Assembly: GCA_963580285.1 (NCBI GenBank)
Contig: OY757010.1
Location: 213,622,138-213,686,137 of the forward strand
DNA: 64,000 nt
Reading direction: 5' to 3'
From: Lucinisca nassula
Taxonomy: Eukaryota > Mollusca > Bivalvia > Lucinida > Lucinidae
Position numbers and translations under genes: made by a program. This document shows, piece by piece, positions 1 to 64,000 of this stretch. The stretch's first letter is position 1, and each line of letters begins with the position of its first letter. The notes below the pieces were generated by a model. That model was not told the origin of the DNA. It did no database searches and saw only the letters and a list, made by a program, of their open reading frames with translations.

Positions 1-77
1 CATTTTTTTCAGCTTAAATATTTTCCTTTTTGGAGGTAAATATTACAACGTATATGCATAGGCGCGCTTTCGTAGTG
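1..77 (-). mobile_element. A-family MITE, right end only
   Basis: The end of a family A element is cut by the window start. The subterminal box and the terminal GCGCGCTTTCGTAGTG match the consensus end GGCGTGTTTTCGTAATG with a few changes. Confidence 0.7.
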
Positions 78-79
78 TC

Positions 80-326
80 TTTTGACCTAAGCCGCTTCAA
101 CAATGCGCTACATACTGGTGCTCTGGTTGCCATTTGCTCGTCGCTTAGGGATTTTGGAACCAACGGGCTGTTAGATTGTGCATACCCAAGCGATCATGTT
201 AAATTGTTGAAACGCTTCCATTGGAAATATGTAATACATTCGTTATTTCTTCCACCTTAATTCGCCACAGTACACCAGATCCCGTACTTTGTTACACATT
301 TATTCACCGCTGGCATCTGATGCGCG
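80..326. other. no gene recognised
   Basis: Sequence between the A end and the mariner fragment. The short open frame crossing it begins inside the MITE end and resembles nothing known to me. Confidence 0.4.
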
Positions 327-527
327 TCAAGGTCGGGTTCCGTTTTCTAAAGACGCTCTACCGCGTTTGAATACTCCAAACCAGAATTTAAATGTTGCAT
401 TCGATGGTTCAGAAGACCCATAAACATTGGTCAACTCGCAATGAATTTCCTGACATGTTTTCCCTTTCAAATACAAGTACCGAATTACAGCTTTTGACTT
501 AAAGCTTGCTTTTGCGTCGCTAGCCAA
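327..527 (-). pseudogene. mariner-type transposase N-terminal fragment
   Basis: A 66-residue open frame starts with Met and reads like the first helix-turn-helix region of mariner/Mos1-type transposases. Supporting features are a KAVIRYLYLKGKT stretch, an EIH turn, a conserved YG and an FKRGRASLE segment just before the expected second DNA-binding motif. The protein stops right after NGTRP. In full-length mariners the linker and the DD34D catalytic domain would follow, and nothing recognisable is seen here, so this is a truncated remnant of about one fifth of the usual 340 residues. The family call is from memory of mariner N-termini. Confidence 0.7.
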
Positions 528-804
528 GTTTGACGTTCACTATCTTATGCGCCCTCATGTCTAAAACAAGTATTGAAACAAGACATGAGAATCATGGTTG
601 TCTCGGTCAATTGGAAAGGGGATATGCTGGTTACTTATTGACTTGCCCTCGTAGATGCCCAGGAAAAGCCACAATCACAGATTACAACCTACCAGTGGCA
701 CAAGGTTGAAACAACACTTAAAGGGGAAACACCCCTTTTTCTAAATCGTTTCTGTTATATTGATTGTTGGTTCTCGAAGGAAACGCCGTACACAGTGGAG
801 TATA

Positions 805-1070
805 GAGCCCTCGTCCATCGGGCTTGGAGAAATAGATTGGGCAGCATGGTGCCTCCACGCAGAGCTGAAACCGACCAAGCACATTAGTACTGGTAAACCG
901 CTTAGAAGGAGTGGTGCTGGTCAAACCGCCCATGTGGTTTCATTGGTCGGCAGAGCTTAAGAAGTCTTTTCATATCAATGTTAGGTAAAAATCCCACAAA
1001 TTTGGGTGCAACATCTCCAAAATGACCTAAATATGGTTGACAGGGACGTTAAACCTCAAATCAAACAAAG
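805..1070 (+). repeat. S retroposon (CAAA-tailed), diverged copy
   Basis: It contains the ordered S-family blocks: CATCGGGCTTGGAG, the CACGCAGAGCTGAAACCGACC block, CTGGTAAACCGCTTAGA, the CATCTCAATGTCGGG-like block, CTCCAAAATGACC and finally GACGTTAAACCTCAAATC. The short open frames across it on both strands are incidental. Placement as a retroposon comes from the copy at 29,072, which has target-site duplications. Confidence 0.8.
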
Positions 1071-1700
1071 TGGAGTATCAACAATATGTTATTTAAGTAG
1101 AAGAACATAACGCTTTTCGTTTTGTAGTATGCTTTAGTTTATAAAGAACGGGTCGCACGTTTTATGAATGAGTTACATTACAGGCTGAGGACTTGTTAAA
1201 ATGAATGAAGAGTACTTTCAAGGAATACAAAAAAAAAAAAAAAAAAAAAAAAAAAACATACATATCCGTGCACTTTTTTAAAATATCGCCTTAGCAACAT
1301 GTAGTTAGTTCTCTTGTCCTTTGCGTAGATTGTACAAATTAATACCTACAAAAACAGGATGTTGTATAGACATTAAACCAGACACCTCAGAAACAAACCG
1401 GAAAGGCGGTAAGACAGAAGAATATAAAGATAATGTAAGGTGTCACGAAGAAAAATGGATAGGACCGACATAGTTTCCACCATTTTAAAGGGGGCAAATG
1501 TCGGAACTTACGTGTGTATTCCTGGAACCATAACCCTTCTAGAAGCCTGCTGTAAAAGAAAGGACTACTCTTATAGAAAAGAACTGCCCCTAAAGAGAAA
1601 ATTCTTTCCGATTGGAGTAGACCTCTATTGAAAAGGGGCATACTATCTTTACAAGAGTTAACTTTCCTGAAAGTAAGTTTCAGAAGGTCATCAAATTCTA
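1071..1700. other. non-coding; poly-A run
   Basis: It holds an uninterrupted run of about 28 A (1,229-1,256), which could be the tail of an old retroposon. Short open frames at 1,387-1,641 exist on both strands and look like chance. Confidence 0.5.
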
Positions 1701-1965
1701 CATTAAAAACGCACGTCTATACAAATATACTCTAAATTTTACCGCCGAAAAGACAAACAAATTAAAATGAAAAAAGTGTGATATTTTTTTCTTATTTTTG
1801 CTCAAAATACATGTAAAGATTATATATGAGGCGGTTCTAACGGGTATCCAAAATCTATATTTTAGAGCAGATTAAGAATTTGACAACACCACGTTTACTT
1901 TATAACAGTAAGCCCCTTTTTCAGAACATTTAATTGGGGCACAACTATATTGGCGTGTTTTCATG
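1701..1965 (+). mobile_element. A-family MITE with damaged core
   Basis: The left end CATTAAAAACGCACGTCTAT and right end GGCGTGTTTTCATG are recognisable. The left arm of the central palindrome is lost, while the right arm (GAGGCGGTTCTAACG) remains. The right terminus overlaps the open frame of the ankyrin exon and supplies its apparent stop codon. Confidence 0.8.
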
Positions 1966-3553
1966 GAGGCAAGTGATTATGCTTACCAGTTGAGGTGCTT
2001 TCATTTCGCCGCCTTTCTTTCATTGCTTTCTCCTTTTCCTTGGCTTCACTCCGTTTGAACAGCCTTTTCTTCAAACTTCCGCTTCTCCCAAAGCTACGGG
2101 ATCCTTCAGAATTACTGGAGCATGACTTTCGTTTATTAGCGACCTTCAATGTGTCAGAGTCTTTTCCATGGCCATAGAGAACGTAATTATTGGCAAGTAG
2201 TTCTTGAACTACAGTTTTCTGGAGGTCAGGAAGCTCTCGTTTTATATTAAGAGGTGTCAGACCTTGTTTATTCTGAAAGTTAATCTTAGCACCGTGCCTA
2301 AGAAGACACTTACAACAGTTACTGCAGTAGTACAGTTCTGATGCTGCTATGTGCAGTGGAGTATTGCCATGTTTATCCTCTACATTTACGTCGGCACCAG
2401 CGCTTAGTAACATTTCAATAGCATCAGCATTTTTCTCTGTAGCCGCTACATATAGGGGTGGTAATTTCAATAATTCATCTTGAGTCAATGTTATTTCCTC
2501 ATTAAATATCACAGGTAGAGATGTCTGGAAACTGGCTCTCGCCACTGGAGAAGAGCCTGTGGTACTTGCATACGTTCCTACATTTTCGCGAGTAGTATTA
2601 CATTCTCTTAGGTTTTCCGCGCTTCCTGAAGTGTCTTGCACTAACAAAGACGTGCTGGGAGAAGGCTCGTGTATAGAACTACTTTCTATGCTACTGCTTT
2701 CTACCTTTTCCTCAATCAAACACTCCCCGCTGGGATGAAACGAAGAAGACCGTCTTTCCGAGTAGAGTAAATCTCTGCTCGGTTCGTTTGGGTCCAAACC
2801 ATACATTAGTAAAATCCTGAGAACTTCCAAAGCTTTATGGAGAATAGCAACGTGTATGGCAATCCGAAATATTTCTGGAATATCACACTCTGGCGTTACA
2901 CTTTCACGTCGATCTTGTTCGTATCGCTCTAAGTGACCAAAATTTCGACGGGGTAATAACAAGTCCATGTCTTGTGCGCTTGCGCGAGAACTTGGTCGTC
3001 TGCTCCGAGATTCGTTACTGTATTTATCATTTATATTCGGGCCATGTAATCTCAAGGGAAATTTACCATAATGTACTTGCAAAATCTTTGTGACGGCATT
3101 AGTATTGTTTTCCTTTAATGCTTTCTCTAATTGATCACTTTCTATTGACAGATCAAAGATGGAAGATGCCGTGCTGTTTGATCGTCTGTACAATGAGTCG
3201 ATACTGTCAGGGGACAAGAATGAACCAGCTGGGAACCCAAACGCCGGACTGGCACTAGAAGCAGCAGAATTTGGCGCGGAGTAATCTTGAATGACAAATA
3301 AGTCCGGTATCATTGGGGACGTCCTACCTCTGTTCGGAGACAAATACTGATCTCTAGAATATTTCCGACCTGGAACTAAGGAGCTGTCACCCTGCTGGCT
3401 GGAATGCTTTCGAAAACCCAGTGTCATGACCTCAGACTGGTCTCTAGACGATTTCCTTGAGAACATTCCAGGAGGGTCAGTCGTATGTTCTGTCCCTGTA
3501 TTCCGATGCATGTTTGCCGACAGCTCGACAGCCTGACCATTCAGAGGTTTCAT
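1961..3553 (-). CDS. ankyrin-repeat protein, Ser-rich; probable single large exon
   Basis: Open frame of 530 codons on the minus strand, far longer than any other in the window. Residues 1-220 are Ser/Arg-rich and probably disordered. About 228-262 is an ankyrin-like helix pair ending in LLMYGLDPNE. A Ser/Thr-rich insert follows, then two or three clear ankyrin repeats at about 362-455 (LYVAATEKNADAIEMLL, GADVNVEDKHGNTPLHIAA, GAKINFQNKQGLTPL). The C-terminus is strongly basic (KKRLFKRSEAKEKEKAMKER). Ankyrin repeats are protein-binding modules, so an intracellular scaffold role is likely, but I cannot name an orthologue. The last seven codons are doubtful. A good splice donor (CTG|GTAAGC, GT at 1,986-1,985) lies upstream of the stop, and the stop itself is inside a MITE end. 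The exon therefore probably ends at 1,987 with more coding sequence outside the window. The start at 3,553 is the first Met of the frame and is not certain. Confidence 0.85.
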   Translation of the reverse strand: MKPLNGQAVELSANMHRNTGTEHTTDPPGMFSRKSSRDQSEVMTLGFRKHSSQQGDSSLVPGRKYSRDQYLSPNRGRTSPMIPDLFVIQDYSAPNSAASSASPAFGFPAGSFLSPDSIDSLYRRSNSTASSIFDLSIESDQLEKALKENNTNAVTKILQVHYGKFPLRLHGPNINDKYSNESRSRRPSSRASAQDMDLLLPRRNFGHLERYEQDRRESVTPECDIPEIFRIAIHVAILHKALEVLRILLMYGLDPNEPSRDLLYSERRSSSFHPSGECLIEEKVESSSIESSSIHEPSPSTSLLVQDTSGSAENLRECNTTRENVGTYASTTGSSPVARASFQTSLPVIFNEEITLTQDELLKLPPLYVAATEKNADAIEMLLSAGADVNVEDKHGNTPLHIAASELYYCSNCCKCLLRHGAKINFQNKQGLTPLNIKRELPDLQKTVVQELLANNYVLYGHGKDSDTLKVANKRKSCSSNSEGSRSFGRSGSLKKRLFKRSEAKEKEKAMKERRRNESTSTGKHNHLPP

Positions 3554-3962
3554 TAGTGTCCAAGCGTGTGCTCACATTGTTTCATATTGAAAATGTTATT
3601 TTTGTGCTCTCCGTGACATTTCGAAATACGCAGAATATCATGTTTGCAGCATTAATTTTGGAATTAACTGTTTTTAAATTTCCGCATTCCATGTTTATTC
3701 ATTTCGGAGCCTCGAACCAGTGAATCATATTGGTTCCAACATCACAAACGCTGCCCTGAAAGGTAAAGAAAGAATATATAACCTATATTTTGAGCCGACA
3801 GAAATGAATAGGTCTTTGAAAATATGTGACCACTGAAGGCACATATCAGCTTGCGCATCCCTTTATTTGCTCAAAGTAACATTTGGTAAGCAGTTATCAA
3901 TAAGATGCGCAGCCTGGTCTATATCTTTGTAGGGAACGCAGAATAATCGATTTCATACGCAA

Positions 3963-4227
3963 CACGAAAACACGCCTATTCAAACAAATTGGAACAATTT
4001 ACCACAAAAAAGGAGAAAATGTTCAAATGTAAAGGCTGTTATTTTCCATACATCTGCACCAAACATAGATAGTCGCAGAATTTGACCCCGCATTTTCGAC
4101 AGGATTGCCACAAACTATGTTTGGAGAAGACATAAGAAAAATGAAGCATACCCCTGAAAACCCTAATTTTACTATATAAAAGTGGGGTTTAATGTGGTCT
4201 AAATTATATAGGCGTGTTTTCGTGATG
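3963..4227 (+). mobile_element. A-family MITE with replaced core
   Basis: Normal A ends (ACGAAAACACGCC and GGCGTGTTTTCGTGATG) and subterminal boxes are present. Between the arms (CAAACATAGAT / ACTATGTTTGG) the usual GTTAGAACCGCC palindrome is replaced by a 34-bp segment found again at 4,543-4,576. Confidence 0.8.
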
Positions 4228-4255
4228 CGGGAAACCCACAACCGGAACACTGCAG

Positions 4256-4313
4256 GTCAAGATCAGACGCCACCGAACGCAATATCTGATCAGAACCTTC
4301 ACTGTTTGGAAAA
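4256..4313. repeat. H2-type hairpin (GATCAGACGCC), degenerate
   Basis: Imperfect palindrome with AGATCAGACGCC on the left and TCTGATCAGAACC on the right, followed by TTCACTGTTTGG. Related to hairpins at 30.0, 47.6, 55.3 and 61.6 kb. Confidence 0.6.
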
Positions 4314-4542
4314 CTTTTCACCATTTTTCAACAATTTTTTCAACAAATTTGTAAAACCAAAAAGGTGAGCCTGACATCCCTTTATTTCGAATGTGCGACT
4401 GCTATAAACTTTGATTTGACAGAGAATTACATTTAGAAAAATAGATGAAGTAAACTCCCGCGTGTGAGGCCACAATAATTATCATATTTCATATCCGGCT
4501 GTTTATGGAAACCAGCTAGAATTTTAGCATGCAGAAAGGTTT

Positions 4543-4576
4543 GTCGCAGAATTTGACCCCGCATTTTCGACAGGAT
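4543..4576. repeat. 34-bp direct repeat of the odd A core
   Basis: Second copy of the segment at 4,072-4,105 (GTCGCAGAATTTGACCCC and following bases). No A ends surround this copy. Confidence 0.75.
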
Positions 4577-4870
4577 GGCGCCTGGCGTCGTGTGACTAGT
4601 CAACGCTTGGGTCAGCCTCCGCATTCATGTTTAAAAACCCAAACGTTGGATCCAATTAATTTTAAAATGAATCGAAGCAATTAAAAATACAGAGTACATG
4701 TATTCAGTTGCCATTAAGCTATTTTTCTCTGGTTCAAAAAGCAAATATTTATTTTCCCGTCTCATGTTCCGCCACCAAGGCATGGGTGACGTTCCTAACA
4801 GGGGTTTGAGGCACTTACGTTCAATATTTGCAAAATAAGTAAAACGCATAAGCACTGTCGCAATAAAATC

Positions 4871-5241
4871 CATTATGAAAACAAGTCTATACAAATACAT
4901 TGTAAACTTTACTGCCGAAAAAATTAAGATGAAGAATTGTTATATTTTTCTTATTTCATCTCAAAATATAAATTGTGGGTACCCGTTAGAATCGCCTCAA
5001 ATTAAGAAAAAAATATTTTTCTTATTTCTGCTCAAAATATAGATTGTATATTTTTTCTTATTTCTGCTCAAAATATACATTATGGGTACACGTTAGAACC
5101 ACCTCGATGAGACGGTTCGAACGTGTACCCATAATTTATATTTTGAAAAATAAGATATACCCCTTTAAACCCCAGTTTTACTTTACACAAATGAGGTTCA
5201 AGGAGGTCAAAATAAAATTATATAGGCCAGTTTTCGTAATG
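4871..5241 (+). mobile_element. A-family MITE with amplified left arm
   Basis: Ends CATTATGAAAACAAG and TTTTCGTAATG, with C as the flanking base on both sides. The segment TTTTTCTTATTTCTGCTCAA plus ATATAGATT is repeated three times before the hairpin GTTAGAACCACCTC / GAGACGGTTCGAAC. This looks like slippage or template switching within the element. Confidence 0.85.
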
Positions 5242-5950
5242 CTGTCTTCAGGGTTTCTCAGCAACACCGAGTCCATATAGTCTTGAAATCTAAAGGCATT
5301 GTAGTCAGTACATTAACAGGTCCGTGTAATGAACACCTAGCTAAACCCCATTTTTACGGAGAAAACTTGGATGTTCGCAAATGTCATTAAACCGGGATTT
5401 CTCATGATTCGCCCTATACAGCCACGACAACAAGCAGTACATCATGCTCGTGTTCTCCTAATGATGGGAAGTACGGTAGAATCCTTTCAAGAGAAAATAT
5501 TGTAGAATTTAGACAATACTACAGCACTGTAAAGGCTTCAAACGCGGAATTGCAAGTGTTTGGAGTTAGAATTAATTCCATGAAAATTCATCTCTTGAGC
5601 TTGATGACATGTTGCCTTCATTACGATTAGTCAATGACGACATCTGCAAACAGAAAATGTTGTTTTTTATTTCTGTTCAAACAATATATCAGGCTGCTAA
5701 TTTGAGCTTGATCGATGATCTAAAATTAAGTGTACCTCACTGAGGCCATGAACCTCGCTGAGTTTTTTTTTTTTCTATCGTGCATCTTCAACTTATGATC
5801 AGAAGTAAGAAAAAAGGACGTGCCATGGTAAAACCCAAATGAGAGCTCCTTAGATTGCTATCATGATGATCATCATCATCACCACCACCTTCTTCTTCCT
5901 CTTTTTCTTCTTCTTCTTCCTCTGCTTCTTCTTCGGATCATGTTAACAAA
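5242..5950. other. no gene recognised
   Basis: No coding signal. It includes a T run near 5,765 and a TCA/TTC-rich microsatellite at 5,865-5,936 (CATCATCATCACCACCACC then TTC repeats). Confidence 0.5.
5865..5936. repeat. TCA / TTC trinucleotide microsatellite
   Basis: Compound ATC, ACC and TTC trinucleotide runs. Confidence 0.85.
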
Positions 5951-5954
5951 TTTA

Positions 5955-6315
5955 TTTATCATATGACGTCGCGTCTGAGAGTGTAATAACGTCATGTAAT
6001 AAATTCGATAATCCACTAGTGGATTAAATATGCAAATTAGTTAGATACACCCCATAACGTTACGTCCTTAACGACGTCGCGTTTTCTAATAGCGGAATAT
6101 TGACATTTTTGTAAACAAATCGTGAATGAAATGCGTTTAAAATTTCATATGTATGATAAATAGAATCTTGCATTCGTGCCCATGTATTATTGAATTTATT
6201 AAACTCGTTGAGAAAAAGGGATAAAATGCTCGGCAAAGCCTCGCATTTTATTACTTTTCCTCAACTCGTTTAATAATTTCAATATTACATGAGCACTCAT
6301 GTAAGATCCTCTATG
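5955..6315 (-). mobile_element. foldback element F, copy 1
   Basis: An inverted copy of 18,612-18,975. It contains a long palindrome (6,171-6,307) with arms ATGTATTATTGAATTTATTA / TTTAATAATTTCAATATTAC, then GATAAAATGCTCGGC / GCCTCGCATTTTATTAC. The outer part holds GACGTCGCGTCTGAGAGTG, shared with the other copy. Confidence 0.75.
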
Positions 6316-6524
6316 TGGTGCACACCCCTGAAAGCACAACTTCAGGAATACTGGGGTTTACAGGCGCAACATAGCATTCGTTTGAAACGATTTTATTATT
6401 TATTTCGTACTGGAGTTATTTTGTCTCCATGACAACAGTTCGGTAAGTCGCATCTTTAATGTATGTTCAAACGACAAAGCATTGAAAACGACAATGATTG
6501 CAACTGTTGGGTTTCTTCAGTGGT

Positions 6525-6997
6525 TTCTTACTGTCGAGTCCTCACCGTTGTTTCATCTCTGATGTTTGTGTTCTCGGGAATGTTGCACTGATGAGTTAGG
6601 AGGCCTTCATGCGGACTGAACAAACTGTTTGTCTAAATCACGCCAAAAGTGGGGGCGAGGATTCCAGCTGTGTAAATTCGATTCAAGTTCCCCCCCCCCC
6701 CCCCCCCCCCCAGTGGAATTCGTTTCGCTGACTGTTCCGGGGCGATTCTTCTGTCGCGGTTTGTTTTTGTCATAGCCTGTCTTTTGAGTGTGTGTGTCGC
6801 TTGTGTTGTTTGGTTTTGGATGGCCAATTGGCCATTTTGTGAGAAGGTAACTTTCCTTTGGGCTTTCTGCTATTGATGTTTCCAAGCGGGTCTGGATGTT
6901 TCATGCCTGTGTTTCTTTTTCCCTTTGATGTCACTGATAGGAGCCGTGGGTTAATTGTATCGGTTCCTGATCATTCCCTTCACTTCTATTTTGAAAA
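6525..6997 (+). repeat. R repeat, copy with poly-C tract
   Basis: Member of the R family. It holds blocks GTTTGTCTAAATC, GAATTCGTTTCGCTGAC, CGGCGATTCTTCTGTCGCGG-like, GGCCATTTTGTG and the terminal CTGATCATTCCCTTCACTTC. A 22-bp C run sits at 6,690-6,711. Its minus strand carries an open frame (6,607-6,885) whose middle resembles frames in other R copies. Confidence 0.75.
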
Positions 6998-7074
6998 CTA
7001 CGTTTTGTCAATCACAGTTGGTTTTCACAAGTTATATAATGTATATAAAGTTGACATCAACGTATTCACTAAAT

Positions 7075-7140
7075 AATAATAATAATAATAACTTTATTTC
7101 AGAGGGATAACATGATAACAAGATAATATGTTGTGCGAAC
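7075..7140. repeat. AAT microsatellite and AT-rich retroposon-like end
   Basis: AATAATAAT run followed by ACTTTATTTCAGAGGGATAAC. Similar to the 3' tails of some LINEs, but not assignable. Confidence 0.4.
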
Positions 7141-7179
7141 AATTCATAAAAAAATCATGTCCTTTCCCTGGTTCCGGTC

Positions 7180-7393
7180 TTTACCGCCGAAATAAAAATT
7201 AAGATGAAAGATTGTAATATTTTTCTTATTTATGTTCAAAATATAGATTGATGAGGCGGTTCTAACGAGTAACCACAATCTATAATTTAGAACAGAAATA
7301 AGAAAAATTAGGTTTACCCCTGTGAACCCCAGTTTTTCTACATAAAAGTGGGGTTTAAAGGGGTCAAAAATATATAGGCGTGTTTTTGTGATG
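7180..7393 (+). mobile_element. A-family MITE, degraded left end
   Basis: From TTTACCGCCGAAATAAAAATT to GGCGTGTTTTTGTGATG. The left terminal repeat is lost, and the left core arm is shortened so that ATAGATT runs directly into GATGAGGCGG. Confidence 0.8.
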
Positions 7394-9370
7394 TACAAAT
7401 ATTAGAGTAGATGCAGGTAACAAAATGTTTTATTATATGTCACCAGCGATTCATTCAGATTTAGATTTTTTCAATTGGTGCGGTATGCACTTTTATAGAG
7501 AAATTTACATTTTCGTGCTGATGTATAGCTGACATAGACAAAGCTCCGAAATGTAAGCGGAGGAACACTAATACAACAACAACAACAACAAAAACAACTG
7601 ACACCGTTTGTACTTTTGTTACATTCGCTGCTGTGTATGTAGTACATTTCTTTGCATACTTGGTTGTGGTGTCGCTTTTTCTTTTTTCCTTTTTCTTTTT
7701 TTTTTTTTTTTTTTTTTTATTATTATTGATGCGTATATCGTGTGGCTGTGGACTGACTGTACAGTGGTTGTACATTTCTTGTATTTATTTCTTTTTATCT
7801 GATAATGTAGTTTCTATGTGATAGTCTCTTATAATTCTGTTTAGAATGGCATGGTTTATTTTAATATTTACTGTTTCTTTTAATGTATATATGTACTGGT
7901 TAACCATGATGAGACTCAAATAAACTAAATAAAAAAAATACTTGGTAGATTTGGATCATGTGTTTTCATTCCAGCGAGTTTATTCAGTCCATTGAAAAAC
8001 TGAATGAATACCGATTGGCCATTGAAAACGGGGTCACGAAGAATATTTAATAAATTTGATTCTTCAGTTGGAAATAATATTGGGAGAATTTATTGAAAGT
8101 TCGTCACGTGACGGGGGAATATACCAAGCAAAAATCGTCTTCTAAAAGAGAGAAAAAAAAAAAATAAAACTGTAAATAAATTTTGAAATATAAGGTAGAA
8201 TTTAACAATGAGAAGAATATGAACAATATCGCTATTAATAAAAACCAACCAAGCACGTTTTTTGCCATTTTCTAGTGGCATATCAAGAGGGACGCTTAGT
8301 CACATAAAACATACATTTTGTACATGTAAGCATGCCATTGAGCAACGTTTAAACTGATAGACTATATACATGCTTTTGTTTACGTAATATGAAATTTTAA
8401 AAACACAGAAGCTATTGCCGTTCGAATTAAGTTGACCGAGTCTTAAAGCATTCCCTAGTTTGGCAGCTGAACTTGGTGGAGAGTAGTTCTAGCCCTTGTA
8501 TCTCCTACCGAAGGATTGTCGATTTTTGGTCACTAGAGAAGCCATCTGGTCTGTATCTTCACTGTTTGTCATATTCAATTGGTACAGTACAGTACAATTC
8601 CTTTATTTTCAATCCAGGTCATACAATGACATATGGACAATAATAACATGTTCAACATATAAAATGAAGCATAGTGATCAACAGTTTTTAGTGATATATT
8701 GTGTTAAATAGTTGGCATTCTGAATTTGTAGTTTCTTTTCTTTCGGATCAGACATTTGCTTATTATAGACAAGCGTCTGATCCAAAAGGAAAGATATGGT
8801 TCGTATGGGTGGGGGTCAATCGGGGCAGTGATTAGTACAAATAATAATAATAATAATAAATATATGCTTGTTAAACAAAATCTGTGGTTCGAGCCTAGGT
8901 TCAGGTATTCTCAGGGTCATCCGGGGAAGGGCCAGTGCTAATCAGGTAACTATCACTAGCCCCAGCCCGTATCCAAAAGTCGTTATCTAGTAATACCAAA
9001 TTTCCGTTAGCCGGCCTTACGTTACAGAGATTGTTGTCTCACATATGATCTCCGTACGCCCTGAACCACATCGGTGGGAGTCCTAATAGTTGTGAGTCGT
9101 AGCTCTGAACCACCAATCCTAGAGCCGAAATAAGTACGACAAATTACGTCCCCGTAAACCCCACTTTTCTCTGTGTGAGTTGGGGTTCACTGGGATATGC
9201 AATACACAGGCGTCGAGATGCCAAGCTAAGTGCTGCGGAGCCACCAGTGACACTGCGCAACGACTTGCGCAGTCTCATCGGGGCATTCTTCGCACGCTCT
9301 TGCGACAGCAAAGAAAGTCTAGAACTGTTCATGTTTTTGCTTCCTCGGGCATCATGCACATTTTAAGGTA
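7394..9370. other. no gene recognised
   Basis: Mostly AT-rich sequence. A T run lies at about 7,696-7,718, with a small AAT run near 8,842. Sequence at 8,890-9,110 starts with GTGGTTCGAGCC, which resembles a tRNA B box, but no A box or ends could be set. Short open frames are unconvincing. Confidence 0.4.
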
Positions 9371-9374
9371 AAAT

Positions 9375-9562
9375 AACCCCTATCTTGCTGTTCGCAACAA
9401 CTCCTATCTTTGCAGACAGTGTAGATCCAGATCAGACGTCTTCGGCCATCCGACCAGGATATACCCTGTCTGACACTCTGCTCATGAACCTGTAGCAATG
9501 AATTATATCACGTTTGATTGGTTGATAGACAGAAACGGGTGCGGCAGCAAGACAAGGGTTAA
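9375..9562. mobile_element. M-family MITE (TTAA type), old copy
   Basis: The right end CAGCAAGACAAGGG is followed by TTAA. The left end CCCCTATCTTGCTG pairs with it, with a mutated flank (ATAA). The inside holds the H2-type hairpin (GTGTAGATCCAGATCAGACG) and TTGATTGGTTGATAGACAG, as in the copy at 61.6 kb. Confidence 0.75.
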
Positions 9563-9975
9563 AACAAGTCTATCAACTTGTCATTAAATGCAACTCATTT
9601 TAAAACCTGTAGTCTCGGGCGTAGCTGTTTTAGATTACTTGTATATTGACTTTAAATTTGACAGATAGTACTCCCGAAAACCTGTCATCATAATATGACA
9701 AATTGTCAGCGCACTTCTGTCAAGCAGTGTTAAAAGTACCGGTTATTGTGAGGCGCAAACTCCAATTTTACCTCAAATCCATTATTGTTGTCGCTGCAGG
9801 TATATTTTGCCTAGTCGCGGCTCAAATAATCTAAAGTGTCAAATAAAATAGCGGTTTTTCCAATATTGATCTGTTGATGTATAATCTATTTTTGGAATGA
9901 TATGTTTTGGTTTCGCTCGTGAAATAAGTGGCTAAAATGTACGAAAGAGCATTAGGACCAGGTATACTTTTTTTT
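9563..9975. other. no gene recognised
   Basis: No repeat or coding signal recognised. Confidence 0.4.
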
Positions 9976-9989
9976 CTTTTGATAGGTAT

Positions 9990-10125
9990 CCCGAAATTTC
10001 GACTTAGTAACTCGAAATCTCGACTTATTAACTCGAAATTTCGACTTAGTATCTCGAAATTTCGACATAATAACTCGAAACCTCGACTTAGTATCTCGAA
10101 ATTTCGACTTATTAACCCGAAATTT
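9990..10125. repeat. 22-bp minisatellite (CGAAATTTCGACTTA)
   Basis: About six imperfect copies of a 22-bp unit with the consensus CTCGAAATTTCGACTTAKTA. The unit contains the palindrome GAAATTTC. Open frames on both strands across it are repeat artefacts. Confidence 0.85.
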
Positions 10126-10172
10126 AGCATCCCATGGTAAATATATATGAGTAGATTAACGATTTCTGGACA

Positions 10173-10413
10173 CTTAAACGGAATGGGAACACCTTCAGGG
10201 GAGGCGACTCCTGCAAAAGTATTTTTGTCTCTCATGTCAATAAGAGTCAACTCTTAAAGGAAATAATTTGTTCCTTTGAAGCAAATTCTTTCCTTTAAGA
10301 GTAGACCCCATTTTCAGCCGGACGGGGCTTACAGAAAAGCGAACAGGAAGTAACGAAAGTTGCCTCTCTTTAAAAATGGTGGAATCATCTGCCAGATGTT
10401 CCCATCCCCTTAA
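10173..10413. mobile_element. G-family MITE, TTAA flanks, copy 1
   Basis: Inverted ends TTAAACGGAATGGGAACA and GATGTTCCCATCCCCTTAA. An inner palindrome pairs AGAGTCAACTCTTAAAGGAA with TTCCTTTAAGAGTAGAC. The second copy is at 15,321. TTAA flanks fit piggyBac- or Kolobok-like mobilisation (inference). Confidence 0.75.
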
Positions 10414-10496
10414 CTCTATTCCTTTTTAACCAGGATATGCCTTTGCAAACAGTGTCATTCACAATATCAGATGGCTTCCGTGGCCTTTCACTGTTT

Positions 10497-10584
10497 GCCA
10501 TTCCATAGGTGAATTCATAATTGATGCCATTCCATAGGTGAATTCATAATTGATGCCATTCCATAGGTGAATTCATAATTGATG
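10497..10584. repeat. 29-bp tandem repeat, three exact copies
   Basis: The unit begins CCATTCCATAGGTGAATTC and is repeated three times without visible change, so the expansion is recent. Confidence 0.95.
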
Positions 10585-10605
10585 CGGGGCAAAACATTTT
10601 CTACA

Positions 10606-10816
10606 ATTTACATGTGCACCCAGCGAAGAATCAGGTCAGCTTGTGCATCAATATAGTCTAACCAGAGACTTCTCTTGCTGCATGAAGTAGCATTGGGTTC
10701 TTCGCTTTCCTTAGAGCGCACAGCGAAGACTGATAATACTGCGTGGATGCTAAGGCTTCTCTGAGTCTTCGCTGGGCGCACGCGTCTTATTGTAGGTTTT
10801 TTCGTGTGCTGGCTCA
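10606..10816. mobile_element. N-family MITE, left-truncated
   Basis: The right end CGTCTTATTGTAGGTTTTTT plus CGTGTGCTGGCTC matches the right end of the copy at 60,975-61,214. Internal blocks GCGAAGAATCAGGTCAGC and TGAGTCTTCGCTGGGCGC are inverted relative to each other. Confidence 0.7.
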
Positions 10817-11145
10817 ATTAAGTGAAGTAATTTAATTGGGTGCGAGCCATAAAGTGGTATGGAAAAAATAATTTATTCAACAGAACAAGGGTTAAATACT
10901 CACTGTCTGGACTGTTCAATTTGAAGAAGCAAAAAAGGCAATATGCATATTAGTATTAAACGTATTTTCAATTCTCAGACAATATAAACCGTAGAAGATT
11001 AAGTTTCGTTTCCGTTGTACACACACGGCAAAAAGCCTTTGGTACATGTACTTTCTTATATATATTCCTGAAATTCGTGTGCACAGCCGACTGATATGGC
11101 TAAACGTACAACTTTCTGCGTTACGCTTTCTCCAGGGCTCTCATT

Positions 11146-11456
11146 CATCAAGTTAACTAGTCCGTGAAACGAATACCCCTCTAAACCCCACTTTATATAG
11201 AGAAAACTGGTGCTCACACAAAACGGCAATACATGTACATGTTTTGCTTGTTTCTGGTTGTGGGTGATCGTTAGAACCGCCGACATAGGTTGTGGGTACT
11301 CGTTAGAACCGCCTCAGTGAGGCGGTTCTAACGAGCACCCACAACCTATGTTTAGAGTATAAAAAGAAAAATTTGATATATTTACATTTGAAAATACGTC
11401 ATTTTGGAGATATGGAAGAATGCACTGTGATGTCACACGGACAAGTTACCGTAATG
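11146..11456 (-). mobile_element. B-family MITE, complete
   Basis: Ends CATCAAGTTAACTAGTCCGTG and ACAAGTTACCGTAATG, with T on both flanks. The core GTACTCGTTAGAACCGCCTC / complement is perfect around CAGTGAG. A partial second left arm (GTGATCGTTAGAACCGCC) precedes it. Confidence 0.9.
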
Positions 11457-11476
11457 TCATATGACTTTGGTAAAAC

Positions 11477-11984
11477 CATCACGAAAACACGCCTATATAA
11501 TTATGTCCCCATTTAACCCCACTTCATTACGAAAACACGCCTATTCAAATAAATTGTAATCTTTATCACCGACAAAAATGAAATTTTAAAGATGAAAAGT
11601 CATCGAGGCAGTTCTAACGAATACCCAAAATCTATATTTTAGAGCAGAAATAAGAAAAATAAGGTTTACCCCTCTAAACCCCCAGTTTTACAATATAAAA
11701 GCTGGGTTCAAGGGATCAAAATTATATAGGCGTGTTTTCCTGGTATATGGAGTAAAACTGGGGTTAGCAGGGGTATACGAGTATATTATTTTTTCTTATA
11801 TCTGCTCAAAAACATAGATTGTGGGTACTCGTTAGAACCGCCACGTCAATGCGGTTCTAACGAGTATCGTCAACCTATGTTTGCAGCAGAAACAAGAAAA
11901 ATATCGAAATTTTTCATCTGAAAATTTTTATTTTTTTCGATGGTAAAATTTACAATGTATTTGAATAGGCGTGTTTTCGTAATG
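11477..11984 (-). mobile_element. A-family MITE interrupted by another A element
   Basis: Outer ends CATCACGAAAACACGCC and GGCGTGTTTTCGTAATG, with C on both flanks. The element is split after ACCCCACTT and resumes at TATATGGAGTAAAACTGGGG. Its core (GAACCGCCACGTCAATGCGG) has a mutated loop. Confidence 0.9.
11525..11743 (+). mobile_element. A-family MITE nested inside another A
   Basis: It begins CATTACGAAAACACGCC and ends GGCGTGTTTTCCTGG. The left core arm is deleted. It sits within the ACCCCACTT(T)TATATAG box of the outer element, so it is the younger insertion. Confidence 0.85.
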
Positions 11985-12394
11985 CTGTGCGCATGAGCAG
12001 GCTCGCCTGAGTCTTTGCTGGTGACGACTTTGCAACAGGCACCAATCCCTCAGAAACTAGCGCATGTAAGATCTTCCAATAAAATGCAAACACATCCCTA
12101 TCAGACAATGCAAATGACAAATTAGTTATTTAAATTGTGTTACACTTTTCTGTTTTGGACGACACCGATTTTAGATCTATATAGGTGCTTGCAAGTTTGT
12201 GGGCTTTTCGGTCCAACGTAAGAAGGACTACGGCGTGAATTAAATACTTTTATCAGACAATGGTAGTGTGCAGGCTGCTATAAATGGTCAATTTGTTCAT
12301 ATGCAACAACTGAAGCAGCTTTTCAACTCAAAGCATTCGGAAAACATGTATGTAAGAAAAACTGGCGTCCAACATGGTGTCAGAAAATGACAAA
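11985..12394. other. no gene recognised
   Basis: No repeat family or coding signal recognised, apart from a GAGTCTTTGCTGG motif like that in N elements. Confidence 0.4.
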
Positions 12395-12611
12395 TATTAG
12401 GTAAAAATGATAACATCTTTATTATTTCTGCTTCTAACATAGATTGTGGGTGCTCGTTAGAACCGCCTCAATGAGGCGGTTCTAACGAGTACCCACAATC
12501 TATGTTTTTGAGCAAAAATAAGGCAGACAATGTATGCCCCCGTAAACCCCACTTTTCGCTATATAAAGTGGGCTTAGGGGGGTCTTCTTTCACGGACTTG
12601 CTATCGTGATG
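12395..12611 (+). mobile_element. B-family MITE, left end lost
   Basis: The core ATAGATTGTGGGTGCTCGTT and its complement are intact. The right end is CACGGACTTGCTATCGTGATG with AAACCCCAC box. It directly abuts the next B element. Confidence 0.85.
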
Positions 12612-12616
12612 GGTAA

Positions 12617-12867
12617 TCAAATTTCGATAACCCCGTGCGACATCGTGTATTTTTTTCAAATTATTTTTTTTTCCCAAAATTGTAACATGACTGATGAGTA
12701 TGTGGGATAGTTTTCTTATTTATACTGCAAACATAGGTTATGGTGCTACATGTAGTTAGAACCCTCACTGAGGCGGTTCTAACGAGTGCACACAACCTAT
12801 GTATTGGAACAAAAATAAGAACCCGTAAATCAAGGTTTTCTCTATATAAAGTGGGGTTTACAGGGAT
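12617..12867 (+). mobile_element. B-family MITE, right end replaced
   Basis: The left end GATAACCCCGTGCGACATCG matches the B consensus. The core has a defective left arm (GTAGTTAGAACCCTCACTG). The right terminus is missing where the next B element begins. Confidence 0.75.
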
Positions 12868-13002
12868 GTTCATCACGTGAACAAGTCCGTGATATGAATA
12901 GGGGGTATCCATTATCCTTCTTATTCCTTCTCCCAGATGTTCATAAAAAGTAGCCATTTTTGAGATGTGAAAAATGGACTATGTCACACGGAGGTGTTAT
13001 CG
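12868..13002 (-). mobile_element. B-family MITE lacking the core
   Basis: It begins CATCACGTGAACAAGTCCGTG and ends CACGGAGGTGTTATCGTAA. The two subterminal regions are joined without the palindrome. Confidence 0.75.
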
Positions 13003-13215
13003 TAACTCAATGAGGCCGTTCTAACGAGTGTCCACAATCTATATTTTAGAACAGAAATTAGAAAAAAATAAGGTTTACCCCTGTAAACCCGAGTTTTACT
13101 ATATAAAAGTGGGGCTCAAGGGGGTCAGAATTATATAGGCGTGTTTTCGTGATGATACGTCCTGAAGCAAAAATAAGAAAAATAATGTATACCCCTGTAA
13201 ACCCTAGTTTTATCA
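13003..13215 (+). mobile_element. A-family half element plus B fragment
   Basis: Right half of A from CTCAATGAGGCCGTTCTAACG to GGCGTGTTTTCGTGATG (13,153), then a short B-like piece (AGCAAAAATAAGAAAAATAA...). These look like recombination products. Confidence 0.75.
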
Positions 13216-13509
13216 GAGGAAACAAATTTGTGAACATTTTGTGTTCCTAAAAGCTGTCAGTGCTAAAGCAGACTCTTTTAGTGGTCGTATAAAATGTAAT
13301 AACCTACACTTTGCATTTTCTGTGTTTTTCCGCATTTAAATGTGGAAATAAAGTCTCTCAATTTCATGTCCCTGGATACTAGTTTGTTTTCATTCTACAA
13401 TCCAAGGTATTTTAAAGGCTTATTCCAAACTGAAGTCGTTTTATCGTTGCAATGAATATCGTGGAATTTGCATTTACATTTCATTCCTCATACCTAGCCA
13501 CGCATGCAC

Positions 13510-13788
13510 TGCAAGATGCTTCAATGCAGAGCTGAAACCGACCCGCACACGAGTGCTGGTAAACAGCTTAGAGGATCTAAGCCTGCCCAGGCAAAGCGGT
13601 GCGAGTCGGACCGTCCTTACTTATACACCCTATTGGTTTCATTGGGCTACAGGGCTTGAGATGTCGTTTCATCTCAATGTCGGGTAAAAGTCCCACAAAA
13701 TTGGAAGCAACGTCTCCAAAATGACCTTTACATTGTTGACGGGGACGTTAAATTTCAAACAAACAAACAAACAAACAAACAAACAAAA
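13510..13788 (+). repeat. S retroposon, long CAAA tail
   Basis: S blocks from GCAGAGCTGAAACCGACC to GGGGACGTTAAATTTC, followed by seven CAAA units. It runs into a CA/CG-rich microsatellite. Confidence 0.9.
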
Positions 13789-13789
13789 G

Positions 13790-13851
13790 CACACACAGGC
13801 ATGCACGCATGCACACAAATACACACACGCACGTACGCACGCACGCGTGCA
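13790..13851. repeat. compound CA/CG microsatellite
   Basis: Alternating CACACA, GCATGCACGC and CGCACGTACGCACG repeats follow the S tail. Confidence 0.8.
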
Positions 13852-14253
13852 TTTGTTTCAAAACTGACCACCCGTATAATCATAAAAGTTGTCTTTTGAT
13901 TAAATTTCCTTCAATAAAGGCCTTGTAATCGTTTCTTTTGCATCACTATTTTCGCTGTCTGAACATGTTTTCATGCAATCTACGGTTTCGTTACTGTTTA
14001 ATTACTGAAATTAGTTAGTCATTTTATTACTATCTGTTGACTAACATGAGGAACTGGTTACCATACTTTGCTGCAACAGGCTCTAAAGTGCGGCGTTCAA
14101 CGACTAAAAAGTGATGCATTTTTGGATGACATATTGTTGATGTTTTTCTTTCTAATGATGCACTGTGCGAACGCCCTTAAACAAGCTCGGTAGGACGATT
14201 CCACCTTGTGCTCACAATCTATATTTCTGAGCAAAACTCAGTCGTGTAAGCTA
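13852..14253. other. no gene recognised
   Basis: AT-rich, without a recognised feature. At 14,210-14,230 lies a stray CACAATCTATATT arm of an A/B core. Confidence 0.4.
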
Positions 14254-14523
14254 ACTTTTTCCATCATATTAACATCACCGTGCAATTAAACCCCTCTAAA
14301 CCTTACTTTATAAAGAGAAAAGGGGGTTTATTTATATAGGTATACATTTTGGTTCTCCTCCAAGACATAGGGTGTGGGTACTCGTTAGAACCGCCTCATT
14401 AAAATGGTTCTAACTGACATCAACAACCTAAATTCGTAGTAAAAATAAGGTAAATGTCACAAATATGACCATTTTGGAGAAATGAAAGAGAGCAGAATGT
14501 CATACGGACGTGTCATTGTAGTG
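14254..14523 (-). mobile_element. B-family MITE, eroded
   Basis: From CATCATATTAACATCACCGTG to CATACGGACGTGTCATTGTAG. The left core arm GTACTCGTTAGAACCGCCTC is intact, while the right arm is mutated (AATGGTTCTAACTGAC). Confidence 0.8.
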
Positions 14524-14527
14524 GGGT

Positions 14528-14653
14528 TTACGAAATGAGAACCGCTCGAAAGCACCCATGCACGACCTATGTCTTGGAGCAGAAATAAGAAAAATACTGA
14601 TACCCCTTTATACCCCAGTTTTCTCTTATAAGAAGTGGGGTTTAGAGCGTGAT
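14528..14653 (+). mobile_element. B-family fragment
   Basis: Right half only: GAACCGCTCGAAAGCACC core remnant, TCTTGGAGCAGAAATAAG, then the ACCCCAGTTTTCTC / GAAGTGGGG box. No terminus. Confidence 0.7.
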
Positions 14654-14792
14654 GCATCGCTTGTCTTTTACTCATTCAGTCAAATTTCATGGTTCAAACG
14701 CCTTTAAAGCCATTCAAAATGTTTGAAATACAGATCATTCGAGCTACAGAGGGCTACCCATAGAGCAATGGCAGGAGATACCATGGAAAAAT

Positions 14793-15069
14793 CTTAACGT
14801 AAACGTCCGTGAAATTATCTTCCTACAAAACCCCACTTTATTTAGAGAAAACTGGGGTTCAATGGGCTATACATTTTTTTCCTATTTCTGCTCCAGCCAT
14901 AGGTTGTAAGTACTCGTAAGAATGAGGCGGTTCTAACGAGCACACACAACCTATGATTGGAGTATAAATAAGAAACATCTCCCACATTTGCGTCAGAAAA
15001 ATAACAATTTTGATGATATGATAGAATGCACTAAGTCACATGAGTGTGTACGGGTGTGTTGTTGTAATG
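14793..15069 (-). mobile_element. B-family MITE, shortened core
   Basis: From ACGTAAACGTCCGTG to GTGTGTTGTTGTAATG. The left core arm ends early (GTACTCGTAAGAATGAGGCGG), so the palindrome is asymmetric. Confidence 0.8.
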
Positions 15070-15206
15070 TGAGGTTATATTTTTGATGTGCTATGAAATA
15101 AAGCCCGGTGATTTATAATGAGTACGCATAGCATATATTATCTCGACTTAAAAGAAAACAATATAGTTCTAAATCTTTCTAAATTAATTCTAATATCTTT
15201 TCTGTT

Positions 15207-15275
15207 TAATGGCCCTTTCAGGGATATTTCTATTTTTTTTCGAGTCTCTCGTTAATCAGGGGTGAGCGAAATGTA
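15207..15275 (-). repeat. T-type SINE fragment (3' part)
   Basis: GGCCCTTTCAGGGATATTTC...GTTAATCAGGGGTGAGCG matches the 3' part of the tRNA-derived SINE at 59.7 kb. The tRNA head is absent. Confidence 0.6.
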
Positions 15276-15320
15276 CTAATATTTTGTTATCTGGAGCTGT
15301 GGGTAGAATTATCTAGGGGT

Positions 15321-15561
15321 TTAAGGGGAATAGGCACACCTTCAGGGGAGGCAACTCCTGCAAAACAATTTAATCTTTCATGTCAATAGGAGTCAACACT
15401 TAACGAAAAGAATTTGCCTGGGGAGCAAATTCTTTCTTTTAAGAGTAGACCCATTTTTCAGTGCGACAGGGCTTTTAGAAAAGTGAAAAGGAAGTCCCGA
15501 AAGCTGTCTGCCTTTGAGAATGGCGGAAAATTTGCCAGATGTTCCCATTCATTCCCCTTTA
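15321..15561. mobile_element. G-family MITE, copy 2
   Basis: Ends TTAAGGGGAATAGGCACACC and GATGTTCCCATTCATTCCCC then TTTA. The inner CAACACTTAACG / TCTTTTAAGAGTAGACC palindrome is retained. Homologous along its length to 10,173-10,413. Confidence 0.75.
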
Positions 15562-15682
15562 GACAAGTTCGACTCAGCCCGAGTAAACGAGCAAACGGAG
15601 TTCGAGTCCTTAAAGATTCACTGTAGTGTTTTAATTATTTTTAACAACTATGCTTCGTTATACCCCGATTCCACTTAACGGC

Positions 15683-15966
15683 GATTCGGCCCCCGCCCAT
15701 CGGGGCTTGAAGAAATATATCGGCTACATAATGCTTCCACGCAGGGCTGAATCCGACCGGCACACGAGTACAGGCAAACCGCTTAGAGGATCTAAGCCTG
15801 CCCAGGCAAAGCGGTGCGCACGAGTCGGACCGTCCATGCTTATAAACCCTATTGGTTTTATTGGGCGACAGGGCTTGAGATGTCATTTCATCTCAATGTC
15901 GGATAGAAGTCCCACAAATTTGGAAGCAACTTCTCCAAAATGACATTTACAGTGTTGACGGGGACT
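15683..15966 (+). repeat. S retroposon, tailless
   Basis: The fullest 5' end of the family (GGCCCCCGCCCATCGGGGC) continues through all S blocks to GTGTTGACGGGGAC. The TTAAACCTC and CAAA tail are missing, and a GCG-rich repeat follows directly. Confidence 0.85.
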
Positions 15967-15974
15967 GGACAACC

Positions 15975-16310
15975 AAAACTGGACGGCGATTCCGCTGCGC
16001 TTCCATATTTGGTAAAAAAAAAAAATACACGAATCGTAGGAAAAACGGCGACAGCGCAGGGGAAACACCTTGCTCGTAGTAGAAGCGTATCGGAATCTTC
16101 ATGATCGCCACTTCACAGCGATTGTCACGGTTTTGACCTTGCTCAAAATTACGTAGCGGAATCGCCGTGGACTCGAAGCGCATTGGAAGCGTAGAAACAG
16201 CGTAGCATGAAATTCATAAACGCAACAGAATCGTGGTGACAGTGAACGCAACGTAGCTCAAGCGCAGTCCACCATTTAATAATTGCCAACAACGACGCTT
16301 CTGCTACGCT
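15975..16310. repeat. degenerate GCG-rich short-period repeat
   Basis: Recurring words such as AGCGTAG, GAAGCGCA, GGAATCG and GTAGAAGCG at irregular 10-20 bp spacing. A similar tract is at 17,345-17,570. Open frames across it vary between frames, as expected for a repeat. Confidence 0.55.
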
Positions 16311-16537
16311 CTTGGTGCTTTGGCTGCATTTCCTCTGCAATTATGCTGTCGTTAGTTGGTTATAGCATCCAAATTACAGCATTCTGTTTACAAACAACCA
16401 AGGACGGACACAGAACGCTTTGCCCTACTCCTCCGTCTGGTTTGTATCTTGTCATCCATTCTGATTATCCTTTGATTAATAATTGCAAGCTGGGGCATAG
16501 TCACTGGAACTATTCTATCCATATATGCAAGAGAATA

Positions 16538-16686
16538 TAAGAATCTTATACTGGTGTGATGGGTGGATGGAATAATCCGTCCCAAGGGTCACTGTCCGGC
16601 ATCACGAGGCCTCCGAGAGATGCCGGACAGTGACCCCGAGGGACGGAATTTTCTATCCGCCCATCACGCCCATATAGGATTCTTTT
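16538..16686. mobile_element. foldback element with long arms
   Basis: An almost continuous inverted repeat: GAATCTTATACTGG / CCATATAGGATTC outside, GATGGGTGGATGG / CCGCCCATC next, and TCACTGTCCGGCATC / GATGCCGGACAGTGA inside, around AGGCCTCC. No further copy in the window. Confidence 0.75.
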
Positions 16687-16989
16687 TCTTGCATACATTC
16701 CATTTCTTAGCGTGGATTTTTAATGTGTCAGTCACTTCGAGTACCGACGTCCGCCATATGGTGATGACAGTAGGCCTACAGGAATGTTTAGTGACGTCAC
16801 GTTACGTGCTGTGACGTCAACCTTAACGACGGCGCATACGAGGTCGTAATCAACAAGTGCATTTATCAAGCACGCGATTCTATTCGATTTTGGGTCGGAA
16901 CACCATGGTCAGAACATAAATTTCCATCCCAGGTAAAATCACGGATTTGCTTGTCTGGTGGGCAAGAAAATATTAGACATTACTGCTGG

Positions 16990-17266
16990 CATTACGATAA
17001 CACACCCGTTCGACATAGTACATTTTTTTCATCTCCAAAATGGCTACTTTTCTATTGAAAATCCGTGATATTTTTCTTATTTATACAGCAAACATAGGTT
17101 GTTGGTACTTGTTAGAACCGCCTCATTGAGACGGTTCTAACGAGTACCCACAACCTATGTCTTGGAGTAGAAATAAGAAAGATAATGTACACCCCGTAAA
17201 CCCCAGTTTTTTCGATATAATGTGGGGTTTAGGGGGTCTTCGTTTCACGGACTTGTTATCGTGATG
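16990..17266 (+). mobile_element. B-family MITE, complete
   Basis: Ends CATTACGATAACACACCCG and CACGGACTTGTTATCGTGATG. The core GAACCGCCTCATTGAGACGG is nearly perfect. A good representative of B. Confidence 0.9.
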
Positions 17267-17344
17267 AAAGTAAGCAATTAGTTCAATTAAACGAATCAAT
17301 CGAAGATTGATGTTAATCGTTAAACGATTGATTTGATACAGGAA

Positions 17345-17570
17345 TTGTTCAAAAGCGCAACAAGCGCAGAAGCTGCGCTTAGGTCGAAGCTAGGTCGCAA
17401 CTGCATTGTCGTAAAAGTGTATACTAAGCGTAGCTGAAATCCTTTGCTGTAGTGGTAGCGTAGTTGAAGCGCCGTTGAAATTAAATTTTTAGAGCCATGC
17501 AGGATCGTGGCCAGCGCAGTGTGGTCGTTGTAGAAGCACAGTGAACGCCTTCTGGCTCGGCTCGAACTAC
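17345..17570. repeat. degenerate GCG-rich short-period repeat
   Basis: Words AGCGCAGAAGC, GTAGCTGAA, GTAGTTGAAGCG and AGCGCAGTG recur as in 15,975-16,310. The two tracts flank the foldback and B elements. Confidence 0.5.
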
Positions 17571-17625
17571 TCGCAATCAAATAGTCATGGTTCCAAGGGT
17601 CTTCGAGCATTCAAACTTGATAGTA

Positions 17626-17826
17626 CAGTGAAATACCGTTATTAAGACCACCTAAAATTCAGGCTAATTCTGTTTTAAAAAGCTTACTTAATAAGTTGCA
17701 GTTTTTCTTTGGGTTTTCGGCATACATGTCCTATGGTCAGGGGCCACCTATGGGGCTGCTCAAAAGTGGTCCTAAAGACCACTTTTGAACAGTCCCAAAG
17801 GTGGTCTTAATATTGGAATTTTACTG
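17626..17826. mobile_element. Q-family MITE, TA-flanked, copy 1
   Basis: Begins CAGTGAAATACCGTTATTAA after TA and ends GGAATTTTACTG before TA. Outer arms AAGACCACCTAAAATT / CCAAAGGTGGTCTTAAT. Inner hairpin CAAAAGTGGTCCTAAAGACC / complement. TA flanks and CAGT ends fit the Tc1/mariner-pogo superfamily. Confidence 0.85.
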
Positions 17827-17829
17827 TAT

Positions 17830-18190
17830 AGTTTCATCTTTTTTGCCTCATTTATAACCCATACATTTAAGTAACATCCTTGTCATCAATTATCCACTTG
17901 GTCGCAGCTGTGTGTGGGATTAGATATTGTTTCTAATATCAGCCACGATGATCAATACCTTAGAGATCAATTGACATGATTGTTTTTGTTATACTTTTAC
18001 TGTCTTTTTCGGCTTAAAACCATACGATAAGCTGCTGCGATGACAAAATGGCAAAACATACTGTCAGATAGCCTGCAGATATTTATAAAGTCAAAATGCA
18101 TTTTAAACCCAAAATCGATCATCAGACCGCGTTCACAGTTTTTGTTTTGTCAAAGACCCGCTAACTTGTGTACCCGCAGCAGAGGAAAAT
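17830..18190. other. no gene recognised
   Basis: No repeat family or coding signal recognised. Confidence 0.4.
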
Positions 18191-18191
18191 T

Positions 18192-18440
18192 CCACTATGA
18201 AAACACGCCTACTATTCAAATATATTGAAAAAAAAATGAAAATTTTCAGTTAATAAAATCTGGTATGTTTCGTATTTCTGCTCAAAACATAGATTGTGGG
18301 TACTCGAGGCGGTTCTAGCCAGTACCCACAATCTGTTTTAAGCAGAAATAAGAAACATAATGTTTTTCCCATGTCAATCCCAATTTGACTGAATAAAAGT
18401 GTGGGCGAAAGGGTCAAAATTACATAGGCGTGATTTAATG
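18192..18440 (+). mobile_element. A-family MITE, shortened core
   Basis: Left ACTATGAAAACACGCC, right AGGCGTGATTTAATG. The left core arm is deleted after GTACTCGAGGCGGTTC. Confidence 0.85.
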
Positions 18441-18611
18441 ATTAACACAACTGTGTGCTTTTGCATCTTTGATATCATCAGGACTAGCAAAATAGCTGAA
18501 ATCGTTTCGCTCCAATGGACAAGATGGCCATCACCACCATCATCATTATCTTGATTTAGTGTCCCTGTACATGCTTTTCGACTACATGTACTTGAAAAAG
18601 GTATACATATA

Positions 18612-18975
18612 TAGAGGATCTTACATGAGTGCTCATGTATTATTAAATTTATTAAACGAGTTGAGAAAAAGGGATAAAATGCGAGGCTCTGCCGAGCATT
18701 TTATTCCTTTTCCTCAACGAGTTTAATAAATTCAATAATACATGAGCACGAATGCAAGATTCCATTTATCATATGACATTTAAAACGCATTTTATTCACG
18801 ATTGTTTACAAAAATGTCAATATTCCGCCGTTAGTAAACGCGACGTCGTTAAGGACGCCGTACATGTAACGTTACGGGACGTATCTAGCTAATTTGCATA
18901 TTTAATCCACTATGGAGTATCGAAAATATTACATGGCGTTATTACACTCTCAGACGCGACGTCATATGATAAATA
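18612..18975 (+). mobile_element. foldback element F, copy 2
   Basis: Reverse-complement relative of 5,955-6,315. Palindrome at 18,617-18,762 with GATAAAATGCGAGGCTCTGC at its centre. Shared outer blocks are CGCGACGTCGTTAAGGACG and CTCTCAGACGCGACGTCATA. Confidence 0.75.
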
Positions 18976-18988
18976 GGTATCATATATG

Positions 18989-19259
18989 TTTTGTTTTGTT
19001 TGATTTGAGGTTAAACGACCCTGTCAGCACTGTATTGGTCATTTTGTGGGACTTTTACCCGACATTGAGATGAAATGACATCTCAAACCCAATGAAGCCA
19101 ATATGGTTTATAAGCTTGGTCCGACTCGCACAGCCTTGCCTGGGAAGGCTTAGATCCTCTAAGTGGTTTACCAGTACTCGTATGCGGTCGGTTTCAGCTC
19201 TTCGTGGAAGCATCATGTAGTCCATCTATTTCTTCAAGCTCCGATGGGCGGGGGCCGGT
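18989..19259 (-). repeat. S retroposon, nearly full length
   Basis: Minus-strand copy from CCCCCGCCCATCGGAGC to the GTTAACCTCAAATCAAAC tail, which has few CAAA units. Confidence 0.85.
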
Positions 19260-19936
19260 ATCTTGTATGTACAAAAAGGAGACGATTAATATAGGCTTAG
19301 CCTACATTCATTTCTTTGACATTTGTATATTTGTTGTACAGATACATGCATTCCTGTTATAATACAAACCTTAAATGACAGCGTCTCTCGCACCTTTGGT
19401 CCAACTGTATTCCAACCTAACGAGAATGTTGCTTGGGTGACCCTCTACCAAATCCGCTCCAACGAACAAGATGGTTAGGAAAACCTTTAAATCACAATAA
19501 CGCCTTTACCTTTTGTACAATTTCGTTTAAATTTCACAGTAATGTTGCTTAATTGACCCTCTTCCAAAATAACTAAAGCGGATCAACTCCAATGAACACT
19601 ATGACCCACAGATGTAAACAAAAAGCAAATGGCAACTCATTCTGCACCTATGGTCTGATTTTACTCAAACTTCACAAGACTGTTTCTTAACTGACCCTCA
19701 AGCGGTCCTCTACAATGAACAAGATGGTCGACATATTAAGAATTATAGATGACCCTCAACTAAAAAAAGTGAAACTGTTCCACTCCAGTGAACAAGATGG
19801 CCACAGGAGCTTAATAATAGATAAAAAACTTTAAACGAAACCCTCGCCTCTCCTATACCTTACCTTTTTTCATTCAAACTTCACAGGACTGTTGCTTAGG
19901 TGACACTTTTCCAAACTAGCTGAAATGATTCTTGAA

Positions 19937-20208
19937 ACTTATCCGTCCGACATATTACATTCTTTCACATCTCCAAAATGGATACTTTTCGGATGAACAT
20001 TTGTGATAGTTTTCTTATTTATACTTAAAACTTGTGTTGTTGGTATTCGTTAGAACCGCCTCAATGAGGCGGGTCTAACGAGTACCCACAATCTATGTGT
20101 TGGAGTAGAAATAAGTAAAATAATGTATACCCCTGTAACCCCAGTTTGTTTTGCTATATAAAAGGGGGTTTAGAAAGGCATTCGTTACACAGACTTGTTA
20201 ACATTATG
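19937..20208 (+). mobile_element. B-family MITE, eroded left end
   Basis: The left terminal bases are lost (ATCCGTCCGACATATTACAT retained). Core GTTAGAACCGCCTCAATGAG / GGCGGGTCTAACG. The right end is ACTTGTTAACATTATG. Confidence 0.85.
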
Positions 20209-20291
20209 TCCAACGAAGAAGCTGGGCTGCCAGAGCTAAACTTAGAATTTTCTTTAAGGCAACTCCTCCAAATACCTTTGCATAGCAACGA

Positions 20292-20470
20292 GTAAGGTGA
20301 GTATTTTGGGATATCCGAAGGATAGTTTTCCTTATTTCTCCATAAAAACCTAGGTCATGGGTATTCATTAGAGCCGCCTCGGCAAGGCGGCTCTAATGAA
20401 TACCCGCAATATAGGTTTTTATGGAGAATTGACAAAAACTATCCTTCAATTATCACAAAATACTTCCTTA
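20292..20470. mobile_element. hairpin element D with a third version of the core
   Basis: Outer arms GTATTTTGGGATATCCGAAG / ATTATCACAAAATAC-like and AACTATCCTTC. Inner palindrome TTCTCCATAAAAACCTAG / ATAGGTTTTTATGGAGAA, then GTATTCATTAGAGCCGCCTC and its perfect complement. The ends are unlike A, B or P, but the core is clearly the same motif. Confidence 0.8.
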
Positions 20471-20707
20471 TCTGTTGCTATGCCTTTGACCTAATTTTGT
20501 TCAAACTTAACGGGAAGGTTGCTTAGGTGACCTAATACGACAGTAGTTTTGTCCCAAAGAACAAAATGGCTGACAGGCTTAAAATTAAAAAACTCTATTA
20601 GTGACAACTTCTCATACATTCTATAACAAATTCCATTCAAACTTCACACAATACTGTTGCCTCCGTGACTTTCAGTATAACGCGGCTATGCTACACGGAA
20701 TAAGACC

Positions 20708-20965
20708 CATCACGAAAACACATCTATATAATTCTGACCCCCTCGAACCCCACTTTTATATAGTAAAACCAGAATTTATTTGGCTAAACCTTATTTTTCT
20801 TCTTTCTATCTAGCATATAGATTGCCTCGATGAGGCGGTACTAAGGAGTACTCAAAATCTATATTTGAGCATAAATAAGAAAAATATCACAAATTTTCAT
20901 TTTAAACTTTTCGTTTTTTCGACGGTAAAGTTTACAATGCATTTTATAGGCTTATTTTCTTAATG
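20708..20965 (-). mobile_element. A-family MITE, shortened left core arm
   Basis: Ends CATCACGAAAACACATC and AGGCTTATTTTCTTAATG. The remnant core is ATAGATTGCCTCGATGAGGC. Confidence 0.85.
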
Positions 20966-21555
20966 GCTGTCAGTGACCCACATGGCGTCAGAAAGTACGT
21001 GGCATCTTGAAATCAGCTGAGCGATTCAGGGCCATCTTGGCACTCTTGTGTTTGCAATATGTACTTTTGTTTCCAACATTTTATGGTTAAATTTTGCATT
21101 GCCTCATCTCTGGACACAAGTTGTCTGTCTTCAGATTTAGGAGTGTTAAAAGGTTTTTCGTTTCTTTTTTCTCTCCGACGGTTTCTCTGTGTGGATCTAT
21201 AATCAAATTTAGGGCAAGAATTTATTAATGATTCATATTCAAACCGGAGTAAATAACATTAGACCAGACAATATCATGTAAACTAGGGGAATCGTAGAAA
21301 GTTCAACATCTCTTTCACATACGGCTTGAAATATACAGCCGAACTTCAATGGCTCCATCACCTTTGGGACTATGGTGTAATATTAAAAATAGCCATCAGA
21401 AGAGATGGCAAATCCCCCGACCAAAAGCCAATATGGCCTTTAGACGATTGCTTACAATTTAAAGTGGACCAGAATTAAAATACACCAGTAAGCCCGCAGT
21501 ATATTTTGTATAGGTAATGTTTATTGAGACCATCTTCACCTAATGATACTAAGGA
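20966..21555. other. no gene; degenerate P-like end
   Basis: At 21,340-21,372 the sequence CCGAACTTCAATGGCTCC resembles the P MITE end (CGAACTTCAATGGCTCG), without a partner end. No coding signal. Confidence 0.5.
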
Positions 21556-21559
21556 TTAC

Positions 21560-22735
21560 TTGTCAACATGATGAAGATCCAAGATTTCCAATGCACAAAT
21601 TACAGGTATACTGAGTTGTGGTTCTTGCACATGAAATGCCTTTTCAACTTTGTATGTACATGTACAATTGTGGCAAGTACCAGCAATATATCTCAAAGGT
21701 ATTGGAGTTATGGCCATCAAAAGATTATATTTTCAGGGTAGATAACTAAAAAACCGGGGCACTCAGAAGTGTGGTTCTTGCGCATGATACCATTTATATG
21801 TCTCAAAGGGTTTTGGAGTAATGGTGATCAAAAGGTGGTCATGTTGTTATATTGGAAGAGGAGATAACTCAAATACAGCACCAATAGTTGTGGTTCGTGC
21901 GCATGGCATGTCTTCTGTACCTTGTATACAAATGTGCCTAGTTCCTTCAATACATGTCAAAAGGGTATTGGAGTTATCGCCATCACAAGATTATATTATC
22001 AGGAAAGGTCACACAAAAACCAGAGCACACAGAATTGTAATGCTTGCGCATGACACACCTGCCTGACCTCATGTAAATCTGTACCAAGTACCATCAATAT
22101 GTCTCAAAGAGTATTGGAGATATTGTGATCATAGGGGGGTCATACTGGTATATTGGAAGGGGAGATAACTCGAATACTATAATACCCAGAGTTTTTGTTC
22201 GTAGGCATGACATGCCGTCTCAAAATTGTATACGATTGTGCCGAGTACCATCAGTATATCTCAAAGGGTATTGGAGTTATGGCTATCACAAGGTTATATT
22301 GTCAGGGGAAATAATTCAAAACCCAGGACACCAAGAGTCGTGGTTTTTGCACAGATATGCCTGCTTATCCCTATGTACAACTCTACCAAGTACCATCAAT
22401 ATATCTTAAAGTGTATTGGAGATATGGACATCAAAAGGTAGTGATTTTATTTTATTGAAAGGGGAGACAACTCAAAAACCATGGCACCCAGGTTGTGATT
22501 CTTGCGCATGACACGCCGTCTAAGCCTTGTGAACAACTGTGCCAGGAACCACCAATATATCTCAAAGAGTTTTGGAGTTATGGCTATCACAAGGTAGGCA
22601 CTACATATTATTGGAAGGGGAGATAACTAAAAAAACATGTTATCTTGCCAAGAAACATCAATGAATCTCAAAGGGTATTGGCGTTATGGCCGTCACACGG
22701 TTGCGTCTACGGACGGACGGACGGACGGAGTGACG
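21560..22735 (+). repeat. ~150-bp satellite array ending in ACGG repeats
   Basis: About eight diverged units, each with CTCAAAGGGTATTGGAGTTA, ATGGCCATCAAAAGG, TATTGGAAGGGGAGATAACT and a CTTGCGCATGACA-type block. It ends in GGACGGACGGACGGACGG and GTCTGATCGCCG. Open frames inside change with each unit. Confidence 0.85.
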
Positions 22736-23270
<535 letters not shown>

Positions 23271-23274
23271 TAGA

Positions 23275-23542
23275 CATTACGCAAACACGCCTATACAAAT
23301 ACATTGCCAAAAATCAAAATTTTAAGATGAAAAATTGTGATATTTTTCTTATTTCTGCTCAAAAGTATAGATTGTGGGCACTCGTTAGAGCCGCCTCATC
23401 GAGGCGGTTCTAACGAGTACCCACAATCTATATTTTAGAGCAGAAATAAGAAAAAAATAAGGTAGACCCCCGGAAACCCCAGTTTTACTATATAAAAGTG
23501 GGGCTCAAGGGGATAAAATTTTATAGGCGTGTTTTCGTGATG
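23275..23542 (+). mobile_element. A-family MITE, complete
   Basis: Ends CATTACGCAAACACGCC and GGCGTGTTTTCGTGATG, with A on both flanks. Near-perfect core with one change (GTTAGAGCCGCCTCATCGAG). A good family representative. Confidence 0.95.
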
Positions 23543-23558
23543 ACTAGCAATTTTAGGT

Positions 23559-23740
23559 AAAACATTACGATATTTTTCTTATTTCTAGTCCAAACATAGA
23601 TCGTGGGCGCTTGCAAGAATCACCTCATTTGGGGTGGTTCTAACAAGCGTTCAAAATAATAAGTAAACTGTTGTATACCCCAAAAGACCTAGTTTTTTTC
23701 TATAAACAGTGGGTTTTCGAGGGATGTTCATTATCTGATG
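23559..23740 (+). mobile_element. B-family fragment
   Basis: Core drifted to GAATCACCTCATTTGGGG with paired right arm GGTTCTAACAAGCG. The ACC / GTGGG box remains, ending at GTTCATTATCTGATG. Confidence 0.7.
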
Positions 23741-24097
23741 ATTAAATGGCAAGTCACACCTACATGTAACTTGAAGACGAAATCCCCGAAGACACAAGCA
23801 CAAGGCAATGATGTTAGTATATTTGTTATTGTTTTTACGTATTTCAAATTATTTCTTATGGACACTTTTATCGTCTAACCCTGAAAATTAATCTCAAAAC
23901 CACTAGAGGCATGGTTCCGTGGAAACATTGAAATGATATTTACAGACAATATCTACAACATGCACATAAAGCGCAAAAAAAACAAATAGCAGACGACAAT
24001 TTGAAATAATTAATGTTTTTCAAAGAGAGAGCCAAGTTTGGCATGTCATTTGAATCGTCTGCCATTCAGCCGATTAACAAGCAATGAAAAACCCGAT
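23741..24097. other. no gene recognised
   Basis: No recognised feature. Confidence 0.4.
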
Positions 24098-24377
24098 CCT
24101 TACGCAAACAAGCCTATACAAATACATTACCACCTTTATCGCCGAAAATATGAAAATTTTATGATGAAAAATTGTGATATTTGTCTTATTTCTGCTCAAA
24201 ATATAGATTGTGGGCACTCGTTAGAACCGCCTCATCGAGGCGGTTCAAACGAGTACCCACAATCTATATTTTAGAGCAGAAATAAGAACAATAAGGTATA
24301 CCCCCGGAAACCCCAGTTTTACTATATCAAAAGCGGGTTCAAGGGAGTCAAAATTATATAGGCGTGTTTTCTTGATG
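24098..24377 (+). mobile_element. A-family MITE, complete
   Basis: Ends CCTTACGCAAACAAGCC and GGCGTGTTTTCTTGATG. Core GTTAGAACCGCCTCATCGAG with one mismatch in the right arm (GGTTCAAACG). Confidence 0.95.
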
Positions 24378-24654
24378 ATATCTATCATGATTGGTTTACG
24401 ACATATTATAATGAATTTGAAGGGAATCAAAATTTTGCATTACCACAGAACAGAAACTTGATCACGGAAATAAACAATGTTCCAAACTGTAGCGGCCATT
24501 ATTAAATGTCACCGCCATATTGAAATGTAAAGTTTACAAGCCATATTATGCATGAATGGAACCCACATTTTTAGCTCACCTGTCACGTAGTGACAAGGTG
24601 AGCTTTTGTGATCACTTTTCGTCCGTCGTCTGTGCGTCCGTGCGTAAACAATTT

Positions 24655-25530
24655 CTTGTCCGCACGATAGCATCTTCATTTATGATTTGATTTTAACCAG
24701 ACTTGCATACAACTTGTACCACCATGAGATCTTGGTTCCTTTCTTGAACCAGCCATATCCCATCATGTGTTACGGAGTTACGGCCCCTGAAAGGGCAAAA
24801 ATTGCCTATTTTGGTCTTGTCCGCACGATAGCATCTTCATTTATGATTCGATTTTAACCAGACTTGCATACAACTTGTACCACCATGAGATCTTGGTTCC
24901 TTTCTTGAACCAGCCATATCCCATCATGTGTTACGGAGTTACGGCCCCTGAAAGGGCAAAAATTGCCTATTTTGGTCTTGTCCGCACGATAGCATCTTCA
25001 TTTATGATTTGATTTTAACCAGACTTGCATACAACTTGTACCACCATGAGATCTTGGTTCCTTTCTTGAACCAGCCATATCCCATCATGTGTTACGGAGT
25101 TACGGCCCCTGAAAGGGCAAAAATTGCCTATTTTGGTCTTGTCCGCACGATAGCATCTTCATTTATGATTTGATTTTAACCAGACTTGCACACAACTTGT
25201 ACCACCATGAGATCTTGGTTCCTTTCTTGAACCAGCCATATCCCATCATGTGTTACGGAGTTACGGCCCCTGAAAGGGCAAAAATTGCCTATTTTGGTCT
25301 TGTCCGCACGATAGCATCTTCAATTATGATTTGATTTTAACCAGACTTGCACACAATTTGTACCACCATGATATCTGGGATCCTTTCTTGAACCAGCCAT
25401 ATCCCATCATGCGTTACAGAGTTACGGCCCCTGAAAGGGCAAAAATTGCCTATTTTGGTCTTGTCTGCATGATAGATGTTTCATTTATGATTTGATTTTA
25501 ACTAAACTTGCACACAATTTGTACCATCAC
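24655..25530 (+). repeat. 161-bp satellite array
   Basis: Unit starts (CTTGTCCGCACGATAGC) fall at 24,655, 24,816, 24,977, 25,138, 25,299 and 25,460, an exact 161-bp period. The first four copies are nearly identical and the last two more diverged. Confidence 0.97.
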
Positions 25531-26745
25531 AAAATCTCGGTCAAGTTCGAATATGGGTCATGTCGGGTCAAAAAGTAGGTCAGTAGGTCAAATCAGAAAA
25601 AAAACCTTGTGAAGTCACGAGAGGCCACAGTTTTGGTCCGATCATCATTAATCTTGCCCAGAATGATCATCTTGACAATATCTCAGTCAAGTTCGAATAT
25701 GGGTGTTGTCGGGTCAAAAAGTAGGTCAGTAGGTCAAATCATAGAAAAACCTTCTGAACACACTAGAGGCCACAATTTATGTGCAGTCATCATCAAACTT
25801 GCTCAGAATGATCATCTTGATAATATCTTGGTCACATTCGATTAAGAGTCATGCCGGGTCAAAAAGTAGGTCAGTAGGTCAAATCATAGAAAAACCTTGT
25901 GTATACACTAGAGGCCGCAGTTTTGGTCCAATCATTATCAAACCTGCCCAGAATGATCATCTTGACAATATCTCGGTCATGTTTGAATACGGGTCATGTC
26001 GGGTCAAAAAGTAGGTCAGTAGGTCAAATCATAGAAAAACCTTGTGAACACACCAGAGGCCACAGTTTTGGTCCGATTGTTATCAGACTTGCCCAGAATG
26101 ATCATTTTGACAATATCTCGGTCGAGTTCGAATATGGGTTATGTCGGGTCACAAAGTAGGTCAGTAGGTCAAATCAGAGAAAAACCTTGTGAATACACTA
26201 GAGGCCACAGTTTTGGTTTGATCATCATGAATCTTGCTCAGAATGATTATCTTGACAGTTTCTCAGTCAAGTTCGAATATGGGTCATGTAGGGTCAAAAA
26301 GTAGGTCAGTAGGTCAAATCAGCGAAAAACCTTGTGAACACACTAGAGGCCACAGTTTTGGTCTGATCATCATCAAACTTGCTCAGAATGCTAGTCTTGA
26401 CAATATCTCAGTCAAATTCGAATATGGGTCATGTCGGGTCAAAAAGTAGGTCAGTAGGTCAAATCATAGAAAAACCTTCGGAATACACTAGAGGCCACAG
26501 TTTAGGTCCGATCATCATCAAACTTGCCCAGAATGATCATATTGACAGTATCCGGGTCAAGTTTGAATACGGGTCATGTCGGGTCCAAAAGTAGGTCCAT
26601 AGGTCAAATCATAGAAAAAGCTTGTGAACACACTAGAGGCCACAGTTTTGGTCCAATCATCATCAAACTTTCCCAGATTGATCATCTTGACAATATCTCA
26701 GTCAAGTTGAAATATGGGTCATGTTGGGTCAAAAAGTAGGTCACG
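25530..26745 (+). repeat. 145-bp satellite array
   Basis: The block GGGTCAAAAAGTAGGTCAG begins at 25,565, 25,711 and then every 145 bp to 26,726 (nine copies). Since 145 is not a multiple of three, each unit shifts frame. The overlapping 71-86 residue open frames are artefacts. Confidence 0.97.
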
Positions 26746-28110
26746 GTTTTATATAGGCTTATATAGGGAAAACCTTTTGAAATGTTCTTGACTGAAACCA
26801 GAAGGCCCAAGTCTTTGATATTTGGTATGAAGCTTCATCTAGTGGACCTCTACCAAGATTGTTCATATTATTGCCCTGAGGCCAAAAATGGCCCAACCCC
26901 GGGGCCCACTGATTTTACATAGGCTTATATAGGGAAAACCTTTAAAAATCTTCTACTCTGAAACCAGAAGGCCCAGGTCTTTGATATTTGGTATGAAGCT
27001 TTATCTAGTGGACCTCTGCCAAGATTATTCAAATTATAGCCCTGGGGCCAAAAATGCCCCCACGCCGGGGCCCACTGGTTTTACATAGGCTTATATAGGG
27101 AAATCCTTTGAAAATCTTCTCGTCTGAAACAAGGAGGCCCAGGTCTTTGATATTTGGTATGAAGCTTCATCTAGTGGACTGCTACGATGATTTTTTATTA
27201 TATATTATAGCCCTGGGGCCAAAAATGACCCCACACAGGGGCCCGCTGGTTTTACATAGGCTTATATATGGAAAACCTTTAAATCTTCTTATCTGAAACC
27301 AGAAGACCCAGGTCTTTGATATTTGGTATGAAGCTTCATCTAGAGGACCTCTACCAAGGTTGTTCAAATTATAGCCCGGGGGCCAAAAATGCCCCGCGCC
27401 GGTTTGCACTGGTTTTATGCAGGCTTATAGTTTGGGAAAACCTTTAAAAACCTTCTTGTCTGAAACCAGAAGGCCCAGGTCTTTGATATTTAGTATGAAG
27501 CTTCATCTAGTTGATCTCTACCAAGATTGTTCAAATTATAGCCCTGGGGCTAAAAATGCCCCCCGCACCGGGGCCCACTGGTTTCATATTGGCTTACATA
27601 GGGAAATCCTTTGATAATCTTCTTGTCTGACACCAGAAGGCCCACGCCTTTGATATTTGGTATGAAGCTTCATCTATAGAACCGCTATGAAGATTGTTCA
27701 AATTATAGATGTGGGGCCAAATATGGCCTCACACGGGGGCCCACTGGTTTTAGATAGACTTATATAGGGATCGAAAACCTTTAAAAATCTTCTTGTCTGA
27801 AACCAGAAGGCCCAGGTCTTTGATATTTGATATGAAGCTTCATCTAGTTGACCCCTACAAAGATTGTTCAAATTATAGCCCCAGGGCCAAAATGCCCCCG
27901 TGCCGGGGCCCACTGGTTTTATGCAGGCTTATGATAGGGAAATCTTTAAAAATCTTCTTGTCTGAAACCAGAAGGCACAGGTCTTTGATATTTAGTATGA
28001 AGCTTTATCTAGTTGACCTCTATCAAGATTGTTCAAATTATAGCCCTGGGACCAAAAATGGCCCTCTCGCTTTACATAGACATATTAGGGAAAAACCTTT
28101 AAAGTCTTGT
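26745..28110 (+). repeat. ~167-bp satellite array
   Basis: The block TCTTTGATATTTGGTATGAA recurs at 165-170 bp spacing, eight copies from 26,812 to 27,982, each with GCCCTGGGGCCAAAAATG. The same satellite occurs at 50,220-51,690. Confidence 0.95.
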
Positions 28111-28189
28111 CTCAAATAGGTCACTGGGGCACGTGCAAAACTCTTAGCTCATAGCTCAGGTGAGCGATATAGGACCATCATGGTCCTCT

Positions 28190-28480
28190 TGTGTATGTTA
28201 GCGATAAAACAGAACAACTAAGCTGTAACTAAATTTTCTGTCAATTATGAAATAAAGGAATCTCTATAGTATGAAAAATAAAAAAAGTCGGGCAGCCATT
28301 TTGAAATTCGGAGGCCATCTTGAAAATCGCCGAATTATAAGTGGCCTTAGATCCCTATTGGCTTAGGACCCTGTCATGAACACATGGTGAACATTTCATG
28401 CTTGTATCATCAACTCAAATATTTCCTCAGTATTTTGGACTAGCAGCTTCACTAAATATGCAACTATTTCAGTGTATTAC
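28190..28480. other. no gene recognised
   Basis: No recognised feature. Words CAGCCATTTTGAAATTCGG and GCCATCTTGAAAATCG are low-complexity. Confidence 0.4.
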
Positions 28481-28498
28481 GCATTTGCTCAAACTTTT

Positions 28499-28779
28499 AT
28501 TTTATTACAAAAACACTCTCTTAACCCCCACTTCTATAAAGTAAAACTGGGATTTACAGGGGTAGGCCTATACATTGTTCTTCATATATCTGCTCAAAAG
28601 CATAGATTATTGGTACTCGTTAGAACCGCATCAGCGATGCGGTTCTATCGAGTTCGTATACTCTTTCGATTTGAGCAGAAAAAAAGGAAAAATATAAGAT
28701 TTTTTATCTGAAAATGTTTATAGTTTGGTGGTAAAATTGTCCATTTACAATGTATATGAATAAGCGTGTTTTCGTAATG
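28499..28779 (-). mobile_element. A-family MITE, core with paired change
   Basis: Left CACTCTCTTAACCCCCAC, with the terminal repeat eroded. Right AAGCGTGTTTTCGTAATG. The loop-proximal stem is GAACCGCATCAGCGATGCGG, where C-to-A on one arm is matched by G-to-T on the other. Confidence 0.85.
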
Positions 28780-29023
28780 TAAAAGTAAGTTGCAATACAT
28801 ATCGGGAACAGGAATAAGAAAATGTTGGCTGTCTTGCGAAAATGGCGGTTATATGTTTGACCTATGATTTTAAATACGTGAGCTATTTTTATTATAGAAA
28901 TGAAATATGAATGTATATGGCATATGATGCCATTAATAGATGTACAGAAATCGTTTGCCATATCCTGATGCATATCCGTATTGTATTAGTCTGTGATCAG
29001 CTGTATTTCTAAGTATGCACTGT

Positions 29024-29588
29024 TATTAGGAAAACACGCCTATACAAATACATTGTTACCTTTATCGCCGACTTGGAGAGAAAGATTGGGCTGTACGAAG
29101 CTTCCACACAGAGCTGATACCGACAGCATGTGAGTACTGGTAATCCACTTAGAACATGTAAGCCTGCCTAGGAAATTTGCTGCCAATTGGCCCGTCCATG
29201 CTTGTAAACCTGCTTTCATTTGGCGGCAGGGATTGAGATGTCAATTCATCTCAATGTCGGGTAAAAGTCCCACAAAATTGGAAGCAATGTATCCAAAATG
29301 ACCTAAATAGTGTTGACGTGGACGTTAAACCTCAAATCAAACAAACAAACAAAAACCTTTATCGCCGAAAAATTGAAAATTTTAAGATGAAAAATTGTGG
29401 TATTTTTCTTATTTATGCTCTAAAATATAGATCGTGAGTACTCGTTAGAACCGCCTCAATCGAGTACCCACGACCTATATTTTGGAGCAGAAATAAGTAA
29501 AATAAGGTTTACCCCTAAAACCCCAGTTTTACTATACAAAAGTGGGGTTGAAGGGGGTCAAAAATGATATAGGTGTGTTTTCGTGATG
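29024..29588 (+). mobile_element. A-family MITE split by an S retroposon
   Basis: Left GGAAAACACGCCTATAC, right AGGTGTGTTTTCGTGATG. The S insertion sits in the TTTATCGCCGA box. The core lost part of its right arm (GAACCGCCTCAATCGAGTAC). Confidence 0.92.
29072..29354 (+). mobile_element. S retroposon with 14-bp target-site duplication
   Basis: Flanked by ACCTTTATCGCCGA at 29,058-29,071 and 29,355-29,368. It starts CTTGGAGAGAAAGATTGG, is 5'-shortened relative to 15,683, and ends GACGTTAAACCTCAAATC plus CAAA units. Variable-length A-rich duplication, 5' truncation and a simple 3' tail show target-primed reverse transcription. No tRNA-like head is visible, so it may be a SINE with an unfamiliar head or a LINE 3' end. 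Confidence 0.9.
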
Positions 29589-30222
29589 TGCACCCAGTTA
29601 TGGAGTTCCATGGGTACTGGCAGTTCTAAAGTACATGCATGTCTCCCATAGAATTAATGCCGAATTCCAAAAGCTAACACATTCGTGTAAAGAATATCTT
29701 TGCAAATGCCACTTTACATGGAGATATAGGGGTTACCAAGGATTTAAATGGGGGTTTAAATATACGATGGTGGGCTGCAACTCGGGTAGCTGTAACTTAA
29801 ATTTTTAGGAGATGTGGATTCCAAAATTTATCCCCTTTGCGATCAACTGTCGATTCTCTTCTGCTTGTAAGTATGTTGTTGTTGCGAACCCAACCAAACC
29901 TTTTTATACATAATAACGGGTCGATTGTTTGTCAATCAACACAAAGTTACTAAGCACAGTAGCTTTATTATGTTGATGTCCAGGTAAACGGTCATTGTCA
30001 AACAGTGTAGACCCAGATCAAGAACGCGGCGTCTGATCAGGGTCTTCACTGCTTGCTTTAAGCAATGTTATTTAAGGGTAATACGAAACGGTATAGGTCC
30101 CAGTTCAGGCCTACAATCAGAGATAACCGACCCTTCAGTGCTGTCAGTGCTTTGATTTAATCTGTGATGACTTTCTGCCGGGTTAAAATTCCGCAATTCT
30201 GAAGTTTTAAAATATGCAAATA
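29589..30222. other. no gene; H2 hairpin
   Basis: At 29,996-30,062 an H2-type hairpin pairs GTGTAGACCCAGATCAAGAA... with GGCGTCTGATCAGGGTCTTC. Otherwise nothing recognised. Confidence 0.5.
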
Positions 30223-30428
30223 CAGTAAAATTCGGCTATTAAGACCACCTAAAATTATGATAAATTATGCTACTAAAAGCATATTTAGAAGGTTCCAGGT
30301 ACATTTTTTTTGTGTTTTCTACCTCCAGTGTGCTCACGAGTGTGACCATCTTTGGGACTGTTCAAAAGTGGTCTTCAAGACCACTTTTGAACAGTACCAA
30401 AGGTGGTCTTAATATATGAATTTTACTG
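30223..30428. mobile_element. Q-family MITE, TA-flanked, copy 2
   Basis: Begins CAGTAAAATTCGGCTATTAA after TA and ends TGAATTTTACTG before TA. Inner palindrome TTCAAAAGTGGTCTTC / GAAGACCACTTTTGAA is perfect. Confidence 0.9.
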
Positions 30429-30596
30429 TAATATATTGTTGTTTCTTCCGCCCATAAATGTCCTTTCATAGTTATTGCAGATTTTCTGACTACAACGATC
30501 CTACCCAATAAGGGATGCCAGGCCAACAGCGGGTCCCATACCGCTGCGATGCGGCAACGTCGCATCGATGTCGGTGCTTTCGAATGCCGTCATGTC

Positions 30597-30872
30597 CATC
30601 ACGATACCAATGTAAGAAGTCCGTGTAATGAACTCTCCTTTAAACCCCTCTTTATACAGAGAAAACTGTGGTTTACGGGGGTTTAAGTTTTTTTTCTATT
30701 TCTGTACCTGGACATAATTTGTTGGTTCTCGTTCGAACCGCCTTAATTCTAACGAGCACCTACAACTTATGTTTGGAGCGAAGATAAGACAAAAACCACA
30801 AATTTTCATCAGAAATGTTACGATTTAGGAAAAAAGGAACAGTTCACTATGACACACGGATATGTTATCACT
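30597..30872 (-). mobile_element. B-family MITE, eroded
   Basis: Starts CATCACGATACCAATGTAAG, with AAGTCCGTGTAATGAAC next. Ends ACACGGATATGTTATCAC. The core lost its centre (CGAACCGCCTTAATTCTAACG). Confidence 0.8.
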
Positions 30873-30926
30873 CTCTTCTCTGTTTTGGGGGCTAGGGATG
30901 GCGTTGTTCTTTGTTCTTGATTTTGA

Positions 30927-31166
30927 TTTGAAAACATGCTTTAAGTTATACAAATCCAATGTTAATTCTGTTGCCGAAAAAGAAAAAAAAAATAAGATAA
31001 AAAATTTGATATTTTTCTTATTTCTGCTTAAAATATAGATTACACCCACAATCTATATTTTAGAGCAGAAACAAGAAAAATAAGGTATACCCCGGTAAAT
31101 CCCGGTTTTACTATATAAAAGTGGGGTTCAAGGGGGTAAAAACTATATAGGCGTGTTTTCGTGATG
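30927..31166 (+). mobile_element. A-family MITE with collapsed core
   Basis: Right end GGCGTGTTTTCGTGATG. The palindrome is reduced to ATAGATTACACCCACAATC, meaning the hairpin tip was removed cleanly, as expected for hairpin deletion. Confidence 0.85.
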
Positions 31167-31765
31167 GTAAGAATTTTGATTGGGTTTTTAATTTCTATAT
31201 ACATGTAATTCTAATGTAAAACAAAAATGTTTAATACTGACTAAACCGAATCATAAACACTAACATTTTAGGAAGAGAAATGAACAATGTATAACCCTGT
31301 ATAAACGAAGTTTCAATTCAAACTATAGTAATGATCCTAAGTATTTGGGCAGACAGGCCAGGCTCAGATCAAATGATCAGCGTCTGTACTGTTTGCCATT
31401 CCATTTGCACGTTTTGGACTCCTTGCAGGATCGTGAAACCAATTTGTTAAAAATTTAGTAAAACTAAAGAAATTCCTTAAGATGTACGAATTTCAGGATG
31501 TTTACGGTAAGTGTTTAGAGATGTTAACTGTAAGACCTTGGTGTCTTTGCTGAGTGGGCGCCATCAATGAGACTGACAAATTGTGAAAAATAAATCTGGA
31601 CTATTACATTCAAATGCGATGGTTTTAAATGCTTATCGCATTAGTCGAAGGATGTCTCGTGAAAATTAAATTATCGATCTCATTTGGATTTTGTTTTATT
31701 TGTCCTGGATCCATGTACTTCGTGACTCCTGGTTCTTTTACAACAGAGAGATTTAACCCTCATCA
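31167..31765. other. no gene; H2 fragment
   Basis: At 31,366-31,402 there is an H2 remnant (CAGATCAAATGATCAGCGTC, TGTACTGTTTGCC). Nothing else recognised. Confidence 0.4.
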
Positions 31766-32044
31766 CATTACGATAACTCACCCGTGCGACATAGTGCATT
31801 TTTCACATCTCCAAAATGGCCATTTTTCTGATAAAAATCCGTGATATTTTTCCTATAAATACTGCAAACATAGGTTGTGGGTACTCATTAGAACCGCCTC
31901 ATTGAGGCGGTTCTAACGAGTACCCACAACCTATGTCTTGGAGCAAAAATAAGAAAAATAATGTATACCCACTTAAACCCCAGTTTTCTCTATATAAAGT
32001 GGGGTATAGCGGGGTCTTCATTTCACGGACTTGTTAACGTGATG
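31766..32044 (+). mobile_element. B-family MITE, complete
   Basis: Ends CATTACGATAACTCACCCGTG and CACGGACTTGTTAACGTGATG, with A on both flanks. Core palindrome nearly perfect. Confidence 0.95.
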
Positions 32045-32102
32045 ATGCTGAATATTTCAATATGTTACACTCCTCGCCGATTTTCAGACATTAATGTTAC
32101 AT

Positions 32103-32342
32103 GCTTATGAAAACATGCCTATTCAAATACATTATCAATTTTTTCGGCCAAAAATGGAAATTTAAAGATGAAAAATAGTGATATTTTTTCATATTTCTGC
32201 TCAAAACATAGATTCTGGTGACTCGACATCTATGTGTTTGAGCAGATATAAAAAAAATAATGTTTATCCTTGGAAACCCCAGTTTTACAATATAAAGGTG
32301 AGGTGTATGGGGTCAAAATTATATAGGCATGTTTTCATGATG
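32103..32342 (+). mobile_element. A-family MITE with collapsed core
   Basis: Left CTTATGAAAACATGCC, right GGCATGTTTTCATGATG, a paired change in both ends. The core is reduced to ATAGATTCTGGTGACTCG. Confidence 0.88.
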
Positions 32343-32378
32343 ATTTCAATTTTTACCACGGATGTAGCAAAGATAGCT

Positions 32379-32513
32379 TGTGGGTGCTCGTTAAAACCGC
32401 CTCACTGAGGAGCAAAAATAAGAAAAATAATGTATACCCCGTAAACATCAGTTTTCTCGATATAAAGTATGGTTTAGTGGGGTGTTCATTTCACGGACTT
32501 GTTCACGTGAATG
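32379..32513 (+). mobile_element. B-family half element
   Basis: Starts in the left core arm (GTGGGTGCTCGTTAAAACCG) and runs to CACGGACTTGTTCACGTGA. The left half is missing. Confidence 0.8.
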
Positions 32514-32538
32514 TAACGTCTACGAGACAGTAAATCGA

Positions 32539-32562
32539 AAAAAAAAAAAAAAAAAAAAAAAA
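32539..32562. repeat. poly-A run
   Basis: About 24 A followed by CACACACA. Confidence 0.9.
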
Positions 32563-32742
32563 CACACACACTAAAAGACACTGTGTCAAACTGGTTATAG
32601 ATTCATACGATTATAATTTACCTGCAAGCTCTCGGTTGTAATATTTAAAAAAAATATTTTCAAGTCAACTTAACAACAGGAACAATACAGTATTTTGCAT
32701 ATTCTTTCTTACTCCATTTCACAGGTGTTTTTTTTTCTCGCA

Positions 32743-34607
32743 AACATCAATAATGGTTTGACGAGTATGACGAAGAAATACAGGGACTCCTCGAAGAGAA
32801 TCACCAAAATACAGGGCATACCAGAGTGATACGAGCTCAGTATCTAACAAGACGGCCTATTCAGATATACGCAAGACAGTCCAAACAAGACTCAGAGACA
32901 TGCAAGGCACCTGGTTGACCAACAAGGCTGATGAAATTCAGTCATTTGCAGACAGAAAGGATGTGAAAAAGTTATTTGATGCACTTCAGACAGTTTATGG
33001 TCCCCAGAGCTCAGGAACCACTCCTCTTCTCAGTGCAGACGGAACTAGACTTCTGACTGGCAAAGAGACTTTCTTGAAAAGATGGGCTGAGCACTTTGAT
33101 AGTGTTATTAATCGGCCTTCCTCGATCAGTGACGATGCTATCAACAGTCTACCACATGTTACCTGTTGCTTTACAAGTTCCCAACCGTTACTGAAACAGT
33201 GACGGCAATAAACTTTCTGCCATCTAGCAAGGTTCAAGGACCAGATGCAATACCTGCTAAGATCTACAAAGCAGGAGGTACTCCAGTTGCAAAGAAGAGA
33301 TATGTTACATTATGTGGAGAAAAGAAGATGTCCCTCAAAAATTCAAAGATGCGTCAATCAACCTGTTCAAACTGAAAGGGAAACCTCAGATCTGTAACAA
33401 TCATCGTGGCATCCCTTTATTGTCAATTGCTTGGAAAGTCCTTGCAAGAGTTCTACTTAACCGACTGAATGAACACCTTGAACAGTCAGGGCTTCTACCA
33501 GAAAGCCAGTCTGGGTTTAGAAAAAACTGAGGAACAATTTAAATGATCTTCACATCAAGGCAGCATGAAAGGAAATGCCAGGAACAGAACATGAACCTAT
33601 ACATGACCTTTGTTGATCTTACCAAACCATTTGACACAGTCTATCGTGAGGGTCTTTGGAAAATAATGGCGAAGTTTGGATGTGCAACCGAGTTCAGAGC
33701 AATGGTCAGACAACCCCACGATGGTATGCTTGCACGGGTCCAAACTGATTGTGAGTTTTCAGATCAATTCCTGTGAAAATTGGAGTCAAGGCTGTGTGCT
33801 AGCTCCAACAAAGTTCAGCATGATGTTCTCTGCCAAGCTCATCGATGCTTTGCAGGATGGTGACAATGGCAAACCTATCAGGTATCGCTTTGATGGGAAA
33901 CGTTTCAATCTCAGATGGTTGCAAGCCAAATCCAAGGTGCAGAAAGAGGTGCTAGATGAGTTCCTCTTTGTTGATGGCATGGCAAAAGGTGACCCAGGAA
34001 GAGAAGATGCAAAATGGTATAGATCAAGTATCTGACTACTGCCATAGCCATGACCTCAAAATTAGCATCAAAAAGACAGCCAGCACCTGACAAGCCTTAC
34101 AAAGACCCCACCATCACAGCAAAAGGTGGTACACAAGTAAACCTACCTTGGAACACACTGTCAAGAGCCGTGCACATTGATGATGAAGTCAATGTCAGGA
34201 TTGCCAAAGCTAGTGCAGCATTTGGCCGATTGCGTGGTAGTGTCTGGAATCGAAGTGGAATCAGACTTGACAAAACAAAACTGAAAGTCTACAAAGAAAT
34301 GGTGCTGCCAAGACAAGTGTATACATGTGAAACATGGACAGTTTACCAACGGCACGCAAAAGACAGAATCACTTACATATAGACTGTCTTAGAAAACTCT
34401 TAAAGATTAAATGGCAAGACAGGGTTCCAGACCCGGAAGTCCTGAACAGAGCAAGGATGCAAAGTGTACATACTCTTCTGAAAGTAGCACAGTTACGTTA
34501 TCAGAATGCCTGAGGAACGTTTGCCAAAGAAAATTCTCTATGGAGAACTAGAAATGGGCAAATGCTCCCATTGCCACCAGGAGAATCGCTACAAGGACAC
34601 GCTCAAA
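32743..34607 (+). pseudogene. non-LTR retrotransposon reverse transcriptase, frameshifted (main part)
   Basis: Decayed LINE copy without its 5' endonuclease region. Coding similarity starts near 32,750 (WFDEYDEEIQ). It continues through WAEHFDSVINRPSS (33,088-33,127), the RT entry segment with AIPAKIYKAGG, CNNHRGIPLLSIAWKVLARV and SGFRKN, then motif A as FVDLTKPFDTV (33,609-33,641), GCVLAPTKFSMMF (33,791-33,829), a motif C degraded to FLFVDG instead of the catalytic F/YADD (about 33,962), and the thumb/connection region to 34,600. At least four frame changes and an in-frame TGA near 33,530 break it. Known role: target-primed reverse transcription of its own RNA. This copy cannot be active. 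I place it among non-LTR elements with a C-terminal C2H2 finger; the clade is not certain. It is interrupted at 34,607 by a hammerhead element. Confidence 0.9.
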
Positions 34608-34884
34608 TAAAAATCAAAACTGAGTTCCTTTAAGAGCAATGAAAACATTCATAAGAAAGAAGATGGGTCATACTACGTAGTTTCGGCTAATAAAGCCTCA
34701 TCAGTGACCCTGTAATGATCCGGCAAAGAAAGCCAGAGCAAACATACTGCAATTTTGCGAATTTCGAATAGGCAGTCGATTCAAAGACTGATATAAATCA
34801 AAATGGGGTCCAAATAATTAAAAACCTGTCTAGAATATGAGTCTAAACCAATAATATATTTCCGATTTCTCAGAATATTCACGC
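34604..34884. repeat. LTR-like direct repeat 1 of retrozyme
   Basis: Aligned offset to the second repeat is exactly 383 bp, from CAAATAAAAAT to ATTCACGC. Few differences are visible, for example TGCGAATTTCGAAT versus TACGAATTTCGAAG. Confidence 0.92.
34665..34710 (-). ncRNA. hammerhead ribozyme, type I, copy 1
   Basis: Read on the minus strand from 34,710: stem I GGGUCA, core CUGAUGA, stem II GGCU-UUAUU-AGCC, core GAAA, short palindromic stem III CUACGUAG, cleavage dinucleotide UA, then UGACCC closing stem I (6 bp). All invariant core positions are present. The predicted scissile bond lies between complements of 34,671 and 34,670. The very short stem III is typical of retroelement hammerheads, which often act as dimers. 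Confidence 0.88.
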
Positions 34885-34986
34885 TGATCTCAAAGGACCA
34901 AAAGTAAAATATAAACTGCACTATGGTTGATGTACGGGGAAACGTTTTACGGCCGCCACACGGCACAACACCAGCTGCAGTGAAGG

Positions 34987-35266
34987 CAAATAAAAATAAA
35001 AAATGAGTTCCTTTAAGAGCAATGAAAACATTCATAAGAAAGAAGATGGGTCATACTACGTAGTTTCGGCTAAAAAGCCTCATCAGTGACCCTGTAATGA
35101 TCCGGCAAAGAAAGCCAGAGCAAACATACTGCAATTTTACGAATTTCGAAGAGGCAGTCGATTCAAAGACTGATATAAATCAAAATGGGGTCCAAATAAT
35201 TAAAAACCTGTCTAGAATATGAGTCTAAACCAATAATATATTTCCGATTTCTCAGAATATTCACGC
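34987..35266. repeat. LTR-like direct repeat 2 of retrozyme
   Basis: Partner of 34,604-34,884. It is one base shorter, in the loop of ribozyme stem II. Confidence 0.92.
35048..35092 (-). ncRNA. hammerhead ribozyme, type I, copy 2
   Basis: Same structure as copy 1: GGGUCA / UGACCC, CUGAUGA, GGCU-UUUU-AGCC, GAAA, CUACGUAG, UA. The only difference is a one-base shorter, altered loop II, so all paired and catalytic bases are kept. Predicted cleavage between complements of 35,054 and 35,053. Confidence 0.88.
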
Positions 35267-35553
35267 AAAGCCTCCCCAGGGACTTCAACCTCCAACATAG
35301 TCGTAGAAACAAATTGCACAGGACAGAGCAAAGTGGCGAGGTCTCATCGGAAGGGGTGCCAGTGAATACGAGGCAAAACAAACCAGTGAAGCTGAGCAGA
35401 AACGCGCACAGCGCAAAGCCAGAGCTCAGGCATTACCAACAGAGATGTCTTCCTCTAGCCTCTGTTGCTCTATATGCAACAGACATTTCAGAGTTAGTAT
35501 TGGTGTCATCAACCATCTTAGAACACACAAACAGTAACATTTTTCACTTATGA
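35266..35553 (+). pseudogene. LINE C-terminus with C2H2 zinc finger
   Basis: Continuation of the LINE after the retrozyme. In the frame ending at about 35,538 it reads ASEYEAKQTSEAEQKRAQRK and then a CCSICNRHFRVSIGVINHLR finger (Cys-x2-Cys-x12-His-x3-His) followed by a stop. The position and type of finger agree with the end of the reverse-transcriptase protein in this LINE group. A longer open frame in another phase is a shadow. Confidence 0.85.
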
Positions 35554-36225
35554 TTAAGCTTGGTCATCGTCAGTAATGGAAGACGAACTATTATTATTAC
35601 CATTTAGTTCTCTAAATGCTGTCGTCTATTAGTTCTTTTACGTAAGAAAATGACTCTTTTATCAAAAACTGAAGAGCTGATTTTTTTTTATTATTTTTTT
35701 AACAAAACACATGAAACACGATTTCTTGTTCAGTGGATCTCAGAGGTACTTGTTGGTTCTCTTTTAATTGCTGCAGCATGTTAAGCTCTTTTACAAAACC
35801 TTTTCATTTTTGGCAAAAAAATGCAAAAATTAAATTTTATTTTTATTAACTTGTCCTGGGCCAACTTAGGTCCCCATAGACGAGCTATGTTGTTAGTCTT
35901 CTGACCATTTTTGTTGGTCTGGTAAGCCTTATACCAATAACCCGCGACGGTTGCAAGGATACACCAAACGACCCTCAAATATTCTAAATTCTCATCTCTA
36001 CACTCTATGGATCTGTAACAACTAAGACCTATTGGCATTTTATCTACATCCTCGATGTAACCTATTATACCCCTATTATCCACAGGAAGAGCCAATGTTG
36101 CCTATGTGAGACCACGTTTTTATCTCCAAAACTCCAACATGTAGCCCCTATGTATGCTGATAAAAGTTAGAAGATCCTGTAGTCCACTGCAAAACTTGAA
36201 TCGAATATAAGAACTCATCATGAAA
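35554..36225. other. no gene recognised
   Basis: AT-rich, possibly the LINE 3' untranslated region at its start. The open frame 35,781-36,095 on the minus strand resembles nothing known to me. Confidence 0.4.
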
Positions 36226-36467
36226 ACACGCCTATATAATTTTTATCCCCTTGAACCCCACTTTTATATAGTAAAACTGGGATTACAGGAGTACACCCTT
36301 TTTTGCTTATTTCTGCTCTTAAATACAGATTGTAAGTACACGTTAGAGCACTCACAATCTATATTTTAGAGCAGAAATAAGAAAATATCACAATTTTTCA
36401 TCTTATTTTTTTTTATTTTTCGGCAGTAAAATTTACAATGTATTTGTATAGGCGTGTTTTCGTAATG
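36226..36467 (-). mobile_element. A-family MITE with collapsed core
   Basis: Ends CATCATGAAAACACGCC and GGCGTGTTTTCGTAATG. The core is reduced to GTACACGTTAGAGCACTCAC, with the hairpin tip lost. Confidence 0.9.
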
Positions 36468-36617
36468 AATTGAATATAAGAACACAGCTCGGCATCTTGA
36501 AACAATGTTAGACGTCAGCGTTGGTAAGCAATTGATTAATTGCGTAATCAATGACATACTGCGAGTGTGAGAACACTCAGTGTGACCATGGAGACGTTAA
36601 ACACCAGGCGGCCGTTT

Positions 36618-37110
36618 CGCTTAACTTCGAAGCTCTAAGATTTTCGTAAATTCGATCTTACGAAATCGCAACTCAAAATTTGCGTTTCACTAACAGCAAA
36701 TTCTTAATGACGATATAGTGTTGGCATTCGTAACATTAAGAATTTTCGTAAGTGTCATTGGGCGGTTTTGATAGTATAAAATCATTACTTTCAAGCCGGG
36801 TGAATCTTGATATAATAAAAAAACTGACCTGTGTTCATTAATCTTTGGCAACATCGACATTTTCAGAGACTCATTTTTTTGTTTTTGAATAAACACGCAA
36901 TTTTGAGGCTTCAGGATGCGACAGAAGCATAAAAAGAACACTGTTGAAGACATTTGCAACTCACTAAATGGGGTTTTGCCCTGTATCAATCGACATTTAT
37001 GTTTACTTGTGTTTTCCTTCGGCAACAGCTGTGTTGATAATACAGCGCGAGGATGAAAAACATCTTTTTCACGTCAGAACGTTACTACTATTACCGACAT
37101 TATTATTAGA
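36618..37110. repeat. segmental duplication Z, copy 1
   Basis: Homologous to 37,392-38,130. Shared blocks are AGCTCTAAGATTTTCGTAAA, CATCGACATTTTCAG, GGCTTCAGGATGCGACAGA and GTTTTGCCCTGTATCAATCG. It ends near ACTACTATTACCGACATTAT, beside an S element. Confidence 0.85.
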
Positions 37111-37127
37111 CTGCACATTATTTGGGC

Positions 37128-37388
37128 TGCATGCTCCTCCCACGCAGAGCTTAAACCGACCCGCAAACTGGTAAACCGCTTAGAGGATCTAAGTCTGCCC
37201 AGGCAATGCGGTGCGAGTCGGCCCGTCCATGCTTTTAAACCCTATTGGTTTCATTGGGCGGCAGGGCTTGAGATATCATTTCATCTCAATGTCGGGTAAA
37301 AGTCCCAAAAAATTGGAAGCAACGTCTCCAAAATGACCATTACAGTGTTGACAAGGCCGTTATATCTCGAATCAAACAAACAAACAAA
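37128..37388 (+). repeat. S retroposon between Z copies
   Basis: From GGCTGCATGCTCCTCC to CTCGAATCAAACAAACAAAC. Inner blocks as in other S copies. No certain target duplication. Confidence 0.88.
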
Positions 37389-37391
37389 ATC

Positions 37392-38130
37392 ACTAGACTT
37401 CGTAGCTCTAAGATTTTCGTAAATTCGACCTCACAGATTCGTATCTCAAAAATGCGTTTCACTAACGCCAAATTCTTAATGGCGATAGGGTGTAGGCAGT
37501 CGTAGCTTTAAGAATTTTTATAGGTGTCATTGCGGCGGTTTCAGTAGCATACAATAACTATTTTCAAGCCTGGTGAATCTTGATATAAAGAATAACTGAC
37601 CTATTAGCATTAGTCCTTGGCAACATCGACATTTTCAGTGACTCAGTTTTAGTTGTTCTTGAATAAACACGCAATTCTGAGGCTTCAGGATGCGACAGAC
37701 GCATAAAAAGCACGTGTTGAAGACATTTGCAAAGTAGAAGTAAAACAAAGATGTGGAATCGATATACTTAACTTACTCCACCCATCAAAGACACCAAAGG
37801 GAAAGAAACACAAACATGAAGCGACCAGACCATAATGGAAACCTAAACAAAGGAAGGCCATGAGGACAGTAACTTTCCGACAAAATGGCCAAATGGCCAT
37901 CCAAAATAAAAAGACACACGTGATACACACAGTAAGTAACAAACAACAACATAAATAAACCACCACAGAAGGACCGCCTTGGAATGGTCAGCCTTGCAAC
38001 TCATTAAATGGGGTTTTGCCCTGTATCAATCGACATTTATGTTTACTTGTGTTTTCCTTTAGCAACATCTGTGTTGACATTCCAGCGCAAGGAGGAAAAC
38101 TATTTTTTTACGTCTGAACGTTACTACTAT
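37392..38130. repeat. segmental duplication Z, copy 2, interrupted by R
   Basis: Second copy of 36,618-37,110, split between GACATTTGCA and GCAACTCATTAAATGGGG by an R insertion. Confidence 0.85.
37736..37980 (-). mobile_element. R repeat with 6-bp duplication
   Basis: R copy from AGTAGAAGTAAAACAAAG to GGAATGGTCAGCC, flanked by TTGCAA on both sides. The uninterrupted Z copy at 36,958 gives the empty site with a single TTGCAA. Confidence 0.75.
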
Positions 38131-38219
38131 TACTACTATTACCGACATTATTTTGAATTTTTGTGGTTGATATTATATCTACAGAAATAGTCGCAGCTGA
38201 ATGAAAAGCTTATTATAAT

Positions 38220-38495
38220 TCGTTTCACTGACCGTTCCAAGGCGGTTCTTCTGTCGCGGTTTATTTTTGTTATGGTTTGTCTTTGGGTGTTTGTGTCGCT
38301 TACATTATTATGTTTTGGATAGCCAGTTGGTCATTTTGTGGGAAAGTAACTGTCTTTTTGGCTTTCCGCTCTTGATGTTTCCATTAGGGTATTTTGTTTC
38401 ATGTTTGTGTTTCTTTCCCTCTGGTGTCTCTGATGGGGGCTGGGGGTTAATTGTATCGATTCCTGATCATTGCCTCTACTTCTATTTTATTTATT
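38220..38495 (+). repeat. R repeat, right part
   Basis: From TTCGTTTCACTGACCGTTCC to CATTGCCTCTACTTCTATTT. Confidence 0.85.
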
Positions 38496-38606
38496 TGTGA
38501 CATCACGTTGGAAATCTCAAATTAGAGAGAGAGGGTTCACTATGAAGGCCAAAGGTTAAAATATCATAAAATGTGAATCAGAAATATGGTATTTATATCA
38601 AATAAC

Positions 38607-39209
38607 ATCACGAAACATCACCTATATAATTTTGACCCCACTGAACCCCACTCTTAAGCAGTAAAACTGGGGTGAACAAATTACTTGTCTAAATCGCGAC
38701 GGAAGAAAGGGCGAAGATTGTGGCCACCTATATTCGAATTAATCCCCGCCCCACCCCCGTTGGAGTTCGTTTCGCTGTTCTTCTGTCGCGGTTTATTTTT
38801 GTTATGGTTTGTCTATTGGTGTTTGTGTCGCTTATATTATTATATTTTGGATAGCCAATTGGCCATTTTGTGGAAAAGTACCTGTCCTTTGGCTTTCCGC
38901 TATTGATGTTTCCATTAGGGTCTGTTGTTTCATGTTTGTGTTACTTCCCCTTTGGTGTTTCTGGTGGGAGCTGTGGGTTAATTGTATCGATTCCTGATCA
39001 TTGCCTCCACTTCTATTTTACAGGGTTAAACATATTCTTATTTCTGCCCTAAAATACATATTGTGGGTACTCGTTAGTGTACCCGCAAACTATCTTTTGT
39101 GCAGAAAGAAGAAAAAAATCACAATGTTTCATCTTAAAATGTTCGTTTTTTTGTGTTTTTTTTTTTTGGTGGTAAAATTAATTAATTTATTTAGGCGTGT
39201 TTTCGTAAT
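38607..39209 (-). mobile_element. A-family MITE split by R
   Basis: Left end CATCACGAAACATCACC, right end AGGCGTGTTTTCGTAAT. An R copy (38,673-39,021) interrupts the GTAAAACTGGGG...GGGTTAAAC box. The core is reduced to GTACTCGTTAGTGTACCCGC. Confidence 0.85.
38673..39021 (+). mobile_element. R repeat nested in A
   Basis: Begins ACAAATTACTTGTCTAAATC and ends CACTTCTATTTTACA. The A element on both sides defines its limits to within a few bases. Confidence 0.82.
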
Positions 39210-39489
39210 TAGGCAGAATGTGTTGGCATGACGTCTTCATTTCGTACATTCTTCACAGTATGGCCGTGCTAAGGTAATTTGTCATATGAGACAAGTAGCA
39301 TAACCACTATACCCCGTACATCCATCAAAGTGCAGATTATATTTTCTTGTCCTTTCAGTTCATTTAGAATCATTTTGAAAATAAAGCTCTGCTTAAGTCG
39401 GTGCAAGAGAGCGTTGCTGGTGTTGCATATTTCAGTACTGGCCATGAACAGACTCAATAAAACCGAGTCTTTTCTTTTCGTGTATTTGT

Positions 39490-39522
<33 letters not shown>

Positions 39523-39597
39523 GGCCCTGAAAGTATCTAACTATTCAGAACTTATTCTATAATTATTCTGACTTGCAGTTCGTCTTTGCATGTATGT

Positions 39598-39792
39598 ATT
39601 GCTAATACCTTTATTTTATTTTGAATAGATGCTTGGCAATTTTGTGGGAAAGTAACTATCCTTTTGGCTTTTCGCTTGTGACGTTTTCATTCTAGTGAAG
39701 TTATTTTATGTTCATGTTTCTTTCCCCTATGGTGTCTTGGGTGTGAGTGTAGGATAACTGATACCTGATCATTGCATTCGCTTCTATTTTTC
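39598..39792 (+). repeat. R repeat, diverged
   Basis: TTTGTGGGAAAGTAACTATC, GGCTTTTCGCTTGTGACG and CCTGATCATTGCATTCGCTT show a distant R copy. Confidence 0.7.
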
Positions 39793-39903
39793 AAAAGGAC
39801 AATGTGAATCAGTCACACGCTATCAGCTCGCTCTATTTTTTAAGAATTTAAACCATCTTTATTTGTAATCTGACGAAAGCATATTTGAGATGTGTCTGTA
39901 TTT

Positions 39904-40004
39904 GTTTGTTTGTTAATTTGATTTGAGGTTTAACGTCCCCGTCAGCACTGTAAAGGTCATTTTGGAGACGTTGCTTCCAATTTTACCCGACATTGAGATG
40001 AAAG
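39904..40004 (-). repeat. S retroposon, 3' piece
   Basis: GATTTGAGGTTTAACGTCCC through CCGACATTGAGATGAAA: the last ~100 bp of S, with a CAAA-type tail. Confidence 0.85.
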
Positions 40005-40047
40005 TGTCTGTATTTAGTACTCACTGTTGATCCTGGGAAATCACATA

Positions 40048-40392
40048 CAGTAGAACTTCGATGGCTCGAACACCGATGGCTCGTTTACCATTGATGGGTC
40101 GAACCCGTTCTTGAGCCCCTAGCGAATCCTCTACAGAAGAAATAGTGGGGGATAGTTGAGGAGATTTTAGTCCTTTATATTGCAAATGTATGCTGTGTGT
40201 ACTCATTAGAATCGCCTCGATGAGGCGATTCTAATGAGTACACACAACATACATTTTCATTAAAGAACACCGAAAAGATGTCAAAAAGTATCTCGTTAAG
40301 CCTCCTGACAGTAACCTCAGTGGCTCGAACTACCTCTCTCTCGAACAGATTTTCGAGGTCCCAAAGGAGTTCGAGCCATTGAAGTTCGACTG
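40048..40392 (+). mobile_element. P-family MITE (pogo-like), copy 1
   Basis: 345 bp, flanked by TA on both sides. Ends CAGTAGAACTTCGATGGCTC and GAGCCATTGAAGTTCGACTG. Subterminal repeats of GGCTCG and TCGAACC. The central palindrome GTACTCATTAGAATCGCCTC / complement is the A/B core with paired changes. TA flanks and CAGT ends place it with pogo/Tc1-like elements. Confidence 0.92.
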
Positions 40393-40485
40393 TATTATTT
40401 TTAATTATGACGCTGCACTGTAACTGAGGGTAAGGTCACAATTTGTTATACCGCGGACCGTCCAATGGCGATCGTTCATTTACTG

Positions 40486-40568
40486 AGTAAAAGTAAAACA
40501 AAGATCAGGAATTGATACAATTAACTTACTCCACCCTTAAAACACACCAAAGGGAAAGAAATACAAAC
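40486..40568 (-). repeat. R repeat fragment at duplication junction
   Basis: AGTAAAACAAAGATCAGGAA through CCAAAGGGAAAGAAATACAA, lying between the two 2.3-kb copies. Confidence 0.75.
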
Positions 40569-40581
40569 ATTTTTTTTTATT

Positions 40582-40858
40582 TTAATTCGTTTCTCTGACC
40601 GTTCCAAGGCGGTTCTGTCGCGGTTTACTTTTGTTATGGTTTGTCTTTGGGTGTTTATGTCGCTTATATTTTTTTGGTTTGGATAGCCAGTTGGCCATTT
40701 TGTGGGAAAGTAACTGTCATTTTGGCTTTCCGCTCTTGATGTTTCCATTAGGGTTTTTTGTTTCATGTTTGTGTTTCTTTCCCTCTGGTGTCTCTGATTG
40801 GGGCTGCGGGTTAATTGTATCGATTCCTGATCATTGCCTCCACTTCTATTTTATTTAT
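40582..40858 (+). repeat. R repeat, right part
   Basis: Counterpart of 38,220-38,495. Its minus strand has an open frame (40,521-40,766) akin to that of the 6.6-kb copy. Confidence 0.85.
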
Positions 40859-40969
40859 TTGTGACATCACGTTGGAAATCTCAAATAAGAGAGAGAGGGT
40901 TCACTATGAAGGCTAAAGGTTAAACTATCATATAATGTGAATCAGAAACATAGTATTTATATCAAATAA

Positions 40970-41565
40970 CAACACGGAAACTCACCTATATAATTTTGAC
41001 CCATCTGAACCCCACTTTTAAGCAGTAAAACTGGAGTGAACAAATTACTTGTCTAAATCGCGACGGAAGTAAGGGCGAAGATTGTGGCCACTTATATTCG
41101 AATTAAGCCCCGCCCCCCATCCCCGGTGGAGTTCGTTTCGCTGTTCTTCAGTCGCGGCTTATTTTTCTTATGGTTTGTCTTTTGGTGTTTGTGTCGCTTA
41201 TATTATTATATTTTGGATAGCCAATTGGCCATTTTGTGGGAAAGTAACTGTCCTTTGGCTTTCCGCTATTGATGTTTCCATTAGGGTCTGTTGTTTCATG
41301 TTTGTGTTACTTCCCCTTTGGTGTCTCTGGTGGGAGCTGTGGGTTAATTGTATCGATTCCTGATCATTGCCTCAACTTCTATTTCACAGGGTTAAACATA
41401 TTCTTATTTCTGCCCTTAAATACATATTGTGGGTACTCGTTAGTGTACCCGCAAACTATCTTGTTGTGCAGAAAGAAGAAAAAAATCACAATGTTTCATT
41501 TTAAAATTTTCGTGTTTTTCTTTCTGTGGTAAAATTAATTTATTTATTTAGGAGTGTTTTCGTAA
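40970..41565 (-). mobile_element. A-family MITE split by R, duplicate
   Basis: Counterpart of 38,607-39,209. Nested R at about 41,040-41,388. Confidence 0.85.
41040..41388 (+). mobile_element. R repeat nested in A, duplicate
   Basis: Counterpart of 38,673-39,021, ending CTCAACTTCTATTTCACA. Confidence 0.82.
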
Positions 41566-41919
41566 TTAGTTCGAACATTTTTCACGGTATGGCCGTGCTA
41601 AGGTAATTTGTCATATGAGACAAGTAGCATAACCACTATTCCCCGTACATCCATCAAAGTGCAGATTATATTTTCTGGTCCTTTGAGTTCATTTAGAATC
41701 ATTTTGAAAATAGAGTTCTGCTTAAGTCGGTGCTAGACGGCGTGGCCGGTGTTGCATATTTCAGTACTGGTCATGAACAGACTTAACAAAACCGAGTCTG
41801 TTATTTTCGTTTATTTTATTTTTTTTTATTTTTTTTGCCCTCAAAGTATCTAACTATTCGATACTAATTATTCTGACTTGCAGTTCGTCTTTGCATGTAT
41901 GTATTGCTAATACCTTTAT

Positions 41920-42106
41920 TTTAATTTGGATAGCCGCTTGGCAATTTAGTGGGAAAGCAACTTTCCTTTTGGCTTTTCGCTTGTGACGTTTTCATTCTAG
42001 TGAAGTGAAGTGAAGTTATTTTATGTTCACGTTTCTTTCCCTTTGGTGTCTTGAGTGAGAGTGTAGGGTAACTGATACCTGATCATTGCATTCGCTTCTA
42101 TTTTTC
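41920..42106 (+). repeat. R repeat, diverged, duplicate
   Basis: Counterpart of 39,598-39,792, with a small GTGAAGTGAAGT expansion. Confidence 0.7.
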
Positions 42107-42214
42107 AAAAGGACAATGTGAATCAATCACACGCTATCGGCTCGCTCTATTTTTAAGAATTTAACCCATCTTTATTTGTAATCTGAAGGAAGCATATTTG
42201 AGATGTGTCTGTAT

Positions 42215-42316
42215 TTGTTTGTTTGTTTGTTTGATTTGAGGTTTAACGTCCCCGTCAGCACTGTAAAGGTCATTTTGGAGACGTTGCTTCCAATTTTACC
42301 CGACATTGAGATGAAA
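42215..42316 (-). repeat. S retroposon, 3' piece, duplicate
   Basis: Counterpart of 39,904-40,004, with one more GTTT unit in the tail. Confidence 0.85.
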
Positions 42317-42360
42317 GTGTCTGTATTTAGTACTCACTGTTGATCCTGGGAAATCACATA

Positions 42361-42705
42361 CAGTAGAACTTCGATGGCTCGAACACCGATGGCTCGTTTA
42401 CCATTGATGGGTCGAACCCGTTCTTGAGCCCCTAGCGAATCCTCTACAGAAGAAATAGTGGGGGATAATTGAGGAGATTTTAGTCTATTATATTGCAAAT
42501 GTATGCTGTGTGTACTCATTAGAATCGCCTCGATGAGGCGATTCTAATGAGTACACACAACATACATTTTCATTAAAGAACACCGAAAAGATGTCAAAAA
42601 GTATCTCGTTAAGCCTTCTGAAAGAAACCTCAGTGGCTCGAACTACCTCTCTCTCGAACAGATTTTCGAGGTCCCAAAGGAGTTCGAGCCATTGAAGTTC
42701 GACTG
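42361..42705 (+). mobile_element. P-family MITE, copy 2
   Basis: Duplicate of 40,048-40,392, TA-flanked, same length and perfect core. Confidence 0.92.
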
Positions 42706-42802
42706 TATTATTTTTAATTATGACGCTGCACTGTAACTGAGGGTGAGGTCACAATTAGTTTTACCGCGGACCGTCCAATGGCGATCGTTCATTTACTAAG
42801 TC

Positions 42803-43907
42803 TATTTTTTCGGTGTCTTGAGAGTGATATAATCTTTTATTGTTACGGCTCCTAAGTGACGTTTCGATGCAGTCGTGCACATGGTTCACTCATCCGGCTT
42901 AGGATAATTTAGGTGTATACCCCGATAACAAAAACGGCACACATTTTGATATCATCCGTGAACTGCCATCAGGGCAGCCTCAGACATTGCAGGTTTTTGC
43001 AGCTTGGTTGTTATGACAATTGTTTGGCGTGTCCTCCATCTTTTTCATCGTTAAAGTATTCATGATAGATAATCTCCCAAACCATCACAAATGTCTATTT
43101 TAAGGTCTAAGCTAGACACTTATCATAACTATATAGCGACGTGAAATCATATAATCCGCACCGTGAAAAACCTTGTTCTGTAACATTTGTGGATAACAAA
43201 AGTGAATATTTTCTATTGGTCGAAAAGTTTGAAAGTTCGGCAACTTTAGTCGATTTCTTATTGCTTTCTGTACAACGGATTCTCGTCTTTGTGCGGTCAT
43301 GGCGCCTAAACGAAACATATCATTTTTATTGCATATTTCGGTGCAGAATGTTAGGATGTACTCGCATACATAAAACATTACTATGGGGGAGCCCTTTTAG
43401 GTATTCTTGACCGTAAAGAACACTCTTTTTTAAACTGTCTACAGACAAAAATGACACCCTTGTAATTGGAAATGGACCACTCCAAACGTACTCGACGGAA
43501 GATTCAATGGTTGTATAAGGGTTAATGAACACATCTCGTTTACCCACTGGGCTACTAAGCTACATATTTAGAGTATTAGTATTGTACGATTAATGGTTTC
43601 TATATTGTCTCGAATTCATAGTATAAACATGATACATATGTCCAAGGAAATCACATGAATACCGCGGACAGTTATAGGAACTTAATTGTTTTATGAATGT
43701 TTTCCCACTCTTTGAATTTATTCTAGAAATCAAAACTAACGGGTAAATGCTTCTTATATTTGAAGATATATAGTTAATATACTTTCGTCTTGAATGCTTT
43801 GAATCCACACTTCAATCAACTTTCAATTGTTGACATATACAAGAGCATTTCAAACAGCAATCAAAGCATATGGATCAAAACCAAGAACGTGCCGAATTAC
43901 ACAACTA
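42803..43907. other. no gene recognised
   Basis: Apparently single-copy sequence. Open frames at 43,112-43,808 on both strands overlap each other and have no recognisable domain. Confidence 0.4.
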
Positions 43908-44252
43908 CAGTCGAACTTCAATGGCTCGAACACCTTTGGGACCTCGAAAATCTGTTCGAGACAGGGGTAGTTCGAGCCACTGAGGTTACGGCCAGGAGGC
44001 ATATCGATATACTTTTAGACATCTTTTCGGTGTTCTATAATAAAAATGCATGCTGTGTGTACTCATTAGAATCGCCTCATCGAGGCGATTCTAATGAGTG
44101 CACACAGCATACATGTTCAAGATAAAAGATTAAAAGCTCCTTAATTATCCCCCACTAGTTATTATGTACATGATTTCGCTAGGGGCTCAAAATGGGTTCG
44201 ACACACCCATGGTGAACGAGCCATCGGTGTTCGAGCCATCGAAGTTCTACTG
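43908..44252 (-). mobile_element. P-family MITE, copy 3
   Basis: 345 bp in the opposite orientation, TA on both sides. Ends CAGTCGAACTTCAATGGCTC and GAGCCATCGAAGTTCTACTG. The core palindrome ATTAGAATCGCCTCATCGAG is intact. This is an independent insertion from the duplicated pair. Confidence 0.92.
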
Positions 44253-44658
44253 TAGCGTCTTTTCAGACACATACAAATGAAGTAAAGTTGGGAAAGTTCA
44301 TTTGACTTACAAATGGGGTAACATATCCACCAGTAACATTTAAACCATTTTGGGATATTGGCGTCTGATCTTGATCTACACTGTTTGCTTTAATTACAAT
44401 ATTTTTTTTCTAAAATCCACCAAAACAAAACAAGCCTGGCATCCCTATAATTGAAAACAGACCAACCCTAAGCTACCCGGTGTAAGATGTTGCGATATAT
44501 AGGTTGATATTAAATTCGGGGCACAGAAGTAGGACCTCCATCGACATGTTGTTGATCATTCCTGTTTATTGTATATTGGCTCACAATTATTTTCTCGTCA
44601 AAAAGACTGAATGAGCCGAGGCATAGCATTTACGCTGATTATGATCCGCCTGTGCAAA
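44253..44658. other. no gene; H2 remnant
   Basis: GGCGTCTGATCTTGATCTAC followed by ACTGTTTGC (44,363-44,392) is one arm of an H2 hairpin. Nothing else recognised. Confidence 0.5.
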
Positions 44659-45568
44659 CATTACGAAAAGATGCCTATTCGAATATATTGGTAAAATTTC
44701 ACCACCAAAAAAAAATTTTTTTCAGAAAAAAATCCTGATACGTTCACATTTCTGCTCAATAAGAAATATGATATACACCCATGCAAAATAGAAGTAGAGG
44801 CAATGATCAGGAATCGATACGATTAACCCACAGCTCCCATCAGAGACACTAAAGGGAAAGAAACACAAACATGAAGCAACAGACCCTAACGTTAACACCA
44901 ACAGCGGAAAGCCAAACGGACAGTTACTTTCCCACAAAAATGGCCAAAAGGCTATCCAAAACAAAATAATGTAAGCGACACAAACACCCAAAGGCAAACC
45001 ATAACAAAAATAAATCGCGACAGAAGAACCGCCTTGGAACGGTCAGCGGAAACGAATTCCAGTGTGTGTGTGTTGGTGGGGGTGGGGGGGGGGGGCTTAA
45101 ATCGATATTACGAAGCCTTAATCCTCGCCCTTACTTCCGTCGCGATTAAGACAAATAATTTCTTCAGTCCGCAAGAAGGCCTCCTAATTCATCAGTGCAA
45201 CATCTCCGTGAACACAAAAATCAAACAACCACAGATATGAAACAACGGTGAGGACTCGACAGCAATAAACAACAGAAATGCTGGAGCAAAAGAAAACTAA
45301 CAGTTAGACTCCAATGGGCCCGACCAGAGACAGAACATCAGGTACCAACCAACATAAGCCTTTACGTTGGAACCGTCATAGAATCTGAGGCCTGACCCAC
45401 CGGCGTGCAATTAAAAAGGGAAGCAAAGTTGTCAACCGTGATTAGGTTAACTGCCATGCCTGCAGTCTGTCGTATAACATTTATGTTGTTTATGTTGTTA
45501 AACCCCAGTTTAACTATATAAAAGTGGTGTTCACGGGGTCAGAATTATAAAGGCGTGTTTGCATGATG
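44659..45568 (+). mobile_element. A-family MITE split by R
   Basis: Left CATTACGAAAAGATGCC, right AGGCGTGTTTGCATGATG. An R copy lies between GATATACACCCATG and GTTAAACCCCAGTTT. The core palindrome is absent. Confidence 0.85.
44783..45497 (-). mobile_element. R repeat, longest copy (~715 bp)
   Basis: From CAAAATAGAAGTAGAGGC to about TATGTTGTTTATG. It includes the usual 300-bp part, a GT/GGGG tract, and then a distal part (ACCGGCGTGCAATTAA, GATTAGGTTAACTGCCATG) otherwise seen only in the Y segments at 48.2 and 54.9 kb. It shows that R is at least 0.7 kb long. No recognised protein. Confidence 0.78.
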
Positions 45569-46340
45569 TGAGTCGCGTGACTGAGTCTTATCTGTGTTTC
45601 CTGAATATACCCAACTGCGCGTATCACGGTTGCAAACGACATGCCAACTATATAATAGAGACACGCTGTGTTAACTATTCCACATAGACATCCGCGACAA
45701 AACAACAATGCATTTCTAGAGCAACCTTGTATTTATTCCGCACTCCCATGGGACACATCGGATCACATTAGCTGTTATAAAGTGCCAAATATTAGCTACA
45801 GAACACGGTCGCCTACATCGTATATAACGCTTTTATCTTCAATATTCTGTTCTTGTCACAATTGAACGCTGTTATAGAAATGTGTCATTTAAAGCTTAAA
45901 ACGCCACAGAATATATAAGAGCAGATGACTATTTTTTAAAACTTTAATCAGGCATGACAAAAAACTTGGCGTTTTATGTCTGCCCAGCAGACGACTCACA
46001 TGTAATGTCATGCCCTATAGACTTTAAAAATAAGAAAAAACAAACACATGTATAATAAAGCAAACAATGGCGTCTGAGATTGCGTGATTGGCTGGTTACA
46101 TGTATTTCCCGCCGTTTATTGATTCTTGTTTGCTACCTTGTTCACTTAACTAAAAATAAAGGAATGGCGAGTGGTAGCATAAAGTGACATAATTCCCTTT
46201 GTAACGAATCCTTTCTTTTAAAGACAGTCCCCTTACGAATATAACGCCAAAAAGAAACTTGTGAAACATAGTTATGTTGTGTTCCATAAAATGGCATACA
46301 CGCCATCAACATGACATACAAGCATAACAAAGGTCTTGAA
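45569..46340. other. no gene recognised
   Basis: Apparently single-copy AT-rich DNA. The short frames are not convincing. Confidence 0.4.
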
Positions 46341-46344
46341 ATGA

Positions 46345-46530
46345 ATACATCTCTTAAGAGGAAGCTTGGATTTACAAAGGTATACATTACTTTGATAATT
46401 TCTGTTTCAAGACCTTAGCTGTAGGTACAACAACGTAAGTTTGAAGTCGAAATAAGAAAAAATTACACATTTTCATAGGAAAAGTAGCCATTTTGGATAA
46501 ATGCAAGAATGCACTATGTGATGAAACTGA
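46345..46530 (-). mobile_element. B-family MITE, heavily eroded
   Basis: GTATACATTACTTTGATAAT, GAAGTCGAAATAAG, GTAGCCATTTTGGA and GCACTATGTGATG keep B order. The core palindrome is gone. Confidence 0.55.
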
Positions 46531-46669
46531 AAAAACAAAACTTCCATATTGATTAAAACAAGATGGCCAAACTGACCCTGAATCGCTCAAATGGTTTCAA
46601 TATGTCACAAAGCTTCAACAATCAAGTTGTTAACTGACAGCCACATTATTCCAAGAAGCATAACCGTCG

Positions 46670-46958
46670 CATTAAGAAAACACGCCTATACAAATGCAAT
46701 GTAAATTTTACCGCCGAAAAAGAAACAAAGATGCAAAATTGTGATATTTTTGTTAGTTCTGCTAAAATATAAATTGTGAGTACTCGTCAGAACTGCCGTT
46801 GAGGCGGCCGCCTCGTTGAGGCGGTTCTAATGAATACCCACAATCTATATTTTAGAGAAGAAATAACAAAAATAATATTTACCCCTGCAAACCCATGTTT
46901 TTCTATATAAAAGTGGGGTTCTAGAGGGTCAGAATCATATAGGCGTGTTTTCGTGATG
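46670..46958 (+). mobile_element. A-family MITE with doubled core tip
   Basis: Ends CATTAAGAAAACACGCC and GGCGTGTTTTCGTGATG, with G on both flanks. At the hairpin tip GAGGCGGCCGCCTCGTTGAG shows an added inverted unit. Confidence 0.92.
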
Positions 46959-47110
46959 GCACCTAGATAAATGTTCACATTGGTAACATTTTTGCAAAGA
47001 TGGAATGAAACTGGTGCAGTTTGAATGAAATTGGACTGAAGCTACAGGGGAAAATAACATTTAAAGGTGTTTCTATATTTAACTCTCTCGTCCATTTTAT
47101 TCACTGAAGC

Positions 47111-47836
47111 TAATTGTTTTAAGCACGTTTTGTAGAGGGCCGCCTAAACAACGATTCTATGAATTTTGAATGAAACTGGACCACAGTTGTAGGTGGCTGT
47201 GTCATTTAAAGTTGTCGTTTTTTTTCTATTTTTAGCTCTGGTGGCCAGCTTGTTCATCCGTTAGCAACCTTCAAGTGAATTTGGAATGAAAATTTACAAA
47301 AGGTATATAGGAAGTTGTCTTTTTTCCAAGTTTTAGCTCTGACGGCTATTTCGTTCACCAGAGCTGAACAATTTGATCTAAATCCAAAAGCGAATTGTTG
47401 ACATTTTGGTCAATATATTTTTAATCGACCCAAAGCTACTAAGGACGGAATCTGAATTAGTGCTGCTGTCCACGTGACTATCATTGATTTGTGGAAAAGT
47501 TATGGTTATTAATAGAAAATGGTTGCGCTATTTTTATCGATATTACATGTAGTTTCGCCCGACGGGTTAGGCAAACACTGTAGATCAGACGACGCGCGTC
47601 TTCTCAGCCGGCTGCTCAGGGTCTTCACAATTTGTTCAAAATACTAGTATTTAAGCTATAAGTCGTAGCTGTCGATTTAATGACATATTCTTAATTTATA
47701 GTTTCTTTTCTATAATCGAAAGGGTGTACGGTTTTTATGATTGATTTGATTTCGATTAGTACAGTCCTGATATTTCATTGTGAAATATAGATGACGATAT
47801 GTCTATGTATGTTTGAAATACGAATATTCCTACAAT
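47111..47836. repeat. duplicated segment X, copy 1
   Basis: About 725 bp nearly identical to 48,498-49,224 (start TGTTTTAAGCACGTTTTGTA, end CGAATATTCCTAC). It contains an H2 hairpin (CTGTAGATCAGACGACGCGC) at 47,572-47,640. Confidence 0.95.
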
Positions 47837-48498
47837 TGATATACATTCCCTATTAGTTGAATAGTTGAACAATTAATTGCTTGCGGTGAATTTAAAATCG
47901 CCATGAAAAACCATTACGGAAACACGCCTATAAATACATTGTAGTCTCTATCGCCGAAAAAATGAAAATTTTAAGATGAAAAAATTGTTATATTTTTCTT
48001 ATTTCTGCTCAAAATATAGATTGTGTGTACTCGTTAGAACCGCCTCAATGAGGCGGTTCTAACGAGTATCCACAATCTATATGTTAGCAGAAAGAAGAAA
48101 AAATAGAAGAAAAAATAAGGTTTACCCCTGTAAACCCCAGTTTTACTATATAAAAGTGGGATTCTAGGGGGTCAAAATTATATAGGCGTGTTTTCGTGAT
48201 GCAACGCTGAAACCATCATAGAACCTTACGCCAAACCCGCCGGTGTGCAATTAAGGAGGAAAGCAAAGTTACCAATCGCGATTAGGTTAACTACCATGCA
48301 TGAAGTCTGTCATATAACAATTATATTGTACCCAATCCTTTTAAAGCGAAGAATGATTTTTCGACATCGGGTACTGAAATTATTGCAAGCAAATACCGTT
48401 CTGAATTTATATACTAAGTCAACATACAATTCTGGTTCCGATAGGCATGGTTGCAAAAGAGATTGAGTCCATCATTGAATTTTGAAAGTCAATCGGAA
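47836..48498. repeat. duplicated segment Y, copy 1
   Basis: About 660 bp nearly identical to 54,523-55,185. It starts TTGATATACATTCCCTATTA and ends AAAGTCAATCGGAAT. It carries an A element and the distal part of an R repeat. Identical 73-codon open frames in both copies (48,245 and 54,932) simply reflect the duplication. Confidence 0.95.
47912..48201 (+). mobile_element. A-family MITE, complete (in Y)
   Basis: Ends CATTACGGAAACACGCC and GGCGTGTTTTCGTGATG, with C on both flanks. Core GTACTCGTTAGAACCGCCTC / complement, with only a small defect. Confidence 0.95.
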
Positions 48499-49224
48499 TT
48501 GTTTTAAGCACGTTTTGTAGAGGGCCGCCTAAACAACGATTCTATGAATTTTGAATGAAACTGGACCACAGTTGTAGGTGGCTGTGTCATTTAAAGTTGT
48601 CGTTTTTTTTTTCTATTTTTAGCTCTGGTGGCCAGCTTGTTCATCCGTTAGCAACCTTCAAGTGAATTTGGAATGAAAATTTACAAAAGGTATATAGGAA
48701 GTTGTCTTTTTTTTCCAAGTTTTAGCTCTGACGGCTATTTTGTTCACCAGAGCTGAACAATTTGATCTAAATCCAAAAGCGAATTGTTGACATTTTTGGT
48801 CAATATATTTTTAATCGACCCAAAGCTACTAAGGACGGAATCTGAATTAGTGCTGCTGTCCACGTGACTATCATTGATTTGTGGAAAAGTTATGGTTATT
48901 AATAGAAAATGGTTGCGCTATTTTTATCGATATTACATGTAGTTTCGCCCGACGGGTTAGGCAAACACTGTAGATCAGACGACGCGCGTCTTCTCAGCCG
49001 GCTGCTCAGGGTCTTCACAATTTGTTTAAAATACTAGTATTTAAGCTATAAGTCGTAGCTGTCGATTTAATGACATATTCTTAATTTATAGTTTCTTTTC
49101 TATAATCGAAAGGGTGTACGGTTTTTATGATTGATTTGATTTCGATTAGTACAGTCCTGATATTTCATTGTGAAATATAGATGACGATATGTCTATGTAT
49201 GTTTGAAATACGAATATTCCTACA
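48498..49224. repeat. duplicated segment X, copy 2
   Basis: Second X copy, 1,385 bp downstream of the first. H2 hairpin at 48,957-49,025. Only a few single-base or homopolymer differences were seen. Confidence 0.95.
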
Positions 49225-49860
49225 TAGAATGTACAATCTACGATTTCAAATTACCCGATTTGATTCCAATGTATGTTACTGCGTAATAATTATGTCTCAA
49301 CAAACGTTAACCCGAACGACCCTACAGCCCGGTACAGATACTTATGCAGTGTAGATCCTGATGTGATGGCTTTGCGCCATCTTATCGGAATAGACGCCTA
49401 TTTAGTAGAATGGACGTGCCCAACTTCAGTGATGGAAGATTGCACTCAAGAGACTCAAGGGTGATAGGATTGGAGGGAAAATAAATCAAAGCACTGACAT
49501 CACAGGTTGGCCGATTGTTTCTGAGTGCAGGTTGGTAAAACGGTAGTGAAGAACGGGGACTTGGACTGCTTCACTATACCCTTAATATCTTGTACACAAT
49601 GCAAACAGTGATGACACTGATCAGGCGTCGCAGAAAGCGACTTCTAATCTGGGTCTATACTGTTACCCAAAACATGATTACAGTCCAGATTTCACAGATA
49701 ACTCTCTTACATGTACGCAGCACTCAACAAATAACTTTGCTCAGACCATATGATGTAGTTACAAGTTAGAATTAGAATAGTTTCGATGATAAGCTTCAAA
49801 CAAACACCCTTACCATATGATTCTGAAACGAACAAAACAACAACATTTTACCACCCTCTT
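49225..49860. other. no gene; H2 hairpin
   Basis: H2 remnant at 49,599-49,670 (CACTGATCAGGCGTCGC / GCGACTTCTAATCTGGGTC). A 63-codon frame at 49,273 has no recognisable domain. Confidence 0.45.
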
Positions 49861-49985
49861 TACATTAGACAAACACATATGACATTGTGCATTTTTTATT
49901 GCTCCAAAACTGACATTTTTTTTGAGAAAAAAAATGATATTTTCTCTGATTTCTACAAGCTTTGATTATGTATACTCTTAAGAAC
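49861..49985 (+). mobile_element. B-family fragment, left part
   Basis: ACAAACACATATGACATTGTGC and CTCCAAAACTGACATTTTT match the B left region. It stops before the core, at the composite element. Confidence 0.65.
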
Positions 49986-51690
49986 GTAGTGACAATGTGA
50001 GCTTTTGTGATCACTTCTTGTCCGTCATCCGTCGTCCGTGCGCGTGCGTGCGTGCGTTCATGCGTGCGTCCGTCCGTAAACACTTTCTTCAAACAACATC
50101 ATCTCCTAAACCACTGATCGGATTATGACCAAACTTCACATGAATGATCCTTAGGTGGTCCCCTTTGTAAGTGGTTCAAACAGTTTCGGTTCACTGCACA
50201 TCTATGTCACAGGAGCTAAAAATAGTTTGTGTTTGTAAATGAAAACTTAAAAAATCTTCTTCTCTGAGCCCAGGTCTTCGATATTTAGTATGAAGCTTCA
50301 TATAGTAGACCTCTACCAAGCTTGTTCAAATTACAGCCCTGGGGCCAAAAATACCCCCGCACCAGAGCCCACCAATATTACATAGACTTATATAGGGAGA
50401 ACCCTTAAAACTCTTCTTGTCTAGAAACAAGAAGGCCTAGGTGTTTGATATTTGGTATGAAGCTTCATCTAGTGGACCTCTACCAATATTGTTCAAATTA
50501 CATCCCTGGGGCCAAATATGCCCGGGACCCACCAGTTTTACACAGACTTATATAGGGAAAACCTTTTAAAATCTTCCCGACTGAAACCGGAAGGCCCAGG
50601 TCTTTGATATTGATATTTGGTATGAAGTTGTATCTAGTGGACCGCTACCAATATTATTCAAATCATAGCCCTGGTGCCACAAATGCCCCCCGCGCCGAGG
50701 ACCACCGGTTTTACCTAGACGTATATAGGGAATACCTTTAAAAAAAACTTCTCGTCTGAAACCAGAAGGCCCAGGTGTTTGATATTTGGTATGAAGTTGT
50801 ATCTAATGGACCTCTACCACGGTTATTTAAATTAAGGCCCTGGGGCTAAAATGCTCTTGCCCCGGGGCCCACCGGATTTACATATACTTATATTGGGGAA
50901 ACCCTTTAAAAGTCTTCTCGTCTGAAACTAGAACGCCTAAGTGTTTGATATTTGGTATGAAGCTTCAACTAGTGGACCTCTTCCAAGATTGTTCAAATTA
51001 TAGCAATGGCGTCAAAAAAGCGCCACAGGGTCCACTGTTTTAATATAGACTTACATGAGAAACCCAATTTAAAAATCTTCTCGTCTGAAACTAGAAGGCC
51101 AAAGTCTTTGATGTTTCGTATGAAGCTTCATCTAGTGGATCTCTACAAAGATTGTTCAAATTATAGCCATGTGTCCAAAAAATGGCCCTCCACGGGGTCC
51201 ACCGGCTTTACACAGACTTATATAGGGAAGTTTTTAAATTTTTTCTTGTCTGAAACCAGAAGTCCCAGGTCTTGGATATTTGGTATGAAACTTCATCTTA
51301 TGGACCGCTACCGAGAATGTTCAAATATTAGCCTTGGGGCCAGAAACGGCACCGTCCGGGGACCCACATGTTGTGCATAGACTTACATAAAGGAAACCTT
51401 TAACAATTGTATTTTCTGAATCCAAAAGGCCCAGAGCTTTGATATTTGGTATGAAGCTTCATCTAGATGACCCCTACCAAGATCGTTCAAATTATAGCCT
51501 TTGATCCAAAAATGGCCCTGCCCCAAGTCCCACCGGTTAAACATAGATATATAGGGAAACCCTTTAAAAATCTTCCCGTCAGAAACCAGAAGGCAGAGGT
51601 ATTTAATGTTTGGTATGCAGCTTAATCTAGGGGACCTCTACGAAGAGTGTTCAAATTATAACCCTGGAGCCATGGTAAAAAGGCCTTTAA
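49985..51690 (+). mobile_element. satellite-bearing composite element, truncated relative
   Basis: Begins GTAGTGACAATGTGAGCTTT, GTGATCACTTCTTGTCCG as at 24,580. It then has a CGTGCGTGCG run, one unrelated unit and about nine copies of the ~167-bp satellite (TTTGATATTTGGTATGAAGC). The first two satellites and the right end are missing. Confidence 0.75.
50220..51690 (+). repeat. ~167-bp satellite array, second locus
   Basis: Same unit as 26,745-28,110, more diverged between copies. The 124-codon frame at 51,006 is an artefact of the repeat. Confidence 0.93.
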
Positions 51691-52058
51691 TTGAAAACCG
51701 ATAGGAAACCCACTAAATTGATTGGAATAAACATGTGAAATGTCTGAAATGATATTTTCTTTCGTGGCCAATGACGTTTTTTTTTCGCATGGAAACTTGC
51801 ATAACCACATGTCATAAGGTAACATTTAAAAACAAATGTATGCAAATAGATCAGGATTCGATACAATTAGCCCATAGCTCCCATCAGTGACACAAATGGG
51901 AAAGAAAATTAAAGTCGGGTTATATGGTCTTTTCAATGCCATGATACGTGTATAGGGAAAATGAGATTAACGAGAGTTGAGATTGTAACGGCCCACCAAA
52001 ATCACTGTTTGGAACATAAAAGCGCATTTACCTATCAAAGCACTGACATCACTAATGA
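51691..52058. other. no gene; short R fragment
   Basis: At 51,846-51,912 GATCAGGATTCGATACAATT and CCCATAGCTCCCATCAG mark an R piece on the minus strand. Confidence 0.6.
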
Positions 52059-52459
52059 CATCACGTAACACGCCTATACAATTTTGATTCCCTTGAACCC
52101 CACTTTTATATAGTAAAACTGGGGTTTAAAGGGGTAAACCTTATTTTTTTTTTATTTCCGCTCTAAAACACAGATGGTGGGTACTCGTTAGAACCGCCTC
52201 GATGAGGCGACTCTAACGAGTACCCATAATGTATGTTTGGTGCAGAAATAAGAAAAATATCATTTTTCCGATTTCTGCTCTAAAACACAGATTGTGGGTA
52301 CTCGTTAGAACCGCCTCGAAGAGGGGACTCTAACGAGTACCCATAATCTATGTTTGGAGCAGACATCAGAAAAGAATTATCTCACTGTTTCATCTTAAAA
52401 TTTTCGTTTGTTAGGTCGTAAAATTTACACTGTATTTGTTTAGGGGTGTTTTCATAATG
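52059..52459 (-). mobile_element. A-family MITE with two tandem core hairpins
   Basis: Ends CATCACGTAACACGCC and GGGGTGTTTTCATAATG, with A on both flanks. Two complete hairpins (about 52,165-52,240 and 52,280-52,355) stand in tandem with the same arm-flank boxes between them. Loop-side stems differ (CGATGAGGCGAC versus CGAAGAGGGGAC). Confidence 0.9.
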
Positions 52460-52561
52460 AGTCGATTGTCTCTGATTATAGGTTAGAAAAATGATCCTGA
52501 ACGGTGCTTTAGACTGTTACCTAACTTTCTTTAACTATGAGAAAATAATGTAGACCCTGAT

Positions 52562-52745
52562 CAAACTAGAAGTGAAAGCAATAGTCAGGAATCGATACAA
52601 CTACCCAACACCTCCCATCAAAGACACCGAAGGGAAAGAATTGGGAACAGAAGATAACCAAACCCTAAGGAAAACACTAAAAGCGGAACGCCAAAAGGAT
52701 CACAAAATGGCCAAACGGCTACCAAAGAAAAAAAAGGAAAATAGA
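52562..52745 (-). repeat. R repeat, diverged
   Basis: AGTCAGGAATCGATACAACT, CTCCCATCAAAGACACCGAA and CACAAAATGGCCAAACGGCT. The plus-strand 62-codon frame lies in the repeat. Confidence 0.75.
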
Positions 52746-52779
52746 GATGCCCCCGCCTGAAAATATGTATATGTTTGTA

Positions 52780-53640
52780 GTTGAACTTCGACCGCTAAAT
52801 ATGACCTTGGCCTTACAGGAACGGACCTGAGCCGTGCGAGCAACAAACTGTCTTATGTTGGTTAACAGTTCTGTTAGGTAATTTCCAAATCCATCCGGAA
52901 CAACAAAGATATTGAGCGGACGCAAAAAAAATACATTTTGTTTGCCTTTGACCTCTTAGTAGCACCCTAACCTGGATATTGCGCATGACACATCGACCCA
53001 TGATGGTAAACATTTCTACCAAGCCAAGTAATTTCCAAATCCATTCAGAATAACCGGACACAAGAAAAAGACATTTTCATTACCTTTGACCTCTAAGTAT
53101 GGCGTTGATCTTGGAGATACAAACCTGCGTCTTAAACACGACACATTGTCTCATAATGGTTTACATTTCTGCCGAGTAATTTCAAAATCCATCCAGAAAT
53201 AAGAAAGTTATTGACCGTGTTTAAGTTTCAGACCATTTTTTATACCTTTGACCTCTAAGTGCGACATTGGCCTTAGAGGTACGAACCTGGGTTTTGCGCT
53301 AGACAGATGTTGACATTTTTACTAAGTAATTTAAAACTCCATCAATCCATCCATCCATCCAGAAGTAATAAAGTTATTGACCGTGATTACGTTTCGGACC
53401 ATTATTTTACCTTTGACATCCAAGTACGACCTTGACTTTGGAGATATGAAACTGGCTTTGCGCATGACAATGACGCATTGTCTCATAAAGGCTAACGTTT
53501 CTGCATAGTAATTTCAAAATCCATCCAGAAATAAGAAAGTTAGTGACCGTGTTTATGTTTCGGACGGAAGAACGGACATGGGAAACGATGTGTGTCCTTC
53601 CGCCAATCTTCGAATGGCGGGGGCATACGATAGGTATAAG
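52780..53640. repeat. ~155-bp satellite array with terminal hairpin
   Basis: Four to five diverged units with TACCTTTGACCTCTAAGTA, GTAATTTCAAAATCCATCCA, AATAAGAAAGTTATTGACCG and TTTGCGCATGACA. The end has GGACGGAAGAACGGACATGG and the palindrome CCGCCAATCTTCGAATGGCGG. Confidence 0.85.
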
Positions 53641-53900
53641 CAGTGCATAAATGCAATGACAAACTATATAACAAATATAAACTGCGACCTCATAGGGGGT
53701 GGGGGTGCTTAAATCGATTTTACATGGCCATAATCCTCACCCTTGGTTCTATCGCGGTTTGGACAAATAGTTTGCTCAGTTCGCATGAAAGCAACAGTTA
53801 CACTCCGGTGAGCCTGACAAGAGACAAAGAATCAGGTACCAATCAACATTACATAAACAAGAAACGTATAACATGTTTTGTAGCGTGTTGTAATCTTGAA
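53641..53900 (-). repeat. R repeat, distal fragment
   Basis: GCTTAAATCGATTTTACATGG, CCTCACCCTTGGTTCTATCG and GACAAGAGACAAAGAATCAG match the part of R at 45,100-45,350. Confidence 0.7.
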
Positions 53901-53931
53901 TGATGCTAATGCATATATTTTCATCACGAAA

Positions 53932-54228
53932 ACATGCCTATATAATTTTGACCCCTTCGAACCCCACTTTTATATAGTAAAACTGAGGTTTACGGGGGTA
54001 AACCTTATTTTCTTATTTCTGCTCTAAAATATAGATTGTTGGTACTCGTTAGAACCGCCTCAATGAGACGGTTCTAACAAGTACCAACAATCTATAGTTT
54101 GCTCAATGAGGCGGTTCTAACGAGTACCAACAATCTATATTTTGAGCAGAAATAAGAATTCATCATTAAATGTTCATTTTTCGGCGATCAAGATTACAAT
54201 GTATTTATACAGGTGTGTTTTCTTAATG
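53932..54228 (-). mobile_element. A-family MITE with extra core arm
   Basis: Ends CATCACGAAAACATGCC and AGGTGTGTTTTCTTAATG, with T on both flanks. After one hairpin (GAACCGCCTCAATGAGACGG) a second right arm (CTCAATGAGGCGGTTC) follows. Confidence 0.92.
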
Positions 54229-54520
54229 TGAAATACATGTCTTTCTGATTCAATCACCAGTTCCAGGTTTGTAGAATTGCAAGTTTTACACCCCTTTTGA
54301 CGATATGCATCATCTCGATGTGTATTAATTTTCGAAAAATCATGGTATTCAGGTGTTTTTGAACGTACGGACGAACGGGCAGGATTGTTTGTCTTTGCAT
54401 TTATGTTGTCCGTTTTGTTTTCTGTCGTGACTCCATGATTCGATTTCGTTCCCTAGTGATATTGTGGGATTGTATCAGTTACTGATCGCGTCTCTTTTTA
54501 ATCCTAATAGATGAAGAAAC
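54229..54520. other. no gene; degenerate R traces
   Basis: TTTGTCTTTGCATTTATG and TGGGATTGTATCAGTTACTG suggest an old R copy at 54,390-54,505. Confidence 0.4.
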
Positions 54521-54522
54521 AA

Positions 54523-55185
54523 TTGATATACATTCCCTATTAGTTGAATAGTTGAACAATTAATTGCTTGCGGTGAATTTAAAATCGCCATGAAAAACCA
54601 TTACGGAAACACGCCTATAAATACATTGTAGTCTCTATCGCCGAAAAAATGAAAATTTTAAGATGAAAAAATTGTTATATTTTTCTTATTTCTGCTCAAA
54701 ATATAGATTGTGTGTACTCGTTAGAACCGCCTCAATGAGGCGGTTCTAACGAGTATCCACAATCTATATGTTAGCAGAAAGAAGAAAAAATAGAAGAAAA
54801 AATAAGGTTTACCCCTGTAAACCCCAGTTTTACTATATAAAAGTGGGATTCTAGGGGGTCAAAATTATATAGGCGTGTTTTCGTGATGCAACGCTGAAAC
54901 CATCATAGAACCTTACGCCAAACCCGCCGGTGTGCAATTAAGGAGGAAAGCAAAGTTACCAATCGCGATTAGGTTAACTACCATGCATGAAGTCTGTCAT
55001 ATAACAATTATATTGTACCCAATCCTTTTAAAGCGAAGAATGATTTTTCGACATCGGGTACTGAAATTATTGCAAGCAAATACCGTTCTGAATTTATATA
55101 CTAAGTCAACATACAATTCTGGTTCCGATAGGCATGGTTGCAAAAGAGATTGAGTCCATCATTGAATTTTGAAAGTCAATCGGAA
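54523..55185. repeat. duplicated segment Y, copy 2
   Basis: Offset of 6,687 bp from the Y at 47,836, with no difference noticed across the parts compared. The flanks here are unrelated to X (left ATGAAGAAACA, right GACGTCTATAAAAC). Confidence 0.95.
54599..54888 (+). mobile_element. A-family MITE, complete (in Y copy 2)
   Basis: Duplicate of 47,912-48,201 as part of Y, not a separate insertion. Confidence 0.95.
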
Positions 55186-56339
55186 TGACGTCTATAAAAC
55201 TTAGAAAAGGCTTTTCTTAATTTATGCTTTCGATACCCGGATTTAAAATTTTTGGAGTTTACAATTTATACCACGCTGCACTCTGTGGCGTTTAACCCTT
55301 AAATTCCTGTACTCTAAGCAAACAGTGTATACCCTGATCAGACGCCGCGTTCCGTGGCGTTTGATGTGAGTCTACACTGCTTGCCAAGGAAAATGGTGCC
55401 AGTCCATATTCTACATTACGCAACAAGCCTATCTTCACAGCGATAAATTAACGCGTCTAGTTTCTGTTTCCCAAACTGATAAAGTATTGATAGTCACGTG
55501 GACTTTAGCACTGAATAGTTTCTATGACTAGTAACTTCGGATCGACTGACAACCCGACTGACAAACAATCGACACAAAAAATCAGACAACGTCTCTTCGA
55601 GATCTGTCTCTGTCAGAGCACTTAAGGACATATTATATTTATGGTTATGCTGCCCTAATGTGTTTAAGATATTCAAGCGACATTGTCGGTCATTTCTGTA
55701 ATACTGCATCTTGTATGAATTATTTATTAATTCGATCTTCCAAATTGGATTATGAGCAAATGCACTTAAGTCTCCGCAAGATTTATTTCACACCAGTAGA
55801 ACTTTTCACATAAAGATGCTATTCGTGTCTCGAAAGGAACAGTTCTTAAACTAAGTGCCGCAGTCGTAAATAAAAAGCAATTGTTTTGCTTCGCCTTGCC
55901 TTTGTGATCGAGGTTTCAAATGAAGTAATGTTCGCTTTGCACACACGTGAACCTAGACCCTCTGTTTAGGTTTCCATTATGGTCTGGTCGCTTCATGTTT
56001 GTGTTTCTTTGCCTATGGTGTCTTTGATGGGTGGAGTAAGCTAATTGTATCGATTCCTGATCTTTGTTTTACTTCTACTCTGCTGACCTTGATAATCCCC
56101 ATCTCTGCAAACAGTATAAATCCAGATCAGATGGCTCAAGGAGAAGTTTCCTCTTTGAAGATTACAGAAACTTGAGTCTCATGCAATATGAAATCAATAA
56201 CAAAATTGCTTCTCACACTTACAGAAATTTATTAAAGCAAAATCCATTAATACATATATCAAAAACTCACATTTATTTTCTAGTCTCTGAAGATTTTCTA
56301 GAGTCTTAAGAAGTCTTTCAGGCTGTTTCTCCTTATGAA
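55186..56339. other. no gene; H2 hairpins and R piece
   Basis: H2 hairpin at 55,317-55,382 (CTGATCAGACGCCGCG / GGCGTTTGATGTGAGTC), another arm at 56,093-56,133, and an R piece at 55,955-56,080 (CTGGTCGCTTCATGTTTGTG to TGATCTTTGTTTTACTTC). Open frames here are unconvincing. Confidence 0.5.
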
Positions 56340-56611
56340 CATTACGATAACACACCCGTGCGGCATAGTGCATTTTTTTTTTCACATCTCTTTTCTGATG
56401 AAAATCCGTGATATTTTTCTTACAAATACAGCAAACATAGGTTGTGGGTGCTCGTTAGAACCGCCTCATTGAGGCGGTTCTAACAAGTACCCACATCCTG
56501 TGTCTTGGAGTAAAAATAAGAAAAAATAATGTATACCCCATAACCCCCAGTTTTCTCTATAGAAAGTGGGGTATAGAGGGATCTTCTTTCCACGGACGTG
56601 TTCACGTAATG
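56340..56611 (+). mobile_element. B-family MITE, complete
   Basis: Ends CATTACGATAACACACCCG and ACGTGTTCACGTAATG, with A on both flanks. Core GAACCGCCTCATTGAGGCGG intact. Confidence 0.95.
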
Positions 56612-56832
56612 AATAATCTTCTATTTTCTATAGTAAACTATTTTTACGGAAAACCGAGTTAGCAAAAGGCGTATACCCTTGGGTCTGCACTAGTTACCTA
56701 TGCCCCTTTAACTGCCCCTGTATCATCAATTCCTTGGATCACACCAGAAATAAGGAGAAAGATTCGGACAAGAAATAAGATTCCTGCAAAGGCAAAAAAG
56801 TTGGGAAGTGGTCCGGGCAAAATTTGAAAACT

Positions 56833-57109
56833 CGTTACGATAACACACCCGTAAGTCATAATGCATTGTTTTTACATCTCCTTTAATCGTCGATTTTCTC
56901 ATCATTTTATATTATTCTTCTTTATACTCTAAACATAGATTGTGGGTGCTCGTTAGAACCGCCTCATTGAGGCGGTTCTAACGAGTACCCACAACATATG
57001 TTTATTAGCAGAAATAAGGAAAATTATGTTTACCCCCATAAACCCCAGTTTTCTCTATATAAAGTGGGGTGTAAGAGGGTGTTCATTTCACGGACTTGTT
57101 AGCGTGATG
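56833..57109 (+). mobile_element. B-family MITE, complete
   Basis: Ends CGTTACGATAACACACCCG and CACGGACTTGTTAGCGTGATG, with T on both flanks. Near-perfect palindrome. It abuts the LINE remnant. Confidence 0.95.
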
Positions 57110-57112
57110 TTG

Positions 57113-58425
57113 AAACGAGAAATTAAAAATGACATCAAAAGTCAGCATGATCTGTGTGTGAATAACTTGGTAGGTGATGTAAAGGTAAGCCCTAGAGACT
57201 TCTACACAAATATCAATATCCAGAAGAAAGACAGGCAAGGTATTGCACCGCTTAACAAAAGAGAGATGGGGCGGGGTTGCTGAATCGGACTCTGAAAGGG
57301 CAGAGGAATTAGTTGGTCAATTCAATGATGCGTTTAATAAAACTGTGTTCATCGAGGTTCCATTGACTGAAAGATCGGCTCCTCTCAAGGATAATGTTGT
57401 TGTATCATCGGCGGGAGGGATCAAGTAACTAAAAGGCTTAAACCCGTCTAAAGCTTTAGGACCTGATGAGCTTCATCCTAGAGCCCTGAATGAGTAAGGA
57501 CAAATTTTAGCACACCTGTTCCAACAATCTCTCGATACGGGTCAAATCCCCAAAGAATGACTCCTAGCGAACATTTGCCCACTTTTCGAAAAAAAAAAGA
57601 AGATTAAAAAAGGAGACAGGGCTCTTGCTCGTAATTATCGCCCAGTGTGACTGGCCTGTGTTCTCTGTAAATCGCTTGAAAACATAGTCTGCTCAAACAT
57701 CATAGTCCACTTGGATGAACATAAACTTTTGTCAGACAGACAACATTCATTTAGGAAAAGGCATACTTGCGAAACGGTTATTAATGATTGGGCAAAAATC
57801 TTGAACAAGGAGGGCAGGTGGACACATTTAATTTGGACTTTTTACACCCCACCTCATGAACTACTTAAATCCAAATTATCTGGTTATGGAATTGGAGGGA
57901 GGTGGGCTCAGATGCATAGAAAACAGAAAACAGCGTGTTGTTGTTAATGGTAAATCTTCAGAATGGGCGCCAGTTTTATATGGGGGACTTTTCTTGGTCC
58001 GCCCAATCTTGGAATATGGTAGTTGCATCTGGGACCCAAGTGGAGTGGTCCTTAATGAAGAAATTGGAAAAGTTCAGAACAGAGCTGTTAGATTTGTAAC
58101 AAGCAATTACTGCTTTGAAACTGGAAGCATGACTGGAATTCAGGGAAATTTAAGATTGGAGTCACTCAAGAAAAAGAGAAGAGACAGTAGGCTCATACTC
58201 TTTTACAAAGGTCTATTGGGTGCTGTCAGCATTCCAACAGATGGCCGTGTTCCCCGAGCTAGGCACTGTTGAAAGCACCATCCAATGGAGTTTCAGACCC
58301 GACATTTATAAAGAATCGTTCTTCCCCCGAACCAATAGAGAGTGTAATGCCCTTCCCGATTCAGCTGAAGGTGTTGTGGATTGTGTAGCTAAGTTTACCT
58401 CTTTGGTTAGAGCTAGGGACTAACT
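57113..58425 (+). pseudogene. non-LTR retrotransposon remnant lacking the RT palm
   Basis: Decayed reverse-transcriptase gene of the jockey/CR1-like type. The N-terminal part reads KVSPRDFYTNINIQKKD, then a region with SKALGPDELHPRAL and ARNYRPV followed by a stop where a Ser is expected. LDEHKLLSDRQHSFRKRHTC and INDWAKILNKEGR follow, then a shifted segment with PPHELLKSKL and GYGIGG. The protein then jumps from VVVNGKSSEWAPVLYGG to RPILEYGSCIWDPSGVV, so the block with the YADD catalytic box is deleted. The C-terminal domain (RAVRFVTSNYCF, RRDSRLILFYKGL) runs to 58,423. Several frameshifts and stops. Unrelated in sequence to the LINE at 32.7 kb. Clade call from memory. Confidence 0.88.
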
Positions 58426-58633
58426 TCCCATATCACAGGTCCTGGTTTATGAATGTCATTTGACGTGTTACCAGGAACAATTCTAATTCTGAACGGGTTT
58501 CCAGGTTTGAATGGGTTATGGTTAATCGTAGAATTTAGTTGTGAGCCTGTCACCAGGTGGTCCTTCTCCTTTGGTCACTCTAGATCCAATATGATGTACG
58601 TGAAATATTTTGAAGGGCCATAATAAGCTAAAC
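58426..58633. other. possible LINE 3' region
   Basis: Follows the stop of the LINE C-terminal domain. No further feature recognised. Confidence 0.35.
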
Positions 58634-58684
58634 TTACTGTCGAACCTCATTGTCTCGAGCACCGATATATTGTTTACCAAGACC
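58634..58684. mobile_element. P-family MITE left end, interrupted by B
   Basis: ACTGTCGAACCTCATTGTCTC, GAGCACCGATATATTGTTTACC and GACCC follow P order. The rest is displaced by the B insertion. A degenerate P core is at 59,095-59,140 (GGTTGCCTCGGTGAAGCG). Confidence 0.6.
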
Positions 58685-58964
58685 CATCACGTTAACAAGT
58701 CCGTGAAAGGAACACCCTCCTAAACCCCACATTATATAGAGAGAGCTGGGGTTTATGAGGTATACATTATTTTTCTTATTTCTGCTCCAAGACATAGGCT
58801 GCGGGTGTTCGTTGGAACCGCCTGATTGAGGCAGTTCTAACGAGTACACGCAACCTATGTTTGCAGTGCACATAAGGAATCTTTTACAGATTTTCATCAC
58901 AAATTTAGCCAATTTGGAGAAGTGAAAAGAACGCACTATGTCGCACGGATATTTTATCGTAATG
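58685..58964 (-). mobile_element. B-family MITE, complete
   Basis: Ends CATCACGTTAACAAGTCCGTG and TTTTATCGTAATG, with CC on both flanks. The core has mismatches in both arms (GGAACCGCCTGATTGAGGC). Confidence 0.92.
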
Positions 58965-59698
58965 CCATTCAAACTCGTTTTGAAGTCCATAAAGAATTCT
59001 TCCAATAACTTGAGATAACAAAACAGTCATGAAAATCTAGGGAGAGCTTGCATAATTATTTTATTTCGACAAAGTTGTGTGTAGACATTTGGGTTGCCTC
59101 GGTGAAGCGATACTTATGAGTTTACACAGCATACCTTGTTTAATAGTAGCCGGAAAATGAAATATGTCCCTAATTTTTTCTCATTTAGCTCTTAACTTTG
59201 CCCTATTATTTACACAAAGCGGCCTAAATTTACCCCAAGATGGACCAACTACATTTTTATCAGTTACCCCATATACTTGTTGCAATGCAACACCCTGATC
59301 TGATTATGCTACCTCAGGACAAGTGAGCTTTATCAGGTCAGCGTGACATTGCATACTGGAAAATTTGTAGAAATGTTATCATGGAAAAATTACTTGAAAT
59401 ATATCATAGAAATTAAAATACGGTCAGGTGACACTAAATATTTCGATTGACTATTGCGCGCCGGAATGTGTGGACGCACTAAGGACAATTGATAACTGAT
59501 AACAAATTGAATATTTCAAGAGTACACAAGGGTATAAACTGATAAATAGAATACCAAATGCGTGTCATTTGATTATTAATTTTACCAGGCTCAGCTTCGA
59601 GAACGCGTGTTGAATCGTTCGGCAATACAAGCGTTCTCGAAGCCTGGTCTAATAAACTTGATCTGAAGAGACGCGAACCAGTCATTCTATATATCGCG
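58965..59698. other. no gene recognised
   Basis: Contains the degenerate P core and, at 59,586-59,650, the inverted words CCAGGCTCAGCTTCGAGAAC / GTTCTCGAAGCCTGG. No coding signal. Confidence 0.5.
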
Positions 59699-59711
59699 AA
59701 CAATTTAATAG

Positions 59712-59945
59712 GGGGGGGGGGGGGGGTTGGTGTTTTACGGCCCTTTCAAGATTATTTCACTCATATCGAGCCGATCGTTAATCAGAGGTGGGCGAAAACC
59801 GGAGTACCCGGAGAAAAACCACCTGACCTTCCGTTGCAGAACTTGGCGTCTCACACGTGGCCCGAGCGAGGCTCGAACCTACGGCGGTGAGAGACCTAAT
59901 GACTAAGAGTCAGCGCTCTTATCCACTAGGCCACGGAGGCCCGTT
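59712..59945 (-). mobile_element. tRNA-derived SINE (T) with 13-bp target duplication
   Basis: Flanked by AACAATTTAATAG at 59,699-59,711 and 59,946-59,958. Read on the minus strand, the head has an A box (TGGCCTAGTGG) and a B box (GGTTCGAGCC) about 45 bases apart, within a tRNA-like GGGCCTCCG... start. A body follows with GGTTTTTCTCCGGGTACTCC and a tail that is a G/C homopolymer on this strand. Resembles V-SINE-like elements described in molluscs (from memory). Confidence 0.92.
59869..59942 (-). promoter_or_regulatory. internal RNA polymerase III promoter of the SINE
   Basis: A box TGGCCTAGTGG (complement of about 59,925-59,935) and B box GGTTCGAGCC (complement of about 59,872-59,881), with near-consensus matches to tRNA-gene promoters. 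Confidence 0.8.
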
Positions 59946-59958
59946 AACAATTTAATAG

Positions 59959-60237
59959 ACCTGAGAGTGTTCGACCTATTAGATTTCGACTCTAATCCCT
60001 TTCTATTGAGTTGGACATCACGGAACCGTGTCACATTATGAGAAAAAAATTATAACTCACCTGTTCGGAGGTATCCTTGAATAATTGATGTCGACATTTG
60101 AATGAAGGGCATTGTCGCTCGTTTTGTCTGCTATGTTGATCAGCGAACTACTACAAAACAAAAAACAGAAGAGAACTCAGTGATCAGGAATCGATAGAAA
60201 TACCTTACCTATGCCATCCAATACTCTTGAAAGGCAA
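59959..60237. other. no gene recognised
   Basis: No recognised feature. Confidence 0.35.
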
Positions 60238-60640
60238 ACATTACAGTAACACATCCGTGTGACCATTACGCAAACACGCCTATACAAATACATTGCCACC
60301 TTTATCGCCAAAAAAATGAAAATTTCATGATGAAAAAATGTGATATTTTTCTTATTTCTGCTCTAAAATATAGATTGTGGGTACTCGTTAGAACCGCCTC
60401 GATGAAAATATAATCTAAAATATAGATTGTGGGTACTCGTTAGAACCGCCTCGATGAGGCGGTTCTAACGAGTGCCAGAATCTATATTTTGAGCAGAAAT
60501 AAGAAAAATAAGGTATACACCGGAAACCCCAGCTTTACTATATAAAAGTGGGGTTCAAGGGGGTCGAAATTATATAGGCGTGTTTTCTTGATGATAGTGC
60601 ATTCTTTCGTATCTCCAAAATGGCTACTTTTCCGATGTAA
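60238..60640 (+). mobile_element. B-family MITE split by an A element
   Basis: The left end CATTACAGTAACACATCCG and GTGTGAC stops at 60,263. B sequence resumes at 60,594 with ATAGTGCATTC and CTCCAAAATGGCTACTTTTC. The right half is lost. Confidence 0.85.
60264..60593 (+). mobile_element. A-family MITE nested in B
   Basis: Ends CATTACGCAAACACGCC and GGCGTGTTTTCTTGATG. The host B sequence joins as GTGAC / ATAGTGC without duplicated bases. A partial extra left core arm (GAACCGCCTCGATGAAAATA) precedes the full hairpin. Confidence 0.92.
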
Positions 60641-60645
60641 AGTTT

Positions 60646-60966
60646 GAACCCCGATTAGCCAAAAACAGAGTTTCTAACCCAACCAAATATTTATCTTTAT
60701 GTTTGGATCTAGTTTGAAACGTTCAAACTTGGGGTATAAGTTAACAGTTCGACCACTAATGAGCTTACCAAAAGCTAACGATGCTTGAAACGACTAGCCC
60801 TGGAGTGAAGCCGAATGCATATATTTGGTGCCGATGGATTCAAAGAAGCATTTAGACGAACCATAAATTGTGCATTTGATGTTTACCTCATCGGGGTAAT
60901 ACAGGCGGAAAACCTTCATCATTGGTTATCATTATGGTTACCGTTGAGAATGCCCATGTTGTATAA
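60646..60966. repeat. duplicated segment W, copy 1 (empty site)
   Basis: Homologous to 61,453-61,998. It contains a single TTAA at GGGTATAAGTTAACAG, where copy 2 carries an M element. Confidence 0.9.
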
Positions 60967-60974
60967 TAATAATT

Positions 60975-61214
60975 GAGTCAGCACATGACAAAACCTACAA
61001 TAAGACATGTGCGTCCAACGAAGACTCATATCAGCCTGCGCATCCGCCCAGTCTGATCAGAGTCTTCGTTGTGCGCTCGAAGGATAGCTAATAGCCCAAT
61101 GTTCATTCATGCAGTAAGAGAAGATTCTGGTGAGACTATGTGGATGCGCAGGCTGATCTGATTCTTCACCGGGCGCAAATGTCTTATTATAGGTTTTGTC
61201 GTGCGCTGGCTCAT
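60975..61214. mobile_element. N-family MITE, complete
   Basis: Inverted ends of about 35 bp: GAGTCAGCACATGACAAAAC, CTACAATAAGACATGTGCG / CGCAAATGTCTTATTATAGG, TTTTGTCGTGCGCTGGCTC. Inside, CGAAGACTCATATCAGCC and CTGATCAGAGTCTTCG form a further hairpin. Confidence 0.85.
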
Positions 61215-61452
61215 ATATTAAACCGGTTGCCCGGTCCCCAGACTTCACCCTCACCTTCAGCCGCGGTTTACACAATGTACATGACTATTTAGCTACTATG
61301 GAGATCTCCTAGCTCATCGAACAAAACTAAAAATCATCGAATTAGACAAGGCAATGATGAGGACCTGACAGTTACAACGCGTTAGGTCACTTGGAGATCC
61401 CTTGGGCGTCAGCAAAACCAATGGGCACTGGACCCAAAGAACACCACCAGCC

Positions 61453-61998
61453 TGAACCCCGCTTAGCCAAGAAACAGAGTTGCCAACCCCAACCAACCAA
61501 ATATTTATCTTTTTGTTTGGACCTAGTTTGAAACGTTCAAATTTGGGGTAAAAGTTAACCCTTGTTCTGCTGAGCCCAGATATGCCTTTTCTTTGAAACA
61601 ATGTAGATCCAGATCAGATGGCTTCTGAAGAAGCCATCTGATCAGGATCTACATTGTTTGTCATTCAGATTGTGAATTTGTTGTAATAATTTGCTACAGG
61701 TAATCTAGCTGGTTGATAATCGGTAGTGGGTGTGGCATATATGAATATTCAGCAGGACAAGGGTTAACATTTTGACCACTAACGAGCTTACTGAAAACTA
61801 ACGATGCTTGAAACAGCTGGGCTCTGGAGTGAAGAATTGGGTGCCGATGGATTCAAAGAAGCATTTAGACGAACCATAAATTGTGCATTTGATGTTCATC
61901 TCATCGAAGTAAAACGGGCTGATAACCTTCAACATTGGTTATCATTAGGTTATCTTTGAGACGATGACTGATCACGATAGAATGCCCATGTTGCACAA
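61453..61998. repeat. duplicated segment W, copy 2 (occupied site)
   Basis: From CCCCGCTTAGCCAAGAAACAG to GCCCATGTTGCACAA, interrupted by M at 61,559-61,763. Confidence 0.9.
61559..61763. mobile_element. M-family MITE with TTAA duplication
   Basis: Ends CCCTTGTTCTGCTGA and TCAGCAGGACAAGGG, flanked by TTAA on both sides (61,555-61,558 and 61,764-61,767). An internal 58-bp hairpin pairs AATGTAGATCCAGATCAGAT with its complement. TTAA with CCC-starting ends is the piggyBac hallmark. Confidence 0.95.
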
Positions 61999-62276
61999 TA
62001 TTACGCAAACACGCCTATACAAATACATTGCCACCTTTATCGCCGAAAAAATGAAGATTTTATGATGAAAAATATGATATTTTTCTTATTTCTGCTCAAA
62101 TATAGATTGTGTGCACTCGTTAGAACCGCCTCATTGAGGCGGTTCTAACGAGTACCCACAATCTATATTTTAGAGCAGAAATAAGAAAAGTAAGGTATAC
62201 CCCCGGAAACCCCTATTTTACTATATAAAAGTAGGGTTCAAGGGGGTCAAAATTATATAGGCGTCTTTTCGTGATG
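61999..62276 (+). mobile_element. A-family MITE, complete
   Basis: Ends TATTACGCAAACACGCC and GGCGTCTTTTCGTGATG. Core GTTAGAACCGCCTCATTGAG / complement intact, with GTGCACTCG on the left versus GAGTACCC on the right. Confidence 0.93.
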
Positions 62277-62295
62277 TAATATACTACTCGAAAGA

Positions 62296-62488
62296 CAGTG
62301 AACATCCACTATTACGACAACCAAAAATTAAAACTAATTCTTGTTTAAGAGTTTATTTGAGAGGGTGTAGTTATTCTTTCTGCGTTTTCTGCATACAGTG
62401 TCCTCTGATCAAAGACCACCTTTGGGACTGTTCAAAAGTGGTCTTGAGGAACAGTCCTAAAGGTGGTCGAAATAAAGGAATTTTACTG
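62296..62488. mobile_element. Q-family MITE, copy 3, diverged
   Basis: Left CAGTGAACATCCACTATTAC, right GGAATTTTACTG before TA. Inner CAAAAGTGGTCTTGAGGAAC lost part of the palindrome. Confidence 0.75.
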
Positions 62489-63240
62489 TATATCAATACG
62501 GCATGTCTTTAGTACACAGTCCTATTATTCTATGGGAGGCACCATGATCTTGTAATCCGTACAGTGTGGCCATTTCCAGAATTATTTCTGATATGTTTGC
62601 CAATGGAAAGCCATGGGAAGACTTCCAAAATCTCGGACATACCCTTCTCGGCATTTACACCATTTCTTCGTTCGGGTCGATGGGCATGGTGGGCAAAACT
62701 TGCTTACCAAGTAATGCTTACTATCCGCGAACGCCTGATTACACTCTTCTGTAGTCCATGTCTGTTGATCTGAACATTGATATTTGCCATTTTGTCTATG
62801 GACTAATGATTCTGGATTAACGCTTTGGTACTACGACCTAAACTACTTACAAGCATAAATGTTTGTTGGACCTGCCTCAAGGAAGCAGTTATAACGAGTA
62901 CAAACAATCCATGTTCTTGAGTAACATTAAACAAGATCTGTCCTCAGACACTCTAGCTCCCCACAAAATGTGTCTGAATCTGTGACCTTTGGGTCATGGT
63001 CAGGGGTACCAACTTCGCTGAATGAACAACGTCGCGGATGCTAACGCAGACTCCAAGTCCGACGCCGAACTCGTACGCCGCCTCAGTTAATGCAATAGTT
63101 TTTGTCGGCCATCGTCCAGGCGATCTATCAAAGTATGTGCGTTGGATGCATATTTGTCGTTGTTTATCAAATTGTTTCAATTATATTGACGTCATTATCT
63201 GATGAAAAGCAAAACGCGACACTAGAAATGCATTTACGTA
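62489..63240. other. possible exon pieces; core remnant
   Basis: At 62,867-62,925 a worn A/B core (GTTGGACCTGCCTCAAGG / ATAACGAGTAC). Open frames 62,566-62,754 (+) and 62,953-63,180 (-) lie outside known repeats, but no domain is recognised and no splice sites were confirmed. Confidence 0.35.
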
Positions 63241-63415
63241 CTTTCACTTAAAGCACACGTGGAGAAGCTTTGATACTCCAAACCACAGGGGCCAGTTTCA
63301 AGCTTTTTGAGAGGAAAAATGTACTATCCGACAATAATATGGACAAGGGCACCATCGGGAAAATATGACCAATCGCGAATAAAGTTGTGTAGCTCTGGCA
63401 GTTTGTAACACACAA

Positions 63416-64000
63416 GTCAAAACTCTTGTCACACATGTAGATAACACATTTATGTATACAATAGTTTCAATAAAAACTTGTAAATACTACTCCAAAACTT
63501 GAAAACACTAATAATTATGACATCTCCTGGCTCTGGCAGCATTTTTTTTGTTATTTACAGAACAGAAGTAAATAAATCATGATGTAATAAAATTAGGTTA
63601 ATTTTCATTTGTCAATTTGCATTGTTGAGATTTTAACCAATGAAATCTCTCCTTTCTAAGGGCTCCAAAACGAATGGCTGCCAGAGCCAGGAGATGTCAA
63701 AATTATTATTGTTTTCAAGATTTGGAGTAGTATTTACACGTTTTAATTGAAATTATGGACACAGATGATTGGTATTGGTGAAAATTCTGGGCATGGATAT
63801 AAATTTTCTTTGCGTTGTGCACTGGAAAACTTTGGAAGCTCTTGGGAAGAGAGCAGACAGGCTTAGCTACACGCTGTCATTTTTCAGCGATTCTGGAGAT
63901 TATGTATGGCGTTGCTCCATACCGTGATGACTAGATTAGACATAGCAGGCACTTTTGTATACATAAATGTGTTATCTACATGTGTGACAAGAATTTTGAC
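63416..64000. repeat. large inverted repeat reaching the window edge
   Basis: Left arm 63,416-63,542 (CTTGTCACACATGTAGATAA, ATGACATCTCCTGGCTCTGG) pairs with right arm 63,675-63,760 plus 63,951-64,000. The right arm has about 190 extra bases (63,761-63,950). The spacer 63,543-63,674 is AT-rich. Could be a foldback transposon or an inverted duplication. Confidence 0.8.

Follow-up and report, generated by a model that had tools for sequence, protein, structure and literature searches.

A retrozyme-type element with paired hammerheads in Lucinisca nassula and its genomic family with one fixed and one variable end

How does a short DNA element with two nearly identical hammerhead ribozymes come to lie, as an incomplete tandem repeat, inside an old LINE? 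The question is raised by the window analysed here, a stretch of 64,000 nucleotides from the bivalve Lucinisca nassula, in which a retrozyme-type element with paired hammerheads sits in a decayed LINE (Table 1). A preliminary description of the window had reported two 281-bp direct repeats and likened their architecture to that of known retrozymes and of the pLTRs of Penelope-like elements (PLEs). The repeats themselves are real: positions 34604-34884 and 34987-35266 are 98.2% identical at a spacing of 383 bp, the alignment containing four substitutions and one indel. A reading as long terminal repeats (LTRs) or pLTRs did not hold, since the 281 bp are the overlap that results from 1.73 turns of a 383-bp unit, and among 36 insertions of the family the right boundaries are scattered. 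The element has a local GC content of 0.39 and contains no open frame of 120 aa.

Table 1 Features of the element and its host LINE in the window
Feature	Positions	Strand	Remark
Complete 383-bp retrozyme unit	34604..34986	-	Hammerhead sense is the minus strand
Partial second unit	34987..35266	-	0.73 turn, up to the variable end; 1.73 units in all
Type I hammerhead ribozyme a	34665..34710	-	Predicted cut at the 34671/34670 bond
Type I hammerhead ribozyme b	35048..35092	-	Predicted cut at the 35054/35053 bond
Fixed end of the family	34604..34615	-	AAATAAAAATC on the plus strand; putative start of reverse transcription
Variable end and LINE junction	35262..35269	.	CAAA in common with the left junction
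Domain common to families 1 and 2	34885..34984	-	Best-conserved part, about 55 bp, recurs in other repeats
Decayed host LINE	33667..35534	+	Reverse transcriptase piece at 33667-34035, C-terminal tail at about 35307-35534

The insertion site and the hammerheads in the window

As judged by eye, the host LINE probably continues upstream of 33667. Its open piece at the left matches reverse transcriptase fragments in a protein search, many of the 120 matches listed carrying PF00078, while a Pfam search of two fragments of the LINE gave no match. That removal of the insert restores the LINE, as had been claimed, was confirmed. The peptide of the joined flanks, read in three blocks through two old frameshifts of the LINE, matches 434 proteins; at least 90% of it is covered in 118 of the 120 matches listed, with 63-74% identity among them. 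The stretch over the junction is ungapped in all six aligned relatives, the sequence RYKDTLKAS being exact in four and carrying one substitution in two, and the insertion in the window is therefore clean. The four bases CAAA, previously described as a target duplication, do stand at both ends (34604-34607 and 35266-35269), but they occur again at 34987-34990, where the second unit starts. Because the repeat unit itself begins with CAAA, these bases are ambiguous evidence for a target duplication, and the letters at the junctions fit a blunt insertion with AAA microhomology as well as a duplication of 3-4 bp. The window also contains an ankyrin-repeat gene with 40-45% identity to the bivalves Mactra, Sinanodonta and Dreissena and with closer relatives at 71-83%.

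A pattern search located a complete type I hammerhead on the minus strand of each repeat, in agreement with the preliminary description. Hammerhead a consists of GGGTCA, CTGATGA, GGCT, TTATT, AGCC, GAAA, CTACGTAG, TA and TGACCC, and hammerhead b is the same except that loop II is one nucleotide shorter. By pattern, these are the only two complete type I hammerheads in the window, and 120 random strands drawn from a first-order Markov model contained none. The two predicted cleavage bonds agree with the 383-nt monomer proposed earlier. The covariance models gave a divided answer: Rfam at its gathering cut-offs yielded no hammerhead match, whereas a permissive search of positions 34000-36000 found both sites weakly, with 20.9 and 20.3 bits (E 0.27 and 0.4) for RF00008 and with E-values of 6.6 and 9.2 for RF03152. 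Exact hammerhead patterns had no match in viral contigs.

Folding energies were predicted for single and paired hammerheads and for the circular unit. In a monomer the hammerhead pairing reaches -11.6 kcal/mol, compared with -14.0 kcal/mol for the best fold, which is not a hammerhead. Two hammerheads are predicted to co-fold at -42.3 kcal/mol through the palindromic helix III, a single one at -14.0 kcal/mol. The circular fold of the unit has a predicted energy of -90.8 kcal/mol (z -2.5).

A young genomic family and a second family with paired changes

A 411-bp query was compared with the 2.93-Gb genome (696 contigs), and the search for further 383-bp units, as had been suggested, found many sisters. 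There were 1082 candidates, of which the best 40 were scored, giving 128 match rows that are 94-100% identical and lie on many contigs; the 383-bp family is young. The 39 other loci were taken with flanks of 1.5 kb and aligned to a tandem ruler made from the unit of the window. After removal of L018, L021, L022 and L024, whose flanks are identical to those of L015, the 40 loci represent 36 independent insertions. The length of the query and the choice of the best 40 of 1082 candidates favour young copies and arrays of more than one unit.

The two ends of these insertions behave differently. The left end lies at unit phase 0-2 in 31 of the 36 insertions and at most 2 nt from phase 0 in 33. Exceptions are L009, which begins four bases early, L023, which begins four bases late after a 20-base stutter of the start, and L013, in which apparent extra element bases resemble the target sequence beside its empty-site relatives. 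The start motif can be aligned across all 36, with letter variants in L026, L030, L033 and L043 and with L013 shifted by two columns through an alignment gap. This fixed end is the 3' end in the RNA sense, approximately 65 nt downstream of the predicted cleavage site. The right ends are scattered from phase 16 to phase 351, and the arrays measure 1.21-4.36 units in this sample, which favours long arrays. With repeat boundaries that are not fixed across the 36 insertions, the elements are without LTRs. Five of the 36 right ends cluster at phase 325-327, a weak signal that was equally tight in 65 of 20000 random sets. Copies that might have run off at the cleavage site are too few for a conclusion (L026 ends at the site, L056 4 nt beyond and L054 5 nt short of it).

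For 12 of the 36 sites an insert-free relative was available, and nine were readable by eye (L012, L013, L025, L029, L030, L031, L035, L043 and L046); L020, L026 and L037 were set aside owing to large gaps in the matches of the joined flanks. As aligned, the nine sites have near-blunt joins or losses of up to eight bases. The loss in L013 amounts to about three bases once 14 apparent element bases are counted as target, and the junction of L029 has two extra bases. At most of the sites 1-4 bases of microhomology (A, AA, AAA or CAA) to the fixed start were found. A clear target duplication was seen at none of the nine, and at these readable sites the 4-bp duplication is not a trait of the family. 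Short matches between the two ends are commoner than in shuffled pairs of flanks (mean score 1.47 versus 0.93; 0 of 200 shuffles as high), by a score that also registers short microhomology. Very short target duplications are compatible with this excess and with the two extra bases of L029.

The units within one array resemble each other more than chance would allow. For the counts of shared variants L015, L019 and L041 were left out, as these arrays contain internal jumps or foreign sequence. In the remaining 33 arrays, 32 variants are present in every unit that covers the position, where a random draw would be expected to give 3.35 (at most 9 in 300 draws), and 154 variants are not common to all covering units. 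A polymorphic A/T site is mixed in one of 21 arrays against 9.1 expected, a value reached in none of 20000 shuffles; with the three excluded arrays restored it is mixed in three of 24 against 11.7 expected (1 of 20000). Among 138 distinct private variants, two match a shared variant of another array and 11 recur in at least two arrays. At the A-rich start, a C-to-A change at phase 11 is found in one unit only in eight arrays, and in six of these, the window included, it is the second unit that has it; we take it tentatively as a repeated copying error.

The young family says little about selection on the ribozyme. Near-intact hammerheads number 71 in 34 of the 36 loci, and 53 of the 71 are identical; the motif is no more conserved than the rest of the unit, and the near-identity of the pair in the window therefore proves little. 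The preliminary description was right that the two copies differ in loop II, but its conclusion that the structure is preserved is weakly founded when most hammerheads in the loci read are identical. Better support is given by a second family, with a unit of 261 bp, which was seen in the flanks of other loci: L014, L030 and L079 contain it, L056 has a short piece of it and L034 an older relative. Family 2 has a fixed end of its own, the five loci ending 84-90 nt past the cleavage site. The core of its hammerhead is kept, while helix II has changed on both sides from U-A to C-G and the palindrome of helix III on both sides from CTACGTAG to CTAGCTAG. In a set of ten hammerheads (six of family 1, four of family 2) chosen from more that were seen, 95% of the cells pair. 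The percentage paired, the number of double-change cells and the covariation score lie above all 500 shuffles and above every slid control. The number of pairs with double changes (two) and of further pair types (three) was equalled or exceeded in 438 and 496 of the 500 shuffles, respectively. The paired changes in family 2 thus appear to support conservation of the ribozyme better than the pair in the window does, on the basis of few evolutionary events in two families.

The two families have a domain of approximately 100 nt in common, and both contain a stretch with AAAGGA. The best-conserved part of the common domain, about 55 bp long, recurs in other repeats, among them 39312-39362 and 41639-41691 in the window.

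Template, stopping points and the mobilising enzyme

We propose that retrozyme arrays are copies templated by a circle, begun at a fixed start and continued for more than one turn, and that the direct repeats of the window are the overlap of 1.73 turns; we estimate the probability of this reading at roughly three in four. A genomic array would be transcribed from the minus strand and the transcript cut by its hammerheads into 383-nt monomers, as the motif and the dimer fold suggest. The hammerheads probably act as dimers through the palindromic helix III CUACGUAG. Monomers would then be closed into circles by a host RNA ligase, a step for which PMC7229834 offers support from other animals. An enzyme supplied in trans could prime cDNA synthesis from cut genomic DNA and begin at one constant position within the circle, the U-rich GAUUUUUAUUU, which follows the cleavage site by about 65 nt on its 3' side and is where the fixed end is observed. 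Synthesis would go round the circle 1.2-4.4 times and halt at scattered places, in keeping with the observed pattern of ends. The far end may finally be joined with little or no target duplication by short A-rich microhomology, to judge from the nine readable sites.

The position of the start limits the choice of template. As it lies about 65 nt past the cut, cDNA made on a cleaved linear monomer would end after about 65 nt, and arrays longer than one unit need either a circle or an uncut multimer. A linear transcript that is uncut or partly cut, and not a covalent circle, is an unlikely template in our estimation but deserves to be taken seriously. Existing arrays could be transcribed as multimers, and L026 ends at the cleavage site as a cut linear 5' end would. 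The finding that only two of 138 private variants match shared variants of other arrays argues against the copying of mixed linear multimers, as does the uniformity at the A/T site, and PMC7229834 documents circular forms of such RNAs from other animals. Judged from these sequences, the data would favour one circular molecule copied per insertion, with uncut multimers of a uniform parent array remaining compatible because they too could give uniform arrays. The circular 383-nt RNA of the preliminary description is still an inference, now with genomic support.

Two further readings were considered. If the element were an LTR-type retrozyme or a pLTR pair, it should have fixed terminal repeats of 281 bp around an internal region and a 4-bp target duplication. 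The two hammerhead-bearing direct repeats and the CAAA at both ends look like this, and in PMC11167929 a PLE has a hammerhead where pLTR and ORF meet, but the repeat length is not fixed, the right end varying over 1.2-4.4 units, and the readable empty sites have no consistent duplication. In addition, no piece of PLE family b (L078 and the family-b proteins) was found in the 1500-bp flanks of the arrays, and pattern scans of 30 PLE loci and the larger units L078, L080 and L081 detected no hammerhead belonging to a PLE. We consider this origin very improbable. The same low credence is given to a dispersed tandem satellite that spreads as DNA, by unequal crossing-over or DNA circles, with the hammerhead as a passenger. 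Its units are tandem as in a satellite, and unit layouts differ at identical flanks in a larger repeat (the L015 group versus L018 and L024), which means that the number of units can change in place. A satellite does not account for one fixed and one variable end at 36 independent sites, for clean insertion at the readable empty sites and in the LINE of the window, or for the double changes that preserve the pairing of the ribozyme in the second family.

A fixed 3' end and a variable 5' end of the RNA are LINE-like. The retrozymes have both, and mobilisation in trans by a LINE, in the manner of a SINE, instead of by a Penelope-like element is a substantial possibility, although we rate it below even odds. 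Both LINEs and PLEs are left possible in PMC7229834. Against a LINE, copying of the retrozymes would start inside a circular or multimeric template, much as a PLE in PMC11167929 initiates internally; reverse transcription of that PLE starts 111-118 nt into the ORF, and its hammerhead cuts 26 nt into it. The resulting distance from cut to start, 85-92 nt, compares with about 65 nt for family 1 and with 84-90 nt for family 2.

PLEs are numerous in the genome: scoring of 150 from 746 candidates gave 138 GIY-YIG matches, some in neighbouring pairs, and open frames of up to 820 aa. The distance from cut to start in the retrozymes is near that of the published PLE, and the sequence of those PLEs of the genome that were read is unlike that of the retrozymes. 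Of 19 rows with ends of PLE family b, 13 run on into TA repeats, a target that the retrozymes do not have in common with them and that argues against mobilisation by PLEs. The resemblance between the retrozymes and the published PLE is one of geometry only. With these points on either side, we suggest tentatively, and with less than even confidence, that the hammerhead cut, the AAAGGA stretch and a start 65-90 nt downstream form a module recognised in at least two families by one enzyme, most likely Penelope-like, and that the insertions record target-primed reverse transcription of circular RNA. If true, such a module would explain how, and by what, animal retrozymes are primed.

Three apparent associations of PLEs with retrozymes were rejected. 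A hammerhead near the PLE locus L076 belongs, in the extended locus, to a separate retrozyme array of 3.27 units (L079). L054, a candidate for a PLE-retrozyme chimera made by twin priming, has junctions that show a PLE embedded in a TA repeat, with a retrozyme piece of 60 nt next to it. In L056, about 60 bp of other sequence separate the family-2 piece from the 3' end of the PLE to which it had seemed directly fused.

Relation to known retrozymes and Penelope-like elements

The element in the window is a member of the metazoan non-LTR retrozymes as these are described in PMC7229834 (Cervera and de la Peña 2020). Members of this class are characterised by linear and circular transcripts and active ribozymes, and have neither PBS nor PPT. 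That work reports type I hammerhead retrozymes with units of 350-390 bp in mussels, and the class has in common with our element the type I hammerhead, low-GC units of approximately 170-400 bp in dimers to short multimers, many dispersed copies, a mollusc host, and the lack of coding capacity and of LTRs. Target duplications of more than 4 bp are optional in metazoan retrozymes according to the same source, so that the near-blunt or slightly deleted joins found here leave the membership unaffected. The newt and axolotl retrozymes, amphibian satellite hammerheads that we liken by their description in PMC7229834, have a short helix III with a palindromic tetraloop, cleave better as dimers and form tandem units of about 330-350 bp in a different host; the predicted co-fold of the window hammerheads through the palindromic helix III fits the dimeric action reported for them.

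The plant LTR retrozymes are likewise non-autonomous, carry hammerheads and move via circular RNA (PMC4918200, PMC11722881), but, as far as PMC7229834 describes them, they are distinguished by LTRs, PBS, PPT, type III hammerheads and larger units, and their fixed LTRs and 4-bp target duplications were not found in the insertions and readable empty sites of our family. Variable cDNA length and tandem copies in plants are ascribed in PMC11722881 to the processivity of the reverse transcriptase. The PLE of PMC11167929 is similar in its internal start tens of nucleotides 3' of the hammerhead cut and in its tandem or partial-tandem copies. In contrast to the retrozyme, which has no ORF, a PLE encodes an RT/GIY-YIG ORF, and the target preference of PLE family b is unlike that of the retrozymes; the PLE start is described in PMC11167929 as not homologous to the cut DNA, whereas short A-rich microhomology is found here.

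That tandem copies are made on circles has been published as a hypothesis: PMC7229834 already proposed it for tandem cDNA, PMC11722881 repeats it, and the model is also found in PMC7761336. Our study adds the fixed start, the scattered stops and the uniform arrays, all from genomic insertions. In the passages of PMC7229834 used here neither a fixed start with a variable end nor uniform arrays are described, both of which were measured in this study, and among the open-licence papers listed by our searches no title or opening lines of an abstract describe the three features for animal retrozymes. The priming and the mobilising enzyme of animal retrozymes are left open in the parts of PMC7229834 and of the 2024 review PMC11722881 on which we draw. 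The insertions of a young family keep a record of where copying began, where it stopped and which template was used, and this makes the question of priming open to test: any candidate enzyme would have to begin on a circle at a site that is predicted with a precision of a few nucleotides.

Layout and unit variants of the arrays

Five copies of the 383-bp retrozyme with the same flanks (loci L015, L018, L021, L022 and L024 of the same genome) represent one insertion within a larger repeat that has itself been multiplied, and the unit layout varies among them. A C-to-A change at unit phase 11, counted from the fixed end (window positions 34615 and 34998 and their equivalents), is restricted to a single unit in 8 of 33 arrays, the second unit being affected in six of these. 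Perhaps copying errors are especially frequent at the A-rich start.

Open frames were also found within or beside two retrozyme loci, L041 (~1997-2980) and L042 (~438-740). From the translated letters, our guess is that they look like genes from a larger DNA element of viral type. The open frames recurring in the window (Table) are apparently a repeated interspersed element.

Related repeats and a second family

Part of the retrozyme-unit domain is present in other repeats. Two tandem copies of such a domain-bearing repeat lie in locus L023 (2150-2750), and no obvious hammerhead was found in these copies. In a second retrozyme family, the unit is 261 bp long, the hammerhead covaries and the 3' end is fixed.

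Table. Positions of repeated features in the window and at other loci (L) of the genome
Feature	Location	Identity
Open frames, type LKIFLSETRRPRSLIF...	window 27754-28119 and 50973-51380	
Retrozyme-domain part in other repeats	window 39312-39362 and 41639-41691	~82% over 55 bp
Family 2	L014 2986-3389	
Family 2	L030 2700-2991	
Family 2	L079 2049-2252	
Family 2, short piece	L056 2120-2210	
Family 2, older relative	L034 2705-2930	~73%
Tandem Penelope-like elements	L078 (C5:145335000-145344900), L080, L081	

Tandem Penelope-like elements

The Penelope-like element (PLE) copies in L078 are 99.94% identical across 3331 bp, with their 764-aa frames open. This family has two main 3' ends, ~41 nt apart, and in this resembles the tail of the published PLE (PMC11167929).
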